DNA of 64,000 nt from Thermomonas brevis. Its GTDB lineage: Bacteria > Pseudomonadota > Gammaproteobacteria > Xanthomonadales > Xanthomonadaceae. This document shows, piece after piece, positions 1-64,000 of this stretch. The translations under genes were made by a program, and so were the position numbers. The notes below the pieces were generated by a model, which worked only from the letters and a program-made list of their open reading frames with translations, was not told the origin of the DNA and made no database searches. The stretch spans positions 2,666,001 through 2,730,000 of the forward strand of contig NZ_CP060711.1 in the NCBI RefSeq assembly GCF_014395425.1, written 5' to 3'. The stretch's first letter is position 1. Every line of letters begins with the position of its first letter.

Positions 1-339
1 GATGCGCCGCCGCTCGCCACGCCGGCGACGCTGCACTTCCACGCCAACGGATTTTCGCCGGCGTGGCGGGTGGAGGGCGAGGGCGAGACGCTGAAGATCG
101 ACGTGCCCGAACACGGCCGCACCGAACCGGGATACGTCACGGTCACCGCCAGCCACAGCAAGGACGGCAGCTTCGAAATCTACAGCGGCAAGAATGGGGC
201 GACGGAGTACACCCTGACCCTGGATGGAAAGGCGCCCTGCAACATCGCCGGCGACGAAGACGGGCGCCGCGATCGCGAGTTCGAGGCCATCCTCACCTAC
301 GGCGAAACGGTCTACAAGGGATGCGCGGATCGGCGATGA
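1..339 (+). CDS. COG3650-like envelope protein, 5' end missing
   Basis: The frame is open from the first base of the window (reading DAPPLATPATLHFHANGF...) to a TGA at 337-339, so 112 residues of a longer gene are visible and the start lies upstream. The fragment has the pattern of small COG3650-type putative envelope proteins: a GFSPAWRV segment near the start resembling the TEPFWSV motif of the next gene, and a C-terminal cysteine pair (PCNIAG ... YKGCADRR). Its stop overlaps the next start (ATGA), so the two look like a translationally coupled tandem duplication. Function is unknown; periplasmic location is inferred from its paralogue. Confidence 0.6.
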   Translation, partial: DAPPLATPATLHFHANGFSPAWRVEGEGETLKIDVPEHGRTEPGYVTVTASHSKDGSFEIYSGKNGATEYTLTLDGKAPCNIAGDEDGRRDREFEAILTYGETVYKGCADRR

Positions 340-830
340 ACACGACCTGCGGCTTGATGTCGATGACGGCGCGCCGCTGCCTCGCGGTAGCGATCGTGCC
401 GATGCTGCTCGCCGCCTGCACGGCGACGCAGCGGTCTCCGGATGACGCAGCGGGCACGCGAGACCGCACTGGGCCGGCAACGCCGCCAGCCGCCGTTGCC
501 GCTCCCGCGGCGCAGGACGCGGAAGCGGCAACGGGCCAATGGCACGTCCTCGGCACCGAACCGTTCTGGAGCGTCCGTGTCGATGGCGCGTCGCTGCTGT
601 TCGCCACGCCCGAGGATCCCGAGGGCCAGACGTTGGCGGCGCGCGGGGAGCGGAAAAACGATGCGATCGAGTTCCGCGGCGAAGATCGCGGCAAGCCGTT
701 CGTCCTGCGGCTGATGCGCGGGGAATGCAGCGACGGCATGTCCGACCGGCGCTACGCGTACAACGCCATCTTCGAGATCGCCGGCACGCGCTACAGCGGC
801 TGTGCGAATGAAGGATTGGACGCCGGTTAA
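336..830 (+). CDS. COG3650-like lipoprotein
   Basis: 164 residues. Starting at the ATG that overlaps the previous stop (ATGA) gives a lipoprotein signal: a short basic region, a hydrophobic run and the lipobox L25-A-A-C28. An Ala/Pro-rich linker (about residues 35-65) leads to the family core [11 protein letters not shown], a beta-rich domain and a C-terminal cysteine pair ([12 protein letters not shown] ... YSGCANE). An upstream ATG at 321 or internal ones at 357 and 363 are possible. Function of the family is unknown. It ends tail to tail with lpxH and the two stop codons overlap within GTTAAC. Confidence 0.7.
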
Positions 831-1558
831 CCCACCGGTAGCGCGACGAGATCCGCGCCGCCGGCATCCACCCGCAGCAGCGACCCCTGCTCGTACCAGT
901 CGCCCAGCACGATGCGGGTCTTGCCGCCACCTTCGTCGTGGATGGCGGGACGATGCGTGTGGCCGTGGATCATGCGCTTCACGCCGAAGTGCCCGAACCA
1001 GTCCTGCACGGTGGCGGGCGCCACGTCGCCGATGGTTTCCGCCATGCCCTTCGATACCAGCTCGCCGTAGCGCGCCTTGCTGGCGGCGCGCGCCTGCGCG
1101 GCGAAGGCCAGCCGCGCCGCCAGCGGCTGTGCCAGGAACTGCGCCTGCCACTGCGGGTCGCGGGTCTGCGCGCGGAACTGCTGGTAGGCGGTGTCGTCGG
1201 TGCACAGCAGATCGCCGTGCAGGAGCAGGGTGGGCTCGCCGTAGAGGTCCACGACAGTGGGATCGTCGAGTAGGATCATGCCGCTGCGCGCGGCATAGGC
1301 TTCGCCGAGCAGGAAGTCGCGGTTGCCGCGGATGAAATAGGTCGGCACGCCGGCATCGGCCAGCGCGCGCAGGCGGTCGGCGACGAACGCGCCGGCGTCG
1401 GACGGGTCGTCGTCGCCCACCCAGGCCTCGAACAGGTCGCCGAGGATGTAGAGCGCATCGGCACTGCGCGCCTCGCCGTCGAGGAAACGGCCGAACAGCG
1501 CGGTGATCTCCGGACGTTCCGGGTCGAGGTGCAGGTCGGAAACGAAAAGCGTGGTCAT
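827..1558 (-). CDS. lpxH: UDP-2,3-diacylglucosamine diphosphatase LpxH
   Basis: 243 residues, the usual length. LpxH hydrolyses UDP-2,3-diacylglucosamine to lipid X and UMP, the fourth step of lipid A synthesis, as a peripheral inner-membrane Mn-dependent enzyme. The calcineurin-like metallophosphoesterase motifs are visible: FVSDLHLD at residues 5-12, [11 protein letters not shown] near 40-50, GNRDF near 80 and a C-terminal GHTHRP. The ATG at 1558 lies 7 bases from a TACAAT hexamer (1565-1570 read in reverse), so the transcript may have almost no leader. It is a single gene between the COG3650 pair and the kinase gene. Confidence 0.95.
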
Positions 1559-1564
1559 GCGCCG

Positions 1565-1570
1565 ATTGTA
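1565..1570 (-). promoter_or_regulatory. putative -10 element of lpxH
   Basis: TACAAT read on the minus strand, in the context CCTACAAT, 6 bases before the lpxH start. It matches the CTANAAT core seen before gltX, THX, hutG, lipA, the lysC-lysA fusion and ssb. No convincing -35 box is visible. Confidence 0.4.
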
Positions 1571-1582
1571 GGGCGGCGGGCG

Positions 1583-4555
1583 TCAGCGCAGCGCGCGCAG
1601 TTCCGCCAGCTCCGGCAGCCACGCCGCCTTGGCGGACAGGATGGCGATGGCGGCGTCGAGTTCCTTGCGCGCGTCGGCGCGCTGGCCCGAGGCGAACAGC
1701 GCGCGGGCAAGGACGCCGTGCGCCAGCCCGGTGTCGCGATGATCGTCGCCGATCGTGGCGGCGAACATCGCGATGGCCTTGCGCGCTTGCTCGGCAGCGG
1801 CGCCGGCATCGTGCGATGCGAGCTGCGTCCGGGCCAGCGTCATCAGGGCAAACGCCTCGCGACGGCTGTCGGGCGAGGATGCGTGCGCGCGCTCCAGCGC
1901 CATGCGCGCGTGCTGGGATGCGGGCGCGGGCAGGCCATTGGCGAGTTCGGCCAAGGCCAGCGTCCACAGCACGCTCGGCGCTTCTTCGGCGGCGTCGCCG
2001 CCGGCCTGCAGATCCCGCCAGTTCTGCCGGGCCAGCGACAGCGCTTCGGCAGTGCGGCCCTGATGCAGCAGGTTGGCGGACAGTTCGTTGCGCGCAACCG
2101 CCAGCGAAGAACCCGTTTGCGCGCCGGGAGCGGCACGCAGCTTGGCCTCCAGCACCGATGCCACCTTGCGCAATTGCGCCTCGCCTTCGGCCAGGTTGCC
2201 GTTGCGGCTGTACAGCGCGGCCAGGTTGCCGCGCGCGGCCAGCAGGTTGCTGTTGTCGGCCGGCAGGGCCTTGGCCCAGACGCTCACGGCTTCGTTGATC
2301 TTGTCGGTGGCGCAGGCCATGTCGCCGAGCTGGTAGCAGGCCACGCCCCAGTTGTTGAGTTCGCGGCCCAGGTCGTCTCCGCGTCCTGGCTGCCTGCGAT
2401 AGATCGCGGTCGCTTCCTCGTGCAATGGCAACGCCTCCCGGTTCCGGCCCAGCGCCTCCAGTTGCTGGGCCAGTTGGCCGATGCTGAGTGCGGTGTAGGG
2501 GTGCTCCGGCGGCAGGATGCGGCGGCGGATCGCCAGCGCCTGTCGTTCGGTGGCGGCCGACTGTTCGTTCTGGCCTGCCAGGGCTTGGTAGACGGCAAGG
2601 TTGTGCAGGGCGCTGGCCAGCTTGAAGTCATTGAGCGGCCTGATGCGGCGGATGCCGTCGACGACGGCCCGCATCTGGGCGGCCGCCTCGGCATGCCTGC
2701 CGGGGCCGCTGCTGAGGAGCTCGGCGTATTGCAGCCGCGCGTCGAGGGTGAGCAGGCCATCGTCGCCCTGCAGCGTCCGCAGGCGTTGCCAGGCTTCGAG
2801 CGCGAGTTTTTCCGCCGCCTCGTATCGCTCGCGGTGACCAAGCAGCTGGGCGCGTTTTATTTGCAGGTTCGCCGCGTTCGCTTCCGGTTCGGACAACGAG
2901 GCGGCATGCGCGCGCCGCCATTTTTCCGCGGCGTCCAAGCAGGTGCCGGTTTCATCCAGCCTTTCGCCGAGTTGCAGGATTTCGCACTGGCGCACGCGCG
3001 CCTGCATGACGTCGTCCGCTTGCGACGGCGGCAACAGCCGCAGCGCCTGCGCCACTTCCTCGCCGGCCTTGGGATATTCGCCCAGCGCGATGTAGCTGCC
3101 GGCCAGCGTCAGCCGCAGTTTTCCTTCCGCATCCGGTTGTCCGTGCAGCTCGCCGCGATCCAGCCGCGCCACGCCCGCATCGATCAGCTGCCGCACCGTG
3201 GCGTCCGGGCCTAGCCCTTCTTCCGGATCGATGCTGCGGAACACGTCGACCAGATAGGCGTTCACCACGTCGGCGCGCTGCGCCTGCAGGCGCGCTTCGT
3301 GCGCCTGCCACAGCGCGATGCCGAGGCCCGCGCACAGCGCGACGACCACCGCCGCGGCGGCACTCACCGCCAGCGTGTTGCGGCGGACGAAGCGGCCGGC
3401 GCGGTAGCGCCAGGTCGGCGCGCGTGCCGCCACCGGCCGTCCGTCCAGCCACGCCAGCAGGTCGGCGCGCAGCGCGTCGACGCCGCCGTAGCGCTGGGTC
3501 GGATCGGGCGCCAGGCAGCGCCGGGCGATGGCGGACAGGTCGCCGCGCAGCTGCTTCGCCAGCGATTGCGGCGTGCCGCCGCGCCTGGCCGCGTCTTCGG
3601 CGGACGCGTGCAGCGCGGCGTCCCACAGTGGCTGCGGGTCGCCGTCCATGCGCGCCAGCCGCGTGCGCAGCGGGGTGTCGCCGGTCAGGCCGTAGGGATG
3701 CGCCTGCGCCAGCAGGGCGTACAGCAGCACGCCGAGCTGGTAGAGGTCGGTGGCGGTGGAAACGGGTTCGCCGTGCAGCTGTTCCGGCGAGGCGTATTCG
3801 GGGGTGAAGGCGCGCTCGCCGGTGCGGGTCTGTCCGGCGGCGTCCTCCTCCATCAGCTTGGCGATGCCGAAGTCCAGCAGGAAGGCGTGGCCGGCAGCGT
3901 CCACAACGATGTTGGATGGCTTGAGGTCGCGGTGCACCACCAGCTGCCGGTGCGCGAACGCCACCGCGTCCAGCACCTGCAGCAGCAGGCGGATGCGCGC
4001 GCGCACGTCCAGCGCGCGCGCGTCGCACCAGCGGTCGATGCGTTCGCCGTCCACCAGCGTCATCACGAAGTACGGCGCGCCGGCATCGTCCACGCCGCCG
4101 TCGATCAGCCCGGCGATGCCGGGATGGCGCAGCCGCGCCAGGATGCGTCGTTCGCGCAGGAAGCGTTCGCGCGCCTGCGCGCTGTCCAGGCCGATGCGGA
4201 TGCGCTTGAGCGCGGCATCGTGTTCGTAGTCGCCGTCGGCGCGGGCGACGCGATAGACCGCGCCCATGCCGCCGCGGCCCAGCACGCCGCGCACCCGCCA
4301 AGGACCGATGCGGGCGTCGGGCGGCAGTTCGTCTTCGGCCGGCGCGTCCGTGTCCGTGCGCAATCCGGCCAGCTTCGGCGTCAGCGGATCGTCGGCGCCG
4401 GCGGCGTCGGCGGCCAGCATCGCTTCCACGTCGCGCCGCAGCGCCGCATCGTCGCCGCAGGCCTGCGCCAGCCAGGCGGCGCGGGTCGCGGCGGGTTGTT
4501 CCAGCGCTTCGTCGAACAGCCGCAGGACGCGCGCCAGCCGTTCGCCGCCGCTCAT
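1583..4555 (-). CDS. Membrane-anchored Ser/Thr protein kinase with C-terminal TPR region
   Basis: 990 residues. A Hanks-type kinase domain spans about 85-360: glycine loop GRGGMGAVY near 93-101, ATP-binding Lys117 in ALKRI, catalytic HRDLKPSN at 208-215 and DFG at 228-230. A hydrophobic segment (about 388-412) follows, then some 550 residues of alpha-helical tetratricopeptide-like repeats, presumably outside the membrane. The start overlaps the stop of the sigma gene (ATGA), so the two are translationally coupled. Kinase/ECF pairs of this kind are common in the group; the kinase probably acts on signalling upstream of, or parallel to, the sigma factor. Substrate and signal cannot be read from sequence. 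Confidence 0.88.
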   Translation of the reverse strand: MSGGERLARVLRLFDEALEQPAATRAAWLAQACGDDAALRRDVEAMLAADAAGADDPLTPKLAGLRTDTDAPAEDELPPDARIGPWRVRGVLGRGGMGAVYRVARADGDYEHDAALKRIRIGLDSAQARERFLRERRILARLRHPGIAGLIDGGVDDAGAPYFVMTLVDGERIDRWCDARALDVRARIRLLLQVLDAVAFAHRQLVVHRDLKPSNIVVDAAGHAFLLDFGIAKLMEEDAAGQTRTGERAFTPEYASPEQLHGEPVSTATDLYQLGVLLYALLAQAHPYGLTGDTPLRTRLARMDGDPQPLWDAALHASAEDAARRGGTPQSLAKQLRGDLSAIARRCLAPDPTQRYGGVDALRADLLAWLDGRPVAARAPTWRYRAGRFVRRNTLAVSAAAAVVVALCAGLGIALWQAHEARLQAQRADVVNAYLVDVFRSIDPEEGLGPDATVRQLIDAGVARLDRGELHGQPDAEGKLRLTLAGSYIALGEYPKAGEEVAQALRLLPPSQADDVMQARVRQCEILQLGERLDETGTCLDAAEKWRRAHAASLSEPEANAANLQIKRAQLLGHRERYEAAEKLALEAWQRLRTLQGDDGLLTLDARLQYAELLSSGPGRHAEAAAQMRAVVDGIRRIRPLNDFKLASALHNLAVYQALAGQNEQSAATERQALAIRRRILPPEHPYTALSIGQLAQQLEALGRNREALPLHEEATAIYRRQPGRGDDLGRELNNWGVACYQLGDMACATDKINEAVSVWAKALPADNSNLLAARGNLAALYSRNGNLAEGEAQLRKVASVLEAKLRAAPGAQTGSSLAVARNELSANLLHQGRTAEALSLARQNWRDLQAGGDAAEEAPSVLWTLALAELANGLPAPASQHARMALERAHASSPDSRREAFALMTLARTQLASHDAGAAAEQARKAIAMFAATIGDDHRDTGLAHGVLARALFASGQRADARKELDAAIAILSAKAAWLPELAELRALR

Positions 4556-5097
4556 GCCAACTGCGCCATCAGGAAGGCGCGCGCGCGCCGCCAGTCGCGC
4601 TGCACGGTGCGTTCGGTGACGCCCTGGATATCGGCGATCTCCGGTTCGGTGTAGCCGCCGAAGCAGCGCAGCTCCACGCCTTCCGCCGCGCGCGGATCGG
4701 CCTGCGCCAGCGTGTCCAGCAGCTCATGCAACTGCAGCACGTCCATCGCGCTGTCCGGCGTGGCGATGCCGGTGTGCAGCGTCACCTGCTGTGCGCCGCC
4801 GCCGCGCTTTTCCGCATGCAGCCGGCGCGCGTGGTCCACCAGCACCTGCCGCATCGCGTGGGCCGAAAGCGCCAGCAGCGCCTTGCGGTCTTCCGGCCGG
4901 AAGCCGTCGCTGCGGGCCAGCTTGAGCCAGGTTTCGTTGACCAGCGAGGTGGTGTCCAGCTCGCCGCCGCCGCGCCGCAGCTGCGCGTGCGCGGCCTGCT
5001 TCAGGTCGGCGTAGGCAGCGGCATAGGCGCGGCCGAGCGCGTCGGCCTCGCCAGCGTTGGCGCGTTGCAGCCACTGGGTGACGGGAGAGGCGTCCAT
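4552..5097 (-). CDS. ECF-type RNA polymerase sigma factor (TIGR02999-like)
   Basis: 181 residues from the ATG at 5097; the frame stays open further upstream, but MDASPVTQWLQRANAG is the natural start. Region 2 (about 40-90; DTTSLVNETWLKLARSD) and region 4 (about 130-175; FGGYTEPEIADIQGVTERTV, a helix-turn-helix) are both present. The family is the kinase-associated ECF group. It is first in a two-gene operon with the Ser/Thr kinase and transcribed divergently from adhesin 1 across 139 bases, so the adhesin locus is a plausible target (inference). No anti-sigma gene is adjacent. Confidence 0.9.
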   Translation of the reverse strand: MDASPVTQWLQRANAGEADALGRAYAAAYADLKQAAHAQLRRGGGELDTTSLVNETWLKLARSDGFRPEDRKALLALSAHAMRQVLVDHARRLHAEKRGGGAQQVTLHTGIATPDSAMDVLQLHELLDTLAQADPRAAEGVELRCFGGYTEPEIADIQGVTERTVQRDWRRARAFLMAQLA

Positions 5098-5191
5098 GCG
5101 GGGGAACCGGAGCGCGGATTGCGCGAAGCATAGCCGGTCGGGCGGGATCGCGGCGGGGCGTGTCGGGATCGGCCGGCGTTTCGCGCATGGA

Positions 5192-5209
5192 GGAATGGAC
5201 GCGCATTCC
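5192..5209. promoter_or_regulatory. inverted repeat in the sigma/adhesin divergent region
   Basis: GGAATG and CATTCC separated by six bases, inside a longer imperfect dyad running from ATGGAG (5187) to CTCCAT (about 5220). It lies 28-45 bases before the adhesin 1 start and could be an operator or a 5' UTR hairpin. No promoter hexamers are clear. Confidence 0.3.
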
Positions 5210-5236
5210 GCCGTCTCCATTTTCCGGGGAGCCACC

Positions 5237-7705
5237 ATGCACAAGCACAACCGCCGCCGGCGCGCGCCGGCCGTTTCCGTTCTCGCCCTTGCCCTGCTGG
5301 GGGCGATGTCGATGCCGGCGTGGGCCGACGATCCTTGCCTGGATGCCAACGGCGATCCGGTGGTCGGCGCCCCCACCGATCAAGGAGCGGAGAACGCCAC
5401 CACGGTACCCGGCAGCCCGGCCAACAACACCACCTGCCATGTCACCGCCAGTGCCTTCGGCCAAGCGAACAACGCCAGCAACTGGTACAGCAGCGCGTTT
5501 GGCTATCACAACCGCGCCTACGGCCAGGCCAGCAATGCGTTCGGCAGCGAAAACTACGCCAGCGGCTCCTACAGCGGCGCGTTCGGCTACGGCAACACCG
5601 CTCGAGGCGACAACAGCGGCGCGTTCGGCTACTGGAACACCGCCAGCGGTTACGCCAGCAGCGCCTTCGGGTTCGTCGGCGAAGCTCTCGGCACGGGCAG
5701 TGTGGTGGTGTCGGGCTGGAGCGACAGCAATGGTGACGGCTTCGTCGATCCCGGCGAAACCTCCTCCGCCAGTGGATTGTCGTCGGTGGCGCTGGGCGCG
5801 GCGGTGGTCGCCAGCAGCCATTACGCCAGCGCGGTGGGCGTGCACAACACCGCCAGCGGCGGTTGGAGCAGCGCCTATGGGCTGAACAACATCGCGAGCA
5901 GCGACGCCGCCAGTGCGTTCGGCTACGGCAACACCGCCAGCGGCGATTCCGGCAGTGCGTTCGGCTTCCGGGGCGTCGCGTCCGGCACGGGCAGCATGGC
6001 GGTGTCGGGCTGGTACGACGACGACAACGACGGCGTGGTCGATGCCGGCGAAACCGCGACCGCCAGCGGCACCTACGCCGTGGCAGTGGGGGCTGCCGTC
6101 ACTGCATCCGGCGCCGCCAGCACGGCGTTGGGCGTGTTCAACGTGGCATCCGGCACCGCCAGCAGTGCCGTCGGCTTCTGGAACACCGCCAGCAGCGCCT
6201 GGAGCAGCGCCTTCGGTTACCACAACGACGCCAGCGGGGTCAGGAGCAACGCGTTCGGCATCAACAACATCGCCAGTGGCGACGGCAGCAGCGCGTTCGG
6301 CGCGCGCGGCATCGCGTCCGGTACGGGTAGCGTGGTGGCGTCCGGCTGGTACGACCGCGACGGCGACGCCAGCTTCGATGCGGATGAAGGATCCAGTGCC
6401 TCCGGCGTCAGTGCGGTGGCGCTGGGCGCGGGTACTGTCGCGCAGGGGGATTTCAGCACGTCGGTGGGCATCAACAACCATGCGGTGACCCGCAGCAGCG
6501 CGTTCGGCTTCAACAACACTGCCGATGGCGAAAAGAGCAATGCGTTCGGCAGCTGGAATGTGTCCAGCGGCGAGTTCTCCAGCGCCATCGGCATCGAGAA
6601 CGAGGCCAGCGGTTACGCCAGCACCGCAGTCGGCCTCGTCAACATCGCCAGCGGCAGGCACAGCAGCGTGTTCGGCTACTGGAGCAGTGCGGTCGCGGAC
6701 GACAGCACGGCGATCGGCTACCAGGCGGTGGCGAAGACTGCCGGGGTGGTGTCGTTCGGGCATGCGGCCGGCGACCTGGATCCCACCGGCGTGGCCTACG
6801 CGGGCGACCTCGAGGCGCGCCTGATCCATGTCGCCGACGGCATTGACGCCACCGACGCCGTGAATCTGCGGCAGTTGAACGCGGCGCTCGCTGGGAGCGC
6901 GGTGGACCTGTCGCCGTTCGCGGCGGCGTTCGGCGCCGGCGCGGCATGGACGGGCGGCATCTTCACCGCGCCGAGCTATACCATCCAGGGGGCGAGCTAT
7001 GGCGACGTGGGCAGCGCGCTGGCGGCCATCGACAGCTGGATGACGACGAATGCCAATGGCGTGCAATACGACGATGCCAGCCACGCCACCGCCACCCTGG
7101 ACGGCGCGAGTGGCACGCAGGTCAAGAACGTGGCCGACGGCACGGATGCGATGGATGCGGTCAACAAGGGGCAGATGGATGCAGGTGACGCCGCCGCGCT
7201 TGCCGCCGCCAACGGCTATACCGACGCGCGCGAAACCGCCATTCGCACCGACATGGCAGCGGGCGACGCCGCCACGCTGGTGTCGGCCAACCTCCATGCC
7301 GACGCCGGCGATGCCGCCACGCTGACCGCGTCGAAGACCTACACCGACACCAAGGCCGCTTCGACGTTGCAGTCGGCGAATGCTTACACCGACCAGAAGT
7401 TCGCGGCATGGAACGACAGCTTCGCGCAGTTCCAGCAGCAGACCGATCGCCGCTTCGCCCAGACCGACCGCCGCATCGACCGGATCGGCGCGATGGGCAC
7501 GGCGATGACGCAGATGGCGGTGAACGCGGCGCTCGCCAATAGCCCGCGCGGGCGCATCGCGATCGGCATCGGTTCGCAGGGCGGGCAGGGCGCGGTGTCG
7601 ATCGGCTACGGCAAGCGGGTGGGGGACCGCGGGTCGTTCTCGCTTGGCGCCTCGTTCGCCAGCGGCGAATCCTCGGCGGGCGCGGGCTTCGGCTTCGACC
7701 TGTAA
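5237..7705 (+). CDS. YadA-like trimeric autotransporter adhesin 1 with EF-hand-like loops
   Basis: 822 residues from the ATG at 5237, which has a GGGGA ribosome site 7-11 bases upstream and yields a signal peptide ending PAWA-DD near residue 29. A short N-terminal cap with two cysteines precedes a head made of about 14-residue YadA-type repeats (SSAFGYxNTASG), residues about 70-500. Three times the head is interrupted by a GTGSxxxSGW...SASG segment carrying an EF-hand-like acidic loop (residues 163-174, 261-272, 373-384). A DAVN-type neck (ATDAVNLRQLN), a short stalk and a C-terminal YadA anchor follow. Trimers should display the head on the cell surface. The last residue is Leu rather than the aromatic common in outer-membrane barrels. 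Confidence 0.9.
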   Translation: MHKHNRRRRAPAVSVLALALLGAMSMPAWADDPCLDANGDPVVGAPTDQGAENATTVPGSPANNTTCHVTASAFGQANNASNWYSSAFGYHNRAYGQASNAFGSENYASGSYSGAFGYGNTARGDNSGAFGYWNTASGYASSAFGFVGEALGTGSVVVSGWSDSNGDGFVDPGETSSASGLSSVALGAAVVASSHYASAVGVHNTASGGWSSAYGLNNIASSDAASAFGYGNTASGDSGSAFGFRGVASGTGSMAVSGWYDDDNDGVVDAGETATASGTYAVAVGAAVTASGAASTALGVFNVASGTASSAVGFWNTASSAWSSAFGYHNDASGVRSNAFGINNIASGDGSSAFGARGIASGTGSVVASGWYDRDGDASFDADEGSSASGVSAVALGAGTVAQGDFSTSVGINNHAVTRSSAFGFNNTADGEKSNAFGSWNVSSGEFSSAIGIENEASGYASTAVGLVNIASGRHSSVFGYWSSAVADDSTAIGYQAVAKTAGVVSFGHAAGDLDPTGVAYAGDLEARLIHVADGIDATDAVNLRQLNAALAGSAVDLSPFAAAFGAGAAWTGGIFTAPSYTIQGASYGDVGSALAAIDSWMTTNANGVQYDDASHATATLDGASGTQVKNVADGTDAMDAVNKGQMDAGDAAALAAANGYTDARETAIRTDMAAGDAATLVSANLHADAGDAATLTASKTYTDTKAASTLQSANAYTDQKFAAWNDSFAQFQQQTDRRFAQTDRRIDRIGAMGTAMTQMAVNAALANSPRGRIAIGIGSQGGQGAVSIGYGKRVGDRGSFSLGASFASGESSAGAGFGFDL
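5446..6720 (+). repeat. tandem head repeats of adhesin 1
   Basis: Degenerate units of about 42-45 bases (coding AxxSSAFGYxNTASG variants) fill this stretch, grouped into blocks of about 100 residues, each closed by an acidic-loop segment. This is coding repeat DNA prone to recombination or copy-number change. Confidence 0.8.
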
Positions 7706-7728
7706 TCGAAGGCGCGCAGCGGACAGGG

Positions 7729-7752
7729 AACGGCGCGGGCGACCGCGCCGTT
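7729..7752 (+). terminator. hairpin after adhesin 1
   Basis: Ten-base-pair stem AACGGCGCGG / CCGCGCCGTT with a GCGA loop, followed by TCC. It begins 23 bases after the adhesin 1 stop and closely resembles the hairpin after adhesin 2. The T-tract is weak. Confidence 0.55.
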
Positions 7753-7797
7753 TCCACGTGGAGGGAATGCCGGTCCCGGAGCTTGCGATAATGCCGC

Positions 7798-8619
7798 ATG
7801 GACCCGGAGAACCAACGCCGCGAAGTGGCTGGCGTGTCCCGCATCGACGATGCGACGCACGCGCTCTGGGACGCGCTGGCCGACATCGAGACCTCGCGCG
7901 TCGAGCATGCGCGCGAGGTCCTGCTGGACGGGCTGCGTGGACTGGTGGATGCGCAGCATGCCTGCTGGGTCGGTGCGGTGCGCATGGACGAAACCCTGGC
8001 GGGCGATCCGGTGCGCGGCTGGCGGCCACGCATCGTCCATCACCAGAAGACGCCGCAGACGACCGGCACGGCGGAAACGGCGGCGCGCGAGCAGGTGCGG
8101 CAGCTGGAAGCGGGCGAGGTGGATCTGTCCACGGTGCGGACCGTGTCGTTCGCGGGATCCTGGCGCACCCATCGGCTGGTCGATCTGCTGCCGGCCGACT
8201 GGTTCGAAGGGGAGTACTACCGGCGTTACTACCTCGGCCAGAACCGCGTCGATGCGATCTGGTCGGGCGTGCCGGTCAATGCGGACGTGGAGATCTATGT
8301 CGGTCTGTACCGCCACTGCGGGCATCCACCGTTTTCGCAGGCGGATCGCGAGACCGTCGCCCATGCCATGCGCGGCCTGCGCTGGTTCCACCGCCAGCAG
8401 GTGCTGGGCCACGGGCTGGCGATCGGCGCGTCGCCGTTGACCGACCTGGAGCGGCGGGTACTGTCGGGCCTGCTGGGCGGGCTGACCGACAAGCAGATCG
8501 CCAAGCGGCTGGAAAGCAGCCCGCGCACCGTGCACGAATATGCCTCGCGCATCTATCGCAAATACGCGGTTGCCAACCGTTCGGCGCTGATGGCGCTGTG
8601 GCTGGGGCAGGGCGGCTGA
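7798..8619 (+). CDS. LuxR-type transcriptional regulator between the adhesins
   Basis: 273 residues. The C-terminal 65 residues form a LuxR/GerE helix-turn-helix: LTDLERRVLSGLLGG, LTDKQIAKRLESSPRTVHEY and a dimer-like RIYRKYAV end. The N-terminal about 200 residues are not a response-regulator receiver or an obvious acyl-homoserine-lactone domain; they may be GAF-like, ligand unknown. The ATG at 7798 is only 5 bases from a GATAAT hexamer (7787-7792), which would give a leaderless mRNA if used. Lying between two adhesin genes on the same strand, it is a likely regulator of one or both (inference). Confidence 0.8.
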   Translation: MDPENQRREVAGVSRIDDATHALWDALADIETSRVEHAREVLLDGLRGLVDAQHACWVGAVRMDETLAGDPVRGWRPRIVHHQKTPQTTGTAETAAREQVRQLEAGEVDLSTVRTVSFAGSWRTHRLVDLLPADWFEGEYYRRYYLGQNRVDAIWSGVPVNADVEIYVGLYRHCGHPPFSQADRETVAHAMRGLRWFHRQQVLGHGLAIGASPLTDLERRVLSGLLGGLTDKQIAKRLESSPRTVHEYASRIYRKYAVANRSALMALWLGQGG

Positions 8620-8728
8620 TGCAGGAGCATCCGGCAATTTTGCGGGTTTCCGCGAGCGCGGCGGCTGGCTAACGTCCCCGGGAGCGCGGTGGAACGCCGC
8701 TGCCCACCATCCAATCCAGGGGATTCCC

Positions 8729-11224
8729 ATGACCATTGCAACCGCTTCGGCTGCGGCGCGTCGCCGCGTGCGCGTCCGTCCGCTTTCGCTGACGATCTGC
8801 CTGCTGCTCGCTGCCGCTCCGGCATGGGCGGACGAGGGATGCCGCAACCCCGATGGCAGCCTGGTCACGCCGGCTCCGGATACGGACCAGGGCAACGAGG
8901 GCGGCAAGAACAACACCACCTGCTCGGCCGGGGCCAGTGCGTATGGCGAGGCGAACAACGCCAGCGGACAGGACAGCAGCGCCTTCGGCAGCGGCAACAT
9001 CGCCACTTACCAGGGCAGCAGCGCGTTCGGCTACGGCAATCTGGTCAACGGCGGTTTCGGCAGTGCCTTCGGCGCCAACAACATGGTGGCCGGCAGCTGG
9101 GCCAGCGCATTTGGCTACGACAATACGGCCGGTGCGGATGGAAGCAGCGCCTTCGGTGACAGCAACGATGCCAGCGGAAACCATGCAAGCGCGTTCGGTT
9201 ACAACAATGCCGCCGGCAATACCGACAGCAGCGCCTTCGGTTCCATGAACACCGCCAATGGCTTCCTCGCGGGCGCTTTCGGTTCCGCGAACACTGCCAG
9301 TGGCAACGAAAGCAGCGCCTTCGGCCGCATCAACACCGCCAGCGGTTCTCTCGCGGGTGCTTTCGGTTACAGCAACTCCGCAGACGGTGTTGGAAGCAGC
9401 GCGTTCGGCTATCGGAACACGGCCTTCGGCCTGGGCAGCAGCGCGATGGGTTTCCACAACGCCGCCGGCGCCGAAGACAGCAGCGCGGTGGGTTACGACA
9501 ATGCCGCCGGCGCCGAATATGCCAGCGCCTTCGGCTACGGCAATGAGGCGAGCGGCCAGACAAGCAATGCGTTCGGGGCCGGCAACACCGCGCTTGGATT
9601 TCGCTCGGCGGCCATCGGCTACAGCAATGAAGCCAATGCGGACTACAGCTACGCGTTCGGCGGTTCGAATGTCGCCAGCGGTTATCTCAGCAATGCCTTC
9701 GGCAATTCCAACGAGGCGAGCGGGGACTACGGCAGCGCGTTCGGCTACAAGAACATCGCCGCCGGCCTCGGCAGCAGCGCGTTCGGCTATGAATCGCGGG
9801 CATCCGGAGCGGGTAGCACCGCCATCGGTTACCAGGCGGTGGCGAATGACAGTGACGTGGTGTCCTTCGGCCATGCAGCCGGCGATCCGACTGTTCTGGG
9901 CGGCGTCTATGGCAGCGACTACAACGTCCGCCTGCTCCACGTCGCCGCAGGCATCGCCGACACCGATGCGGTGAACCTGGGTCAGATGAACAACGCGATC
10001 AGCACGGCGGTCGGCGGGATCGCCAGCTACGGCGGCTTCGCGATCAGCGCCGATGCGGGTGCCACCAGCGCCACCATCGGCAGCGGCGACACGGTGGCAT
10101 TCGAGGCCGATGATCCCAACGGCAACCTGACCGTCAGCCGCAGCGGCGGCACCATTGCCTACGGCTTCGCCAGCGCGCCGACCTTCACCGGTCTGACCGT
10201 GGGCGGCGGCGGTGGAAACTTCACCATCGTCAACAGCACCGTCATCCACATGGGCGGCAATGTGGTCGGTGGCGTGGCCGACGGCGTGGCGGCTACCGAT
10301 GCGGTGAACAGGGGGCAGCTGGATGCCGGCCTGGCCATCGCCAACGGCAATGCCGCGGCGGCGCAGGCGACAGCGGATACCGCACTGGCGAACGCGACCA
10401 CGGCGCAGAACGCGGCGGACGCGGCGGCCGCCGCCGCAAACAACGCGCAGACCACAGCCGACCAAGCGGTAGTGGATGCAGCCAATGCGCAAACGACCGC
10501 CGACCAGGCGGTCGCCGATGCGGCCAGCGCCCAGTCCACCGCCGATACCGCGCTGGCGAACGCGGCCACTGCACAGGCCACGGCGGATGCGGCGCAGGCA
10601 TCGGCCGACCACGCGCAAGCCACGGCCGACACGGCGCTGTCGAGTGCCGCCACTGCGCAGTCCACGGCGGAAGCCGCGCAGTCCACCGCCGATACGGCTT
10701 TGGCCGCGGCGGGCGCCGCGGTGGATACGGCCAACGACTACACCGACAGCCGCGAAACCGCGATCCGCGCCGACTTTGCAAGCGGCGACGCCGCCACCCT
10801 GGCTTCGGCCAATGCGCATGCCGATGCCGGCGATGCCGCGACCCTGTCTTCCGCGCAGGCATATGCGGATGCGGGCGATGCCGCCACCCTGTCCTCGGCC
10901 AATGCCTACACGGACCAGAAGTTCGCCGCTTGGAACGACAGCTTCACCCAGTACCAGCAACAGATGGATCGCCGCTTCGTCCAGACCGACACCCGCATCG
11001 ACCGCACCGGCGCGATGCAGACGGCGATGGCGCAGATGACCGCCAGCGCGGCGGGCATCCGCACCGTCAACCGGATGGCGGTGGGCGTGGGCGCGCAGAA
11101 TGGCCGGGCCGCCGTGGCCGTGGGCTACCAGCGGGCGATCGGAGACAAGGCCGCGTTCACGATTGGCGGCGCGTTCAGCGGCGACGAAAAATCCGCCGGC
11201 ATCGGCTACGGCTTCGGCTGGTAA
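8729..11224 (+). CDS. YadA-like trimeric autotransporter adhesin 2
   Basis: 831 residues. The signal peptide ends PAWA-DEGC near residue 35, followed by the same two-cysteine cap as adhesin 1 and a head of about 20 SSAFGYxNxAxG repeats (about 75-370). Unlike adhesin 1 there are no EF-hand-like loops. A DAVN neck is followed by an extra beta-rich module (about 430-520), a second neck (ATDAVNRGQLD), a coiled-coil stalk of eight 14-residue repeats (545-656), DAGDAATL stalk units and a YadA anchor ending in Trp, the expected C-terminal aromatic. It is a tandem paralogue of adhesin 1 with AGGGGA-type ribosome binding sequence before the ATG. Confidence 0.9.
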   Translation: MTIATASAAARRRVRVRPLSLTICLLLAAAPAWADEGCRNPDGSLVTPAPDTDQGNEGGKNNTTCSAGASAYGEANNASGQDSSAFGSGNIATYQGSSAFGYGNLVNGGFGSAFGANNMVAGSWASAFGYDNTAGADGSSAFGDSNDASGNHASAFGYNNAAGNTDSSAFGSMNTANGFLAGAFGSANTASGNESSAFGRINTASGSLAGAFGYSNSADGVGSSAFGYRNTAFGLGSSAMGFHNAAGAEDSSAVGYDNAAGAEYASAFGYGNEASGQTSNAFGAGNTALGFRSAAIGYSNEANADYSYAFGGSNVASGYLSNAFGNSNEASGDYGSAFGYKNIAAGLGSSAFGYESRASGAGSTAIGYQAVANDSDVVSFGHAAGDPTVLGGVYGSDYNVRLLHVAAGIADTDAVNLGQMNNAISTAVGGIASYGGFAISADAGATSATIGSGDTVAFEADDPNGNLTVSRSGGTIAYGFASAPTFTGLTVGGGGGNFTIVNSTVIHMGGNVVGGVADGVAATDAVNRGQLDAGLAIANGNAAAAQATADTALANATTAQNAADAAAAAANNAQTTADQAVVDAANAQTTADQAVADAASAQSTADTALANAATAQATADAAQASADHAQATADTALSSAATAQSTAEAAQSTADTALAAAGAAVDTANDYTDSRETAIRADFASGDAATLASANAHADAGDAATLSSAQAYADAGDAATLSSANAYTDQKFAAWNDSFTQYQQQMDRRFVQTDTRIDRTGAMQTAMAQMTASAAGIRTVNRMAVGVGAQNGRAAVAVGYQRAIGDKAAFTIGGAFSGDEKSAGIGYGFGW
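8930..9840 (+). repeat. tandem head repeats of adhesin 2
   Basis: About twenty 42-45-base coding units of the SSAFGYxNxAxG type without longer insertions, more regular than those of adhesin 1. Confidence 0.8.
10361..10696 (+). repeat. eight 42-base stalk repeats (14 residues each)
   Basis: Eight consecutive in-frame units beginning Ala-Gln (AQTTADQAVVDAAN, AQTTADQAVADAAS, AQSTADTALANAAT and variants) cover residues 545-656. Each unit equals two heptads, giving an Ala-rich trimeric coiled coil. Confidence 0.85.
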
Positions 11225-11246
11225 CGGCAAGCGGTTCGTGCGGGAC

Positions 11247-11272
11247 GGACGGCGCGGTCGCCCGCGCCGTCC
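11247..11272 (+). terminator. hairpin after adhesin 2
   Basis: Eleven-base-pair stem GGACGGCGCGG / CCGCGCCGTCC with a TCGC loop, 22 bases after the adhesin 2 stop; near twin of the hairpin at 7729. No clear T-tract. Confidence 0.5.
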
Positions 11273-11301
11273 CCATTCGGCGGGTTGGCCGGCGGGCGGC
11301 G

Positions 11302-11307
11302 TAAAAT
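11302..11307 (+). promoter_or_regulatory. putative -10 element of gltX
   Basis: TAAAAT in the context GGCGTAAAATGCGCG, 27 bases before the gltX ATG; no clear -35 box. Confidence 0.45.
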
Positions 11308-11334
11308 GCGCGTTTTCCCGCTTCCGATGTGCCC

Positions 11335-12756
11335 ATGACCGTCCGCACCCGCTTCGCTCCGTCCCCCACCGGCTACCTGCACATCGGCGGCGCGCGCACC
11401 GCGCTGTACTGCTGGCTGGAGGCGCGCCGCAAGGGCGGGCAGTTCGTCCTGCGCATCGAGGACACCGACCGCGAGCGCAGCACGCAGGCGGCCATCGACG
11501 CGATTTTGGAGGCGATGGACTGGCTGGGGCTGGACTACGACGAAGGCCCGATCTACCAGACCCATCGTCTCGATCGCTACAAGGAGGTCGCGGAGCAACT
11601 GGTCGCTTCCGGTCACGCCTACTACGCCTACGAGACGAAGGAGGAACTGGAAGCGATGCGCGAGGCGGCGATGGCCGCGAACGAGAAGCCGCGCTACAAC
11701 GGCGCCTATCGCGACGCGAACGCCGGCTGGCGCGACGATGCCAACCGGGTGATCCGCTTCCGCAATCCGGTCGATGGCGTCGTGGCCTGGGACGACAAAG
11801 TCAAGGGCCGCATCGAGATCGCCAATGCCGAGCTCGACGATCTCGTCATCTTCCGCAGCGACGGCTACGCCACCTACAACTTCGCGGTGGTGGTGGACGA
11901 CATCGACATGGGCATCACCGACGTGGTGCGCGGCGACGATCACGTCAACAACACGCCGCGCCAGATCAACATCTACAAGGCGCTGGGCGCGCCGGTGCCG
12001 CATTTCGCGCACCTGCCGATGATCCTCGACGAGCACGGCGCCAAGCTGTCCAAGCGCACCGGCGCGGCCGACGTGATGCAGTACCGCGACGCCGGTTATC
12101 TGCCGCATGCGCTGCTGAATTATCTGGTGCGGCTGGGCTGGTCGCACGGCGATCAGGAAGTGTTTTCGATTACGGAAATGCAGTCGCTGTTCGACCTGGC
12201 CGACGTCAACGCGAAGGCGTCGCGGCTCGATCCGGCCAAGCTGGGTTGGCTCAACCAGCAGTATCTGAAGTCCGACGATCCCGAGGCCGTCGCGAAGCAC
12301 CTGGTCTGGCATCTGGAGCAGGCCGGCTACGATCTGTCGAAGGGCCCGAAGCCGGCCGAGCTCGTCATCGCCCTGCGCGAGCGCGCGCAGACGCTGAAGG
12401 AGATCGCGGAGAAATCCGCCGTCTGGTTCCAGCCGCTCACCGAATACGACGCGGCGTCGGTGGACAAGCACCTCAAGGAAGCGGCGCGGGAGCCGCTGTC
12501 GCAGGTGCGCGCGCAGCTGGCTGCATTGCCGGAGTGGGCACCGGAGCCCATCCATGGCGTCGTCAAGATCGTGTCCGAGGCGCTTTCCATCGGCATGGGC
12601 AAGATCGCCCAGCCGTTGCGGGTGGCGATCACCGGCACCCAGGTCAGCCCGGACATCGGCTGGACGGTCTATCTGTGCGGGCGCGAGGAAGCGCTGCGCC
12701 GGATCGACGCGGCCCTTGCGAAGATTCCGCTTGAAAGCCGCCCCGCCGGCGCATAG
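11335..12756 (+). CDS. gltX: Glutamyl-tRNA synthetase
   Basis: 473 residues. A class I synthetase that charges tRNA-Glu. The HIGH-type signature is in [19 protein letters not shown] (residues 7-25), the zinc-free catalytic core reads [13 protein letters not shown], and the KMSKS-type loop is KLSKRTGA near residue 237. The ATG at 11335 is preferred to a GTG six bases upstream because the protein then begins [13 protein letters not shown], as in homologues. It ends 9 bases before zur, so the two are probably cotranscribed from the TAAAAT promoter. Confidence 0.96.
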
Positions 12757-12765
12757 ATCGAGGCC

Positions 12766-13257
12766 ATGGGCAAAACGCACGCCTGCACCGATCCGAAACA
12801 CCACGTCCACGACGCAGCCGCGTTCGTGGCGGCGGTGGAGCGCGCCTGCGGCGAGCGCGGGCTGCGTCTGACCGAGATCCGCGCGCGGGTGCTGTCGCTG
12901 GTGGCCGAGGCCGGCAAGCCGATCAAGGCCTACGACCTGCTGGAGCGGGTGCGCGACGGCGAAGGCGCGGGCGCGGCGGCGCCGCCGACGGTGTATCGCG
13001 CGCTGGATTTCCTGCTCGCCAACGGCTTCATCCACAAGCTGGAATCGATCAACGCCTTCGTCGCCTGCCACCATCCGAACGCCGCGCAGCATTCGGTGCC
13101 GTTCCTGATCTGCGACCGCTGCCATTCGGCGACCGAGCTGGAAGACGCGGGCATTGTGGCGACGCTCGATGCCGCGGCGCGTGCGCTGGGCTTCGCGCCG
13201 CAGGCGCAGACGCTGGAAGTGCACGGCCTGTGCGCGAGGTGCGCACAGGCCGCCTGA
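12766..13257 (+). CDS. zur: Zinc uptake regulator Zur (Fur family)
   Basis: 163 residues. Fur-family fold: N-terminal winged helix (LRLTEIRARVLSLVAEAGKP, PPTVYRALDFL) and a C-terminal metal/dimer domain with VACHHPN, the CDRC pair and a final CARC pair forming the structural zinc site. The His-rich N-terminus (KTHACTDPKHHVHD) and the site pattern fit Zur rather than Fur. With Zn bound it represses zinc uptake genes. A strong Zur-like operator stands 2 kb away, at 15329-15351, before the TonB receptor that is the very next gene, which supports the assignment. Confidence 0.9.
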   Translation: MGKTHACTDPKHHVHDAAAFVAAVERACGERGLRLTEIRARVLSLVAEAGKPIKAYDLLERVRDGEGAGAAAPPTVYRALDFLLANGFIHKLESINAFVACHHPNAAQHSVPFLICDRCHSATELEDAGIVATLDAAARALGFAPQAQTLEVHGLCARCAQAA

Positions 13258-13260
13258 CCG

Positions 13261-15306
13261 TCAGAAGAACACCCGCACCCCGAACGCCACGCTGCGGCCC
13301 GGCAGCATCACCGCGTCCTTGAGGAACGAGGTGTGCACGCGTGCGTCCTGGTTGGTCAGGTTGCTGGCGTCGGCGAACACTTCCCAGCTCACGTTGCCGG
13401 TGTCGAAATGCTTCGCGGCGTGCGCGTCGACCAGGGTGTAGCCGGCGGTCGGCGTTTCGTTGTCGGCCACTTTGTCCTGCCGGTTGGTGCGGGTCGCGCC
13501 CAGCGAGGCGCGCCAGCCCATGTGCTCCCAGCGCAACTGGGCGCCGAGCCGCGAGGGCGCGATGCGCGGCACGTTGCCGCCGTTCTTCAGCGTGGCGCGC
13601 ACGGCGTCGCCGAACACGCGCAGGTCCCAGTCGCCGCTGTCGTTGGCGGCCAGGTGGAAGGTGGCTTCGCCCTCGATGCCGCGGAACGTGGCGTCGCCCT
13701 GCGTCCATTGGCGGATCGGCAGTTCCTCATCCTCTTCGTCCCAGTACCAGCTTTCGCCGGTGTCGGCGAGGTAGATGAAGTTGCGGAAGCGGTTGTAGTA
13801 GCCGGACAGCTTGGCGTCCATGCGCTCGGACTGGTACTGAAGGCCCAGTTCGAACTGGTTGGCCGCTTCCTTGCGCAGATCGGCGTCGCCGATCTCGTAG
13901 GCGAGGGTGGCGATGTGCGGGCCGTCGGAGAACAGTTCCTCCTCCACCGGCGCGCGCTCGGCGTGGTCGAGGTTGGCGGTCAGCTTCCAGCGTTCGTCGA
14001 GCTTCCACGCGCCGGCCAGCGACAGGCTCAGGGGGCTGAAGCTGCGCGCGTCGCCGCCGTCCGGACTGGACTTCACCCTGTCCACGCGCGCGCCGAGATC
14101 GAGCTGGAAGCCGCCGAAGCTGCGCCGCGCCACGCCGAACACGCCCTGCGCGCGGGTGCCGGTTTCCGGCACGAAGGCTTCCTCGCCGATGGCGACGAAG
14201 GTGCTGCTGGACGCCTGTGCGCCGACCGCGCCCTGCCAGCCCTGCGCATCGCCGAAGGTGGCTTCGATGCGGCCCTCGTTGGCGTTCTTGCGGAACACCG
14301 TGCCGGGCTCGTCGCCCTCGAATTCGGTGTGCTCGTAGCCGGTGTGGCCGACCGCGAAGCGCAGGCCGTTGCCGGCGCCCCACAGGTCGCGCAGCGCGCC
14401 CTTCAGTTCGTAGTGGTCCTGCTTCATTTCCAGGTGCACGCCGCGTTCGCCGGCAGCCAGATCGCCGGGTTCGCCCGGATTGCCGTAGGCGTCCTCGAAG
14501 CGCGAGGCGGACAGTCCGACGTAGCCCCAGTCGCCCACCATCGAGCCGCCCAAGGCGCCGGAACGCGTGTCGATGAAGGAATTGGCCTGCCGGCCGCGCG
14601 GGGTGTCGTAGTCCAGCGCGTTGCGGTAGACGGCGTCGGCGTGCAGCGCGAAGCGGTCGTTGCCGCCGTCGATGCGCGCCATGCTGGTGTTGCCGTCCTG
14701 GTCGCCGGCGAAGAAGCGCGTCTCGGCGCGGCCGCTGACACCGTCGATGGCGTCGGTGGGGATGCGGCCGTCGACCACGTTGACCGCGCCGCCGATCGCG
14801 CCGCTGCCGTAGAGCAGGGTGGACGGGCCCTTCAGCACTTCGATCTGGTCGGCGAGGAAGGGCTCGACCGCGGGCGCATGATCCTGGCTGACGGTGGACA
14901 CGTCCTGGCTGGACAGGCCGCCGCTCAGCACCGCCACGCGCGGGCCGTCCATGCCGCGGATGATCGGGCGGCCGACGCCCGGGCCGAAGTTGGAGCTCTG
15001 CACGCCGGGCACGCTGGCCACGGTCTCGCCGAGGCTGGCGGCGCGGTTCTCGTCGAGGCGCTCGCCGGCCAGCACGTCGGTCGGCTTGCTCAGGGTGTCG
15101 GCGGTATCGCCCAGCAGGCTGGCGGTGACGACCACGCCGGAGATTTCCTTGATGTGGCTTTCGCCGCTCTTGTCCGCCGCGTGGCGGGTGTCGCTGGTGG
15201 GGGAGGTCTGGGCGTCCTGAGCGGCGGCCTGGGCGACGGGAGCGAAGGACAGGGCCAGCGCGACGGCCAGGGCGGTGCGCTGCATTGCGATGGGAGAGGG
15301 GCGCAT
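13261..15306 (-). CDS. TonB-dependent outer-membrane receptor, ZnuD-like
   Basis: 681 residues. Signal peptide (cleavage after about residue 27, VAQAAAQ), plug domain with the TonB-box-like ISGVVVTAS, GRPIIRGMDGPRVAVLSGG and LKGPSTLLYGSGAIGG, then a 22-strand barrel ending in a C-terminal Phe (FGVRVFF). Sequence type and context (zur 3 bases away tail to tail, Zur-like operator just upstream of its start) point to zinc or zincophore uptake. The start at 15306 or the Met eight codons in both keep the signal peptide. It shares its upstream region with the MerC gene. Confidence 0.85.
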   Translation of the reverse strand: MRPSPIAMQRTALAVALALSFAPVAQAAAQDAQTSPTSDTRHAADKSGESHIKEISGVVVTASLLGDTADTLSKPTDVLAGERLDENRAASLGETVASVPGVQSSNFGPGVGRPIIRGMDGPRVAVLSGGLSSQDVSTVSQDHAPAVEPFLADQIEVLKGPSTLLYGSGAIGGAVNVVDGRIPTDAIDGVSGRAETRFFAGDQDGNTSMARIDGGNDRFALHADAVYRNALDYDTPRGRQANSFIDTRSGALGGSMVGDWGYVGLSASRFEDAYGNPGEPGDLAAGERGVHLEMKQDHYELKGALRDLWGAGNGLRFAVGHTGYEHTEFEGDEPGTVFRKNANEGRIEATFGDAQGWQGAVGAQASSSTFVAIGEEAFVPETGTRAQGVFGVARRSFGGFQLDLGARVDRVKSSPDGGDARSFSPLSLSLAGAWKLDERWKLTANLDHAERAPVEEELFSDGPHIATLAYEIGDADLRKEAANQFELGLQYQSERMDAKLSGYYNRFRNFIYLADTGESWYWDEEDEELPIRQWTQGDATFRGIEGEATFHLAANDSGDWDLRVFGDAVRATLKNGGNVPRIAPSRLGAQLRWEHMGWRASLGATRTNRQDKVADNETPTAGYTLVDAHAAKHFDTGNVSWEVFADASNLTNQDARVHTSFLKDAVMLPGRSVAFGVRVFF

Positions 15307-15328
15307 GGGGTAAGCTGTTGTGGCGATG

Positions 15329-15351
15329 GAATATGTTATAACATAACAATT
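15329..15351. promoter_or_regulatory. Zur box in divergent promoter
   Basis: The core ATGTTATAACAT (15333-15344) is a perfect palindrome and the longer GTTATAACATAAC agrees with the gammaproteobacterial Zur operator (GAAATGTTATAnTATAACATTTC). It is also a sharp AT-rich island in GC-rich DNA. It lies 23 bases from the TonB receptor start and 35 bases from the MerC start, positioned to control both. Confidence 0.8.
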
Positions 15352-15385
15352 GGCGAACCCGTCCCCTGCCTGAAGTCATGCCCCG

Positions 15386-15799
15386 ATGAATCCCCGCCTG
15401 CACGCACTGCTCGACCGCATCGGCGCGACCGGTTCGCTGCTGTGCGCGATCCACTGCGCGCTGCTGCCGCTGCTGATCGCGCTGCTGCCGTCGCTGGGCG
15501 TGGGGCTGTGGCTGGGCGACGGCTTCGAGGCCGGGTTCGTGGGCTTCGCCAGCCTGTTCGGGCTGGCGGTGCTGGTCTGGAGCTACCGCCGCCACCGCGC
15601 GGTGCGCGCGCTGGGCCTGCTGCTGCCGGGGCTGGCCGCGCTGTGGATCGCGGTGCTGTACCCGCCTCTGCATCATTCGGTGGTGCCGCACGCGGTGGCG
15701 ATGACCTTCGGCGGCACCCTGGTGGGGCTGGCCCATGTCGCCAACCTGCGCCTCAACCACGGCCACGTGCACGACGCGAGCTGCGCGCATTCGCATTGA
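15386..15799 (+). CDS. MerC-domain inner-membrane protein with His-rich tail
   Basis: 137 residues, four hydrophobic segments (about 15-35, 42-62, 70-90, 98-118) and the MerC-type cysteine pair CAIHC at residues 21-25. The C-terminus HGHVHDASCAHSH is a likely metal-binding tail. MerC proteins carry metal ions over the inner membrane. Being divergent from a TonB receptor over a Zur box, this copy more likely handles zinc than mercury (inference). No mer operon genes are present. Confidence 0.75.
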   Translation: MNPRLHALLDRIGATGSLLCAIHCALLPLLIALLPSLGVGLWLGDGFEAGFVGFASLFGLAVLVWSYRRHRAVRALGLLLPGLAALWIAVLYPPLHHSVVPHAVAMTFGGTLVGLAHVANLRLNHGHVHDASCAHSH

Positions 15800-15818
15800 C
15801 CCGGGCAAAGCCCGGGTC
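15798..15818 (+). terminator. hairpin at the MerC stop codon
   Basis: Perfect nine-base-pair stem GACCCGGGC / GCCCGGGTC with an AAA loop, beginning inside the stop codon. No T-tract; a second, better terminator follows at 15882. Confidence 0.5.
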
Positions 15819-15881
15819 AATGCCAAAGTTTGCTTGTAAACTTTGGCCCGCATGGCCTTCCGATCCCCGCCCCTTCGGGGC

Positions 15882-15904
15882 GCCCCCTTACCAAGGGGGC
15901 TTTT
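15882..15904 (+). terminator. rho-independent terminator
   Basis: Eight-base-pair stem GCCCCCTT / AAGGGGGC, three-base loop and a TTTT run, preceded by a small GCCCCTTCGGGGC hairpin. It closes the MerC transcript before the THX promoter. Confidence 0.7.
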
Positions 15905-15964
15905 CTCCATGAAGGAAAGCGTGAGGCCCGCCGGGCGATCCGGGCGGCGGCCCGGCGCCCGTGC

Positions 15965-15970
15965 TAGAAT
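15965..15970 (+). promoter_or_regulatory. putative -10 element of the THX gene
   Basis: TAGAAT in GTGCTAGAATCCCC, 59 bases before the ATG; matches the CTANAAT core of this window. Confidence 0.45.
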
Positions 15971-16029
15971 CCCCGGCCTCGCGCGCGGCGCGATCCACCT
16001 ACTTCACGATTCGATTCAGGAGCAACACG

Positions 16030-16200
16030 ATGGGCAAGGGCGACCGCAAGACCGCCAAGGGCAAGCGCTACAACGCCAGCTATGGCAATTCGCGTCCGCA
16101 TGCTGTCACCAAGGCCGCCGGCGTCGCCGCCGCGCCGGTCGTGAAGAAGGCCGCCAGCAAGAGCGTGGCGAAGAAGGCGGTCAAGAAGACCGCTGCCTGA
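16030..16200 (+). CDS. THX-like small ribosomal protein with Lys/Ala tail
   Basis: 56 residues. The first 24 residues (MGKGDRKTAKGKRYNASYGN...) match the 30S-associated THX family, whose Thermus member is only about 26 residues. The remaining 30 residues are a Lys/Ala/Val repeat (KKAASKSVAKKAVKK) resembling histone H1-like or AlgP-like tails. AGGAG sits 8 bases before the ATG, and it is a single gene bounded by terminators. Role in small-subunit assembly or RNA binding is inferred from the family. Confidence 0.75.
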   Translation: MGKGDRKTAKGKRYNASYGNSRPHAVTKAAGVAAAPVVKKAASKSVAKKAVKKTAA

Positions 16201-16223
16201 TCCAGGCTGCACCGCGACAACAG

Positions 16224-16247
16224 AAAACCCCGCCTCGGCGGGGTTTT
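16224..16247. terminator. bidirectional rho-independent terminator
   Basis: AAAACCCCGCC, two-base loop, GGCGGGGTTTT: an 11-base-pair stem including A/T arms, serving the THX gene (+) and the dipeptidase operon (-). Confidence 0.85.
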
Positions 16248-16273
16248 CGCGTTTCAGGGGCCGCGTCCGGCGC

Positions 16274-17461
16274 CTACTTGCCCTCGCCGGCCTCGATCCG
16301 CGCCCACGTCCGCAGCAGGTTGCCGCCGAGGATCTTGCGGATGTCGGCGTCCCGATAGCCGCGCGCCTGCAGGCCGGCGACCAGGTTCGGATAGTCGGCC
16401 ACCGTCTTCAGCTCGTTCGGCAGTTCGCCGTCCACGCCGTCGAAGTCGGAGCCGATGCCGACGTGGTCGATGCCGACCAGCTTCACCCCGTAGTCGATCT
16501 GGTCCAGCACCTGCGCCAGCGTGCTCTGGTGCGGCGGATGCGCGGCTTCCCAGTCCTTGTCGAACCGCGCGCGGTCGAGCGCCGGCTTGCCCTGCGCCTT
16601 CAGCTCGGCGTTGCGGCGGTTGAAGTCGTTGATCGCGCGGAAGTGGGCCTGGGTGTCGGCGGCGCTGGCCGGGTCGATGAAGGCGGTGCCGAACGGCACC
16701 TGCACCACGCCGCCCTTGGCCGCCACCGCCTTCGCCAGCTCGTCGCTGATGTTGCGTTCGAAGTCGGGGGTGAAGTGGCGGAAAGCCGAGTGGCTGGCGA
16801 TCACCGGCATCTTGCTGATGTTGATGGCCTCCATCGCCGAACCGTCGGCGAGGTGGGAGACGTCCACCATGATGCCCAGCCGGTTCATCTCCTTCACCAC
16901 GTCGCGGCCGAACGGGCTCAACCCGTTCCACTGCTTGTCGATCACGTAGGACGAGTCGGCGATGCGGTTGTTGGCGCTGTGCGCCAGGGTGATGTAGCGC
17001 ACGCCGCGGTCGAAGAAGAACTTGAGGTTCTCCAGCTTGTCGCCGATCGGCGCGCCGTTCTCCATGCCCAGCGGCAGCAGCACGCGGCCGCCTTGCAGCA
17101 GGCGTTCGGCATCCTTCGGCGAAGTGAGGATGGCGAAGCGGTCGGGATGGCGCTGCACCAGCGCCTCGACGCCGTCGATCATCGCGTTGGCCGCCTGCCA
17201 GGCGCTGCCGTCGGCGTCCTGCCGCGCCGAGGTGTAGATCGACATGAAGGCCACGTCCAGTCCGCCGGCGCGGGCCTTCGCGTAGTCGAACTCGCGGTCC
17301 TTCGCTTCGTTGCCGAGGTCGGCCCAGCTGTCCATCAGGATGCCGGGCGCGTCGATGTGGGTGTCGACGATGATCGCGTCCTGCGCCAGCTTGCGGGCGG
17401 CGTCCTGGGCGTGGGCGGAGGTGGCGAGCAGCAGGGCGGCGGCGAGCAGGATCAGGCGCAT
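16274..17461 (-). CDS. Membrane-dipeptidase-type peptidase (M19)
   Basis: 395 residues from the ATG at 17461, which is preceded by CTGGAG and gives a signal peptide ending SAHA-QD (residue about 18). M19 enzymes are binuclear zinc dipeptidases. Visible ligand motifs are DTHIDAP near 33, MVDVSHLADG, ASHSAFRHF and GIDHVGIGSDFDGVDGELP. It lies 17 bases after hutI on the same strand, so the two are probably one transcript, suggesting release of amino acids from peptides feeding histidine breakdown (inference). Predicted periplasmic. Confidence 0.9.
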   Translation of the reverse strand: MRLILLAAALLLATSAHAQDAARKLAQDAIIVDTHIDAPGILMDSWADLGNEAKDREFDYAKARAGGLDVAFMSIYTSARQDADGSAWQAANAMIDGVEALVQRHPDRFAILTSPKDAERLLQGGRVLLPLGMENGAPIGDKLENLKFFFDRGVRYITLAHSANNRIADSSYVIDKQWNGLSPFGRDVVKEMNRLGIMVDVSHLADGSAMEAINISKMPVIASHSAFRHFTPDFERNISDELAKAVAAKGGVVQVPFGTAFIDPASAADTQAHFRAINDFNRRNAELKAQGKPALDRARFDKDWEAAHPPHQSTLAQVLDQIDYGVKLVGIDHVGIGSDFDGVDGELPNELKTVADYPNLVAGLQARGYRDADIRKILGGNLLRTWARIEAGEGK

Positions 17462-17478
17462 CGGGGTCGATCTCCAGG

Positions 17479-18696
17479 TCACGGAAGCGGGCGGCCGCCC
17501 ACGAAGAGGCGGGAGGCGAGGTCGCCGCCCAGCCAATAGCACAGTTCGGCGGGGTGGGCGACGTCCCACACCGCCAGGTCGGCGCGCAGGCCTTCGCGCA
17601 GCGCTCCGCGATCAACCAGTCCCAGCGCCTTCGCGGCGTTGACGGTGGCGCCGCGCAGCGCTTCCTCCGGGGTCAGCCGGAAGTGCGTGCAGGCCAGCTG
17701 CATCGCCTGCCGCAGCGACAGCAGCGGCGAGGTGCCGGGGTTGCAGTCGGTGGCGACCGCCATCGGCACGCCGTGCTCGCGCAGCAGCGCGATCGGCGGC
17801 AGCTTCGTCTCGCGCAGCACGTGGAAGGCGCCGGGCAGCAATACCGCCACCGTGCCGCGCGCGGCCATCGCGCGCACGCCGTCCTCGCCGGTGTATTCGA
17901 CGTGATCGGCGGACAGCCCGTCGAACTCCGCTGCCAGCGCCGCGCCGCCGAGGTCGCTGAGCTGGTCGGCGTGCAGCTTCACCGGCACGCCGAGCGCGCG
18001 CGCCGCCTCGAACACCCGCCGCGTCTGCTCCGGCGAGAAGCCGATGCTCTCGCAGAACGCATCCACGGCGTCCACCAGCCCTTCCGCGTGCAGCGCCGGC
18101 AGCCAGTCGATCAGCGCTTCGACGTAGCCGTCGGCGTCGTCGCGGTATTCCGGCGGCAGCGCGTGCGCGGCCAAGTAGGTAGTGCGCACGGTGAGCCCCA
18201 GCACCTCGCCGATGCGCCGCGCCACCCGCAGCATCTTGCGTTCGTTGTCGAAGTCCAGTCCGTAGCCCGACTTGATCTCCAGCGTGGTCGCGCCGTCGCG
18301 CAGCAGCGACCGCGCGCGCGGCAGCGATTGCCGCAGCAGTTCGTCCTCGCTCGCCTCGCGCACCGCCGCCACGCTGGAGCGGATGCCGCCGCCGGCGCGC
18401 GCGATCTGCTCGTAGGTGGCGCCGTTGAGGCGCATGTCGAATTCGTTGGCACGATTGCCGGCGAAGACGAGGTGCGTATGGCAATCGACCAGCCCCGGCG
18501 TCAGCAGCCGGCCTTGCAGGTCTTCGATGCGCGCCGCGGAAGCGCGCGACGGCAGTGCGCGCATCGGCCCGTACCAGGCGATGCGGCCGTCGGCGCAGGC
18601 CAGCGCGCCGTCTTCGACCAGACCGAACGGCGCGTCGCCGTCGAGCGTGGCGAGGGTGGCGTGCGTCAGCAGCAGATCCCAGCGCTTGGTTGCCAT
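17479..18696 (-). CDS. hutI: Imidazolonepropionase HutI
   Basis: 405 residues, normal length. HutI opens imidazolone-5-propionate to N-formimino-L-glutamate, third step of histidine catabolism. Amidohydrolase metal motifs are [10 protein letters not shown] near 71-80 and HADQL near 245; the substrate-binding [19 protein letters not shown] is intact. Transcribed divergently from hutG, with CATAAT (18728-18733 read in reverse) 31 bases before its start as a likely -10. Confidence 0.95.
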
Positions 18697-18761
18697 GGAG
18701 CGTGCGTTTCCGATGTGCCTGCGGCGGTCGATTATGGCAAACGCGGCCGGCGCGGGTCGCC

Positions 18762-18767
18762 CGCTAG
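18762..18767 (+). promoter_or_regulatory. putative -10 element of hutG
   Basis: TAGAAT in CGCTAGAATGGCGG, 66 bases before the hutG ATG. The same 14-base context with one change (CGCTACAATGGCGG) precedes lipA on the other strand. Confidence 0.45.
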
Positions 18768-18833
18768 AATGGCGGCTTCGCCATTGCCGGAGCCGGCCAT
18801 GCAGTCGCCGATCCCGTTGCCGCAGGTGTCGCC

Positions 18834-19775
18834 ATGAGCGCCGTGGAAGGCTGGAGCGGCCGCGTCGATCTGCCCGAGGACGCGTCCACGCGCCGCTGGC
18901 ACCAGTGGGTGCGCGAGCCCGAGCCGGACGCCGCGCCGGGCGTGGCGGTGCTGGGCTTCGCCTGCGACGAGGGCGTGCGCCGCAACCACGGCCGCACCGG
19001 CGCGGCGGAAGGGCCGGCGGCGCTGCGCAGGATGCTGTCCAACCTGCCGGTGCTGGATGATGCGCCGCTGTACGACGCGGGCACGATCGCCTGTGCCGAC
19101 GGCGACCTCGAAGGCGCGCAGCTGCACTACGCGCAGGAACTGGCGTCGCTGCTCGACGCCGGCCACCTGCCGGTCGGACTGGGCGGCGGCCACGAGATCG
19201 CCTTCGCTACCTGGCTGGGCCTGGCGCGGCACCTGCGCATGCGGCGCCCGCGCGTCGCCATCGTCAACATCGACGCGCACTTCGACCTGCGCCGGCAGGA
19301 GCAGGGCAGCTCCGGCACGCCGTTCCTGCAGGCCATCGAGGACGCGCGCGAGCGCGGCCTGCCGCTGGACTATCTGGTCTACGGCATCAGCGCCGCGTCC
19401 AATACCCGCGTGCTGTTCGACACCGCCGACGCGCTCGGCGTGCACTACGTACGCGACGACGAACTCGGCCTGCTCGATCTGCCGCAGCGGCTGGCCGAAC
19501 TGAAGCAGAAGCTGGCGCAGGTCGATGCGATCTACCTGACCATCGACATCGACGGCCTGCCGCACGCGATGGCGCCCGGCGTCAGCGCGCCGGCTGCGCG
19601 CGGCGTGCCGATGGAGGTGGTGGAGCCGCTGCTCGACGCGATCGCTGCCACCGGAAAATTGAAGGTCATGGACGTGGCCGAACTGTCGCCGCCGTGGGAT
19701 CGCGACAACGTCACCGCGCGCGTCGCCGCGCGGCTGATCCACCGCGTCACCCACGCGGCGATGCGGGCGCGATAG
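18834..19775 (+). CDS. hutG: Formimidoylglutamase HutG
   Basis: 313 residues. Ureohydrolase (arginase fold) that splits N-formimidoyl-L-glutamate into glutamate and formamide. Mn-binding motifs GGGHEIAF near 117-124, NIDAHFDLR near 145-153 and [10 protein letters not shown] near 235-244 are complete. Its presence indicates the formamide-releasing direct route from formiminoglutamate. Divergent from hutI. Confidence 0.93.
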
Positions 19776-19807
19776 GGCAAGGCACGCCGCGCCATGCGAA
19801 AGCACTG

Positions 19808-19875
19808 GACGCGGATCAACGCGGAGAGACGCGGATCACCTCAGAATCGGATGGGCATCCGCGTTCGTCCGCGTC
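19808..19875. repeat. imperfect inverted repeat between hutG and ogt
   Basis: GACGCGGATCAACGCGGA (19808-19825) faces ATCCGCGTTCGTCCGCGTC (19857-19875), with two mismatches; the left arm also repeats GACGCGGAT directly at 19828. The element is in the 137-base tail-to-tail gap and looks like a small dispersed palindromic repeat rather than a plain terminator. Confidence 0.5.
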
Positions 19876-19894
19876 AAAAGTTTCTGCGCTCGAC

Positions 19895-19911
19895 GAGGGG
19901 AAACGCCCCTC
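19895..19911 (-). terminator. short hairpin after ogt
   Basis: GAGGGG / CCCCTC with a five-base loop immediately after the ogt stop; short stem, so weak. Confidence 0.35.
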
Positions 19912-19912
19912 A

Positions 19913-20416
19913 TCAACCGGAGGGGAAAAGCCCTCGCTGCTCCGGCAGCGCGCCTTCCAGCCGCAGCAGGTAGTCCTTGGTCGGCAGGCCGCCGCCGAAG
20001 CCGGTCAGCGCGCCGTCCGCGCCGATCACCCGATGGCAGGGCAGCACGATCGGCAGCGGGTTGCGGCCGTTGGCCGCGCCCACCGCGCGGGTGCCGTTGG
20101 GATTGTCCAGCCGCTGCGCCAGCTGCGCGTAGCTGATCGTTTCGCCGAACGGGATGCGCGCCAGTTCCCACCAGACGCGCAGCTGGAATTCCGTGCCGCG
20201 CGGCGCCAGCGGCAGGTCGAACGCGCGGCGCTTGCCGGCGAAGTATTCGCCCAGCTGCGCCTCGGCGGCCTGCAGCGCTTCGTTGTCGCCGCCGTGCCAG
20301 TCGCTGCGGTCGGCGGGATGGCGGTTGTCGCGGAACTCGATGTGGCGCAGGCCAGTATCGTCGGCCGCCAGCATCAGCGGGCCGACCGGGCTGTCGATGC
20401 GGCGGCACAGGATCAT
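19913..20416 (-). CDS. ogt: Methylated-DNA-protein cysteine methyltransferase
   Basis: 167 residues. Suicide repair protein that moves alkyl groups from O6-alkylguanine (and O4-alkylthymine) to its own cysteine. The active site is [10 protein letters not shown], with [20 protein letters not shown] and NGRNPLPI of the DNA-binding domain. The ATG overlaps the stop of the upstream phosphodiesterase gene (ATGA), giving translational coupling of two functionally unrelated proteins. Length fits Ogt rather than the two-domain Ada. Confidence 0.92.
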
Positions 20417-21651
20417 TGCGCGTCCTCCAGCGCCGGCAGCAGCGGCGCGATTTCGCCGTCGTTCGGCTCGACCGGCAGCGCCAGCAGGCGCATCAGCAGC
20501 GGATAGACATCGACGTTGTCGAACACCGGCAGGCGCACGCCGTGGGCGAAGGCCGGGCCGGCGGCGATGAAGGTGGCGCGCATCGACGGCAGGTCGGGAT
20601 CGAAACCGTGCGAGCCGCGCGTCTCGTCCTTGCGCTGCATCGCGTTCGCGTACTTCTTCGGCCACAGCGCGTCCCAGCCCGCGTCCATCTGGCAGACGAT
20701 GGCGGGGATGCGCGGATGCGTGCCGTAGTGCCAGCGCGCCGGCAATTCGTGTTTGCGCCAGCATTCGTAGTGCGCGTGCCGGCCCAGCAGCAGGCGCTCG
20801 GCCTCGGCGGTCCTGCCGGGCAGCGGCGCGAATCCGATCACCTGGCCGTCGCTGACCGCCTCGGCCACGTCGGCCGGCGCCATGTCCTCGACGCGCAGCA
20901 CGTGGCCCGGCGGAATCGTCTCGAAGCCGTGGTCGGACACCACCAGCAGGTTGACGGCATCCATCTGGCCCGCGTCGCGCAAGCCTTGCAGCAGCTGCGC
21001 GATGGCGGCATCCACCTCGCGCCGCGCGGCCGCCGCCTGCGGCGAATCCGGGCCGTGGTCGTGGCTGGCTTCGTCCACCTGGTCCAGGTACATGGTGACG
21101 AAGCGCGGGCGTTCGCGCGCCGGCAGCGCCAGCCATTGCAGCACCTGCGCCACGCTGTCGGCGGCGCGGGTGCCGTCGCGGTACGGGCGCCACTGCCACG
21201 GGCGCACGCCGTCGATGTCGGCCTCGCTGCCGGGCCAGAACATGGTGGCGGTGCGCAGGCCGGCGCGCTGCGCGCTGACCCAGACCGGCGCGCCGCCCCA
21301 CCAGCCGCCGGTCTCCACCGCCGCGCGGTCGGAGGTGCGGAACTTGCCGAGGGCAGCGTCCGCCATCGAGTTGTGGACGATGCCGTGCCGATCAGGCCGC
21401 AGCCCGGTGACCAGCGCGTAATGGTTGGGGAAGGTCAGCGCGGGATAGGACGGGCGCATGCCCTCGGCGCGCACGTTGGCGTCGCCCAGCGCGGACAGCG
21501 CCGGCATGGCCGCGGCGTTGACGTCGGCGGGACGCAGGCCGTCCACCGAGATCAGCAGCAGGGTGGCGGTGCGATGGGCGGGCGGCGGCGTGGCGCAGCC
21601 GGCGGACAGCAGGAGCAGCGCCAGCGCGAGGGCGCGGAGGAAAGAAGGCAT
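20413..21651 (-). CDS. Nucleotide pyrophosphatase/phosphodiesterase-type lipoprotein
   Basis: 412 residues. Lipoprotein signal with lipobox SAGC near residue 19. The alkaline-phosphatase-superfamily pattern of ENPP-type phosphodiesterases is visible: [13 protein letters not shown] with the first metal Asp, [23 protein letters not shown] with the Thr nucleophile, later [23 protein letters not shown] and GSHGFDPD. Likely an envelope enzyme hydrolysing nucleotide or phosphodiester substrates; the true substrate is unknown. Followed by ogt with an ATGA overlap. TATCAT lies just upstream of the ATG on its strand. Confidence 0.88.
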
Positions 21652-21682
21652 GCGCCGATGATAGCCCGCGCCTGTGGCGCAG

Positions 21683-22264
21683 TCAGGCGCGCAATCCGTC
21701 CAGCAGCCTGCCCAGCGACGCGTCGTGGAAGGCGCGGAAGCCGCGCTCGTCGTAGCTGAAGCGGCCGGCGCGGTACAGCGCGACCAGCCCGTGCGAATGC
21801 GCCCACAGCGTCATCGCGATGTCCCACGGATCGCCGTCGCGCAGGAGGCCGGCCTGCTGCGCGGCCTGCACGGCGTCGTGGGTCACGTTCAACGTGGGCG
21901 AGCGGCGCGCGTGGAAGTCCTCGGGGAAGCGCCGTGCATTGCCGCGCCGCGCGGAGAACGCATGGTCGAACAGGTGCGGATGCGCCAGCGCGTAGTCCAG
22001 GTAGATGCGCTGGGTCGCCACCAGCTGCGCCAGCAGGTCGCTGCCGCTGCGCAGCGCCTGCCAGTGGCGGGCGATCTCGTGGAAGCTGTCGTCGCTGATC
22101 CGCCGCAGCAGCGCCTCGCGGCCGTCGAAGTGCCGGTAGATCGCCATCGGGGTGATGCCGGCCAGCTCCGCCACCTTGCGCATGCGCACGCCGTCCGCGC
22201 CCTCGCGCTCGAACAGGGCGCGCGCGGCCTGCAGGATGCGGCTGGCGGTATCGGGGCGCGGCAT
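21683..22264 (-). CDS. TetR-family regulator with WHG-type C-terminal domain
   Basis: 193 residues from the ATG at 22264 (a GTG five codons upstream is possible). N-terminal helix-turn-helix: RILQAARALFEREGADGVRM, VAELAGITPMAIYRHF. The C-terminal half contains MTLWAHSHGLVALYRAG, matching the WHG family of TetR ligand domains. A perfect 7-3-7 palindrome covers its start codon, indicating autorepression. It diverges from hutU with about 130 bases between; whether hutU is also a target is open. Confidence 0.85.
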   Translation of the reverse strand: MPRPDTASRILQAARALFEREGADGVRMRKVAELAGITPMAIYRHFDGREALLRRISDDSFHEIARHWQALRSGSDLLAQLVATQRIYLDYALAHPHLFDHAFSARRGNARRFPEDFHARRSPTLNVTHDAVQAAQQAGLLRDGDPWDIAMTLWAHSHGLVALYRAGRFSYDERGFRAFHDASLGRLLDGLRA

Positions 22265-22280
22265 GTGTACAGCGTACACA
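22264..22280. promoter_or_regulatory. TetR operator palindrome
   Basis: TGTGTAC-AGC-GTACACA, a perfect inverted repeat that includes the T of the start codon on the minus strand. Classic position and symmetry for TetR autorepression. Confidence 0.7.
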
Positions 22281-22398
22281 TTAAGGGCGGATTTGCGCGA
22301 TCGGCCGCCTGAACGGGCGCGCTTGCCGCCGTTTGCGCTGGAGCCGCGCGCGGCGGCGGCGCAGAATTTTCGCCACGTTCCCTTTGCCGGAAATCTCC

Positions 22399-24069
22399 AT
22401 GACCGCTACCAATCGCCACGACCCGTCCCGCAAGATCCGCGCCCCGCGCGGCGCCGAGCTGACCTGCCGCAGCTGGCTGACCGAAGCGCCGTTCCGGATG
22501 CTGCAGAACAACCTCGACGCGGAAGTGGCGGAGCGACCGGAAGACCTGGTGGTGTACGGCGGCATCGGCCGCGCCGCGCGCGACTGGGACTGCTACGACA
22601 GGATCCTCGACACCCTGAAGACCCTCGGCGACGACGAGACGCTGCTGGTGCAGTCCGGCAAGCCGGTCGGCGTGTTCCCCACCCACGCCGATGCGCCGCG
22701 CGTGCTGATCGCCAATTCCAACCTCGTGCCGCACTGGGCGACGTGGGAGCACTTCAACGAGCTCGATAAGAAGGGCCTGATGATGTACGGCCAGATGACG
22801 GCCGGTTCGTGGATCTACATCGGCAGCCAGGGCATCGTGCAGGGCACCTACGAAACCTTCGTCGAGATGGGACGTCAGCACTACGGCGGCTCGCTGAAAG
22901 GCAAGTGGATCCTGACGGCGGGCCTCGGCGGCATGGGCGGCGCGCAGCCGCTGGCCGCCTCGCTGGCCGGCGCGTGCAGCCTCACCATCGAATGCCGCCA
23001 GAGCAGCATCGACTTCCGCCTGCGTACCCGCTACGTGGACGAACAGGCTGCCGACATCGACGACGCGCTGGCCCGCATCGCGAAGTACACCGCGGCCGGC
23101 GAAGCCAAATCCATCGCGCTGCTCGGCAACGCCGCCGACATCCTGCCGGAGCTGGTGAGGCGCGGCGTCAGGCCGGACTGCGTGACCGACCAGACCAGCG
23201 CGCACGATCCGGTGCACGGCTATCTGCCGCTCGGCTGGACGGTGGAACAGTGGGAAGCCGAGCAGAAGGCGAATCCGGAAAACGTGCGCGATGCCGCGAA
23301 GAAGTCGATGCGCGTGCACGTCGAGGCGATGCTGGCCTTCCACGCGCAGGGCATCCCCACCGTCGACTACGGCAACAACATCCGCCAGATGGCCCAGGAC
23401 GAAGGCTGCGAGAACGCCTTCGCCTTCCCCGGCTTCGTGCCGGCCTACGTGCGTCCGCTGTTCTGCCGCGGCGTCGGCCCGTTCCGCTGGGTGGCGCTGT
23501 CCGGCGATCCCGAGGACATCTACAAGACCGATGCCAAGGTCAAGGAGCTGATCCCGGACGACGCCCACCTGCACAACTGGCTGGACATGGCGCGCGAGCG
23601 CATCAGCTTCCAGGGCCTGCCGGCGCGCATCTGCTGGGTGGGGCTGGGCCTGCGCCACAAGCTGGGGCTGGCGTTCAACGAGATGGTGCGCAACGGCGAG
23701 CTGAAGGCGCCGGTGGTGATCGGTCGCGACCACCTGGATTCCGGCAGCGTCGCCTCGCCGAACCGCGAAACCGAATCGATGCGCGACGGTTCCGACGCCG
23801 TGTCCGACTGGCCGCTGCTCAACGCCATGCTCAACGTCGCCGGCGGCGCGACCTGGGTATCGCTGCACCACGGCGGCGGCGTCGGCATGGGCTATTCGCA
23901 GCATTCGGGCGTGGTCGTCGTCTGCGACGGCTCCGTGGCCGCCGACAAGCGGATTGCCCGTGTCCTGTGGAACGATCCGGGAACAGGAGTGATGCGCCAT
24001 GCCGATGCCGGCTACGAGATCGCGCAGCAGTGCGCGAAGGAGCAGGGCCTCAAGCTGCCGATGCTGTAA
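22399..24069 (+). CDS. hutU: Urocanate hydratase HutU
   Basis: 556 residues, exactly the family length, from the ATG at 22399. HutU converts urocanate to imidazolone-5-propionate with tightly bound NAD. Visible signatures: [15 protein letters not shown] near 55-69, the NAD-binding [17 protein letters not shown] near 175-191, [18 protein letters not shown] and [19 protein letters not shown]. It supplies the HutI substrate, but hutI/hutG are 3.6 kb away and separated by three unrelated genes. HutH, the first enzyme, is not in the window. Confidence 0.96.
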
Positions 24070-24073
24070 GCCG

Positions 24074-26314
24074 ATGCGCCGCCTGCCGGGAGTGCTGCTG
24101 GCGCTGGTCCTGTGGGCGCTGGCCGCGTGGCCGGCGCTGGCGCGGGACATCCGCGTTCCCGCCGGACTGCACGGCGACGGACGCGCGATGCCGGCGCTGG
24201 CGCGCGAGACGCTGGCCGCGTATCGCGGCGAGCATCCGGGCGATGCCGATCCGGGCGTGCTGTTCCGCTTGCAACTAGCGGCGGGGCAGTACCGGGAAGC
24301 GCTGGTCAGCATCGACGCAGTGCGCGCGCGCGGCGGCGCGGGCAGCAGCTGGCTCTATCTGCAATACGAAGTGCATGCGCGGGCGAAGCTGCTGCAGATG
24401 CATCAGCGTGTGCCGTATCCGCAGGCGTGGCGCAGCGCGTTCCGCGACCGCTTCGGCGCACTCGACGACGCGACCGCACTGCAGGCCGAGTTCGCCTTCG
24501 GCGGCAACCTCGCGCGCATGCGCGCCGACTTCGACGCGGCGCGCGCGGCGCAGGCGCAAGGAACAATGCCGCTGGCGGATGCGCTGGAACTGATTCGCAA
24601 GTACCAGGTGCAGGACGCCTATTCGAGCTTCGTCCCGCTGTTCGCCGCCGCGCTGGCCGAGGACGACGCGCGCCGCTACGCCATCGACCGCGACGCGCTG
24701 GTGCGCACGCCGGACGGCGCGAGCATTTCGAAGCTGGTCGTGCGTCCGGCCGGCGCGCAACCGCTGCCGACGCTGCTGACCTTCACCGTCTACGCCAACG
24801 ACGACTGGGCCTGGGCCGACGCCAAGAAGATGGCCTCGCGCGGTTACGTCGGCGTGGTCGCCTATTCGCGCGGCAAGGGGCGCAGCCCCGACGCCATCGT
24901 TCCCTTCGAGCGCGACGGCGACGACGCCGCGGCGGTGATCGACTGGATCGCCGCGCAGCCGTGGAGCGACGGCCGCGTCGGCATGTACGGCGGCAGCTAC
25001 AGCGGCTTCACCCAGTGGGCCGCGCTGAAGCATCGGCCGAAGGCATTGAAGGCCATCGCCACCTCGGCCACCGCCGCACCCGGCATCGACACGCCGAAGG
25101 AAGGCGGCATCTTCCTCAATTTCATGTACGCGTGGCCGGCGTACGTCGCCAGCAACCGCGCCCTGGACGACGCCGACTACGGCGACGCCGCGCGCTGGGC
25201 GCGCGTCAATCGCGACTGGTATGCCAGCGGCCGCGCCTACCGCGATCTGCCCGCCATCGACGGCACGCCCAATCCGCTGTTCGCCAAATGGCTGACCCAT
25301 CCGGCCTACGACGCCTACTGGCAGGCGATGATCCCGCAGGGCGACGCATTCGCCGGCATCGACATCCCGGTGCTGGCGACGACCGGCTATTTCGACGGCG
25401 CGCAGATCGGCGCGCTGCACTACTTCCGCGAACACATGCGGCATCGCCCGGACGCCGACCACACGCTGGTGATCGGCCCGTACGAGCATTTCACGATGCA
25501 GACCGGCGTGCCGCCGGTGGTGCAGGGCTATCCGCTCGATCCGTCCGCGCGCATCGACCTGCAAGGGCTGCGGCTGGACTGGTTCGACCACGTGTTCAAG
25601 GGCGCGCCGAAGCCGGCCCTGCTGGCCGACCGCGTGAACTGGCAGGTCATGGGCGCGGATGCGTGGCGGCACGCGCACACGCTGGAGGCGATGGCGCCGC
25701 GCACGCAGCGGCTCTATCTGGTGCCGGGCGCCAGCGGTGATTCGCACGCGCTGTCGGCGCAGGCCCAGCCGCAGGCCGTCAGCGTGCAGCGTGTCGATTT
25801 CGCCGACCGCAGCGACGCGGACTGGACGCAGCCGCAGAACGTCGTCAACAACGCGCTCGATCCGCACCTGGGCCTGGCCTTCGTCGGCGAGCCGCTGCCG
25901 CGCGCCGCCGAACTGTCCGGCCCGTTCACCGGCGCGCTGGAGTTCACCGTCAACAAGCGCGACGTGGACGTCGCCATCGGCGTGTACGAACTGAACGCCG
26001 CCGGCGAATACCTCGACCTCGCGTTCTGGCTGCAGCGCGCCAGCTACAACGCCGACCGCCGCCAGCGCCATCTGCTGACGCCGGATCAGCCGCAGCGCCT
26101 CGACGTGCGCGACACGCGCCTGCTCGGCCGCAAGCTGGCCGCCGGCAGCCGGATCGTCGTCGCGCTCGGCGTCATCAAGCAGCCCGACCGCCAGCTCAAC
26201 CTCGGCAGCGGCAAGGAGCCTTCCGACGAAACCGTGGCCGATGCCGGCGCGCCGCTGGAGATCCGCTGGCGCGGCAGCAGCTATCTCGATCTTCCCTTGC
26301 AGGACATCCCATGA
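24074..26314 (+). CDS. Secreted CocE/NonD-type (S15) alpha/beta hydrolase
   Basis: 746 residues from the ATG at 24074, 4 bases after hutU, giving a signal peptide ending PALA-RD near residue 24. An N-terminal helical domain (about 30-215) precedes the catalytic domain with nucleophile Ser308 in YGGSYSGF; TTGYFDGAQIG and PYEHFTMQTG hold the likely Asp and His. The C-terminal jelly-roll domain (about 510-740) is typical of X-Pro dipeptidyl-peptidase/CocE proteins. Substrate is unknown: acyl ester or peptide. The stop overlaps the next gene (ATGA). Confidence 0.85.
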   Translation: MRRLPGVLLALVLWALAAWPALARDIRVPAGLHGDGRAMPALARETLAAYRGEHPGDADPGVLFRLQLAAGQYREALVSIDAVRARGGAGSSWLYLQYEVHARAKLLQMHQRVPYPQAWRSAFRDRFGALDDATALQAEFAFGGNLARMRADFDAARAAQAQGTMPLADALELIRKYQVQDAYSSFVPLFAAALAEDDARRYAIDRDALVRTPDGASISKLVVRPAGAQPLPTLLTFTVYANDDWAWADAKKMASRGYVGVVAYSRGKGRSPDAIVPFERDGDDAAAVIDWIAAQPWSDGRVGMYGGSYSGFTQWAALKHRPKALKAIATSATAAPGIDTPKEGGIFLNFMYAWPAYVASNRALDDADYGDAARWARVNRDWYASGRAYRDLPAIDGTPNPLFAKWLTHPAYDAYWQAMIPQGDAFAGIDIPVLATTGYFDGAQIGALHYFREHMRHRPDADHTLVIGPYEHFTMQTGVPPVVQGYPLDPSARIDLQGLRLDWFDHVFKGAPKPALLADRVNWQVMGADAWRHAHTLEAMAPRTQRLYLVPGASGDSHALSAQAQPQAVSVQRVDFADRSDADWTQPQNVVNNALDPHLGLAFVGEPLPRAAELSGPFTGALEFTVNKRDVDVAIGVYELNAAGEYLDLAFWLQRASYNADRRQRHLLTPDQPQRLDVRDTRLLGRKLAAGSRIVVALGVIKQPDRQLNLGSGKEPSDETVADAGAPLEIRWRGSSYLDLPLQDIP

Positions 26315-27184
26315 CCCGTGTCGCCATCCTCACGCCCGATCCGGCGGAAGTCGCCTATCCCGACCTGTGGCCGAAAGTGCTGGCGCGGCTGCAACGCGCG
26401 CTGGACGGCGCGGGCATCGAGGCCGTGCCGACGCCGTGGACGGCGCACATGGACGATGCGGCTGGCCTGCACGATTACGCCTGCGTGCTACCGCTGCTGG
26501 TCTGGGGTTACCACCACGACGCCGCGCGCTGGCAGCGGGCCTGCGCGACCTGGGAGAGCGAAGGCGTGCCGTTGGCGAACCCGGCGAAGGTGCTGGCGTG
26601 GAACACCGACAAGCGCTACCTGCGCGAACTGGCGGAACGCGGCGTGGCGATTCCGCCGACCACGTTCACCGATGCGCTGTCGCAGGATGTGGTCGAACGG
26701 GCCTTCGCCGACACCGGCGCGGACGAACTGATCGTCAAGCCGGCGGTGTCCGGCGGCGCATGGAAGACCCGGCGGTTGCAGCGCGGCGAAGCGGTCGGTG
26801 CGACGGACGGCATGGCGATGCTGCTGCAACCCTTCCTTCCGACCATCGAGACGGACGGCGAAACCTCGCTGCTGTATTTCGGCGGACGCCTGAGCCACGC
26901 GGTGAACAAGCGCCCGGTGGCCGGCGAGTTCCGCATCCAGGAGGAATTCGGCGGCCAGTACGCGCTGGTGCCCGAGCCGCCGGCCGCTGCGGTGGCGCTG
27001 GCCGAACAGGTGCTGCAAGCCGTCGGCGAGCCGCTGCTGTACGCGCGCATCGACATGGTGCCGGACGCCGACGGCCGCTGGCTGCTGATGGAGGCCGAGC
27101 TGATCGAGCCGGATTTCTATCTCGGCGTCGATCCGGAAAAAGGCGAAGGATTCGCGCGGGCGCTGCGGGAGCGGATACAGGCCG

Positions 27185-27192
<8 letters not shown>
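26311..27192 (+). CDS. ATP-grasp family protein
   Basis: 293 residues. Resembles RimK/glutathione-synthetase-like ATP-grasp proteins: central LIVKPAVSGGAWKTRR with the ATP-binding lysine, MLLQPFLPTIETDGETSLLYFGG, and the C-terminal metal site LLMEAELIEPDFYL. Such enzymes join a carboxylate to an amine using ATP; the substrates cannot be told. Overlaps the S15 hydrolase by four bases and ends 8 bases inside the convergent ABC-F gene. Confidence 0.78.
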
Positions 27193-28819
<1,627 letters not shown>

Positions 28820-28821
28820 GG

Positions 28822-28830
28822 TTCTTCTCC
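28822..28830 (-). promoter_or_regulatory. Shine-Dalgarno region of the ABC-F gene, sequesterable
   Basis: GGAGAAGAA, two bases before the ATG at 28819. It is exactly complementary to TTCTTCTCC at 28880-28888 and can alternatively pair in a local hairpin TCTTC-TGGA-GAAGA (28836 to 28823). Confidence 0.7.
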
Positions 28831-28879
28831 AGAAGATGAAGATCCTCTGCGCGCGGCGTGCGTGACGCTGGCGCAGGGC

Positions 28880-28888
28880 GGAGAAGAA
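28880..28888 (-). promoter_or_regulatory. anti-Shine-Dalgarno element in the ABC-F leader
   Basis: TTCTTCTCC, starting with the base after the uORF stop codon, a 9-base perfect complement of the ABC-F ribosome binding region 49 bases further on. A ribosome held at the uORF stop would cover it. Confidence 0.65.
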
Positions 28889-28900
28889 TCAGTGGCGCAT
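28889..28900 (-). CDS. three-codon leader peptide Met-Arg-His
   Basis: ATG CGC CAC TGA, preceded by a good ribosome site (CAGGAG, 13-8 bases before) and about 22 bases after the predicted transcription start. It is in frame with the ABC-F gene, and no other stop lies between the TGA and the ABC-F ATG. The layout suggests a regulatory uORF whose translation controls access to the downstream start; the peptide itself is likely not functional. Confidence 0.6.
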   Translation of the reverse strand: MRH

Positions 28901-28928
28901 GTCGGCGTGGTCTCCTGTCGAGGTGGCC

Positions 28929-28934
28929 AGTATA
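28929..28934 (-). promoter_or_regulatory. putative -10 element of the ABC-F leader
   Basis: TATACT on the minus strand (context GCCTATACTGGCC), 29 bases before the uORF ATG. The same bases read forward give TATAGG, a weaker candidate for the DsbA-like gene. Confidence 0.45.
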
Positions 28935-28998
28935 GGCGGCGAGGATGAACGCCGGCCCGCGGCGTGGCAGGCTGTGCATCCCGCTCGAGGAAATGCCC

Positions 28999-29652
28999 AT
29001 GACCGCACTGCGCATCGATTTCGTTTCCGACGTGGTCTGCCCGTGGTGCGCCATCGGGCTGACGTCACTGGAGCAGGCCCTGCGACGCCTCGACGGCGAG
29101 GTGCAGGCCGACATCCACTTCCAGCCGTTCGAACTGAACCCGCAGCTGTCGGCGGAAGGCGAGGGCATCGCCGAACACCTGCAACGCAAGTACGGACTCA
29201 CCGACGCGCAGCTGGAGGAAAACCAGGAGCGCATCCGCCGGCGCGGCGCGGAGCTCGGGTTCGCGTTCGACTTCAACGCACGCAGCCGCATCTGGAACAC
29301 CTTCGACGCGCACCGCCTGCTGCACTGGGCCGGCATCGAAGGCAAGCAGTCCGAACTGAAGCACGCGCTGCTGCGCGCGTATTTCAGCGAGGGGCGCAAC
29401 GTGTCCGATCGCGAAGTGCTGGCCGGGATCGCCGCCGGCGTCGGGCTGGACGCGCAGCGCGCGCGCGAGGTGCTGGCATCGGGCCACTACGCCGAAGACG
29501 TCCGCGCCGCTGAGCAGTTCTTCCAGAGCCTCGGCATCAGCGGGGTGCCGGCGGTCATCATCGAGAAGCGGCACCTCGTCAGCGGCGGCCAGCCGCCGGA
29601 GGTGTTCGAGCGGGCGCTGCGCGAGATCGCGGCGGCGAAGCAGGACGCGTAG
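28999..29652 (+). CDS. DsbA-family oxidoreductase, FrnE-like
   Basis: 217 residues from the ATG at 28999, chosen over an ATG two codons upstream because CGAGGA stands 8 bases before it. Thioredoxin-fold FrnE protein: active site CPWC in DFVSDVVCPWCAIGL (near 16-19), helical insertion, and the cis-Pro loop ISGVPAVIIEKRHLVSGGQP. No signal peptide, so cytoplasmic, unlike periplasmic DsbA. Family members act as polyketide or disulfide oxidoreductases; physiological role here unknown. Confidence 0.88.
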   Translation: MTALRIDFVSDVVCPWCAIGLTSLEQALRRLDGEVQADIHFQPFELNPQLSAEGEGIAEHLQRKYGLTDAQLEENQERIRRRGAELGFAFDFNARSRIWNTFDAHRLLHWAGIEGKQSELKHALLRAYFSEGRNVSDREVLAGIAAGVGLDAQRAREVLASGHYAEDVRAAEQFFQSLGISGVPAVIIEKRHLVSGGQPPEVFERALREIAAAKQDA

Positions 29653-29697
29653 GCGCGGAGTTGATCCACGCATTCCGCTCAAGCAGGAAAATCCCAC

Positions 29698-30084
29698 TTG
29701 TCAGCATTCATTCCCGATTTTCTTGACTACTGCAGGAAAGCCTTCCGATGGCAGCATGGCCGCCAAGGCTCCGGCTACGACAAGATGTTGTTGCTCACGG
29801 CTTCATGGCCAATCGCTTTCGACAGCTATCTGATTCGCTACCCGATCGGCTCCAGCATTCCACCTCATACGGATCCGGTTACTGGCAGGAACCACTACCG
29901 GCTCAACATCATCGTCAAGCGCTCCATCGGCGGCGGCGAGTTCATCTGCAGCGATCCCATCCTTTCCACAGCACGGATCAAGTTGTTCCGGCCGGACCGC
30001 AGCGAACACAGCGTGACCGAAGTGATCGGTAGCAGCCGGTATGTGCTTTCACTTGGCTGGCTTTGGGGCAAGAGCGACTGCTGA
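29698..30084 (+). CDS. putative 2OG-Fe(II) oxygenase-like protein, atypical composition
   Basis: 128 residues with a TTG start and AGGAAA 8 bases upstream. The likely Fe site is HTD in SIPPHTDP (near residue 56), with a distal His in SEHSV and an Arg-rich strand RIKLFRPDRSEH, as in prolyl-hydroxylase-like oxygenases (cupin fold). Base composition is visibly lower in GC than all neighbours and codon use is less biased, suggesting recent acquisition. No partner gene is evident. A different double-stranded beta-helix enzyme is possible. Confidence 0.55.
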   Translation: MSAFIPDFLDYCRKAFRWQHGRQGSGYDKMLLLTASWPIAFDSYLIRYPIGSSIPPHTDPVTGRNHYRLNIIVKRSIGGGEFICSDPILSTARIKLFRPDRSEHSVTEVIGSSRYVLSLGWLWGKSDC

Positions 30085-30125
30085 CAATTCACTCAAGCCG
30101 ACGCCGCTTCGCGGAGTGGCTTGAT

Positions 30126-31085
30126 TCAGGAGCAGGCTGCAGGCGGCGCGAAATCGTCCAGGAACGAGGCCGTCGGCACGAAGAACAGGCTGCCGGTGAC
30201 CGCGCGGCTGACGTCCAGGATGCGGTCGTAGTTGCCCTCGGGCACGCCGATGAACATGTTGCGCAGCATCTGTTCGATGGTCGAGGGCGAGCGCGCGTAG
30301 CCGGCGAAGTAGGTGCCGTAGTGGTCGCCGCCGATGCGGCCGAACGGCATGTTGTCGCGCAGGATCTTCACCTCGCGGCCGTCCACTTCGATGCTGGTCA
30401 GCACGTTGTGCGCGTAGCTGGGCTTGGCGGAATCCTCCAGCTCGATGTCGTCCAGCTTCCGGCGGCCGATGATCCTTTCCTGCACCTCGACCGGAATCGC
30501 GTTCCACTTGCCGAGGTCGTGCAGGTACTTCTGCACGATCACGTAGCTGCCGCCCGCGTGCGCCGGATCCTCGTCGCCGATCAGCACCGACTGCTCGGCT
30601 TCCAGCCCGATCGGGTTCTCGGTGCCGTCGACGAAGCCCAGCAGGTCGCGTGCGTCGAAGTAGCGGAAGCCGTGCACTTCGTCGGCGACGGTCACCGCGT
30701 CGCCCAGCCGCGTGCTGATCTGCCGCGCCAGTTCGAAGCACAGGTCCATGTGCTCGGCACGGATGTGCAGCAGCAGGTCGCCCGGCGTGGACACCGCATG
30801 GCGGTCGCCCGCAAGCAGTTCCACGAACGGATGCAGGCCCGGCGGGCGCGGCAGGCCGGTGAGCGCGTCCCACGCCTGAGCGCCGATGCCCAGCACGCAG
30901 GACAGGCTGCGGTCGGGATCGCGGAAGCGCACCGAGCGCACGAAGCCGGACAGGTCCGGCAGAAAGTCGCGCACCTTCGCCAGGCTGGCGGCGTCCGGCT
31001 TGATGGTCAGGACGAGGAAGATCGCGGCGGGCGTTAGCGGCGCGGCGACGGGTTGCGGGACGGGAGCGTCGGGCGTGGCGGTCAT
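30126..31085 (-). CDS. Dye-decolorizing (DyP-type) heme peroxidase
   Basis: 319 residues. The family signature GFVDGTENP (distal Asp) is near residue 149, with the proximal heme His in the later SYAHNVLTSIEVDG region and the catalytic Arg in RDNMPFGRIGGD. No signal peptide or Tat motif, so cytoplasmic. DyP enzymes oxidise dyes and phenolics with H2O2; no encapsulin gene is nearby. It is followed at its 5' side by a small mechanosensitive channel gene in the same orientation, 39 bases away. Confidence 0.93.
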   Translation of the reverse strand: MTATPDAPVPQPVAAPLTPAAIFLVLTIKPDAASLAKVRDFLPDLSGFVRSVRFRDPDRSLSCVLGIGAQAWDALTGLPRPPGLHPFVELLAGDRHAVSTPGDLLLHIRAEHMDLCFELARQISTRLGDAVTVADEVHGFRYFDARDLLGFVDGTENPIGLEAEQSVLIGDEDPAHAGGSYVIVQKYLHDLGKWNAIPVEVQERIIGRRKLDDIELEDSAKPSYAHNVLTSIEVDGREVKILRDNMPFGRIGGDHYGTYFAGYARSPSTIEQMLRNMFIGVPEGNYDRILDVSRAVTGSLFFVPTASFLDDFAPPAACS

Positions 31086-31124
31086 GGGTAAGGACGATGG
31101 AGGAAAGGAATTGCCGATGCCGGT

Positions 31125-31652
31125 TCAGGCGCCGGCCGGCGGATGGGCGACGCGCACCAGCGCGCTGCCCATGATGACGCTGTTGGGGACGACGACCTCG
31201 TTGTCGTCGCCGTCCCGCAGCACGGTGAAGCCCAGCGAGATGGCATGGACGCGCGCGTCGATCAGGCCTACGGGCGTGTACAGCCGGATCGCGTCGCCCT
31301 CGCGCACGGCGCGCGACAGCACCAGCGAAAAGCCGGCGATCAGGTTGCCCAGCGTGTCCTGCGCGGCCAGCCCGCCGACCACGGACAACACGCCGGCGCC
31401 GGCCAGCAGGGCAGTGCCCAGCGCACGCAGCTCCGGCACCAGGTGCGCGTACAGCACCAGCGCCGCGAGATAGGCCAGCAACTGCGCGAACAGGCCGACG
31501 AAGCGCAGCACGGTGGCGTCGGTCAGGCGCTTTTCCAGGCGGCGGACGAAGCGGCGGATCAGCAGCGCGGCCAGCGTTGCCGCGGCCAGCGCGAGCACGC
31601 CGTAGAAGGCGGCGCCGGCGAGGCTGCCGGGATCGAACAGGTCGTGGGGCAT
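31125..31652 (-). CDS. Small MscS-type mechanosensitive channel
   Basis: 175 residues from the ATG at 31652. Three hydrophobic segments (about 15-33, 48-66, 76-95), the last forming the pore helix GAGVLSVVGGLAAQDTLGNL, then the beta domain NLIAGFSLVLSRAVREGDAI and EVVVPNSVIMGSALV. The C-terminal alpha/beta domain of full-length MscS is missing, so this is a minimal version. Same strand as and just upstream of the DyP gene. Longer starts exist in frame but give no recognised sequence. Confidence 0.85.
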   Translation of the reverse strand: MPHDLFDPGSLAGAAFYGVLALAAATLAALLIRRFVRRLEKRLTDATVLRFVGLFAQLLAYLAALVLYAHLVPELRALGTALLAGAGVLSVVGGLAAQDTLGNLIAGFSLVLSRAVREGDAIRLYTPVGLIDARVHAISLGFTVLRDGDDNEVVVPNSVIMGSALVRVAHPPAGA

Positions 31653-31809
31653 GCGGTGGCCGGCGGCTCGGAGCGTCGGCACCCAGCGTAGCGGAAGCGC
31701 GGCCCGTGCGGCCATGGGCGGATGGCCTGGTTCGCACCCGTCGCCGCGCGGCTTGCGTGATCGGACAGTCGTCCCCACGTCGGAACGGACGCAACCGGAC
31801 TTCGACCCC

Positions 31810-32913
31810 GTGCATCCGCGATGTCGCCGCTGGTTGCCGCGCCTCCTCCTGCCTGGAACGATCGCATTGACTGCTTCCCATTGCCTGCGCGCCCCGATCG
31901 GCGACTACGCCGCCTCCCATCATTCCGTGAACGGACGCTTCCGCAACGCCACGCCCCGGCCGGCCGACGCACCGGAGCCGGGCCTGAAGACGTTCTGGGA
32001 CTTCTTCTTCAACAAGCCGAAGGACACCGAACCGCACGCGCCGATCCCGGTGCGCAGGCTGACGCGCGCCGAGCTCGACGCCGCGCCGGACCGCAGCCTG
32101 TACCGGCTGGGTCATTCGACGATCCTGATGAAGCTGCGCGGGCGGTGGTGGATCACCGATCCGGTGTTCGCCGAGCGCGCCTCGCCGGTGCAGTGGTTCG
32201 GACCGAAGCGCTTCCACGCGCCGCCGATCGCGCTGGACGACCTGCCACCGATCCGCGGTGTGCTGCTCTCGCACGACCATTACGACCACCTCGACAAGGC
32301 CGCGGTGCGCGCGCTGGCGAAGAAGGCCGACCTGTTCCTGGCGCCGCTGGGCGTGGGCGACCGGCTGGCGTCGTGGGGCGTGCCGGAGGCGAAGATCCGC
32401 CAGTTCGACTGGTGGCAGGAAACCGGCATCGACGGCCTGACGCTGGCGTTCACGCCCACCCAGCATTTCTCCGGCCGCGGCATCCGCGACGGCGACCGCA
32501 CCCTGTGGGGCTCGTGGGTGATCGTCGACGGCGACAGGCGCGTGTACTTCAGCGGCGACAGCGGCTACTTCGACGGCTTCGCCGAGATCGGCCGCCGCTA
32601 CGGGCCGTTCGACCTGGCGATGATGGAAACCGGCGCCTACAACGAACAGTGGCCCTACGTGCACATGCAGCCGGCGCAGACCGTGCGCGCCTTCCGCGAC
32701 GTGCGCGGCATGTGGCTGCTGCCGATCCACAACGGCACCTTCGATCTCGCCATGCACCCGTGGCATGAGCCCTTCGACGAGGTGCTGCGCATCGCCGAGG
32801 CGCAGGGCATTCGCGTCGCCACGCCGGTGATGGGCGAACGCATCGACCTGGACGCGCCGCAGCCCGGCGAGCGCTGGTGGCGTGGAGTGATGGCGCAGGA
32901 AGCGGCGCGCTGA
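31810..32913 (+). CDS. MBL-fold metal-dependent hydrolase (NAPE-PLD/UlaG-like)
   Basis: 367 residues if translation begins at GTG 31810, which gives a basic N-terminus and a hydrophobic export signal (RLLLPGTIALTASHC); in-frame ATGs at 31714 and 31651 are alternatives. Metallo-beta-lactamase motifs: LLSHDHYDHLDK (HxHxDH), PTQHFSGRGI, YFSGDSGYFDGF and LPIHNGTFDLAMH. The pattern is that of NAPE-hydrolysing phospholipase D-like proteins of the bacterial envelope. Probably periplasmic; substrate not known. Confidence 0.82.
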   Translation: MHPRCRRWLPRLLLPGTIALTASHCLRAPIGDYAASHHSVNGRFRNATPRPADAPEPGLKTFWDFFFNKPKDTEPHAPIPVRRLTRAELDAAPDRSLYRLGHSTILMKLRGRWWITDPVFAERASPVQWFGPKRFHAPPIALDDLPPIRGVLLSHDHYDHLDKAAVRALAKKADLFLAPLGVGDRLASWGVPEAKIRQFDWWQETGIDGLTLAFTPTQHFSGRGIRDGDRTLWGSWVIVDGDRRVYFSGDSGYFDGFAEIGRRYGPFDLAMMETGAYNEQWPYVHMQPAQTVRAFRDVRGMWLLPIHNGTFDLAMHPWHEPFDEVLRIAEAQGIRVATPVMGERIDLDAPQPGERWWRGVMAQEAAR

Positions 32914-32923
32914 GGCGCGCCGC
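32902..32923 (+). terminator. hairpin spanning the MBL gene stop
   Basis: GCGGCGCGC / GCGCGCCGC with loop TGAG containing the stop codon; no T-tract. A second small hairpin GTGACG-CGC-CGTCAC (32939-32953) sits in the gap before the convergent LysR gene. Confidence 0.4.
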
Positions 32924-32952
32924 CTGAAACCGGCAAGGGTGACGCGCCGTCA

Positions 32953-33879
32953 CTATCCCAACGCGATCGCCTTGCGCTTTTCCACCAGGAAGTCGAGCAG
33001 CGCCCGCACCTTTCGCGGCATCTGTTCGCGCGTCGGCACGTACAGGTGGAAGCCGGGCTGCACGTGCTTCCAGTCCTTCAGGACCGCGACCAGCGACCCA
33101 TCCCGCAGCTGCGGATGGATGGCGATGTCGATGGTCTGGATCAGGCCGATGCCGGCAACGGCGGCACGGGTCATGCCCTCGTCGTCGTTGGTGACCAGGT
33201 TGCCGGTGACGGACTGGGTGAAGTGCTGGCCGCGCTTGCCGGGTTCGCTGAAGTCCCAGTCGTGCACGGTTCCGCTGCCGGAGTAGCGGTAATTGATGCA
33301 GTTGTGCCCGGCCAGATCCGCCGGCGTCTTCGGCACGCCGTGCCTCGCGAAGTACGCCGGCGAGCCGGCCACCGCCATCGACAGCGGCGGCGTGATCGGC
33401 ACCGCCACCACATGCTCGGCCAGGCTGCGGCCCAGGCGGATGCCGGCATCGCAACCGTCGGCGATGATGTTGGACAGCCGCTCGGCCATCACCAGCTCCA
33501 GTTGCACCTTCGGATGGCGCGCCTGGAATTCGGGCAGGTGCGGCTCGATCAGCGCTTTCGCGGCCATGCGCGAGGTATTGAGCCTGACCAGGCCGGCCGG
33601 TTCGCCGTCGGCTTCATCGAGCGAGGCCAGCGCGCGCTCGATGGTCGCCAGCGATGGCGCCAGCGCTTCGAGCAACTGTGCGCCCGCTTCGGTCAGCGAC
33701 ATGTCGCGGGTGGTGCGGTTGAGCAGCCGCACGTCCAACTGTTGTTCCAGCGCCTTCAGCTGCTGGGACAGCGCCGCACGGGTCACGCCCATCTCCTCGG
33801 CCGCCCTGGTGAAACTGCGGTGGCGGGCGATGTGGGCGAACCAGGTCAGCGAGGAAACCAGGGAGGGCTCTAGCGGCAT
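32953..33879 (-). CDS. LysR-type transcriptional regulator
   Basis: 308 residues. N-terminal winged helix-turn-helix SFTRAAEEMGVTRAALSQQL (residues 22-41), then the two-lobed effector domain. Transcribed divergently from two hydrolase genes and a reductase-like gene, the usual layout for a LysR regulator and its target operon. A perfect 8-3-8 palindrome lies 2 bases before its start codon. Confidence 0.92.
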   Translation of the reverse strand: MPLEPSLVSSLTWFAHIARHRSFTRAAEEMGVTRAALSQQLKALEQQLDVRLLNRTTRDMSLTEAGAQLLEALAPSLATIERALASLDEADGEPAGLVRLNTSRMAAKALIEPHLPEFQARHPKVQLELVMAERLSNIIADGCDAGIRLGRSLAEHVVAVPITPPLSMAVAGSPAYFARHGVPKTPADLAGHNCINYRYSGSGTVHDWDFSEPGKRGQHFTQSVTGNLVTNDDEGMTRAAVAGIGLIQTIDIAIHPQLRDGSLVAVLKDWKHVQPGFHLYVPTREQMPRKVRALLDFLVEKRKAIALG

Positions 33880-33880
33880 T

Positions 33881-33899
33881 TGTTTAGTTTAACTAAACA
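33881..33899. promoter_or_regulatory. LysR-type operator palindrome
   Basis: TGTTTAGT-TTA-ACTAAACA, perfect dyad and an AT-rich island in GC-rich DNA. It contains the T-N11-A signature and lies beside the LysR start, 98 bases before the hydrolase gene. Confidence 0.7.
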
Positions 33900-33997
33900 C
33901 TGATGTCTCTGGAGCGTGGTTTATCCCGCCCAATGCGCGACCTAGCATGCCCTCCATGCCGACGGCCGCGTCGGTGCAACCCACCGAGGAAAAGCCC

Positions 33998-34915
33998 ATG
34001 TCCAGCGTGACCTTCAAGAATCTCAACGGCCAAGGCATCACCCTGGCTGCCGTCGTCCACTTCCCCGCCGGCTTCGATGCGTCGAAGGCATATCCGGCTG
34101 TCGTCGTCTCCCATCCCGGCGGCGGCGTGAAGGAGCAGACCGCCGGCCTGTACGCCGGGAAGCTGGCCGAACACGGCCTGATCGCCATCGCCTTCGACCG
34201 CTCCTACCAAGGCGAGAGCACCGGCGAACCGCGCCAGCTGGAGAACCCCTACATCAGCACCGAGGACGTGAGCGCCGTGGTGGATTACCTGACCACGCTG
34301 CCCTACGTGGACAACGACAGGATCGGCGCCATGGGCATCTGCGCCGGCGCGGGCTACAGCGCCAACGCCGCCATCAACGACCGTCGCATCAAGGCGCTGG
34401 GCATGGTCAGCGCGGTGAACATCGGCCAGATGTTCCGCAACGGCTGGGACGGCTCGGTGAAGGACGCCGACGCGCTGCCCTACCTGGAAGCCGGTTCGCA
34501 GGCGCGCACCGCCGACGCCGGCAACAACCCGATGGCCACCATGCCGCTGGCCCCGCTGAAGGAGGAGGACGCCCCCAACGCTGAACTGCGCGGCGCCTGG
34601 GAGTACTACCACACCTCCCGTTGCGAGCATCCCAATGCCCCCGGCTACACGCTGGCGCGCTGCCTCACCCAGATCATCACCTACGACGCCTACAACAAGG
34701 CTGAGGCGTTCCTGACCCAGCCCGTCCTGGCCGTGGCCGGCAGCAGGGCGGGCAGCAAGTGGATGAGCGACGACCTGATCGCCCGCGCGGCGAGCAAGGA
34801 CAAGCAGCTTCACATCGTCGAAGGTGCAGACCACATGGATCTGTACGACGTGCCCAAGTACGTGGACGAGGCTGTCTCGAAGCTGGCCCCGTTCTTCCAG
34901 TCCAAGCTGAAGTAA
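33998..34915 (+). CDS. alpha/beta hydrolase with Cys nucleophile, copy 1
   Basis: 305 residues from the ATG at 33998 (GAGGAAAAG upstream). Dienelactone-hydrolase-like fold: oxyanion VVVSHPGGGVKEQTAG, nucleophile elbow GICAG with Cys115 in place of Ser, and the C-terminal His in VEGADHMDLYD. First gene of a probable three-gene operon under the divergent LysR regulator. It is about one-third identical by eye to the next gene, so the pair arose by duplication. The substrate is unknown. Confidence 0.82.
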   Translation: MSSVTFKNLNGQGITLAAVVHFPAGFDASKAYPAVVVSHPGGGVKEQTAGLYAGKLAEHGLIAIAFDRSYQGESTGEPRQLENPYISTEDVSAVVDYLTTLPYVDNDRIGAMGICAGAGYSANAAINDRRIKALGMVSAVNIGQMFRNGWDGSVKDADALPYLEAGSQARTADAGNNPMATMPLAPLKEEDAPNAELRGAWEYYHTSRCEHPNAPGYTLARCLTQIITYDAYNKAEAFLTQPVLAVAGSRAGSKWMSDDLIARAASKDKQLHIVEGADHMDLYDVPKYVDEAVSKLAPFFQSKLK

Positions 34916-34965
34916 ACCATTCCAAGGCTGGATCACCCTCGTTTTCATTGGACACCGAGCCATCC

Positions 34966-35895
34966 ATGAGCAACATCAAGACCGTCACCTATCAGAACCT
35001 TGGCTGGGAAACCGCTGCGGATATCTACCTGCCGCCGGGCTTCGACGATAAGAAAAAGTACCCCGCCATCGTCAGCACCCACCCCATCGGCAGTTGCAAG
35101 GAGCAAACCGCCGGCAACATCTACGCCAAGGGCTTGGCCGAGCAAGGCTTTATCGTGCTGGTGCATGACGCCAGCTTCCAGGGTGCCAGCGGTGGCAGGC
35201 CGCGCTTCATCGAAGACCCGGCCATCCGCGTCTCGGACATCCGCTTCGCCGTGGATTACCTGCAATCGCTGCCCTATGTGGACGTCGAACGCATAGGTGC
35301 CATTGGCGTGTGCGGCGGCGGTGCCTACACCCTGCATGCGGGCATCACCGACCATCGCCTCAAGGCGCTGGTGTCCATCACCGGCGTGAACTACGGCCGC
35401 TTGATTCGCGAAGGTTTCGCCCAGTTCAAACCGCTCGAACTCGCCCGGAACATCGCTCGAATGCGGGCGGCCCAGGCCCAGGGCGCCGAGCGCGACGTGG
35501 CCGACCTGCTGCCCGAGTCCGTGGCCTCGGCTCGGCAGGCCGGCATCACTGACATCGATGTTCTGGAGGCCACCGACTACTACAAGACCGCGCGCGGCCA
35601 ACAACCCAATGGCGCCACCAGCCAGTTGATGTCGTTCAGCGGCGCGGCCATGGGCTGGGATGCCTTCCTGAACGCCGAGGTGCTGCTGACCCAACCGCTG
35701 ATGGTCGTCATCGGAGACAAGCCTGGCGGCTTCGGCGCCTACCGCGACGGCTGGGAGATCTACAGTCGCGCCGCCTCGGCGAACAAGCACATCGTTGTGG
35801 CCGAGGGGTGGTCGCACTACGACCTGTACGACAAGCCCGAGCCGGTGGCCATCGCCATGGCCAAGGTCGTGCCGTTCTTCAAGGAGCACCTGTGA
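34966..35895 (+). CDS. alpha/beta hydrolase with Cys nucleophile, copy 2
   Basis: 309 residues. Same architecture as copy 1: VSTHPIGSCKEQTAGN, nucleophile elbow GVCGG (Cys116) and VVAEGWSHYDLYD. The conserved KEQTAG and PYVD...RIGAIGVCGG segments tie it to copy 1. It is 50 bases downstream of copy 1 and its TGA overlaps the GTG of the following reductase-like gene (GTGA). Confidence 0.82.
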   Translation: MSNIKTVTYQNLGWETAADIYLPPGFDDKKKYPAIVSTHPIGSCKEQTAGNIYAKGLAEQGFIVLVHDASFQGASGGRPRFIEDPAIRVSDIRFAVDYLQSLPYVDVERIGAIGVCGGGAYTLHAGITDHRLKALVSITGVNYGRLIREGFAQFKPLELARNIARMRAAQAQGAERDVADLLPESVASARQAGITDIDVLEATDYYKTARGQQPNGATSQLMSFSGAAMGWDAFLNAEVLLTQPLMVVIGDKPGGFGAYRDGWEIYSRAASANKHIVVAEGWSHYDLYDKPEPVAIAMAKVVPFFKEHL

Positions 35896-36529
35896 AAAAC
35901 GTCCTCATCCTGGGTGCCAGCGGCCAGATCGCGCAATGGGTGGTCAAGGCGCTGGCCCTCGACCCGGACGTGCGCCAGACATTGCTGGTGCGCGATCCCA
36001 ACAAGCTCACGGGCCATGAGCCCGCGGATGCGAAGATCGTGATCGGCAACGTGCTGGACAAGGCGCTGCTGAAAAGCGCCGTGGCCGGCCAGGACATCGT
36101 CTACGCCAACCTCATCGGCGACGATCTGGACAAGCAGGCAAACGCCGTCATCGCCGCGATGCAAGCCAGCGGCGTCAAGCGCCTGGTCTTCGTGCTTTCG
36201 CTGGGCATCCACGACGAAGTGCCGGGCAAATTCGGCGCATGGAACAACGCCACCATCGGCGAAGACCTCAAGCCTTACCGCCGCGCCGCCGATGCCATCG
36301 AAGCCTCGGGCTGGACTACACGATCCTGCGCCCGGCCTGGCTGACCGACGAGGACGAAGTGGACTACGAGACCACCGCCAAGGGCCAGCCCTTCAAGGGC
36401 ACCGTGGTCTCGCGCCGGAGCGTGGCCGATCTCATCGCCAAGATCGTCGCCCGGCCCGCGTCGCATGTCGGCGACAACCTGGGCGTCAACAAACCGGGCA
36501 GCGACGGCGACAAGCCTTACTTCATGTGA
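35892..36529 (+). pseudogene. NAD(P)-binding reductase-like gene with one-base frameshift
   Basis: Begins at GTG 35892 (VKNVLILGASGQIAQWVVK, a Rossmann nucleotide-binding start) and reads well to AIEASG near 36308, then runs into a stop after 11 unrelated residues. The -1 frame resumes the expected protein (LDYTILRPAWLTDEDEVDYE ... RRSVADLIAKIV) to the TGA at 36527-36529. Adding one G to GGG at 36308-36310 restores about 212 residues of an atypical short-chain dehydrogenase/NAD(P)H-binding protein. Third gene of the LysR-linked operon. Both true mutation and a sequencing deletion are possible. Confidence 0.75.
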
Positions 36530-36542
36530 CGCGGAGCCGATA

Positions 36543-37238
36543 ATGCTCAAGTGGATCGCGGTCGCGGCGGGCGTGCTGCTGCTGGCGGCGGGCATGGTGC
36601 CGCTGGCCATCATCTGGATCGAAAGCCGGCAGGCGCGGCAGGCGGGCGGCATGGAGCCGCACGTCGCGTCCGCACAGCCTGCGCGCCGCGGGGCCGTCGT
36701 GGTGTATTTCTCGCGCTCGGGCAATACCGCGCTGGCGGCGCGCCACATCGCCAACCGGCTGGATGCGGATCTGCATGCGCTCGAGGTGCCGGAGTACGCG
36801 CTCGGCCTGCGCGGCCTGGCCCATTCGGCGCTGGACGCCGATGCGCGCCGCAACGATCCCGCCAGGCTGCGCGGCATCCGTCCGCGCACCCTCGACCTCA
36901 GGCCGTTCGACACCGTCTGGCTGGGCTCGCCGGTGTGGTTCTACAGCCCCGCGCCGCCGATCTGGGCCTTCGTCGAGCACAACCGCTTCGACGGCCAGCG
37001 CGTGGTGCTGTTCAACACCTACAACAGCAATATCGGCGACGACCAGATCGCCGCGTTCAAGGCGCGGGTGATGGCGCGCGGCGCGGCGTCGTTCGAGCAC
37101 CGCGCCCTGCTGCGCGGACGCATGACCCGGCAGATCGGCCCGGACGAGATGCTGCGCCGGATCGATGCCGACTGGCTGGCGGGGGACGCGGTACGCGCGC
37201 CGCTTACAGCAAGAACACCCGCACCCGCCGCCCCTTGA
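36543..37238 (+). CDS. Membrane-anchored flavodoxin-like protein
   Basis: 231 residues. N-terminal membrane segment (about 4-26), then a flavodoxin-like domain: FMN phosphate loop VVYFSRSGNTALAAR (near 53-67) and TVWLGSPVWFYSPAPPIWAF. May carry electrons or reduce quinones at the membrane. Starts 13 bases after the frameshifted reductase gene, so may belong to the same operon. Its last 35 bases overlap the convergent dbpA gene. Confidence 0.78.
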   Translation: MLKWIAVAAGVLLLAAGMVPLAIIWIESRQARQAGGMEPHVASAQPARRGAVVVYFSRSGNTALAARHIANRLDADLHALEVPEYALGLRGLAHSALDADARRNDPARLRGIRPRTLDLRPFDTVWLGSPVWFYSPAPPIWAFVEHNRFDGQRVVLFNTYNSNIGDDQIAAFKARVMARGAASFEHRALLRGRMTRQIGPDEMLRRIDADWLAGDAVRAPLTARTPAPAAP

Positions 37239-38589
37239 TCTTCCCCGCGCGCAGCTTCTCCAGCGCGCCCTTCGCCTGCTTGCGCGCGATGGCGACGTAG
37301 CTGCGGGTGGGAAACACGTCGATCTTGCCGATGGCGTCCTTGTGCAGCCCGGCCTCGCCGGTGAGCGCGCCGACGATGTCGCCGGGGCGCAGTTTGTCGG
37401 TGCGGCCGGCGTCGATGCGCAGCGTCGCCATCGCCGCCTGCGGCACGCCGCGTGGTTTGCCGTCCTGCGGGGCGATGCGCTGGTAATGGATCGGTTCGCC
37501 GCCTTGGCGTTCCTCGATCAGCGCGGCGCGGTTGCGTTCGTTCTGCGCGACCAGGCTGAGCGCCAATCCGTCGCGACCGGCGCGACCGGTGCGGCCGATG
37601 CGATGCAGGTAGGTGTCGGCATCGGTCGGCAGCTCATAGTTCACCACCGCGCCGATGTCGTCGATGTCGAGGCCGCGCGCGGCCACATCGCTGGCAACCA
37701 GCACGTTGCAGCTGCGGTTGGCGAAGCGCACCAGCACTTCCTCGCGGTCGCGCTGCTCCATGTCGCCGTGCAGGGCCAGCGCGTCGAAGCCGTAGTGCGC
37801 TAGCGAGCCGACCACTTCCTCGGTGTCGCGGCGCATGTTGCAGAACACCACCGTCGATTCCGGGTTGAACTGCAGCAGCAGCGTGGCCAATTGCGGCGCG
37901 CGGCGGGTGGGGTCGGCCTCGAAGAACAGGCTGCGGATGCTGGGCGGCTGCGCGCCGCCTTCGACGCTGACTTCCGCCGGTTCGCGCAGCATCGCTTTCG
38001 CCAGCGTGCGGATCGAGTCGGGGAAGGTCGCCGAGAACAGCAGGCTTTGCCGCACCTTCGGCATGCGCTTGACCAGCGCGCGGATCGGCTCCTCGAAGCC
38101 CATGTCGAGCATGCGGTCGGCTTCGTCCAGCACCAGCGTCTTGATGCCGCGCAGGTCGAGCGCGCCTTTCTCCACCAGTTCCAGCACCCGCCCCGGCGTG
38201 CCCACCACGACCTGCGGCGCGTGCGTCAGCGAGGCCAGCTGCGGCGCCAGGGGGATGCCGCCGCACAGCACCGACAGCTTCAGGTTGGCGATGCCGGTGG
38301 CGAGTTTGCGCAGGTGCTTGCCGACCTGGTCGGCGAGTTCGCGGGTGGGGCAGAGCACCAGTGCCTGGGTGCCGCCGGCCGCGGCGTCGATCTTCTGCAG
38401 CAGGCCGAGGCCGAACGCCGCGGTCTTGCCGCTGCCGGTGGGCGCCTGCGCGATCAGGTCGCGGCCGTCCAGCACGGCGGGCAGCGCCTGCGCCTGGATG
38501 GGGGTGAGGGTGGTGTAGCCGAGCGCGTCGAGGCCCGGTCGCAGGGCGGGATCGAGGGCGAGGTCGGCGAAGGTGGTGGGCGTGGTCAT
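37204..38589 (-). CDS. dbpA: ATP-dependent RNA helicase DbpA
   Basis: 461 residues. DEAD-box helicase for 50S assembly that binds hairpin 92 of 23S rRNA. Motifs in order: Q motif region PIQAQALPAVL, Walker A APTGSGKT, PTRELADQV, DEAD in LVLDEADRMLDMGF, SAT in LLFSATFPDS, and HRIGRTGRAGRDG. The C-terminal about 75 residues (LRIDAGRTDKLRPGDIVGAL ... GRRVRVFLL) form the DbpA-specific RNA-binding domain, which separates it from other DEAD-box proteins. Single gene. Confidence 0.95.
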   Translation of the reverse strand: MTTPTTFADLALDPALRPGLDALGYTTLTPIQAQALPAVLDGRDLIAQAPTGSGKTAAFGLGLLQKIDAAAGGTQALVLCPTRELADQVGKHLRKLATGIANLKLSVLCGGIPLAPQLASLTHAPQVVVGTPGRVLELVEKGALDLRGIKTLVLDEADRMLDMGFEEPIRALVKRMPKVRQSLLFSATFPDSIRTLAKAMLREPAEVSVEGGAQPPSIRSLFFEADPTRRAPQLATLLLQFNPESTVVFCNMRRDTEEVVGSLAHYGFDALALHGDMEQRDREEVLVRFANRSCNVLVASDVAARGLDIDDIGAVVNYELPTDADTYLHRIGRTGRAGRDGLALSLVAQNERNRAALIEERQGGEPIHYQRIAPQDGKPRGVPQAAMATLRIDAGRTDKLRPGDIVGALTGEAGLHKDAIGKIDVFPTRSYVAIARKQAKGALEKLRAGKIKGRRVRVFLL

Positions 38590-38703
38590 GGCCCATGATC
38601 GCAGCTGCGGCCGGAGGCGTGGGCATCGGCGGCGGACGGACGGGCATGGCCGGGCGACGGGCAGTGGCTACACTGGCGCCGGGTCGAGCGCGGAGGGGGC
38701 GTG

Positions 38704-39492
38704 ATGCGGACCATCATCCTGGGGCTGGTCGCCTGGCTGCTGTGCGCGCTGGCGCCGGCGCAGGCGCAAACCACCGTCAAGCTGCTCGGCACCTTTCCCG
38801 AGGGCGGCGACATCGCGGTGCCCACCGGCGAAACCGTGTACGTGCGGGTCGCCTACGACGCGCCGAAGCCGATCCGCATCTGGGTGCGCCCGTACTACCA
38901 GGGCAAGGAAGTCAGCGCGGGCAGCGGGCCGTCGCTGCTGTACCGGGGTCAGGGCGAACTGCTGGGCTTCTTCTTCCTCACCAAACCGGGCCATGTCGAC
39001 GAACTGCGGGTGACCGCGGGCGACGGCAGCGTCGGCGGCACCCCGGAAATCGCACGCTGGCCGATCCGCGTGTCCGCGTATTCGAACGCGCCGCCGGTGC
39101 CGCCGGCGCCGGCTTGGCTGGCGCGGCTGCGCGACGAGCACAACCAGGCCATGCACGAGCAGATGCAGTCCGGCGCCGGCGCGCCGCCGAGCGCGGCGGC
39201 CATCGGCCTTTTCGGCGGCTTCATGCTGGTCTTTTTCGCCCTGGCCGTCGCCGGGCTGGCCTGGCCCGCGTGGGCGACGTGGCGCTGGCGCGGCAAGTGG
39301 CGCTGGTGGGCGGCGGCGACGCTGGCGGTGTACGTGGTGCATCTGCTCCAGATCGGCTTCGACGTCGCCCGCGATTCCACCTCGCACAACCTGCTGCCGT
39401 TCGAGCTGATCCTGTTCGGCGGCGGCTGCGTGCTGGCGATGGCGGCGTTCGCGACGCTGCGCTGGTGGGAGCGCCGGCGGCAGGCCGAATGA
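38704..39492 (+). CDS. Exported membrane protein of unknown function
   Basis: 262 residues from the ATG at 38704 (strong GGAGGGGG site; a GTG one codon earlier is possible). Signal peptide ending AQAQ (about 22), an extracytoplasmic beta-rich domain (about 25-130; TGETVYVRVAYDAPKPIRIW), a linker, then three hydrophobic helices (about 163-188, 200-218, 235-252). I do not recognise a family. It is 70 bases before the DUF1615 gene on the same strand. Confidence 0.65.
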   Translation: MRTIILGLVAWLLCALAPAQAQTTVKLLGTFPEGGDIAVPTGETVYVRVAYDAPKPIRIWVRPYYQGKEVSAGSGPSLLYRGQGELLGFFFLTKPGHVDELRVTAGDGSVGGTPEIARWPIRVSAYSNAPPVPPAPAWLARLRDEHNQAMHEQMQSGAGAPPSAAAIGLFGGFMLVFFALAVAGLAWPAWATWRWRGKWRWWAAATLAVYVVHLLQIGFDVARDSTSHNLLPFELILFGGGCVLAMAAFATLRWWERRRQAE

Positions 39493-39562
39493 GGGCGGGG
39501 CGGGCCAGTCGCGGTTCAGGCGCGGCCTGCCAGCCTCGGCCGGACTTCGCCGGCCGCGCCGC

Positions 39563-40663
39563 ATGACCCACGCCCCTCGCGTTCGCACACGGATCGTCGC
39601 ACTCGGCTTGGGCATCGCCCTGCTGTGCGGCGGCTGCGGGGACGACGGCAGGCGCACGCCGGAGCAGGTGCATGCGGACCTGATGCGCAGGCTGCCGGTC
39701 ACGCTGCACGACCGCGAAGGCTGGGCCCGCGACGTCCAGGCCGCGTTCGCCGCGCAGCGCATCGAGCCTTCGACCGCCAACCTGTGCGCCGCGCTGGCGG
39801 TGGTGGAGCAGGAATCGACCTATCGCGCCGACCCGCCAGTGCCGGGGCTCGGCGGCATCGCCATCGCCGAGATCAAGCGCCGTGCCGCCGCCCGCCACGT
39901 GCCGGCGTTCGCGGTGGACGCCGCGCTGACGCTGCGTTCGCCGGACGGCCGCAGCTATGCGCAGCGGTTGCAGGCGATGCGCACCGAGCGCGAATTGAGC
40001 GAGCTGTTCGAGGAGATGGTGGCGCGGCTGCCGCTGGGCAGCGGCCGGCTGCTGGCCGGGCTGAACCCGGTGCGCACCGGCGGGCCGATGCAGGTGCGGG
40101 TGGATTTCGCCGAACGCAACGCGCGCGGCTATCCGTATGCAGTGGACGGTTCGATCCGCCACGAGGTGTTCAGCCGGCGCGGCGGCCTGTACTTCGGCAT
40201 CCGCCACCTGTTCGGCTATCCGGCGCAGTACGACAGGCCGCTGTACCGCTTCGCCGACTTCAACGCCGGCTGGTACGCCAGCCGCAACGCCGCGTTCCAG
40301 CAGGCGGCGGCGATCGCCAGCGGGACGAGGCTGGCGCGCGACGGCGACCTGCTCGCGCCCGATGCGCCGATGGACGCGCCCGGCGCCACCGAGACGGCGC
40401 TGCGCGGCATCGCGCCCGCGCTGGGCATGGACGCCGCCGCGATCCGCCGGGATCTCGGCAAGGAGCGCAGCGCTTCGTTCGCGGAGACGGATCTCTACCG
40501 CCGCGTGTTCGCCATCGCCGACGGCAAGGGCGCGGGCCGGCCGGTGCCGCGCGCGCGGGTGCCGGACATCGCGCTGTCCAGCCCCAAGATCACCCGCAAG
40601 CTGACCACGGCCTGGTTCGCCAGCCACGTCGAGGCGCGCTGGAAGGCGTGCATGGCGCGTTGA
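39563..40663 (+). CDS. DUF1615-type lipoprotein
   Basis: 366 residues. Signal with lipobox LCGGC (Cys near 26). Family features: ANLCAALAVVEQESTYRADP, a lysozyme-like Glu-containing segment, RTGGPMQVRVDF, YRFADFNAGWYASRNAAFQ and a C-terminal ITRKLTTAWFA. DUF1615 members are envelope proteins of unknown role; the VEQES stretch is reminiscent of transglycosylase folds, but I cannot prove activity. Confidence 0.8.
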   Translation: MTHAPRVRTRIVALGLGIALLCGGCGDDGRRTPEQVHADLMRRLPVTLHDREGWARDVQAAFAAQRIEPSTANLCAALAVVEQESTYRADPPVPGLGGIAIAEIKRRAAARHVPAFAVDAALTLRSPDGRSYAQRLQAMRTERELSELFEEMVARLPLGSGRLLAGLNPVRTGGPMQVRVDFAERNARGYPYAVDGSIRHEVFSRRGGLYFGIRHLFGYPAQYDRPLYRFADFNAGWYASRNAAFQQAAAIASGTRLARDGDLLAPDAPMDAPGATETALRGIAPALGMDAAAIRRDLGKERSASFAETDLYRRVFAIADGKGAGRPVPRARVPDIALSSPKITRKLTTAWFASHVEARWKACMAR

Positions 40664-40670
40664 GCCGGGC

Positions 40671-41738
40671 TCAGCAGCGCAGCGAACGCATCGTCGCCGA
40701 GGATTCGCGGATGGCGTCGAGGATCTTTTCCTTGTGCGCGTCCGCGGTGTCTTCCAGGCCCACGTTGTCCTGCTCCAGCACGCGCTCGGCGCGGTAGCTG
40801 GAGCGCACCAGCGGGCCGGACACGGCTTCGAGGAAACCCTTGGACAGCGCCAGCTCGCGATAGGCGTGGAACTCGTCGGGGCTCACGAAGCGCTCCACCG
40901 GCAAATGGTTCTTGGTCGGGCGCATGTACTGGCCCATCGTCACCACGTCCACGTCGGCGGCGCGGATGTCGTCCAGCGCCTGCTCGATCTCGGCGTCGGT
41001 TTCGCCCAGGCCCAGCATCAGGCTGGTCTTGGTGATGGTGTCGGGGGCGTGGCGCTTGGCGAACTTCAGCACGTCGAGCGTCTGCCGGTAGCCGGCGCGC
41101 GGATCGCGCACGGGGTGGGTCAGGCGCTCCACCGTTTCCAGGTTCTGGGCGAAGGTGGCGAGGCCGGCGTCCAGCACCGTGGCGACGAGGTCGAGCTTGC
41201 CCTGGAAGTCCGGCGTCAGCGCTTCCACCGCCGTCTCCGGCATGCGCAGGTGGATGGCGCGGATGCAGTTGGCGTAGTGCTGCGCGCCGAGGTCCGGCAG
41301 GTCGTCGCGGTCCACCGAGGTCAGCACCACGTACTTCAGGCCCATCAGTGCCACCGCGTCGGCCACGTGGGCCGGCTCCAGCGGATCCAGCCAGCCCTTC
41401 GGGTTGCCGGTGTTGACCGAGCAGAACTTGCAGGCGCGTGTGCACACCGAGCCCATCAGCATCAGCGTGGCGGTGCCGCGCTCCCAGCATTCGGCGATGT
41501 TGGGGCACTTGGACTCGGCGCAGACCGTGGACAGCTTGTGCGAGGTCACGATGTCCATGACTTCGCGGTACTTGGCGCCGTTGGGCAGGCGCACGCGCAG
41601 CCACGGCGGCTTGGGGCCGGCGTCGGGCACCGAGCTCAGCGCATTGGGCTTCATGCCGTCCAGCACCGCGAGCGTGCCCTGGTGGGGGCTGACGATCTTG
41701 CTGCCGGAGGCGGGACGGGACGGAGACGGGGTGCTCAT
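40671..41738 (-). CDS. lipA: Lipoyl synthase
   Basis: 355 residues from the ATG at 41738. Radical-SAM enzyme inserting two sulfurs into octanoyl groups of lipoyl-dependent enzymes. Both cluster motifs are complete: [12 protein letters not shown] (auxiliary cluster) and CTRACKFC (radical SAM), and the RSSYRAE tail is present. LipB is not adjacent. A TACAAT hexamer (41777-41782 reversed, context CGCTACAATGGCGG) lies 39 bases before the ATG. Confidence 0.97.
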
Positions 41739-41776
41739 CGGGAAACAACCTGCGTGGAGACAGGACGCGAACCGCC

Positions 41777-41782
41777 ATTGTA
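41777..41782 (-). promoter_or_regulatory. putative -10 element of lipA
   Basis: TACAAT in CGCTACAATGGCGG, differing by one base from the hutG -10 context. Confidence 0.45.
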
Positions 41783-41806
41783 GCGGAGCGGGCGCCCCGG
41801 CCCGGA

Positions 41807-42316
41807 TCAGCCGGGCCGCAGACGCCAGAGCGTGCCGAGATAGACCAGCAGGGAGACCGCCACGTAGGCGTTGTTGACCAGCGCGCGCCGCGCCGGGTTG
41901 TCGCGGCTGCGGGTCACATCGATCAGGAACTGGCGCAGCAGGAAGGTGTAGAGCATGTAGTACAGGAACGGGGTGACGTGCACGTACCACGGATAGTCGT
42001 CGATGCGCTTGCCGAACCGCGCCAGGAGCCAGCCCACCTGCGAATAGATGCCGAGGATGCCGAGCGCGGCGTTGATCAGCATCCACTTCACCTCGTCGCG
42101 GCCGAAGATCGCGAGGTAGAAGGCCAGATAGACCACGATCGCGATGCCGCCGTGCATGTAGATGAAAAGCAGGTCGGGCCGGCTGGACGAATACGCCATG
42201 AAGAAGCCGGACAGCCCGAACATCAGCATGTGGATGCCGAAGAACGGATAGACGAAGCGCTTGTCCATGCGGCCGATGCCGCGCGCCGCCACCGCCTGCC
42301 GTCGCCCTTCCCGCAT
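41807..42316 (-). CDS. Four-helix integral membrane protein, unknown
   Basis: 169 residues from the ATG at 42316, which has a GGGGA site; the Met 16 codons in ([14 protein letters not shown]) is an alternative without one. About four membrane helices are visible (near 23-42, 49-69, 75-95, 150-165), many aromatic residues and no cysteines or catalytic motif. Family not recognised. Confidence 0.65.
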
Positions 42317-42427
42317 GTGCGTCCCCGTTGCCCGATGCGCGGCCGTGCCCGCCGGTTCATCCGGGGTTGTGCCGCTTGCCGGCGAACATCCTAGACTGAA
42401 CGGGATTCCCTTTGTCCGAATGCATCG

Positions 42428-43579
42428 ATGCCGTTCCGCTGGATCCCGACCACCCTCTGCCTGCTGCTGGCCGCGGCCTGCAACCGCCAGCCCGCGCCCG
42501 ACAAGACCAGCGCCAATGCCGGCGCGGTGGAAGCGCCGGAACCGATGGTGCAGCGCAAGCCGCAAGGCGAGATCGACTGGTCGCCGGTGCGGCTGGAGGC
42601 GGGCGACGCCTGGATCGACTGCAGCGCCGACTACCGCAACGGCGACGGCCGGCCGGTGCTGTCGCTGGCCTACATCGACCTGCGCAACGCCATGCAGGAC
42701 TGCCGCGCCACCGGGCTGATGCGGCTGCGCTACAAGGGCAAGGTGACCGCCAGCTTCGCCGCGCTGGCCGAGCGCGCCGGCAAGCTGGCGGGCGATCTCG
42801 GCATCGGCAAGCGCATCCTCGACATCGACTCCGCCGGCGGCAGCGTGGAATCGGCGATCCGCGCCGGCGACGCCATCGGCGAGAACGACTGGGCGATCTG
42901 GGTGCGCGGCGATTCGGTCTGCCACAGCGCCTGCGTGCTGCTGCTGGCGGCCGGCGACATGCGGGTGATCGTGGGCCCGGTCGGCATCCACCGGATGATC
43001 CGCATCCGTTCCTCGGCGACCTCGCGCAAGGAGCTGGGCGAGGAACTGCGCAAGATCAGCGACGACCTGCGCAACTACCTGGAGCGCAACGGCGCCTCCG
43101 CCGAGGTCTACGACCTGATGACCACGGTGCCCAACCGCACCCTGCACATCCTCACCGACCAGGAACTGGAGAACTTCGGCCTGTCCGGCTCCAACGCGGT
43201 GGAGGACGACCTCGACCGGATCCGCCTGGCGCGCCGCTGCGGCACCGAGTTCCTGAGCCGCCGCGACAGCTTCCGCCGCGCCTACGAACGGCAGTGCGTG
43301 CAGCCGGCCGACGCGACGCACCAGGACGTGGCCGACATCAACGCCTGCGGCCTGTCGCTGCGCGAGCGCTTCGGCTTCCCCGACCCGAAGTGCCCGATCG
43401 AAAGCCCGATGGCCGAACTGGACGGCGCGGTGCTGGCGATCCCCAAGGACCTGCCGGTGGAGCCGGAAGCGGCCGTCGCAGCGGAGCACGCCGCCGGCGG
43501 CGAGGACGAAGACGAGGACGCCGCGATGCCGTCAGCGTCCGCCGCCGCCTCCGGGCAGGCCGTTTCGCCCGCGCGTTGA
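42428..43579 (+). CDS. ClpP-fold (COG3904-like) envelope lipoprotein
   Basis: 383 residues. Lipobox LAAAC (Cys near 18). The central domain (about 110-240) has the ClpP/crotonase pattern: LDIDSAGGSVESAI, the nucleophile-like SVCHSACVLLLAAG with Ser167, and VGPVGIHRM with His188. An extra cysteine-rich domain (about 255-325) and an acidic Ala-rich tail (EDEDED) follow. It may be a periplasmic serine protease or a substrate-binding relative; Ser and His are present, but the third catalytic residue is not clear. Confidence 0.72.
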   Translation: MPFRWIPTTLCLLLAAACNRQPAPDKTSANAGAVEAPEPMVQRKPQGEIDWSPVRLEAGDAWIDCSADYRNGDGRPVLSLAYIDLRNAMQDCRATGLMRLRYKGKVTASFAALAERAGKLAGDLGIGKRILDIDSAGGSVESAIRAGDAIGENDWAIWVRGDSVCHSACVLLLAAGDMRVIVGPVGIHRMIRIRSSATSRKELGEELRKISDDLRNYLERNGASAEVYDLMTTVPNRTLHILTDQELENFGLSGSNAVEDDLDRIRLARRCGTEFLSRRDSFRRAYERQCVQPADATHQDVADINACGLSLRERFGFPDPKCPIESPMAELDGAVLAIPKDLPVEPEAAVAAEHAAGGEDEDEDAAMPSASAAASGQAVSPAR

Positions 43580-43596
43580 ACCGTCGGCCGGGCCGG

Positions 43597-43821
43597 TCAT
43601 CCGCCGGTTCCGGTCACCTGAATCTCGACGTCGCCCACCCGCACCCGCTGGCCGGCGCGAATCTTCGCGGTCTTGCGCTGCTCCGGCACGCCGTCCACGC
43701 GCACCGCGCCGCTGGCGACGAGCTGCTTGCCGGCACCGCCGGAGTCGCACAGGCCGGCCAGTTTCAGGAGCTGGTTGAGTTCGACGAAATCGCGGTCGAG
43801 TTCGAAGTCGATGGTCTGCAT
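43597..43821 (-). CDS. S4-domain RNA-binding protein, YbcJ-like
   Basis: 74 residues, a stand-alone S4 domain: FVELNQLLKLAGLCDSGGAG, LVASGAVRVDGVPEQRKTAK, IRAGQRVRVGDVEI. YbcJ-type proteins bind RNA; the target is unknown. It follows gspB by 40 bases in the same orientation and may share its transcript. Confidence 0.88.
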   Translation of the reverse strand: MQTIDFELDRDFVELNQLLKLAGLCDSGGAGKQLVASGAVRVDGVPEQRKTAKIRAGQRVRVGDVEIQVTGTGG

Positions 43822-43861
43822 GGCGGCAGCATAGCGGCCCGCGCCCGCCGCGGCGTATCCG

Positions 43862-44521
43862 TCAGGGCAGGGGAACGTGCGCGCGCTGGCCGTCGCGTTC
43901 GATCGTCACGCCCTTGCGGTCGATGGCGATCACGTCGAGCCCGCCGCTGCGGTCGCCTTCGCCCATGCGCTGGCCGTCGAGGATGACGAAGCGGCGGGCC
44001 GGGTCGGCGTCCCACATGTGCATGCTCAGCTTGATAGGCGGCAGCGCGGTGGCGGCGATGTCGGGCGCGTCGAGGGCGGATGAGGTGCTGGCCGGCGCGG
44101 CGGGTGGCGGAACGGCGGAAGAGGATTGCGTGGGATGGGGCATCGGCGTGGGATCGATGGTCGCCGTTGTGGGCATCGCCGCGACTGCGGATATGGGCGT
44201 TGCCGTGGCGGCTCCGGGCGTCGGCGCGCTCACGGGCGGTTGCGCGGCATCCGGGCGCGGCACGATGCGCGGCATTCCTGCGGATGGTGCGGTTTGAGCG
44301 ACCGGCGCGGGCGCTGCGTCGCCGCGGTCGCCCAGGCGCGAACCCAGCCAGCCGCCCAGTGCGGCCAGCGCGACGACGACGGCCAGCACCGGCCACAGCC
44401 AGGGCGGCGCGGAGCGGGCGGTGCGCGCTGGAGCGGGCGGCAGCTCCAGCGCCACGTCGGGTGCGCTGTCGCGGCGGCGTTCGGCTTCGGATTTGCGCAG
44501 CGCTTCCAAGATCAGGGACAT
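43862..44521 (-). CDS. GspB-like secretion accessory protein
   Basis: 219 residues. Conserved N-terminus MSLILEALRKSEAERRR, one membrane helix (about 41-62), a long Pro/Ala/Thr-rich periplasmic linker and the C-terminal GspB domain (LSMHMWDADPARRFVILDG, VIAIDRKGVTIERDGQ). With ExeA/GspA, GspB helps pass the type II secretin through peptidoglycan. It begins 4 bases after exeA, so the pair is an operon. No other T2SS genes occur here. Confidence 0.85.
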   Translation of the reverse strand: MSLILEALRKSEAERRRDSAPDVALELPPAPARTARSAPPWLWPVLAVVVALAALGGWLGSRLGDRGDAAPAPVAQTAPSAGMPRIVPRPDAAQPPVSAPTPGAATATPISAVAAMPTTATIDPTPMPHPTQSSSAVPPPAAPASTSSALDAPDIAATALPPIKLSMHMWDADPARRFVILDGQRMGEGDRSGGLDVIAIDRKGVTIERDGQRAHVPLP

Positions 44522-44525
44522 CGCA

Positions 44526-46130
44526 TCAGTCCAGTGTGCGCAGCAGGCGCGGGCCGGGCAGGCCGTTGGCCAGCGCCATCAGGGTCAACGCGCCGGCCAC
44601 GCCGTCGGCGGGCAGGCCGCGCGCGCTTTGCAGCTCGCGCACGGCGTTGCGGAGGGTGGCGTCGTAGGGCGCGCCGGGGCGGGCGGCGTCCGGCAGCACG
44701 CGCAGCCAGAGCCAGTCCACGGCGGTGCCGGAAGCGCCGGGCGCGGGCGGCGTGTCCAGCATCGCCGGGCCGCGCCACAGGCCGGCGTAGTCGCCGTTCC
44801 AGCGGGCTTGCAGCAGGGCGCGGTCGAGATCGACGCTGCGCTCGCCGATGCGCAGCCGCACGCTGCGCGCATCCGCGCCCAGCAGCACCGCCCAGGCATC
44901 GGCGCCGCCGTCGCGCAGGCGCAGCAGCATCGGCCGATCCAGCGCCACCAGTGTGTCCAGCCGCGCGCGGCCTTGCACGCAGTGCGCGTCGGGCGGGGCG
45001 CCGGTGGGCGTGCAGGGGCCGTCGGGCGACACGGTGATGGCCTGCGGCGGCAGCGACCACAGCGTCAGCAATTGCCGCCAGGCCGGTGCCGGGGATGCGT
45101 CCGCATCGGCCAGCAGCTTCGAGAGGGCCGCGGCATCCACGTGTTCGACGCGCGTGGCGCTACTCGGCAATGGGGTGGCTGCGGGCGCGGAGACGATGGT
45201 GGATGCCGCGGGTTCGCCGCGATGCCGCAGCCATCCGCCCGCCAGCAGCGCGACGACGGCGATGCCCGCAACGGCGGCAGCCATCCGCCATCGCATCGGC
45301 CAGCGCGCGGCCAGCCGCGGCGGCAGCACTTCATCGGCGGCGAGATCGACCAGCCGGGCGTCGATGCTGCCGGCATCGCGCGCGTAGCCCGCCAGCAGCG
45401 CGCGTTCGGCGATCACGTTGAGCAGGCGCGGCACGCCGCCGGCGCGCGCGTGCAGGCGGCGCACCGCCTTCGCATCGAACGGAAAGCGCGTGCCGCCGGC
45501 CACCCGCCAGCGATGGCGCAGGTAGGCGTCGGTGTCCTTCGCGTCCAGCGGTTCCAGGTGGAAGCGCGCGGTGATGCGCTGGGCCAGCTGCCGCAGCTCC
45601 GGGCGCGCCAGCAGCGTGCGCAGCTCGGGCTGGCCCAGCAGCAGGATCTGCAGCAGTTTCTGGGTGTCGGTTTCCAGGTTGGTGAGCAGGCGCACCTGCT
45701 CCAGCGCGTCGGCGGGCAGGCTCTGCGCCTCGTCGATCAGCAGCACCACGCGCAGACCCTGCGAATACGCGTCGAGCAGGTGCGCATTGAGCGCATCGAC
45801 CAGCGCCTTGGCGCTGCCGCGCCGGCCGGCGATGTCGATCCGCAGCTCTTCGCAGATGGTTTCCAGCAGTTCGACGGCGTTCTGGCGCGGGTTCAGCACC
45901 AGCGCGATGCGCGCGTGCTCCGGCAGCCGCTCCAGCAGCAGGCGGCTGAGCGTGGTCTTGCCGGTGCCGACTTCGCCGGTGAGCTGGACGAAGCCGCCGC
46001 CGCCGCCCTTGTCGATGCCGAACAGCAGGTGCGCCAGCGCGTCCCGGTGGCGTTCGCTCAGGTGGACGAAGCGCGGGTCGGGCGTGATCGAGAACGGCGG
46101 CTCGTGCAGGCCGTAGTGGCGCAGGTACAT
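44526..46130 (-). CDS. ExeA/GspA-type AAA ATPase with peptidoglycan-binding domain
   Basis: 534 residues. N-terminal AAA domain: MYLRHYGLHEPPFSITPDPR, Walker A GEVGTGKTT near 52-60, Walker B LLIDEAQSL near 130-138, and arginine-finger region. A membrane helix (about 285-304) is followed by a periplasmic part with a C-terminal peptidoglycan-binding motif (LRNAVRELQSARGLPADGVAG). ExeA-type proteins with GspB remodel peptidoglycan for secretin assembly. Confidence 0.88.
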   Translation of the reverse strand: MYLRHYGLHEPPFSITPDPRFVHLSERHRDALAHLLFGIDKGGGGGFVQLTGEVGTGKTTLSRLLLERLPEHARIALVLNPRQNAVELLETICEELRIDIAGRRGSAKALVDALNAHLLDAYSQGLRVVLLIDEAQSLPADALEQVRLLTNLETDTQKLLQILLLGQPELRTLLARPELRQLAQRITARFHLEPLDAKDTDAYLRHRWRVAGGTRFPFDAKAVRRLHARAGGVPRLLNVIAERALLAGYARDAGSIDARLVDLAADEVLPPRLAARWPMRWRMAAAVAGIAVVALLAGGWLRHRGEPAASTIVSAPAATPLPSSATRVEHVDAAALSKLLADADASPAPAWRQLLTLWSLPPQAITVSPDGPCTPTGAPPDAHCVQGRARLDTLVALDRPMLLRLRDGGADAWAVLLGADARSVRLRIGERSVDLDRALLQARWNGDYAGLWRGPAMLDTPPAPGASGTAVDWLWLRVLPDAARPGAPYDATLRNAVRELQSARGLPADGVAGALTLMALANGLPGPRLLRTLD

Positions 46131-46178
46131 GCGCTCAGCCTGCCACGCCGGCGGCGTCCGCGCGAACCGGGCGCCGCG

Positions 46179-47135
46179 TCATTCGGCCACCTGCTTGGCT
46201 TCGCTGACGCCCAGCAGTTCGGCGTGCTCGGTCGGCTCGGCCTTGCCGCGGCCGGCCAGCAGGCCCTGTGCGAAGACCACGCCGAGGATGATCGCGACGC
46301 CGGCGTAGAAGCGCGCGGAGAGTTCCTGCTGCTCGCCGAACAGCAGCGCCGCCAGCGCGATGGCGTAGATCGGTTCGAGATTGACCGACAGTTGCGCGGT
46401 GAACGCCGACAGGTGGCGCAGCGCGATCAGGCACAGCGCGAACGGCAGCAGCGTGCAGGCCATCGACAGCAGCACCAGCCAGAATGAATCCATCGCCGAA
46501 GGCACCACCAGCAGCGGGCCGGCAAAGGCAGGCACGAGCAGCGGCATCAGCGGCGCCAGCAGGGTCAGCGTCAGCGTGCCGGCGCCGAGTTCCAGCGCGG
46601 TGACGGTCAGCGGATCGCCGCTTTCCACCATGCGCTTGTTGAGCGTGCCGAACAGCGCCACCAGCGCCGCCGACGCCACTCCGGCCACGATGCCTGCGTG
46701 CATCCCGGCCGGCACGCCGCCGACCACCAGCCACACGCCGGGCAGCGAGGCGATGCCGAGCAACAGGTGCGAGGGCCGGAAGCGCTGGCGGGTGAACAGC
46801 GGCTCGATCAGCGCGGTCATCGGCGTGGCGAAGGCCAGCGAGGTGGCCGCCACCGAGGCGTTGGCCAGCTTGATCGCGCCGTAGAAGGTCAGCCAGTGCA
46901 GCGCCACCAGCGCGCCGATGCCGGCATAGGCCCAGCGCGTGCGCGCCGGCATCGCGCGCAGCCCGCGCCAGACGCGCGGCAGCAGCGCCAGCGCCGCGAC
47001 CACCAGCAGCATCCGCCACCACACCAGCGGCAGCGCCGGCAGCGAGATGAGCTTGCCGAGGATCGCGGTGAAGCCCCACAGCAGCACGCAGAAGTGGATC
47101 TGCCAGAGCGCGCGGGTGGTGTCGGGGTTGGGCAT
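46179..47135 (-). CDS. EamA/DMT-family transporter
   Basis: 318 residues, about ten hydrophobic helices in two EamA repeats (FAILGKLISLPALPLVWWRM; FTAQLSVNLEPIYAIALAAL). Inner-membrane metabolite exporter of unknown substrate. A GATAAT hexamer lies 8 bases before the ATG on its strand, implying a very short leader. Confidence 0.87.
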   Translation of the reverse strand: MPNPDTTRALWQIHFCVLLWGFTAILGKLISLPALPLVWWRMLLVVAALALLPRVWRGLRAMPARTRWAYAGIGALVALHWLTFYGAIKLANASVAATSLAFATPMTALIEPLFTRQRFRPSHLLLGIASLPGVWLVVGGVPAGMHAGIVAGVASAALVALFGTLNKRMVESGDPLTVTALELGAGTLTLTLLAPLMPLLVPAFAGPLLVVPSAMDSFWLVLLSMACTLLPFALCLIALRHLSAFTAQLSVNLEPIYAIALAALLFGEQQELSARFYAGVAIILGVVFAQGLLAGRGKAEPTEHAELLGVSEAKQVAE

Positions 47136-47168
47136 CCGCGCATTATCGCGGAGTGTGCGGTGGCGCGG

Positions 47169-48446
47169 TCACGCCGTCGCCGCGTCGCCCGATTGCCGTT
47201 CGGCCGCGCGCGCCAGCCACCACCCGTTCCACGCCCAAACCAGGCACACGCCGGCGCCGACCAGCATCGCCATCGCCGGCATCGCGGCCAGCGCGTCCAC
47301 GCCGGTCTTGAGCCAGCCGCTGGCGACGTCGCCGGCGCGGTAGACCACGCTGTCGGTGAAGTTCTTGGCCTTGTACTTGGCGCTGTCGAGCACCGCCGTC
47401 CACAGCATTTCGCGGCCGGGCCGCATGACGCCGTATTCGCCCGCGCGGCGCACGATCATCACCGCGACGAACACCGCGAAGCCCGGCGCCATCGCCAGCC
47501 AAACGAAGCCCGCGGCCACCGCCAGCGGCACCGCCACCAGCAGCACGCCGATGCCGAGCCGCTGCGCCACCCGGCCGGTGACGAACAGCTGCGAGAGGAT
47601 CGCCAGCGCCTGCACGGTCGCATCGATCAGGCCGAACACGCGGGTCTGCGCGGCCTTGTCGGGGAAGGTGATCGCCACCAGCCGCGCCTGCTCGAAGTAG
47701 AGGAAGGTGTTGGCGCTGGCCAGCAGCACCACGAACAGCGCGATGCCGAGCATGTACGGCGAGCGCAGCACCTCGGCCGCGCCGGCGAAGGGATTGCCGC
47801 CCAGCGGCCGGCCGCGCCCGCGTTCGGCACCGGCGGCCGAGGGGTGCGCGTCGCGCCAGCGCTGCACGCGCCAGGCGGCGATGCCGGCGCCGACCAGCAG
47901 CAGCGCCGACAGCAGCAACAAGCCGCCGTGGCCGATGCGGCCGACCAGCGCCACGCCGAGCAGCGGCCCGGCCAGCCCGCCCGCGCTGGCGCCGGCGGCG
48001 ATCGGCGCGAACAGGCGCTTGGCCTCCGACGCCGGGAACAGGTCGACCAGCACGCTCCACGCCAGCGAGATGGCGATCATGTTGAACACCGACAGCCAGA
48101 CGTAGAAGCAGCGCGCCAGCCACACGTCGTCCGGCGCGCGCAGCAGGCCGACGGCGAACAGCGCGAGGTTGCAGGCGAAGAAGCCGTACACCCAGTACAG
48201 GATGCGGCGGCGCGGCGCCTTCGAGGCGATCCAGCCGAACAGCGGCGTCGCCGCGAGGGTGGCGACGAAGGTGGCGCTGAACAGCCATTGCAGGTTGTCG
48301 ACGCCGCCGGCGATGCCCATCGTCTCGCGCACCGGGCGCAGCATGAAGTAGCCGGCGAACAGCAGGAAGAACATCGAGAACCCCGCCGCCGCCGGGCGGA
48401 GTTCGTGCGCGTGCAGGTTCAGCAGCCGGGCGAGGGAACGTCGCAT
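47169..48446 (-). CDS. MFS/nucleotide-transporter-like membrane protein
   Basis: 425 residues from the ATG at 48446, about twelve hydrophobic helices. FAGYFMLRPVRETMG near the start and the SAKYKAKNFTDSVVYRAGD segment are characteristic of a bacterial group annotated as Npt1/Npt2-like nucleotide transporters or MFS proteins. Transport substrate is not deducible. The gene stands 33 bases after the EamA gene but on the same strand upstream of it, so the two may be cotranscribed. Confidence 0.75.
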   Translation of the reverse strand: MRRSLARLLNLHAHELRPAAAGFSMFFLLFAGYFMLRPVRETMGIAGGVDNLQWLFSATFVATLAATPLFGWIASKAPRRRILYWVYGFFACNLALFAVGLLRAPDDVWLARCFYVWLSVFNMIAISLAWSVLVDLFPASEAKRLFAPIAAGASAGGLAGPLLGVALVGRIGHGGLLLLSALLLVGAGIAAWRVQRWRDAHPSAAGAERGRGRPLGGNPFAGAAEVLRSPYMLGIALFVVLLASANTFLYFEQARLVAITFPDKAAQTRVFGLIDATVQALAILSQLFVTGRVAQRLGIGVLLVAVPLAVAAGFVWLAMAPGFAVFVAVMIVRRAGEYGVMRPGREMLWTAVLDSAKYKAKNFTDSVVYRAGDVASGWLKTGVDALAAMPAMAMLVGAGVCLVWAWNGWWLARAAERQSGDAATA

Positions 48447-48618
48447 GCGGTCGGAGTGCGAGGCGGGAGTGGGCCGCAGCGTCGCCCCGCGCGCGGCGCG
48501 GCCGAAGTGCCGGATGGGAGCGTGTCTTCCGGCAGGGAGCCGGGGCGTGACCGATGGCGCATCGCGTCTCGCCGCCGGCATCGGCATACTCGGCGTTTTC
48601 GTTTCCGGGGAACTACGC

Positions 48619-50271
48619 ATGCGCACGCTTCCGCTCGCGATCGCTCTCGCCACCGTCCTCGCCGCCGGCGCGCCGCTGCACGCGCAGCAGGCCGAACGCG
48701 CGGCGTCGAAACCGTTCCTGATCGACGACACCCGCGCGCCGCTGTCCATGCAGCTACCGGACGCGGCGCGGCTGGCGCGCTTCGACGCCTTCGTCGCCGA
48801 TGTGCAGAAGCGCTTCGACGTGCCCGGCGTGGCGGTGGCCATCGTCAAGGACGGGCAGGTGGTGATGGAGCGCGGCTACGGCGTGCGCGAGCTGGGCAAG
48901 CCGGCCAGGGTGGACGAGCACACCATGTTCGCCATCGCCTCCAACACCAAGGCGTTCACCGCCGCCTCGCTCAACATGCTGCAGGACGACGGCAAGCTGA
49001 AGACCACCGACCGCGTCATCGACCACCTGCCGTGGTTCCGCATGAGCGACGCCTACGTGACCCGCGAGATGCGCATCCGCGACCTGCTGGCGCACCGCTC
49101 GGGCTTGAGCCTGGGCGCGGGCGACCTGCTGTACTGGCCGACCACCACCTATTCGTCGCGCGAAGTCGCCGAACGCCTCAAGGACGTGCCGCTGACCGGC
49201 GGCTTCCGCGAGCAGTACGCCTACGACAACATCCTGTTCGGGGTGGCGAGCCTGGTGATCGAGCAGGTGTCGGGCATGTCCTACCGGCAGTTCCTGCAGA
49301 CCCGCATCTGGCAGCCGCTGGGCATGACCGAGACGCGCTTCAACGCCGACGACCTCAAGTCCTCCGACAACGTGGCGGTGGGCAACGCCAAGTTCGACTT
49401 CAAGGACCTGCGCCCGGTCGGCGTCACCACCTGGCGCAACGTGTCCGGCGCGGGCGGCATGTATTCCAGCGTGCACGACCTGACCAAGTGGATGAACGCG
49501 CAGCTGGCCGGCGGCGAGATTCCCGGCAGCGGCGGCAAGCGCCTGTTCTCGGAGCAGCGCCAGCGCGAGATGTGGACGGTGCTGACGCCGATCCCGGTGG
49601 GCAAGCCGTCCATCCCGGAGCTGGCCGCGGCGACGCCGAACGCGATGGGCTACGCGCAGGGCTGGCAGGTGTCCGACTACACCGGCCGCCGGCTGGTCTG
49701 GCACACCGGCGGCTGGCCGGGGCAGGTGTCGCGCCTGACCCTGCTGCCCAATGAGAAGATCGGCGTGGTGGTGCTGACCAGCGCCGAAGTCGGCGTCGCC
49801 TTCAACGCGATCACCTACGAGGCGCTGGACATGATGCTGGGCAACAGCGGCCACGACTGGCTGAAGGGCTACGGCATCGCGTTCGAGAAGTCGCAGGGCA
49901 ACGCCGACGAGGACTGGAAGAAGCACGTCGCCGCGCGCGACGCCAACAGCAAACCCTCGCTGCCGCTGGCGAAGTACGCCGGCACCTACCGTGACCCGTG
50001 GTACGGCGACGTCGTCATCCGCCAGGGCGCGAAGGGACTGGAGATGCAGTTCGGCAAGACCGCCGAGCTGCTGGGCGACATCGAGCACTGGCAGCACGAC
50101 AGCTTCATCGTGCGCTGGCGCGACCGCGGCCTGAACGCCGACGCCTTCGTCAACTTCTCGCTGGATGCCGACGGCGCGATCCGCGAGGTGCGGATGGAAC
50201 CGGTGTCGCCGCTGACCGATTTCAGCTTCGACTTCCAGGATCTGCGGCTGGCGCCGGTCGCGACGAAGTGA
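48619..50271 (+). CDS. Serine hydrolase, class C beta-lactamase-like, with DUF3471 tail
   Basis: 550 residues. Signal peptide ending LHAQ near 24. Penicillin-binding-protein/class C beta-lactamase motifs: SxxK as SNTK in FAIASNTKAFTAA (near 117-120), YxN as YDN in QYAYDNILFG, and HTGG in VWHTGGWPG. A C-terminal about 110-residue beta domain (LAKYAGTYRDPWYGDVVI) matches the DUF3471/lipocalin-like extension. Probably a periplasmic D-amino peptide or ester hydrolase, not necessarily a resistance enzyme. No AmpR-type regulator beside it. Confidence 0.88.
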   Translation: MRTLPLAIALATVLAAGAPLHAQQAERAASKPFLIDDTRAPLSMQLPDAARLARFDAFVADVQKRFDVPGVAVAIVKDGQVVMERGYGVRELGKPARVDEHTMFAIASNTKAFTAASLNMLQDDGKLKTTDRVIDHLPWFRMSDAYVTREMRIRDLLAHRSGLSLGAGDLLYWPTTTYSSREVAERLKDVPLTGGFREQYAYDNILFGVASLVIEQVSGMSYRQFLQTRIWQPLGMTETRFNADDLKSSDNVAVGNAKFDFKDLRPVGVTTWRNVSGAGGMYSSVHDLTKWMNAQLAGGEIPGSGGKRLFSEQRQREMWTVLTPIPVGKPSIPELAAATPNAMGYAQGWQVSDYTGRRLVWHTGGWPGQVSRLTLLPNEKIGVVVLTSAEVGVAFNAITYEALDMMLGNSGHDWLKGYGIAFEKSQGNADEDWKKHVAARDANSKPSLPLAKYAGTYRDPWYGDVVIRQGAKGLEMQFGKTAELLGDIEHWQHDSFIVRWRDRGLNADAFVNFSLDADGAIREVRMEPVSPLTDFSFDFQDLRLAPVATK

Positions 50272-50311
50272 AACCCGGACCGGCGCGCCCATCGCTGCGC
50301 GCATGACGAAC

Positions 50312-50345
50312 GAAGCCGGCCGCATTTCCGCGGCCGGCTTCTTTT
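50312..50345. terminator. rho-independent terminator
   Basis: Twelve-base-pair stem GAAGCCGGCCGC / GCGGCCGGCTTC, six-base loop, then TTTTC on the plus strand. Ends the beta-lactamase-like gene. Confidence 0.8.
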
Positions 50346-50370
50346 CATGGCGAATGCGGCGGCGTGGCGA

Positions 50371-51018
50371 TCAGTCGCGTTCGAAGCGTTCCAGGTCGTC
50401 GAGCAGCTGCAGGTTGCGGCGGATGCCGCCGGTGCCGTCGTCGATGCGGGCATGCAGGCTGCCGGGCTTGCGCGCCGCGCGAGCCGACCACGCCCACGTC
50501 GCCAACGTGCCGGCCAGGCCGATGCCGAGGTTGACCCAGATCCACGCCGGCGTCGCTCCGGCGTGCGGCGTCGGCGCCAACCCGGCGAAGCCGATCACCA
50601 CCACCACCCACATGATCCACCACGGTGCGCCGCACAGGTTGGAGTTCAGCGTCTGCACGCGCAGCAGCAGGCGCAGGCGCTTCTGGATGGCCAGCACCGG
50701 CCCGGCCAGGTCCATGCCGGCGGCCAGCCCGGTGAGGATGCCGGCGAAGGCGATGTTGAGGACGCCGAACGCGTGCAGGACGATGCCGCTGGCGAGCAGG
50801 CCCGGAACGTCGAGATTGCGCTTCCAGCAGGCCACGCCCAGCACCACCAGCCCGAGCCCGAGCAGCGCCTGGAACAGCAGGCCGATGTGCAGCGGGCGCA
50901 GGTTGCGGCGGGCCTGGTCCATGCGGCGTTCGCGCAGGAGTTCCAGTTGCAGCCGGTCGTGGCGCTCAAGTCTTGCGTCCAGCGCCTGCCAGGCGGATTT
51001 GAAGTCGTCGAGTTCCAT
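50371..51018 (-). CDS. Membrane protein partner of the sigma factor gene
   Basis: 215 residues from MELDDFKSAWQALDARL at 51018; ATGs at 51048 and 51030 are possible. A charged N-terminal helix (to about 45) is followed by about four membrane helices (47-68, 75-98, 130-150, 158-175) and a charged C-terminal region (IDDGTGGIRRNLQLLDDLER). Its place directly after the sigma factor gene suggests an anti-sigma or co-regulated role, but it lacks recognisable zinc-finger anti-sigma motifs. Confidence 0.7.
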   Translation of the reverse strand: MELDDFKSAWQALDARLERHDRLQLELLRERRMDQARRNLRPLHIGLLFQALLGLGLVVLGVACWKRNLDVPGLLASGIVLHAFGVLNIAFAGILTGLAAGMDLAGPVLAIQKRLRLLLRVQTLNSNLCGAPWWIMWVVVVIGFAGLAPTPHAGATPAWIWVNLGIGLAGTLATWAWSARAARKPGSLHARIDDGTGGIRRNLQLLDDLERFERD

Positions 51019-51053
51019 GGTGGGTTCCATCGCGATGTGCGGGGTCATGTCGT

Positions 51054-51572
51054 TCAGAAGGCGTCGCGGATGCGCTGTTTCAGGCGTCCGATCTTGGTGG
51101 AGACGTTGCTTTCGGTGATGCCGAGGATCTCGGCGATCTCGCGCTGCGGCCGGTCCTCCAGGTAGAGCAGGAGCAGGGCGCGATCCAGCGGCGGCTGGCG
51201 CGCGATGAAGCCTTGCAGCAGGCGCAGCCGCTGTTCGCTCTCCGGATCGGCGGCGTTGCCGTCGGCGACGTCGTGCAGGGATTCGTCCAGCGGCACGGCG
51301 TCGTGCCTGCGCCGCAGGTCCTGGCTGCGCAAGTGGCCGATCGCCACGTTCAGCGCGATCCGGTACATCCAGGTGCTGAAGCTGCGCGCCGGGTCGTACT
51401 TCGGCCAGGCGTGCCAGAGCTGCGCGGCGATCTCCTGCGCCAGGTCGGCGCGATCTTCGCTGCCGCGTGCGTAGCTGCCCGCGATCTTGAACACGATGCC
51501 CGAGTGCCTTTGCAGCAGCGCGCCGAAGGCGTCGCGGGCGTCGTGCGTGGTCATGCTGGCAATGGTATCCAT
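51054..51572 (-). CDS. ECF-type RNA polymerase sigma factor
   Basis: 172 residues from the ATG at 51572, which has GGGGA 5 bases upstream. Region 2 (SEDRADLAQEIAAQLWHAWP, SFSTWMYRIALNVAIGHLR) and region 4 (LLYLEDRPQREIAEILGITE ... TKIGRLKQRI) are both complete. Its stop is 5-35 bases before the membrane-protein start, so they form an operon. Confidence 0.9.
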   Translation of the reverse strand: MDTIASMTTHDARDAFGALLQRHSGIVFKIAGSYARGSEDRADLAQEIAAQLWHAWPKYDPARSFSTWMYRIALNVAIGHLRSQDLRRRHDAVPLDESLHDVADGNAADPESEQRLRLLQGFIARQPPLDRALLLLYLEDRPQREIAEILGITESNVSTKIGRLKQRIRDAF

Positions 51573-51706
51573 GGAATCCCCGGCGCGGTTTCGCACCGCT
51601 CGATTCCATGATTCGGGCCAGCGCGGGAAATCTCACACCGGCACCGCAATTCCGCGTCGTCCTTCAATCCGCAGGACGCGCAGCGGGGCGTCGCGCGTTC
51701 AGTAGG

Positions 51707-51738
51707 TGCCGGATCGCGCCTTGAGGTGCGATCCGGCA
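51707..51738. terminator. hairpin between the phzF-like gene and the sigma gene
   Basis: Eleven-base-pair stem TGCCGGATCGC / GCGATCCGGCA with a ten-base loop, 25 bases beyond the end of the phzF-like gene; no T-tract. The rest of the 190-base gap shows nothing else recognisable. Confidence 0.45.
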
Positions 51739-51762
51739 GATGGCTGGCGATCGGGCCGGAGG

Positions 51763-52644
51763 TCAGGCGTCCGGCCACTCCAGCTCGCCGCTCACCACGC
51801 GCGCCGCGCGGCCGCCCGACCAGACTTCGCCGTCGGCATCGACGGTGAGTTCGATGATGGCGTCGTGGCCCACTTCGCGGCCCTGGCTGACGCGGTAGAA
51901 GCCGTCCTGGCCGGGCAGGGCGTCGCGTTCGGCCAGCCACGCGGCCAGCGTGGCGTTGGCCGCGCCGGAGGCGGCGTCCTCGAAGCGCGCCGGCGCGCCG
52001 ACGAAAGCGCGCACGGCGTAGTAATAGACCGGATCAAGGCTGCGCGCATAGACGAACAGGCCCATGCTGTCGCTGGCTTCGGCAAGCTGGGCGATGGCGT
52101 CCCAGTTCGGCTCGACGCTGCGCAGATGCGCTTCGCTCGCCAGTTCCACCAGCCACCAGCGGCGGCCGCCGTCCATCAGCACCGGCGGCAGCGCGCCCAG
52201 TTCCAGCCCGGACAATGCGGCGGTCAGGCGTGCGTCGTCGGGCGAGGCGATCTCCTGCACGCGGGCGCGCGGCGTGCGCACCGCCACCGTGCGCGCCGCG
52301 CCTTCGCCGTGCACGCGCAGCGGCAGGTTGCCGGCGATGCCTTGCTGCACCAGCAGTCCATCGCGCGGCGTCACCAGCCCCGCGTCCAGCAGCGCATAGG
52401 CGGTGCCGACGCTGGGATGGCCGGCGAACGGGACTTCGCGGCGCGGGCTGAAGATGCGGATGGCGTGGGTTGCCCCGGGTGCGGTCGGCGGGAACACGAA
52501 GGTGGTTTCCGGCAGCCGCGTCCAGCGCGCGATGGCCTGCATCGCGGCATCGTCCAGTCCCTGCGCGTCCAGCACCACGGCCAGCGGATTGCCGTCGCCG
52601 GGGCGGGAGGCGAAAACGTCCAGTTGCATATAACGACGTGCCAT
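51763..52644 (-). CDS. PhzF-family isomerase-like protein
   Basis: 293 residues from MARRYMQLDVFASRPGDGNP at 52644. PhzF fold with two halves: catalytic-type Glu in RLPETTFVFPP, SPRREVPFAGHPSVGTAYAL, and later GLFVYAR, DAASGAANATLAAWLAE. Family members isomerise or epimerise small acids; only some make phenazines, and no other phenazine genes are present. Transcribed divergently from the lysC-lysA fusion. Confidence 0.9.
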   Translation of the reverse strand: MARRYMQLDVFASRPGDGNPLAVVLDAQGLDDAAMQAIARWTRLPETTFVFPPTAPGATHAIRIFSPRREVPFAGHPSVGTAYALLDAGLVTPRDGLLVQQGIAGNLPLRVHGEGAARTVAVRTPRARVQEIASPDDARLTAALSGLELGALPPVLMDGGRRWWLVELASEAHLRSVEPNWDAIAQLAEASDSMGLFVYARSLDPVYYYAVRAFVGAPARFEDAASGAANATLAAWLAERDALPGQDGFYRVSQGREVGHDAIIELTVDADGEVWSGGRAARVVSGELEWPDA

Positions 52645-52677
52645 GTTGCGATGCGTCATCCGGGCGTGAGGGGCCGC

Positions 52678-52683
52678 TAGAAT
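52678..52683 (+). promoter_or_regulatory. putative -10 element of the lysC-lysA fusion
   Basis: TAGAAT in GGCCGCTAGAATGCC, 52 bases before the ATG. Confidence 0.45.
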
Positions 52684-52735
52684 GCCTGACGCCGCGGCCT
52701 CCGCGACATTCCATTCCCTCATTCGTTCAGATTCC

Positions 52736-55354
52736 ATGTCCACGACGTCCCCCGTGTCCGACAACCGCTGGCTGGTGCTCAAGTTCGGTGGCACGTCGGT
52801 GTCGAAACGCGGGCGCTGGGACAACATCGGCCGGCTGGCCGCGCAGCGCGCGAAGGACAACGACGCGCGCGTGCTGGTGGTGGTGTCGGCATTGTCCGGC
52901 GTCACCAACGAGCTGACCGCGATCGCCGACGGCGCCGCCGATGCGGCGGAGCGGGTGGCGAGGCTGGAGACGCGGCACCGCGACTTTCTCGCCGAACTCG
53001 AGCTCGACGCCGACGCGGTATTGGGCGAGCGGCTGGCCGCACTGCATGCGCTGCTGACCGATCCGCGCGCCGCCACCCGCACGCTGGACTGGCAGGCCGA
53101 GGTGCTGGGGCAGGGCGAGCTGCTCTCGTCCACCATCGGCGCCGCTTACCTGCATGCGCAGGGGCTGGACATCGGCTGGATGGACGCGCGCGATTGGCTC
53201 GACGCGCTGCCGCCGCAGCCCAACCAGAGTGCGTGGTCGCAGCGCTTGTCGGTGAACTGCCGCTGGCAGGGCAGCGCCGACTGGCGCGTGCATTTCGCCT
53301 CGCAGCCCACGCGTCTGCTGATCACGCAGGGCTTCATCTCGCGCCATCAGGACGGCGGCACCGCGATCCTCGGGCGCGGCGGCTCCGACACCTCCGCCGC
53401 GTATTTCGGCGCGCTGCTCGGCGCGCAGCGGGTGGAAATCTGGACCGACGTGCCCGGCATGTTCAGCGCCAATCCGCGCGAAGTGCCGGACGCGCGCCTG
53501 CTCACCCGCCTCGACTATTACGAGGCGCAGGAAATCGCCACCACCGGCGCCAAGGTGCTGCACCCGCGCTCGCTGCGGCCCTGCCGCAACAGCGGCGTGC
53601 CGATGGCGATCCTCGACACCGAGCGCCCGCATCTGCCCGGCACCAGCATCGACGATGCCGCCGAGCCGGTGCCGGGCGTGAAGGCGATCAGCCGCCGCAA
53701 CGGCATCGTGCTGGTGTCGATGGAAGGCATCGGTATGTGGCAGCAGGTCGGCTTCCTCGCCGACGTGTTCGCGCTGTTCAAGAAGCACGGGCTGTCGGTC
53801 GACCTGATCGGCTCGGCGGAAACCAACGTCACCGTCTCGCTCGACCCGTCCGAGAACCTCGTCAACACCGACGTGCTGGCCGCGCTGTCGGCCGACCTGT
53901 CGGCGATCTGCCGGGTCAAGGTGATCGTGCCCTGCGCCGCGATCACCCTGGTCGGGCGCGGCATGCGCTCGCTGCTGCACAAGCTGCAGGACGTGTGGGC
54001 GATGTTCGGCCGCGAGAACGTGCACCTGATCTCGCAGTCGTCCAACGACCTCAACCTGACCTTCGTGGTCGACGAAGCCGCCGCCGACGGCATGCTGCCG
54101 AAGCTGCACGCCGCGCTGATCGATTCCGGCGCGATGCCGGTATACGAGGAGGCCGTGTTCGGCCCGCGCTGGCGCGAGATCGAAGGCGCGCTGCGCCAGC
54201 GCCCGACGCCGTGGTGGCACGCGCCGGCACAGCGCGAGGCGTTGCTGCAGCTGGCGCAGGCCGGCACACCGCGCTACGCCTATCACCTGCCGACGGTGCG
54301 CGAACGCGCCCGCCAGCTCAAGGCGATCGAGGCGGTGGATCGCCGCTATTACGCGATCAAGGCCAATTCGCATCCGGCCATCCTGCGCGCGTTGGCGGAG
54401 GAAGGCTTCGGGCTGGAGTGCGTCTCGCTGGGCGAGCTGGAGCGCGCGTTCGCGGCGCTGCCCGACATCGACCCGCAGCGCGTGCTGTTCACGCCCAGCT
54501 TCGCGCCCATCGGCGAATACGAAGCGGCGCTGGCGCGCGGCGTCACCGTCACCGTGGACAACGTGGAGCTGCTGCGCCGCTGGCCGGAGGTGTTCCGCGG
54601 CCGCGCGCTGTGGCTGCGCATCGACCTCGGCCACGGCGACGGCCACCACGAGAAGGTCAACACGGGCGGCAAGGAGGCCAAGTTCGGCCTGTCCGCGCAG
54701 CGGGTGGAGGAGTTCGCGCAGGCCGCGCGCGCGCTGGACGTGCGCATCACCGGCCTGCATGCGCATCTCGGCAGCGGCATCGAGACCATCGGCCACTGGC
54801 AGGAAGTGGTGGACGAACTGGCCGGCTTCGCCCGCCGCATCGGCAGCGTGGAAGTGCTGGACATCGGCGGCGGCCTGCCGATCCCCTACAGCGACGACGA
54901 CGAGCCGTTCGACCTCGACGCCTGGGCGGCCGGGCTGGCGGCGATCAAGGCCGTGCATCCGGCGTTCAAGCTCGCCATCGAGCCGGGCCGCTTCCTCGTC
55001 GCCGAAGCCGGCGTGCTGCTGGCGCGGGCGACCCAGGTGGTGGAGAAGGACGGCGTGCTGCGGGTCGGGCTGGACGCCGGCATGAACGCACTGATCCGCC
55101 CCGCGCTGTACGACGCCTGGCACGACATCCACAACCTGTCGCGGCTGGACGATGGCGACGTGCGCGATTTCGACGTGGTGGGGCCGATCTGCGAGTCCAG
55201 CGACGTATTCGGCCATCGGGTCAAACTGCCCGCCGCCACCGAACCGGACGACGCGATGCTGATCGCCGACGCCGGCGCCTACGGTTTCAGCATGTCCAGC
55301 GCCTACAATCTGCGCACGCTGCCGGCGGAAGACGTGCTGCCGGACGCGGATTGA
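52736..55354 (+). CDS. Fused aspartate kinase / diaminopimelate decarboxylase
   Basis: 872 residues from the ATG at 52736. Residues about 8-500 are an aspartokinase: KFGGTSVSKRGRWDN at the ATP site, ILGRGGSDTSAAYFGALLGA, then two ACT-type regulatory domains (VSMEGIGMWQQVGFLADVFA; NLTFVVDEAAA). About 515-872 is the PLP decarboxylase LysA: YYAIKANSHPAILRAL with the PLP lysine, HAHLGSGIET, LDIGGGLPIPY, EPGRFLVAEAG and CESSDVFG. One chain thus holds the first and last steps from aspartate to lysine, a fusion known in this bacterial group. It starts a run of three cell-wall precursor genes. Confidence 0.93.
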   Translation: MSTTSPVSDNRWLVLKFGGTSVSKRGRWDNIGRLAAQRAKDNDARVLVVVSALSGVTNELTAIADGAADAAERVARLETRHRDFLAELELDADAVLGERLAALHALLTDPRAATRTLDWQAEVLGQGELLSSTIGAAYLHAQGLDIGWMDARDWLDALPPQPNQSAWSQRLSVNCRWQGSADWRVHFASQPTRLLITQGFISRHQDGGTAILGRGGSDTSAAYFGALLGAQRVEIWTDVPGMFSANPREVPDARLLTRLDYYEAQEIATTGAKVLHPRSLRPCRNSGVPMAILDTERPHLPGTSIDDAAEPVPGVKAISRRNGIVLVSMEGIGMWQQVGFLADVFALFKKHGLSVDLIGSAETNVTVSLDPSENLVNTDVLAALSADLSAICRVKVIVPCAAITLVGRGMRSLLHKLQDVWAMFGRENVHLISQSSNDLNLTFVVDEAAADGMLPKLHAALIDSGAMPVYEEAVFGPRWREIEGALRQRPTPWWHAPAQREALLQLAQAGTPRYAYHLPTVRERARQLKAIEAVDRRYYAIKANSHPAILRALAEEGFGLECVSLGELERAFAALPDIDPQRVLFTPSFAPIGEYEAALARGVTVTVDNVELLRRWPEVFRGRALWLRIDLGHGDGHHEKVNTGGKEAKFGLSAQRVEEFAQAARALDVRITGLHAHLGSGIETIGHWQEVVDELAGFARRIGSVEVLDIGGGLPIPYSDDDEPFDLDAWAAGLAAIKAVHPAFKLAIEPGRFLVAEAGVLLARATQVVEKDGVLRVGLDAGMNALIRPALYDAWHDIHNLSRLDDGDVRDFDVVGPICESSDVFGHRVKLPAATEPDDAMLIADAGAYGFSMSSAYNLRTLPAEDVLPDAD

Positions 55355-55378
55355 GCCGTCGCACCCATCGAACGACAC

Positions 55379-56740
55379 ATGACCGACTGGATCTTCAACC
55401 GCGACACCATTCGCGCCTTCCGCTTCGTGCGCTGCGCTTTCGACGCACAGACCGGCATCGCGCAACTGGTGTACGCCTTCGACGACGGCCCCGAGCTGAT
55501 CGAAACCGTCACCGTGCCGGGCGCGCCGTTCGCCCCGGACGAAGCCCGTGCCGCCGCCGCGGAGCGCGCGCTGCGCCTGCTGCACCTGATCGCCGGCGTG
55601 AGCTACTACAAGGCGGCGGTGCCGGACGAAATCCGCATCGACGGCTACGCTATCGACGCCGACACCGCCGCGCTGCTGGAAAGCGTGTACCGCAACGGAC
55701 TCGGCGAGTTCGCCTATCGCAACGGGCTCGACCTGCGCGGGAAGATCCATTTCCCGGCGGGTGCTTCCGCTGGGCCGGCCGCATCCGCGCTCGGCCTGCG
55801 TCCGCACGCCCTCGTCGCCATCGGCGGCGGCAAGGATTCGCTGGTCAGCATCGAGGCGCTGCGCGCCGAAGGCATCGAACAAACCGTCACGTGGATCGGC
55901 GGCTCGCAATTGATCGCCGCCTGCGCCGCGCACACCGGCCTGCCGACCCTCAACATCGGCCGCCAGCTCGCGCCGCAGCTGTTCGACTTCAACCGGCAAG
56001 GCGCGTGGAATGGCCACATCCCGGTGACGGCGGTGAACTCCGCGATCATGGCTTTCACCGCCGTGCTGCTGGGCGTGGATCAGGTGGTGTTCTCCAACGA
56101 GCGTTCGGCCAGCTACGGCTCGCTGATTCCCGGTACGGGCGAAGTGAATCACCAGTGGTCGAAGGGCTGGGCGTTCGAGTCCGCGTTCGGCGACTACCTG
56201 CAGACGCACGTCGCCTCCGACCTGCATTACTACTCGCTGCTGCGCCCGCTCAGCGAACTCGCGGTGGCGCGGCAATTCGCCAGAACCGACCGCTACGACG
56301 CCCACTTCTCCAGCTGCAACCGCAATTTCCACATCCTCGGCGAGCGCCCCACCAGCCGCTGGTGCGGCGTCTGCCCGAAGTGCCATTTCGTGTTTCTCGC
56401 GCTGGCCCCGTTCGTGCCGAAGCTGCGGCTGGTCGGCATCGTCGGCCGCAATCTGCTGGACGATCCGGCGCAGGTTCCCGGTTTCGACGCGCTGCTGGAA
56501 TATCAGGATCACAAACCGTTCGAATGCGTGGGCGAAGGCCGCGAATCGCGCGCGGCGATGGCGACGCTGGCGCAGCGCCCGGAATGGCGCGAGGACGCGG
56601 TGGTGCGGCGCTTCGCCAGGCAGATCGAACCGCAGTTGGACGCGGGCGAACTCGCCATCGAACCGCTGCTGGCCCTGGACAACGAACACCGCATTCCCGC
56701 CGCGCTGTGGGAGCGCCTGCGTGTCCGCTTCGCTGCCTGA
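55379..56740 (+). CDS. murL: UDP-MurNAc-L-Ala-L-Glu epimerase MurL
   Basis: 453 residues. MurL inverts the glutamyl centre of UDP-MurNAc-L-Ala-L-Glu to the D form, so glutamate racemase MurI is not needed; the pathway was shown in Xanthomonas. Visible features: an ATP-type loop GGGKDS in [34 protein letters not shown], and a Cys cluster [10 protein letters not shown] ... [16 protein letters not shown]. The C-terminus overlaps MurD2 by 20 bases, which binds the assignment to its pathway partner. Confidence 0.9.
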
Positions 56741-58142
56741 GCGGCTGCGCATCGCCGATCTGTCCGGCCGCCGCGTGGCGCTGTGGGGCTGGGGCCATGA
56801 AGGTCGCGCCGCCTATACGGCCCTGCGCGCGCGGCTGCCCGCGCAGCCGTTGACGCTGTTCTGCAATGCTGCCGAAGCCATCGATGCGGCCGGCCTCGGC
56901 GATGCGCTGCTGTCGATCGAACGCGAGACCAGCGGCGAGCGGCTGGCGCAGTTCGAGGCCGTCATCAAGTCGCCCGGCATCAGCCCGTACAAGCCGGAAG
57001 CCGAGTTCGCCGCGCAGCGCGGCACCCGCTTCCTCGGCGGCACCGCGCTGTGGTTCGCCGAGCGCGCCGATGCCGACGGCGAAGTCGCCAACGCGCTCTG
57101 CGTCACCGGCACCAAGGGCAAGAGCACCACCTCCTCGCTGCTGGCGCACCTGCTGCGCGCGGCGGGGCTGCGCACCGCGCTGGCCGGCAACATCGGCGTG
57201 CCGCTGCTGGAGCTGCTGGACGACGATGCCGATGCGTGGGCGATCGAACTGTCCAGCTACCAGACCCGCGACGTCGCCGCGTCCGGCGCGCGCCCGCGCA
57301 TCGCCATTGTCACCAACCTGCATCCCGAGCACCTGGACTGGCACGGCGGCGAGCAGCGCTACATCGCCGACAAGTTGGCGCTGGTGACGGAGGCGAAGCC
57401 GCGCATCGCCGTCCTCAACGCCGCCGATCCGTTGTTGGCGGCGTTGAAGCTGCCGGACAGCGACATCCATTGGTACGGCGACGAGCGCGGCTGGCACCTG
57501 CGCGGCGACGCGCTGCATCGCGGCGATGCCTTCGTGATGGACACAGCGACGCTGCCGCTGCCGGGCCGCCACAACCGCAGCAACCTGTGCGCGGTGCTGA
57601 CCGCGCTGGAAGCATTCGGTCTCGACGCGGCGGCGCTCGCTCCGCACGCCGCCAGCTTCCAGCCCTTGCCGAACCGCCTGCAACCGCTGGGCAAGCGCGA
57701 CGGCATTCTCTACGTCAACGATTCCATCAGCACCACGCCTATGGCGACGCTGGCGGCGCTCGACCTGTACGCGGATCGTCCGGTGGCGGTGCTGGTCGGC
57801 GGCCACGACCGCGGCCTGCCGTGGGACGAATTCGCCGAAGCGATGCGCACGCGCGCGCCGAAGGCGGTCGTGACAATGGGTCAGAATGGCCCGCGCATCC
57901 ATGCGCTGCTGGAACCCGTCGCGGCGCAGGTCGGCTTTGCGCTGGAAGCCGCCGGCGACCTGGCCGAGGCGATGGCCAAGGCCCGCGCCGCGTTGCCGGA
58001 CGGCGGCGTGGTGCTGCTCTCGCCCGGCGCGCCCAGCTTCGGCCCGTACCGCAATTACGTGGCGCGCGGCCGCCACTTCGCCGAACTGGCCGGCTTCGAT
58101 CCGGATGCGATTTCCGGAATCAAGGGCATGGGGATCGCATAA
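56721..58142 (+). CDS. murD2: UDP-MurNAc-L-Ala:L-Glu ligase MurD2
   Basis: 473 residues from GTG 56721. Mur-ligase family: N-terminal Rossmann start [16 protein letters not shown] loop [19 protein letters not shown] near 128-146, [21 protein letters not shown] and the C-terminal [14 protein letters not shown]. MurD2 adds L-Glu instead of D-Glu; specificity is inferred from coupling with MurL, not from a residue. It overlaps murL by 20 bases, indicating translational coupling. Confidence 0.88.
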
Positions 58143-58152
58143 GCGTTTGCCC

Positions 58153-58260
58153 GTCATTCCCGCGAAGGCGGGAATCCAGATTTTGCTTTCTTGGGACAGA
58201 TCAAGAACTGGATACACGAACATGCGTTCGTGAAAAGCGGCCCGCCTTCGCGGGAATGAC
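58153..58260. repeat. REP doublet (inverted pair) with inner hairpin
   Basis: GTCATTCCCGCGAAGGCGGG (58153-58172) and its exact 20-base reverse complement at 58241-58260 enclose a small hairpin CACGAAC-ATGC-GTTCGTG (58215-58232). The half-unit is itself palindromic and is a widespread bacterial REP sequence. The element of about 108 bases separates murD2 from the next gene and probably also ends or stabilises the mRNA. Confidence 0.85.
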
Positions 58261-58329
58261 AGGGGATAGGTTCACGCCAACTAAACCCAACTCCGGTAGC
58301 GTAGGCGGATCGCCACTGGAGCCATCCCC

Positions 58330-59112
58330 ATGCGCCGTCTTCTGCTCGCTTTCGGACTGCTGCTCACCGCCGCTCCCGCCTTCGCCGCCATGCAGGCGAA
58401 ACCGGTCGAATGGACGCAGGGCCAGCAGCGCTTCAGCGGCTACGTTGTCTACGACGACGCCTCCATGGCCAAGCGCCCCGGCCTGCTGATGGTGCCGGAC
58501 TGGTACGGCGTCACCCCCGCCGCGCTGGACAAGGCGAAGCAGCAGGCCGGCCGCGACTACGTGGTGTTCGTGGTGGACATGTACGGCAAGGGCGTGCGTC
58601 CCGCCGACGACAAGCAGGCGCTGGCGCAGGTGCAGGGGCTGTATCCGAAGCCGGATCTGATGCGCGCGCGCATGCAGGCGGCGCTGGACGCGTTCAGGGC
58701 GCAGGCTGGCAAGGCGCCGCTGGACGCCGCGCGCATCGGCGCGTTCGGGTTCTGCTTCGGCGGTTCGTCGGTGCTGGAGCTGGCGCGCAGCGGCGCGGCG
58801 CTGGCCGGCATCGCCACCTTCCACGGCGGCCTGCATACCGAATCGCCGGCGGCGCCCGGCTCGGTGAAGACCCCGCTGCTGGTGCTCAACGGCGCGGACG
58901 ACGAGGGCCAGAAGGCGGCCATCGTGCCGTTCGAGGAGGAGATGGACAAGGCCGGCGCGGACTGGCAGTTCGTCAACTTCAGCGGCGCCGTGCACTGCTT
59001 CGCGCTGGAAACCGCCAACAAGCCCGGCTGCAAGTACGACCCGCGCGCGGCGAAGCGCGCCTACGCGATGATGCACGCCTTCTTCGCCGAGCGGTTCGCC
59101 GGGCGCGAGTGA
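58330..59112 (+). CDS. Exported dienelactone-hydrolase-family protein
   Basis: 260 residues. Signal peptide ending AFAAM near 20. Nucleophile elbow FGFCFGG with Cys in place of Ser, LLVLNGADDEG for the Asp, and FSGAVHCFALET for the His, giving the Cys-Asp-His triad of dienelactone hydrolases. Predicted periplasmic; substrate unknown. It is a single gene following the REP doublet and ends 9 bases before the convergent polyprenyl synthase gene. Confidence 0.88.
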   Translation: MRRLLLAFGLLLTAAPAFAAMQAKPVEWTQGQQRFSGYVVYDDASMAKRPGLLMVPDWYGVTPAALDKAKQQAGRDYVVFVVDMYGKGVRPADDKQALAQVQGLYPKPDLMRARMQAALDAFRAQAGKAPLDAARIGAFGFCFGGSSVLELARSGAALAGIATFHGGLHTESPAAPGSVKTPLLVLNGADDEGQKAAIVPFEEEMDKAGADWQFVNFSGAVHCFALETANKPGCKYDPRAAKRAYAMMHAFFAERFAGRE

Positions 59113-59121
59113 TGCCCGCGC

Positions 59122-60135
59122 TCAGTGGTCGCGGCTGACCGAGTACCGGGCCAGCCCGCGCAGCGCGGCGAGGTGGCCGTTGTCAGCCAGGCCGATCAGC
59201 GCGTCTTCGGCGGCCTGCGCGTATTCCGTCGCGCGCTGGCGGCTGTAGGCCAGGCTGCCGCAGCGTTCGATCGCGGCCAGCACCGCCGGCATGCCGTCGA
59301 TGTCGCCGTGTTCGACGATCCGCCGCAGCTCCGCGCGGGTGGCGGCGTCGCTGTGCGCCATCGCGTGGATCAGCGGCAGCGTGGCCTTGCCTTCGGCGAG
59401 GTCGTCGCCGAGGTTCTTGCCGAGGGTGACGGCGTCGGAGGCGTAGTCCAGCACGTCGTCGGCGATCTGGAAGGCGTAGCCGAGGTTCAGGCCATAGTCG
59501 TGCAGCGCCTGCTGGGTCGCGGCGTCCGCGCCGGCCAGCAGCGCGCCCAGCTGGGTAGCGGCAGCGAACAGGATCGCGGTCTTGCGCTCGATGACGCGCA
59601 GGTAGGCCGCCTCGTCGGTGTCCGGGTTGCGCACGTGCAGCAGCTGCAGCACCTCGCCCTCGGCGATCATGTTGGTGGTGTCGGCGAGGATTTGCTGCAC
59701 GTCCATCCGCTCCAGCTCGACCATCAGCTGGAAGCTGCGCGAATACAGGAAGTCGCCGACCAGCACCGACGCCGCGTTGCCCCACACCGCGTTCGCGGTC
59801 TTGCGGCCGCGGCGCAGGTCGGATTCGTCGACCACGTCGTCGTGCAGCAGGGTGGAGGTGTGGATGAACTCCACCACCGCCGCCAGCTGGTGCGCGTCGC
59901 CGCTGCCGCCCTTGCCTTGCGCGTCGCTCAGCGCGCCGGCCGTCAGCAGCAGCAGCATCGGCCGCAGCCGCTTGCCGCCGGCGCCGATGATGTACTCGGC
60001 GATCTGGTTGATCAGCACCACGTCCGAGGCCAGCCGCCGGCGGATCAGCGCGTCCATCGCGGCCATGTCGGGCGCGGCCAGGGCCTGGATCGCCTTGAGG
60101 TCGGGCGCGGCGTGCGCGAGGGCGGATGCGGTCAT
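59122..60135 (-). CDS. ispB: Trans-polyprenyl diphosphate synthase, octaprenyl type
   Basis: 337 residues from the ATG at 60135. Extends prenyl diphosphates for the ubiquinone side chain. Both aspartate-rich motifs are present: FARM LLHDDVVDESDLRRGR near residues 98-104 and SARM QIADDVLDYASD near 223-227. GGKRLRPMLLLLTAG matches the substrate-binding start. The size of the residue before the FARM would set the chain length; octaprenyl is inferred from the family. Divergent from ssb. Confidence 0.9.
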   Translation of the reverse strand: MTASALAHAAPDLKAIQALAAPDMAAMDALIRRRLASDVVLINQIAEYIIGAGGKRLRPMLLLLTAGALSDAQGKGGSGDAHQLAAVVEFIHTSTLLHDDVVDESDLRRGRKTANAVWGNAASVLVGDFLYSRSFQLMVELERMDVQQILADTTNMIAEGEVLQLLHVRNPDTDEAAYLRVIERKTAILFAAATQLGALLAGADAATQQALHDYGLNLGYAFQIADDVLDYASDAVTLGKNLGDDLAEGKATLPLIHAMAHSDAATRAELRRIVEHGDIDGMPAVLAAIERCGSLAYSRQRATEYAQAAEDALIGLADNGHLAALRGLARYSVSRDH

Positions 60136-60221
60136 GGGCGGGATCTGCGGAGGATGCGGAAGTATAAGCGGTAGGGTGTTTTTCCGATCCCCGGGCGCGG
60201 CGTTCGCCGGCTGCCGGCCGC

Positions 60222-60227
60222 TATAAT
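60222..60227 (+). promoter_or_regulatory. putative -10 element of ssb
   Basis: Consensus TATAAT in CCGCTATAATCGG, 48 bases before the ssb ATG; no clear -35 box. Confidence 0.55.
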
Positions 60228-60275
60228 CGGATGCCATCGTCCAGGTCGGGCGAGAGACAGATAAGAGGCAGCACC

Positions 60276-60797
60276 ATGGCGCGTGGCGTAAACAAAGTGA
60301 TCCTGGTCGGCAACCTGGGCAACGATCCCGAGGTGAAGTACACCCAGGGCGGCATGGCGGTCACGCGCATCAGCCTGGCCACCACCAGCGTGCGCAAGGA
60401 CCGCGACGGCAACCAGCAGGAGAGCACCCAGTGGCACCGGGTGGTGTTCTTCGGCAAGCTGGCCGAGATCGCCGGCGAGTACCTGAAGAAGGGCCGCCAG
60501 GTCTATGTCGAGGGCGAAATCCGCTACGACAAGTTCACCGGCCAGGACGGCCAGGAGCGCTACACCACCGACATCGTGGCCAACGAGATGCAGATGCTCG
60601 GCGGCGGCGACGGCCAGCGCGGCGGCGGCGAGGGCGGCGGTGGCGGCTACCAGTCGCGCGGTGGCGGCGGTGGCGGCGGCTACGGCGGCGACCGTCCGCA
60701 GCGCAGCGCCCCGGCCCAGCGTCGCGAACCCGCGCAGGCTCCGGCCAAGCCGGCGAACTTCGACGACGTGCCGTTCGACGACGACATTCCGTTCTGA
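60276..60797 (+). CDS. ssb: Single-stranded DNA-binding protein
   Basis: 173 residues from [19 protein letters not shown] at 60276. OB-fold (about 5-110: [35 protein letters not shown]), a Gly-rich linker (110-145) and the acidic partner-binding tip [11 protein letters not shown]. Binds ssDNA as a tetramer and recruits repair and replication proteins via the tip. RBS-like AGAGG lies 9-13 bases before the ATG. Confidence 0.97.
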
Positions 60798-60837
60798 TCC
60801 CTGATCGGCCGCGCGCGACGCGGCCACCGGAGCCCGC

Positions 60838-61344
60838 ATGAGCGGACGCCAGCGCCAGCTGACCATGCGCTTCCTCGCCGAGCCGTCGGACGTGAACTTC
60901 GGCGGCAAGGCGCACGGTGGGCAGGTCATGAAGTGGATCGACCAGGCCGGCTACGCCGCCGCGGTCGGCTGGAGCGGCCATTACAGCGTGACCGTGGCGG
61001 TGGGCGGCATCCGCTTCGTCGCTCCGGTCCGGATCGGCGACCTGGTCAGCGTGGACGCCACGCTGATCCATACCGGCACCACCTCGATGCACTTCGCCGT
61101 GGACGTGCGCGCCCGCGACCCGCGCGGCGATGAGGCCGATGCGCGGCTGTGCACCCACTGCGTGATCGTGTTCGTGGCCATGGACGCGCCGGAAGGCGCG
61201 CCGGTGCCGGTGCCGCCGTGGGTGCCGCAGGACGACGAGGACCGCCAGCTGGCCGAATACGCCATGCGGGTGATGGCCCTGGGCAAGGACGTGGAGCAGA
61301 CCGTGGCGCGCTACCGGCAGGCCGCCGGCGCCCCAAAACAATGA
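60838..61344 (+). CDS. Hotdog-fold acyl-CoA thioesterase
   Basis: 168 residues. Hotdog thioesterase of the YciA/ACOT type: FLAEPSDVNFGGKAHGGQVM with the catalytic Asp/Asn region, WIDQAGYAAAV, YSVTVAVGGIRFVAPVRIGD. Cleaves acyl-CoA to free acid and CoA. Lies 40 bases after ssb on the same strand and may be cotranscribed. Its stop codon lies in the stem of the following hairpin. Confidence 0.88.
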   Translation: MSGRQRQLTMRFLAEPSDVNFGGKAHGGQVMKWIDQAGYAAAVGWSGHYSVTVAVGGIRFVAPVRIGDLVSVDATLIHTGTTSMHFAVDVRARDPRGDEADARLCTHCVIVFVAMDAPEGAPVPVPPWVPQDDEDRQLAEYAMRVMALGKDVEQTVARYRQAAGAPKQ

Positions 61345-61368
61345 CGCCGCCCGAGGGCGGCGTCATTG
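61339..61368. terminator. bidirectional terminator hairpin overlapping a stop codon
   Basis: Stem CAATGACGCCGCCC / GGGCGGCGTCATTG (14 bases each, loop GA or four bases when opened). The thioesterase TGA (61342-61344) lies in the left arm. On the minus strand a TTTTGGGG run follows, making it a likely terminator of the NlpC/P60 gene; the plus side has no T-run. Confidence 0.65.
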
Positions 61369-61393
61369 CATAGCGATACGTTCGTCGCGGCGC

Positions 61394-62065
61394 TCAGCTG
61401 CCGGTGGCGAGGCGGCGCGCTTCCAGGTACTTCTGCGACCAGTAGCCGCTGGTCAGGCTGGAGACGGTGACGTCGCGGCCGGTGCGCGGCGCGTGCAGGA
61501 ACTTGCCGTCGCCGATGTAGATGCCCACGTGGTCGATGCGGCCGCGCTTGCCGAAGAACACCAGATCGCCCTCGGCCAGCGCGTCGCGGTCGGCGACCTT
61601 GGTGCCTTCGTCGGCCATCGCGCGGGAAACGCGCGGCAGGTCGATGCCGATGGTGCGGAACACGTAGCCGACCAGGCCGCTGCAATCGAAGCCCCGATCC
61701 GGCGAGTTGCCGCCCCAGCGGTAGGGCGTGCCCAGCAGGGCGAACGCGCGCTGCAGGACGGTCTTGACCAGCGACGGCGTGGCGGGCGCGTCCTTAGCTT
61801 TCTGCAGGATTTCGAGCTGGGCGGCCAGCGGCGCGGTATCGGGCGTGGCGATGGCGGCCGGAGCCGGCAGCGCGAGGCTGGCGGCCGGCGCGGGCGCGGC
61901 GGTGGCGGCAGCCAGCGTGATCGGGGCGGATTCGGCCTTGGCCGGCGCCGGATTCGCGGCCAGCGCCGGCAGGCCGGCGACGGCCAGGGCGATGGCGAGG
62001 ATGGGCCGCAGGCTGCGGCGGCTGCGCAGTGCGGAATGGCCGTGGGGCAGGGTCGCTGTCGTCAC
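61394..62065 (-). CDS. NlpC/P60 family cell-wall peptidase 1
   Basis: 223 residues from a GTG at 62065; a TTG at 62083 is the alternative. Signal peptide ending PALAA near 33, Ala/Pro-rich linker, then the C40 domain: GTPYRWGGNSPDRGFDCSGL with catalytic Cys, LAEGDLVFFGKRGRIDHVGI with His. Likely a periplasmic gamma-D-Glu-meso-DAP-type endopeptidase or similar peptidoglycan hydrolase. A paralogue with the same orientation is next upstream. Confidence 0.88.
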   Translation of the reverse strand: MTTATLPHGHSALRSRRSLRPILAIALAVAGLPALAANPAPAKAESAPITLAAATAAPAPAASLALPAPAAIATPDTAPLAAQLEILQKAKDAPATPSLVKTVLQRAFALLGTPYRWGGNSPDRGFDCSGLVGYVFRTIGIDLPRVSRAMADEGTKVADRDALAEGDLVFFGKRGRIDHVGIYIGDGKFLHAPRTGRDVTVSSLTSGYWSQKYLEARRLATGS

Positions 62066-62243
62066 GCGGTCATCACGATGCAAAACGGAAGGCGCGACTA
62101 TGCCCGCCTTGGCCGGCCGAAGGGTTCAAAAAACGTTAGCCGGATGTGTGCGGATTGCCGAAAATGTGACGCCGGCCGCGTTCATTTTCGTGAATCCGCC
62201 TCGATTTTCCTGAACGGCGACGCGGGCTTGCATCAAGGCCGCC

Positions 62244-62794
62244 TCAGAACAGCAGCCGCCGCGCCCCGCTGTAATGGTCTCGCCACCAGCTGCCGTCCAG
62301 CCGGTCCAGCCGCACCGTGCCGCCGGTGCTGGGCGCGTGCACGAAGCGGCCTTCGCCGACGTAGATGCCGACGTGGCTGACGCCGCCGTCGCTGCCGAAG
62401 AACACCAGGTCGCCGCTGGTCAGTTGCGACGGCGCGATGCGCGGTCCCTGCATCGCCGCCAGGTCGCGGGTGGTGCGCGGCAGGCGCAGGTCGAGCATGT
62501 CCCGGTACACGTAGCCGACCAGCCCGCTGCAATCGAAGCCGCCTTCCGGCGTATTGCCGCCGTAGCGGTAGGGCGTGCCGACCAGGCTGATGGCGCGCAT
62601 CAGCACCGCGTTGGCCTTGGCCGGGTCGGCCGGGGCGATCACCGGCCAGTCGCGCTGCGCGATAGCCCGCGGCGGCGCCTTGCGGACCGCTTCGCCGCCC
62701 CGCAGCCCGCCAGCGCGGCGGCCAGCAATGGCGCGAGCAGGGCGCAGCGTCGATAATGCGCGCCCGGTCGCTGGTTGCAGTCGGCTGGTTCCAT
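62244..62794 (-). pseudogene. NlpC/P60 cell-wall peptidase 2, frameshifted lipoprotein
   Basis: The C40 domain is intact: GTPYRYGGNTPEGGFDCSGL with catalytic Cys, LTSGDLVFFGSDGGVSHVGI with His and a FVHAPSTGG tail. Its lipoprotein start (MEPADCNQRPG... PLLAAALAGCG, ATG at 62794) is in a different frame. Adding one G to the GGGG at 62698-62701 (minus strand) joins them into a protein of about 183 residues. Without that the domain lacks export and the readable frame starts elsewhere. Single-base deletion in a homopolymer may be a sequencing error. Confidence 0.7.
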
Positions 62795-62856
62795 CCCGCG
62801 CAGTGTTGCCGCAACCGCATGCGGCGGCAAGCGCCCAACCGATTGGCAGGAACAAC

Positions 62857-63339
62857 ATGAAGATCGAAAAAGACCGAGTCGTCCGTTTCCACTACGCCGT
62901 GGCCGAGGCGGGCAAGGAACAGCTGGAGAGCTCGAAGGCCGTCGGCGAGCCGCTGGCGATCCTGTTCGGGCGCGGCCAGATCATCCCCGGCCTGGAGAAG
63001 GCGATGGAAGGCCACGAAGCCGGCGACAGCTTCAAGTCCGCCGTCACCGCCGCCGACGCCTACGGCGAGCGCCGCGACGGCCTGACCCAACGCATCCCCA
63101 AGAAGCACTTCGGCGACCAGAAGCTGGCGCCCGGCATGCAGGTGGTGCTGAACACCAACTTCGGCCCGCGCGCGGTCACCATCGAGAAGGTGGGCATGAG
63201 CGTGGTCGACGTCGACCTGAACCACCCGATGGCCGGCAAGGATCTGGAGTTCGACATCGAGATCGTCGACGTGCGCGAAGCCAGCGAGGAAGAACTCGCG
63301 CACGGCCACGTGCACGGCGAGGGCGGTCACCAGCATTGA
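62857..63339 (+). CDS. FKBP-type peptidyl-prolyl isomerase, SlyD-like
   Basis: 160 residues from the ATG at 62857 with CAGGA 8-12 bases upstream. SlyD architecture: KIEKDRVVRFHYAVAEAGKE, LAILFGRGQIIPGLEKAMEG, an insert-in-flap domain (about 75-120), then LEFDIEIVDVREA and a His-rich tail (HGHVHGEGGHQH) able to bind nickel or other metals. Cytoplasmic folding helper and metallochaperone. Confidence 0.92.
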   Translation: MKIEKDRVVRFHYAVAEAGKEQLESSKAVGEPLAILFGRGQIIPGLEKAMEGHEAGDSFKSAVTAADAYGERRDGLTQRIPKKHFGDQKLAPGMQVVLNTNFGPRAVTIEKVGMSVVDVDLNHPMAGKDLEFDIEIVDVREASEEELAHGHVHGEGGHQH

Positions 63340-63365
63340 TCCCCGCCAGCGGGATCGCTTCAGCC

Positions 63366-63390
63366 ACGGGCCCGCATCGCGGGCCCGTTT
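63366..63390 (+). terminator. rho-independent terminator
   Basis: Ten-base-pair stem ACGGGCCCGC / GCGGGCCCGT with an ATC loop and a TT tail after the slyD-like gene. Confidence 0.65.
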
Positions 63391-63485
63391 CGTTGCGGCG
63401 CATGCGGAGGGCAGGGTGACTTCCGGCCCGCGTGGCCGCGCGCGGAGAATGGGCAAATAAGGCCGGACGAGGCGCGGGAGGACGC

Positions 63486-64000
63486 ATGGACGGGCAGGCG
63501 ACGACGGCGAGTTTCGGGCCGGTCACGGTTCGCGAGCGGATCCAGGCGATGGACGTGCTGCGCGGGTTTGCCCTGCTCGGCATCGCGCTGATGAACGTGG
63601 AATTCTTCAGCCGGCCGTTGTCCGACGTCGGCGCCGGGGTGCCGGGGGGCCTGTCCGGCGCGGATCTGTGGGCCAGCTGGATCATCCATACCTTCGTCCG
63701 CGGCAAGTTCTGGACGATCTTCTCGATCCTGTTCGGGATGGGCTTCGCCGTGATGCTGCTGCGCGCCAGGCAATCGGACCGCGCGTTCGTGCCCGCCTAT
63801 CTGCGCCGCGCACTGGCGCTGGCCTGCTTCGGCCTGATCCACGGCATCCTGCTGTGGGCGGGCGATATCCTGCTCAGCTACGCGACCTGCGCCGTGCTGT
63901 TGATGCTGGTTCTGTTCGGTCGTCCTTGGCAGGGCGTTGCGGTCGCCGTCGCGATCGGCGCTGCCGCGTTGCTATTGAAGCTGCCGCCGTTGGGCGGCTT
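63486..64000 (+). CDS. DUF418 family membrane protein, 3' end missing
   Basis: Starts at the ATG 63486 (GGGAGG 4-9 bases before) and is open to the end of the window, 171 complete codons. The N-terminus (RIQAMDVLRGFALLGIALMN) and the later FWTIFSILFGMGFAVML, YLRRALALACFGLIHGILLW are the standard pattern of DUF418 proteins; at least four membrane helices are visible. Members are inner-membrane proteins of unknown role related to heparan-type acyltransferases. Confidence 0.85.
   Translation, partial: MDGQATTASFGPVTVRERIQAMDVLRGFALLGIALMNVEFFSRPLSDVGAGVPGGLSGADLWASWIIHTFVRGKFWTIFSILFGMGFAVMLLRARQSDRAFVPAYLRRALALACFGLIHGILLWAGDILLSYATCAVLLMLVLFGRPWQGVAVAVAIGAAALLLKLPPLGG

Follow-up and report, generated by a model that had tools for sequence, protein, structure and literature searches.

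A three-codon upstream reading frame as a candidate translational switch of an ABC-F gene in Thermomonas brevis and its relatives

The leader of an ABC-F ATPase gene in Thermomonas brevis is likely to be a translational attenuator, in which a ribosome held on a minimal upstream open reading frame (uORF) opens the ribosome-binding site (RBS) of the ABC-F gene. This regulatory idea is well supported by comparison of the leader with those of related genes. In uninduced mRNA, the stretch from the uORF to just past its stop codon would pair with the ABC-F RBS and hide it, and a ribosome on the three-codon uORF would cover this anti-RBS strand, so that the RBS would be free and ABC-F would be made. 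Ribosomes quickly starting and finishing on the uORF would leave the RBS mostly closed, and ribosomes held at the start, the first peptide bond, or termination would keep it open. By analogy with known systems, the holding signal might be an antibiotic countered by the ABC-F protein, of the pleuromutilin, lincosamide, or streptogramin A type, or another early-acting inhibitor.

The window, a stretch of 64,000 nucleotides of T. brevis contig NZ_CP060711.1 (positions 2,666,001 to 2,730,000), carries the gene and its leader on the minus strand (Table 1). An earlier note, made from the letters of the window, had listed the TATACT and CAGGAG elements, the uORF, two 9-mers, and the ABC-F start, and all of these were recovered at their places, letter for letter. 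The 9-mers TTCTTCTCC and GGAGAAGAA are perfectly complementary, as had been claimed, a flanking G-T adding a tenth pair if included, and GGAGAAGAA starts 49 nt after TTCTTCTCC on the minus strand. The local hairpin TCTTC-TGGA-GAAGA is likewise present, and the uORF and the ABC-F gene are indeed in frame, 81 nt apart, with the TGA as the sole stop between them. A promoter scan of the window that required a -35 element found no promoter at the leader. No terminator-like site was detected at window positions 28600-29100; the leader is therefore not classed as a transcription attenuator, and control is probably translational. At gathering scores the window matched no Rfam family, and nine leader loci likewise matched none at E<=0.5.

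Table 1. Features of the ABC-F gene and its leader in the window
Feature	Positions	Strand	Basis or remark
-10-like promoter element TATACT, without matching -35	28929..28934	(-)	sequence
CAGGAG, Shine-Dalgarno (SD) of the uORF	28912..28917	(-)	sequence
Three-codon uORF ATG CGC CAC TGA (Met-Arg-His-stop)	28889..28900	(-)	sequence and conservation
Anti-SD strand TTCTTCTCC, abutting the uORF stop; window-specific version of the pairing	28880..28888	(-)	sequence, pair probabilities
Internal hairpin CTGCGC...GCGCAG inside the long helix	28847..28876	(-)	predicted fold
Local alternative hairpin TCTTC-TGGA-GAAGA, still holding part of the SD	28823..28836	(-)	sequence, predicted fold
GGAGAAGAA, main SD and anti-SD partner	28822..28830	(-)	sequence
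ABC-F ATPase gene	27185..28819	(-)	544 aa; start ATG at 28819

The protein has two ABC ATPase domains and a linker, with helices 232-284 and 289-326 between the domains. Its score against NCBIfam NF000355 (ribosomal protection-like ABC-F) is 269.9 bits, below the cut-off of 380, and it is therefore labelled ARE-like rather than an antibiotic-resistance ABC-F (ARE-ABCF). An orthologue is absent from all 24 other genomes of the genus, and relatives at E<=1e-80 occur in 92 of 395 genomes of the family. This pattern (1/25 genus genomes, 92/395 family genomes) fits the tendency of ARE-ABCF genes to vary in presence within genera, as outlined in part of PMC6723617. The closest proteins are P0002 (85%) and P0003 (77%), and the window gene forms the longest branch of the protein tree. 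The segment comprising gene and leader (27185-28934) lies between two genes that are directly adjacent in 6 of 11 sister-species loci. The neighboring protein encoded at 26311-27192 has no Pfam match, and its sole NCBIfam match is D-cycloserine synthetase DcsG (134.6 bits, cut-off 360).

Minimal uORFs proved to be a common feature of these leaders. Of 107 ABC-F leaders compared, 92 belong to the family, the window among them, 14 to other parts of the order, and one to another family of the class. ATG-CG[CT]-NNN-stop (MR-X-stop) is present in 97 of the 107, as compared with 0.1% of shuffled leaders. With the SD and -10-like matches given below, the leaders as a group show a trait of the ABC-F attenuators cplR, vmlR, and are5sc, namely, a conserved and very short uORF that has an SD of its own and lies downstream of a promoter and upstream of the ABC-F gene. 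The earlier note had made its proposal depend on conservation of the uORF in relatives, and the uORF is kept. The encoded peptides are MRH (70), MRQ (23), and MRY, MRT, MRL, and MRK (one each). The narrower pattern ATGCG.CA.TRA was found in 91 of 106 leaders. The distance from uORF to main start is 81-99 nt in 96 of the 97 leaders and 142 nt in L246. Four of the ten leaders lacking MR-X-stop (L227, L234, L236, and L238) come from genomes with a second ABC-F subfamily in the same place, five more have a start-stop codon by eye, and L231 has neither. Just upstream of the uORF, at least four matches to GGAGGT were detected in 94 of 100 leaders (shuffles, 47%). Likewise, a -10-like hexamer (at least four matches to TATAAT) lies 15-55 nt upstream of the uORF in 89 of 96 leaders (shuffles, 33%). 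Since the best such hexamer begins 37-42 nt ahead of the uORF in 75 of 96 leaders, the leader RNA probably starts about 30 nt upstream of the uORF.

Short uORFs were also found beyond this set. Eight further loci from a class-level family gave MRH (3), MNH (1), MKH (1), MISTL and MISAL (one each, by eye), and one ambiguous case; in the distant relatives L273, L274, and L276, which have the MKH, MISTL, and MISAL uORFs (the latter two by eye), ACCCC follows. Two plasmid records carry the uORFs MRN (Pseudomonas aeruginosa) and MRL (Azotobacter). In the P. aeruginosa record (L277, NZ_CP131792.1), which encodes an ABC-F relative, TTGATGC can pair with GGCATCAA. The Cupriavidus leader L278 has no MR-X-stop uORF, given the start taken, and the Sphingomonas leader L003 begins with ATGCGCCAG but its reading frame continues, so it is not MR-X-stop. 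No MR-X-stop was seen by eye in the 8 leaders inspected from 80 distant ABC-F genes (<=40% identity). In a blastn search of leader DNA against 395 family genomes, only short GC-rich matches were obtained besides the window, with a best E of 3.4e-6 among the matches listed.

Comparison of the relatives also points to an RNA pairing between uORF and RBS. There, CCAnTrATGCC, made up of uORF codons, stop codon, and a few following bases, pairs with GGCATc..nTGG in most of ten predicted folds, and the final GG of the latter is part of the main SD. Of 85 distinct leaders, 79 contain a 5-bp Watson-Crick partner for the ATGCC at the stop, and in 78 of them this partner lies 17-20 nt before the main ATG. 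Other 5-mers of the same leaders find such a partner in 4.4%; as the leaders are related by descent, these are not 79 independent cases. The element is otherwise nearly invariant, and compensatory versions of the pair occur in L243 (GATGTC/GACATC) and L247 (GATACC/GGTATC). Codon 3 is mostly CAT (His) with partner A or CAG (Gln) with partner C. The codon-3 base and the base before TGG form a Watson-Crick pair in 65 of the 74 distinct leaders scored (permutation mean 41.7, maximum 57 in 20,000), 11 of 85 having no recognizable partner; among the nine exceptions, three are T-G. Counted over all 96 leaders, 14 lack a clear NTGG partner. For the stop-codon base and the base after GGCAT, Watson-Crick pairs number 45 of 74 (permutation mean 33.8): C occurs solely with TGA (39), T accompanies TAA in six of seven, and the other 28 of 74 are not Watson-Crick, nearly all of them G.

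On a tree of 57 proteins, 44 of them scored, codon 3 changed at least six times, and among four independent pairs the partner followed in 2.9 and opposed in 0.0 on average; with so few pairs, the trend does not reach significance (median p 0.25). It is clearest in L137 and L186 versus L136 and L176, which differ at codon 3 and at the stop codon and, jointly with these, at the two partner bases. Because codon 3 varies with its partner base, the choice of His or Gln is best read as a matter of RNA pairing. Behind the stop lies a hairpin, with 94.4% of cells paired, double changes in five of six pairs, and 0 of 500 shuffles doing as well, as counted in 33 of the 35 leaders of alignment A1 (L082 and L208 left out). 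RNAalifold applied to the unanchored MAFFT version of this alignment (35 of 96 leaders) returned only four pairs at -0.3 kcal/mol and did not find the structure; pairs were therefore counted on anchored segments, since the columns of the MAFFT alignment do not match up across the variable linker. Duplex energies were modestly better than those of shuffles (p<=0.05 in 35 and p<=0.01 in 6 of 85 leaders).

The window has its own version of this pairing. Seven other leaders have the very same uORF, but the window lacks the hairpin behind the stop and the ATGCC/GGCAT element of the relatives. The interpretation in the earlier note, which had proposed to look for covariation of the two 9-mers, is supported in part: pairing of the uORF and stop region with the RBS is conserved with compensatory changes, and the exact 9-mer pair is seen in the window alone. 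Among 111 leaders, TTCTTCTCC is present in that of the window only; outside those 111, it also occurs in L293, behind the stop hairpin (CTGATTCTTCTCCC). A deletion may have brought TTCTTCTCC next to the uORF stop in the window. Since TTCTTCTCC abuts this stop and pairs with the SD itself, the function of a strand at the uORF stop that hides the RBS, served by a different pairing in relatives, would be kept in the window with other letters. In L288 and L293, the ABC-F genes appear frameshifted while the uORF leader is intact, which may reflect assembly errors.

A covariance model of uORF and hairpin, searched against 149 family genomes, gave 20 strong matches (52 to 67 bits), one per genome, all preceding an ABC-F gene of this subfamily; several of them are sequences from which the model was built. 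Two of these 20 genes look frameshifted. The best match after these reached 26 bits; ten of 31 weaker loci were inspected, and no ABC-F protein is encoded at any of the ten. The diverged leader of the window was itself missed by the model.

At random window positions, a 15-nt RBS segment has a complement of at least 9 bp within the preceding 85 nt in 1.2% of cases, and the chance of a 9-mer complement at one fixed place was 89/400,000. The leader RNA of the window (from 28922) folds more stably than shuffles (z -2.1; 6 of 200 shuffles equal), and its duplex energy by itself is ordinary for GC-rich DNA (p 0.28). Given this ordinary energy and the 1.2% of random positions that are as complementary, the window leader taken alone is suggestive, and the weight of the argument rests on the relatives. 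In the predicted fold of the free leader, the nine TTCTTCTCC/GGAGAAGAA pairs have pair probabilities of 0.91-1.00, the six examined SD positions GGAGAA have an unpaired probability of 0.00, and a further pairing joins GCCGACATG, at the start of the uORF (28898-28906), to CATGCCGGC, at the main start (28812-28820).

With a ribosome footprint on the uORF, freeing the SD and AUG is predicted to cost 5.7 instead of 10.5 kcal/mol, as compared with 8.9 kcal/mol for footprints elsewhere in the leader (means of 89 leaders), and the uORF footprint beat the mean control in 79 and the best control in 55 of the 89. These calculations suggest that uORF occupancy would open the RBS. Prediction and covariation point to a fold that would conceal the main SD and could not coexist with a ribosome on the uORF. 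For the window, the cost fell from 12.1 to 6.4 kcal/mol, one control being slightly better (5.8). With the uORF covered, the main SD is predicted to remain mostly paired in the local fold, and hence induction in the window may be partial.

Several other readings of the leader were considered. Ribosomes ending at the uORF stop might restart at an ATG overlapping it (TRATG), their passage opening the main site. Of 89 distinct leaders, 86 have such an overlap, and in 41 of these the frame opened by it reaches or passes the main RBS; start-stop sites with reinitiation are known from E. coli (described in part of PMC9841429). However, this frame stops within 40 nt in 44 of the 86, its phase relative to the main gene varies, pairing remains in the three leaders without an overlapping ATG (window, L178, and L247), and pairing with GGCAT explains the same bases. 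We regard this termination-reinitiation relay as unlikely. About equally improbable is a static or condition-dependent RNA structure, such as a thermometer or a site of RNA or protein binding, that hides the SD and in which the uORF is passive. The helix would hide the SD whether or not the uORF is translated, but one would not expect a strand that is merely passive to keep a start codon, SD, and stop while codon 3 and the type of stop vary.

It is quite doubtful that the tripeptide itself, fMet-Arg-His or fMet-Arg-Gln, serves as an arrest sequence or ligand sensor. Each of the 97 MR-X-stop leaders has CGC or CGT as its second codon, although this was preset by the search pattern and the figure to weigh is 97 of 107; in L270 and L273, codon 2 encodes Asn and Lys. 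The third residue can be His, Gln, Lys, Tyr, Thr, Leu, or Asn, the choice between His and Gln tracks base pairing, and several tripeptides function in Bacillus subtilis vmlR (the relevant part of PMC9226507). Readthrough of the TGA, which the earlier note had envisaged as yielding an extended ABC-F protein, is very improbable. The TGA is the sole separator in the window, and a single stop likewise separates the frames in 20 of the other 24 in-frame leaders, but conservation of the frame is lacking: 25 of 89 distinct leaders are in frame, close to the one in three expected by chance, and the linking peptide differs between lineages where they are. We favor attenuation by a ribosome held on the uORF.

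Such attenuation has well-known counterparts. In the erm and cat translational attenuators, a ribosome on the leader ORF exposes a hidden SD; unlike the three-codon uORF here, their leader peptides are longer and their sequence matters. The closest precedent is Clostridioides difficile cplR, an ARE-type ABC-F gene with a uORF MR[I/M] and a sequestered main SD, in which translational attenuation suffices for repression, as given in part of PMC10201436. It shares with the leaders described here the three-codon Met-Arg-X uORF and the hidden main SD. In contrast, cplR belongs to a Gram-positive host and also has an intrinsic terminator, none being seen in the leader of the window, and in the relatives studied here pairing with the RBS is made by the codons of the uORF itself, with covariation at codon 3. 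B. subtilis vmlR similarly combines a tripeptide uORF (MIN, with variants MDN, MDK, and MRK also working) with an SD-sequestering hairpin, but its 219-nt leader additionally uses transcription attenuation and RNA polymerase pausing (PMC9226507, in part). Streptomyces are5sc (MLV) and tiaA resemble the present leaders in having a very short uORF ahead of an ARE5 ABC-F gene, and toeprints at are5sc revealed start-codon stalling by lincosamides, a pleuromutilin, and streptogramin A; these actinobacterial genes differ in their predicted terminator/anti-terminator control, and for the second are5sc uORF, MRS, the portion of the report concerned states that translation was not seen (PMC12421871). 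Among the openly licensed PMC papers listed for ABC-F leaders and start-stop uORFs, no report of the present leader was found.

A still shorter form was found in a second ABC-F subfamily, identified by searching 247 family genomes with an ABC-F protein whose gene lacks an MR-X-stop leader. All 20 loci in 18 genomes (L249-L268; 18 of 18 distinct leaders) have a start codon directly followed by a stop codon, as ATGTGA, GTGTGA, or ATGTAA, about 94-135 nt before the ABC-F start (L253 and L254 by eye). Such hexamers occur in 3.5% of shuffled leaders, the real leaders being related. ATGTGA and GTGTGA contain an overlapping second GTG that can also open a short frame, and the two ATGTAA leaders are without it; E. 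coli uses start-stop sites with an overlapping second start, as portrayed in part of PMC9841429. Behind the start-stop codon lies a CU-rich stretch that may pair with the main SD. Such pairing is plausible, but simple helices in these leaders, taken singly, were not better than those of shuffles (smallest p 0.17; the main starts of L253 and L254 were misplaced in this test). We tentatively consider it possible that proteobacterial ABC-F genes share minimal uORFs, either Met-Arg-X-stop or bare start-stop, as peptide-independent sensors, in which the dwell time of the ribosome during initiation, first peptide bond formation, or release might be read by an RNA strand serving as codon and anti-SD at once. 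Since the start-stop form has no elongation step, its signal could only be initiation or release.

Our findings would place uORF-controlled ABC-F genes in Gram-negative bacteria, namely, in the family of T. brevis, another family of its order, one more of its class, and two Pseudomonadaceae records. The design would be economical, with uORF codons doubling as the anti-RBS strand, and the "peptide" would thereby be set in part by RNA pairing. With these leaders, one could ask directly what an ORF of three codons, or of one, is able to sense.
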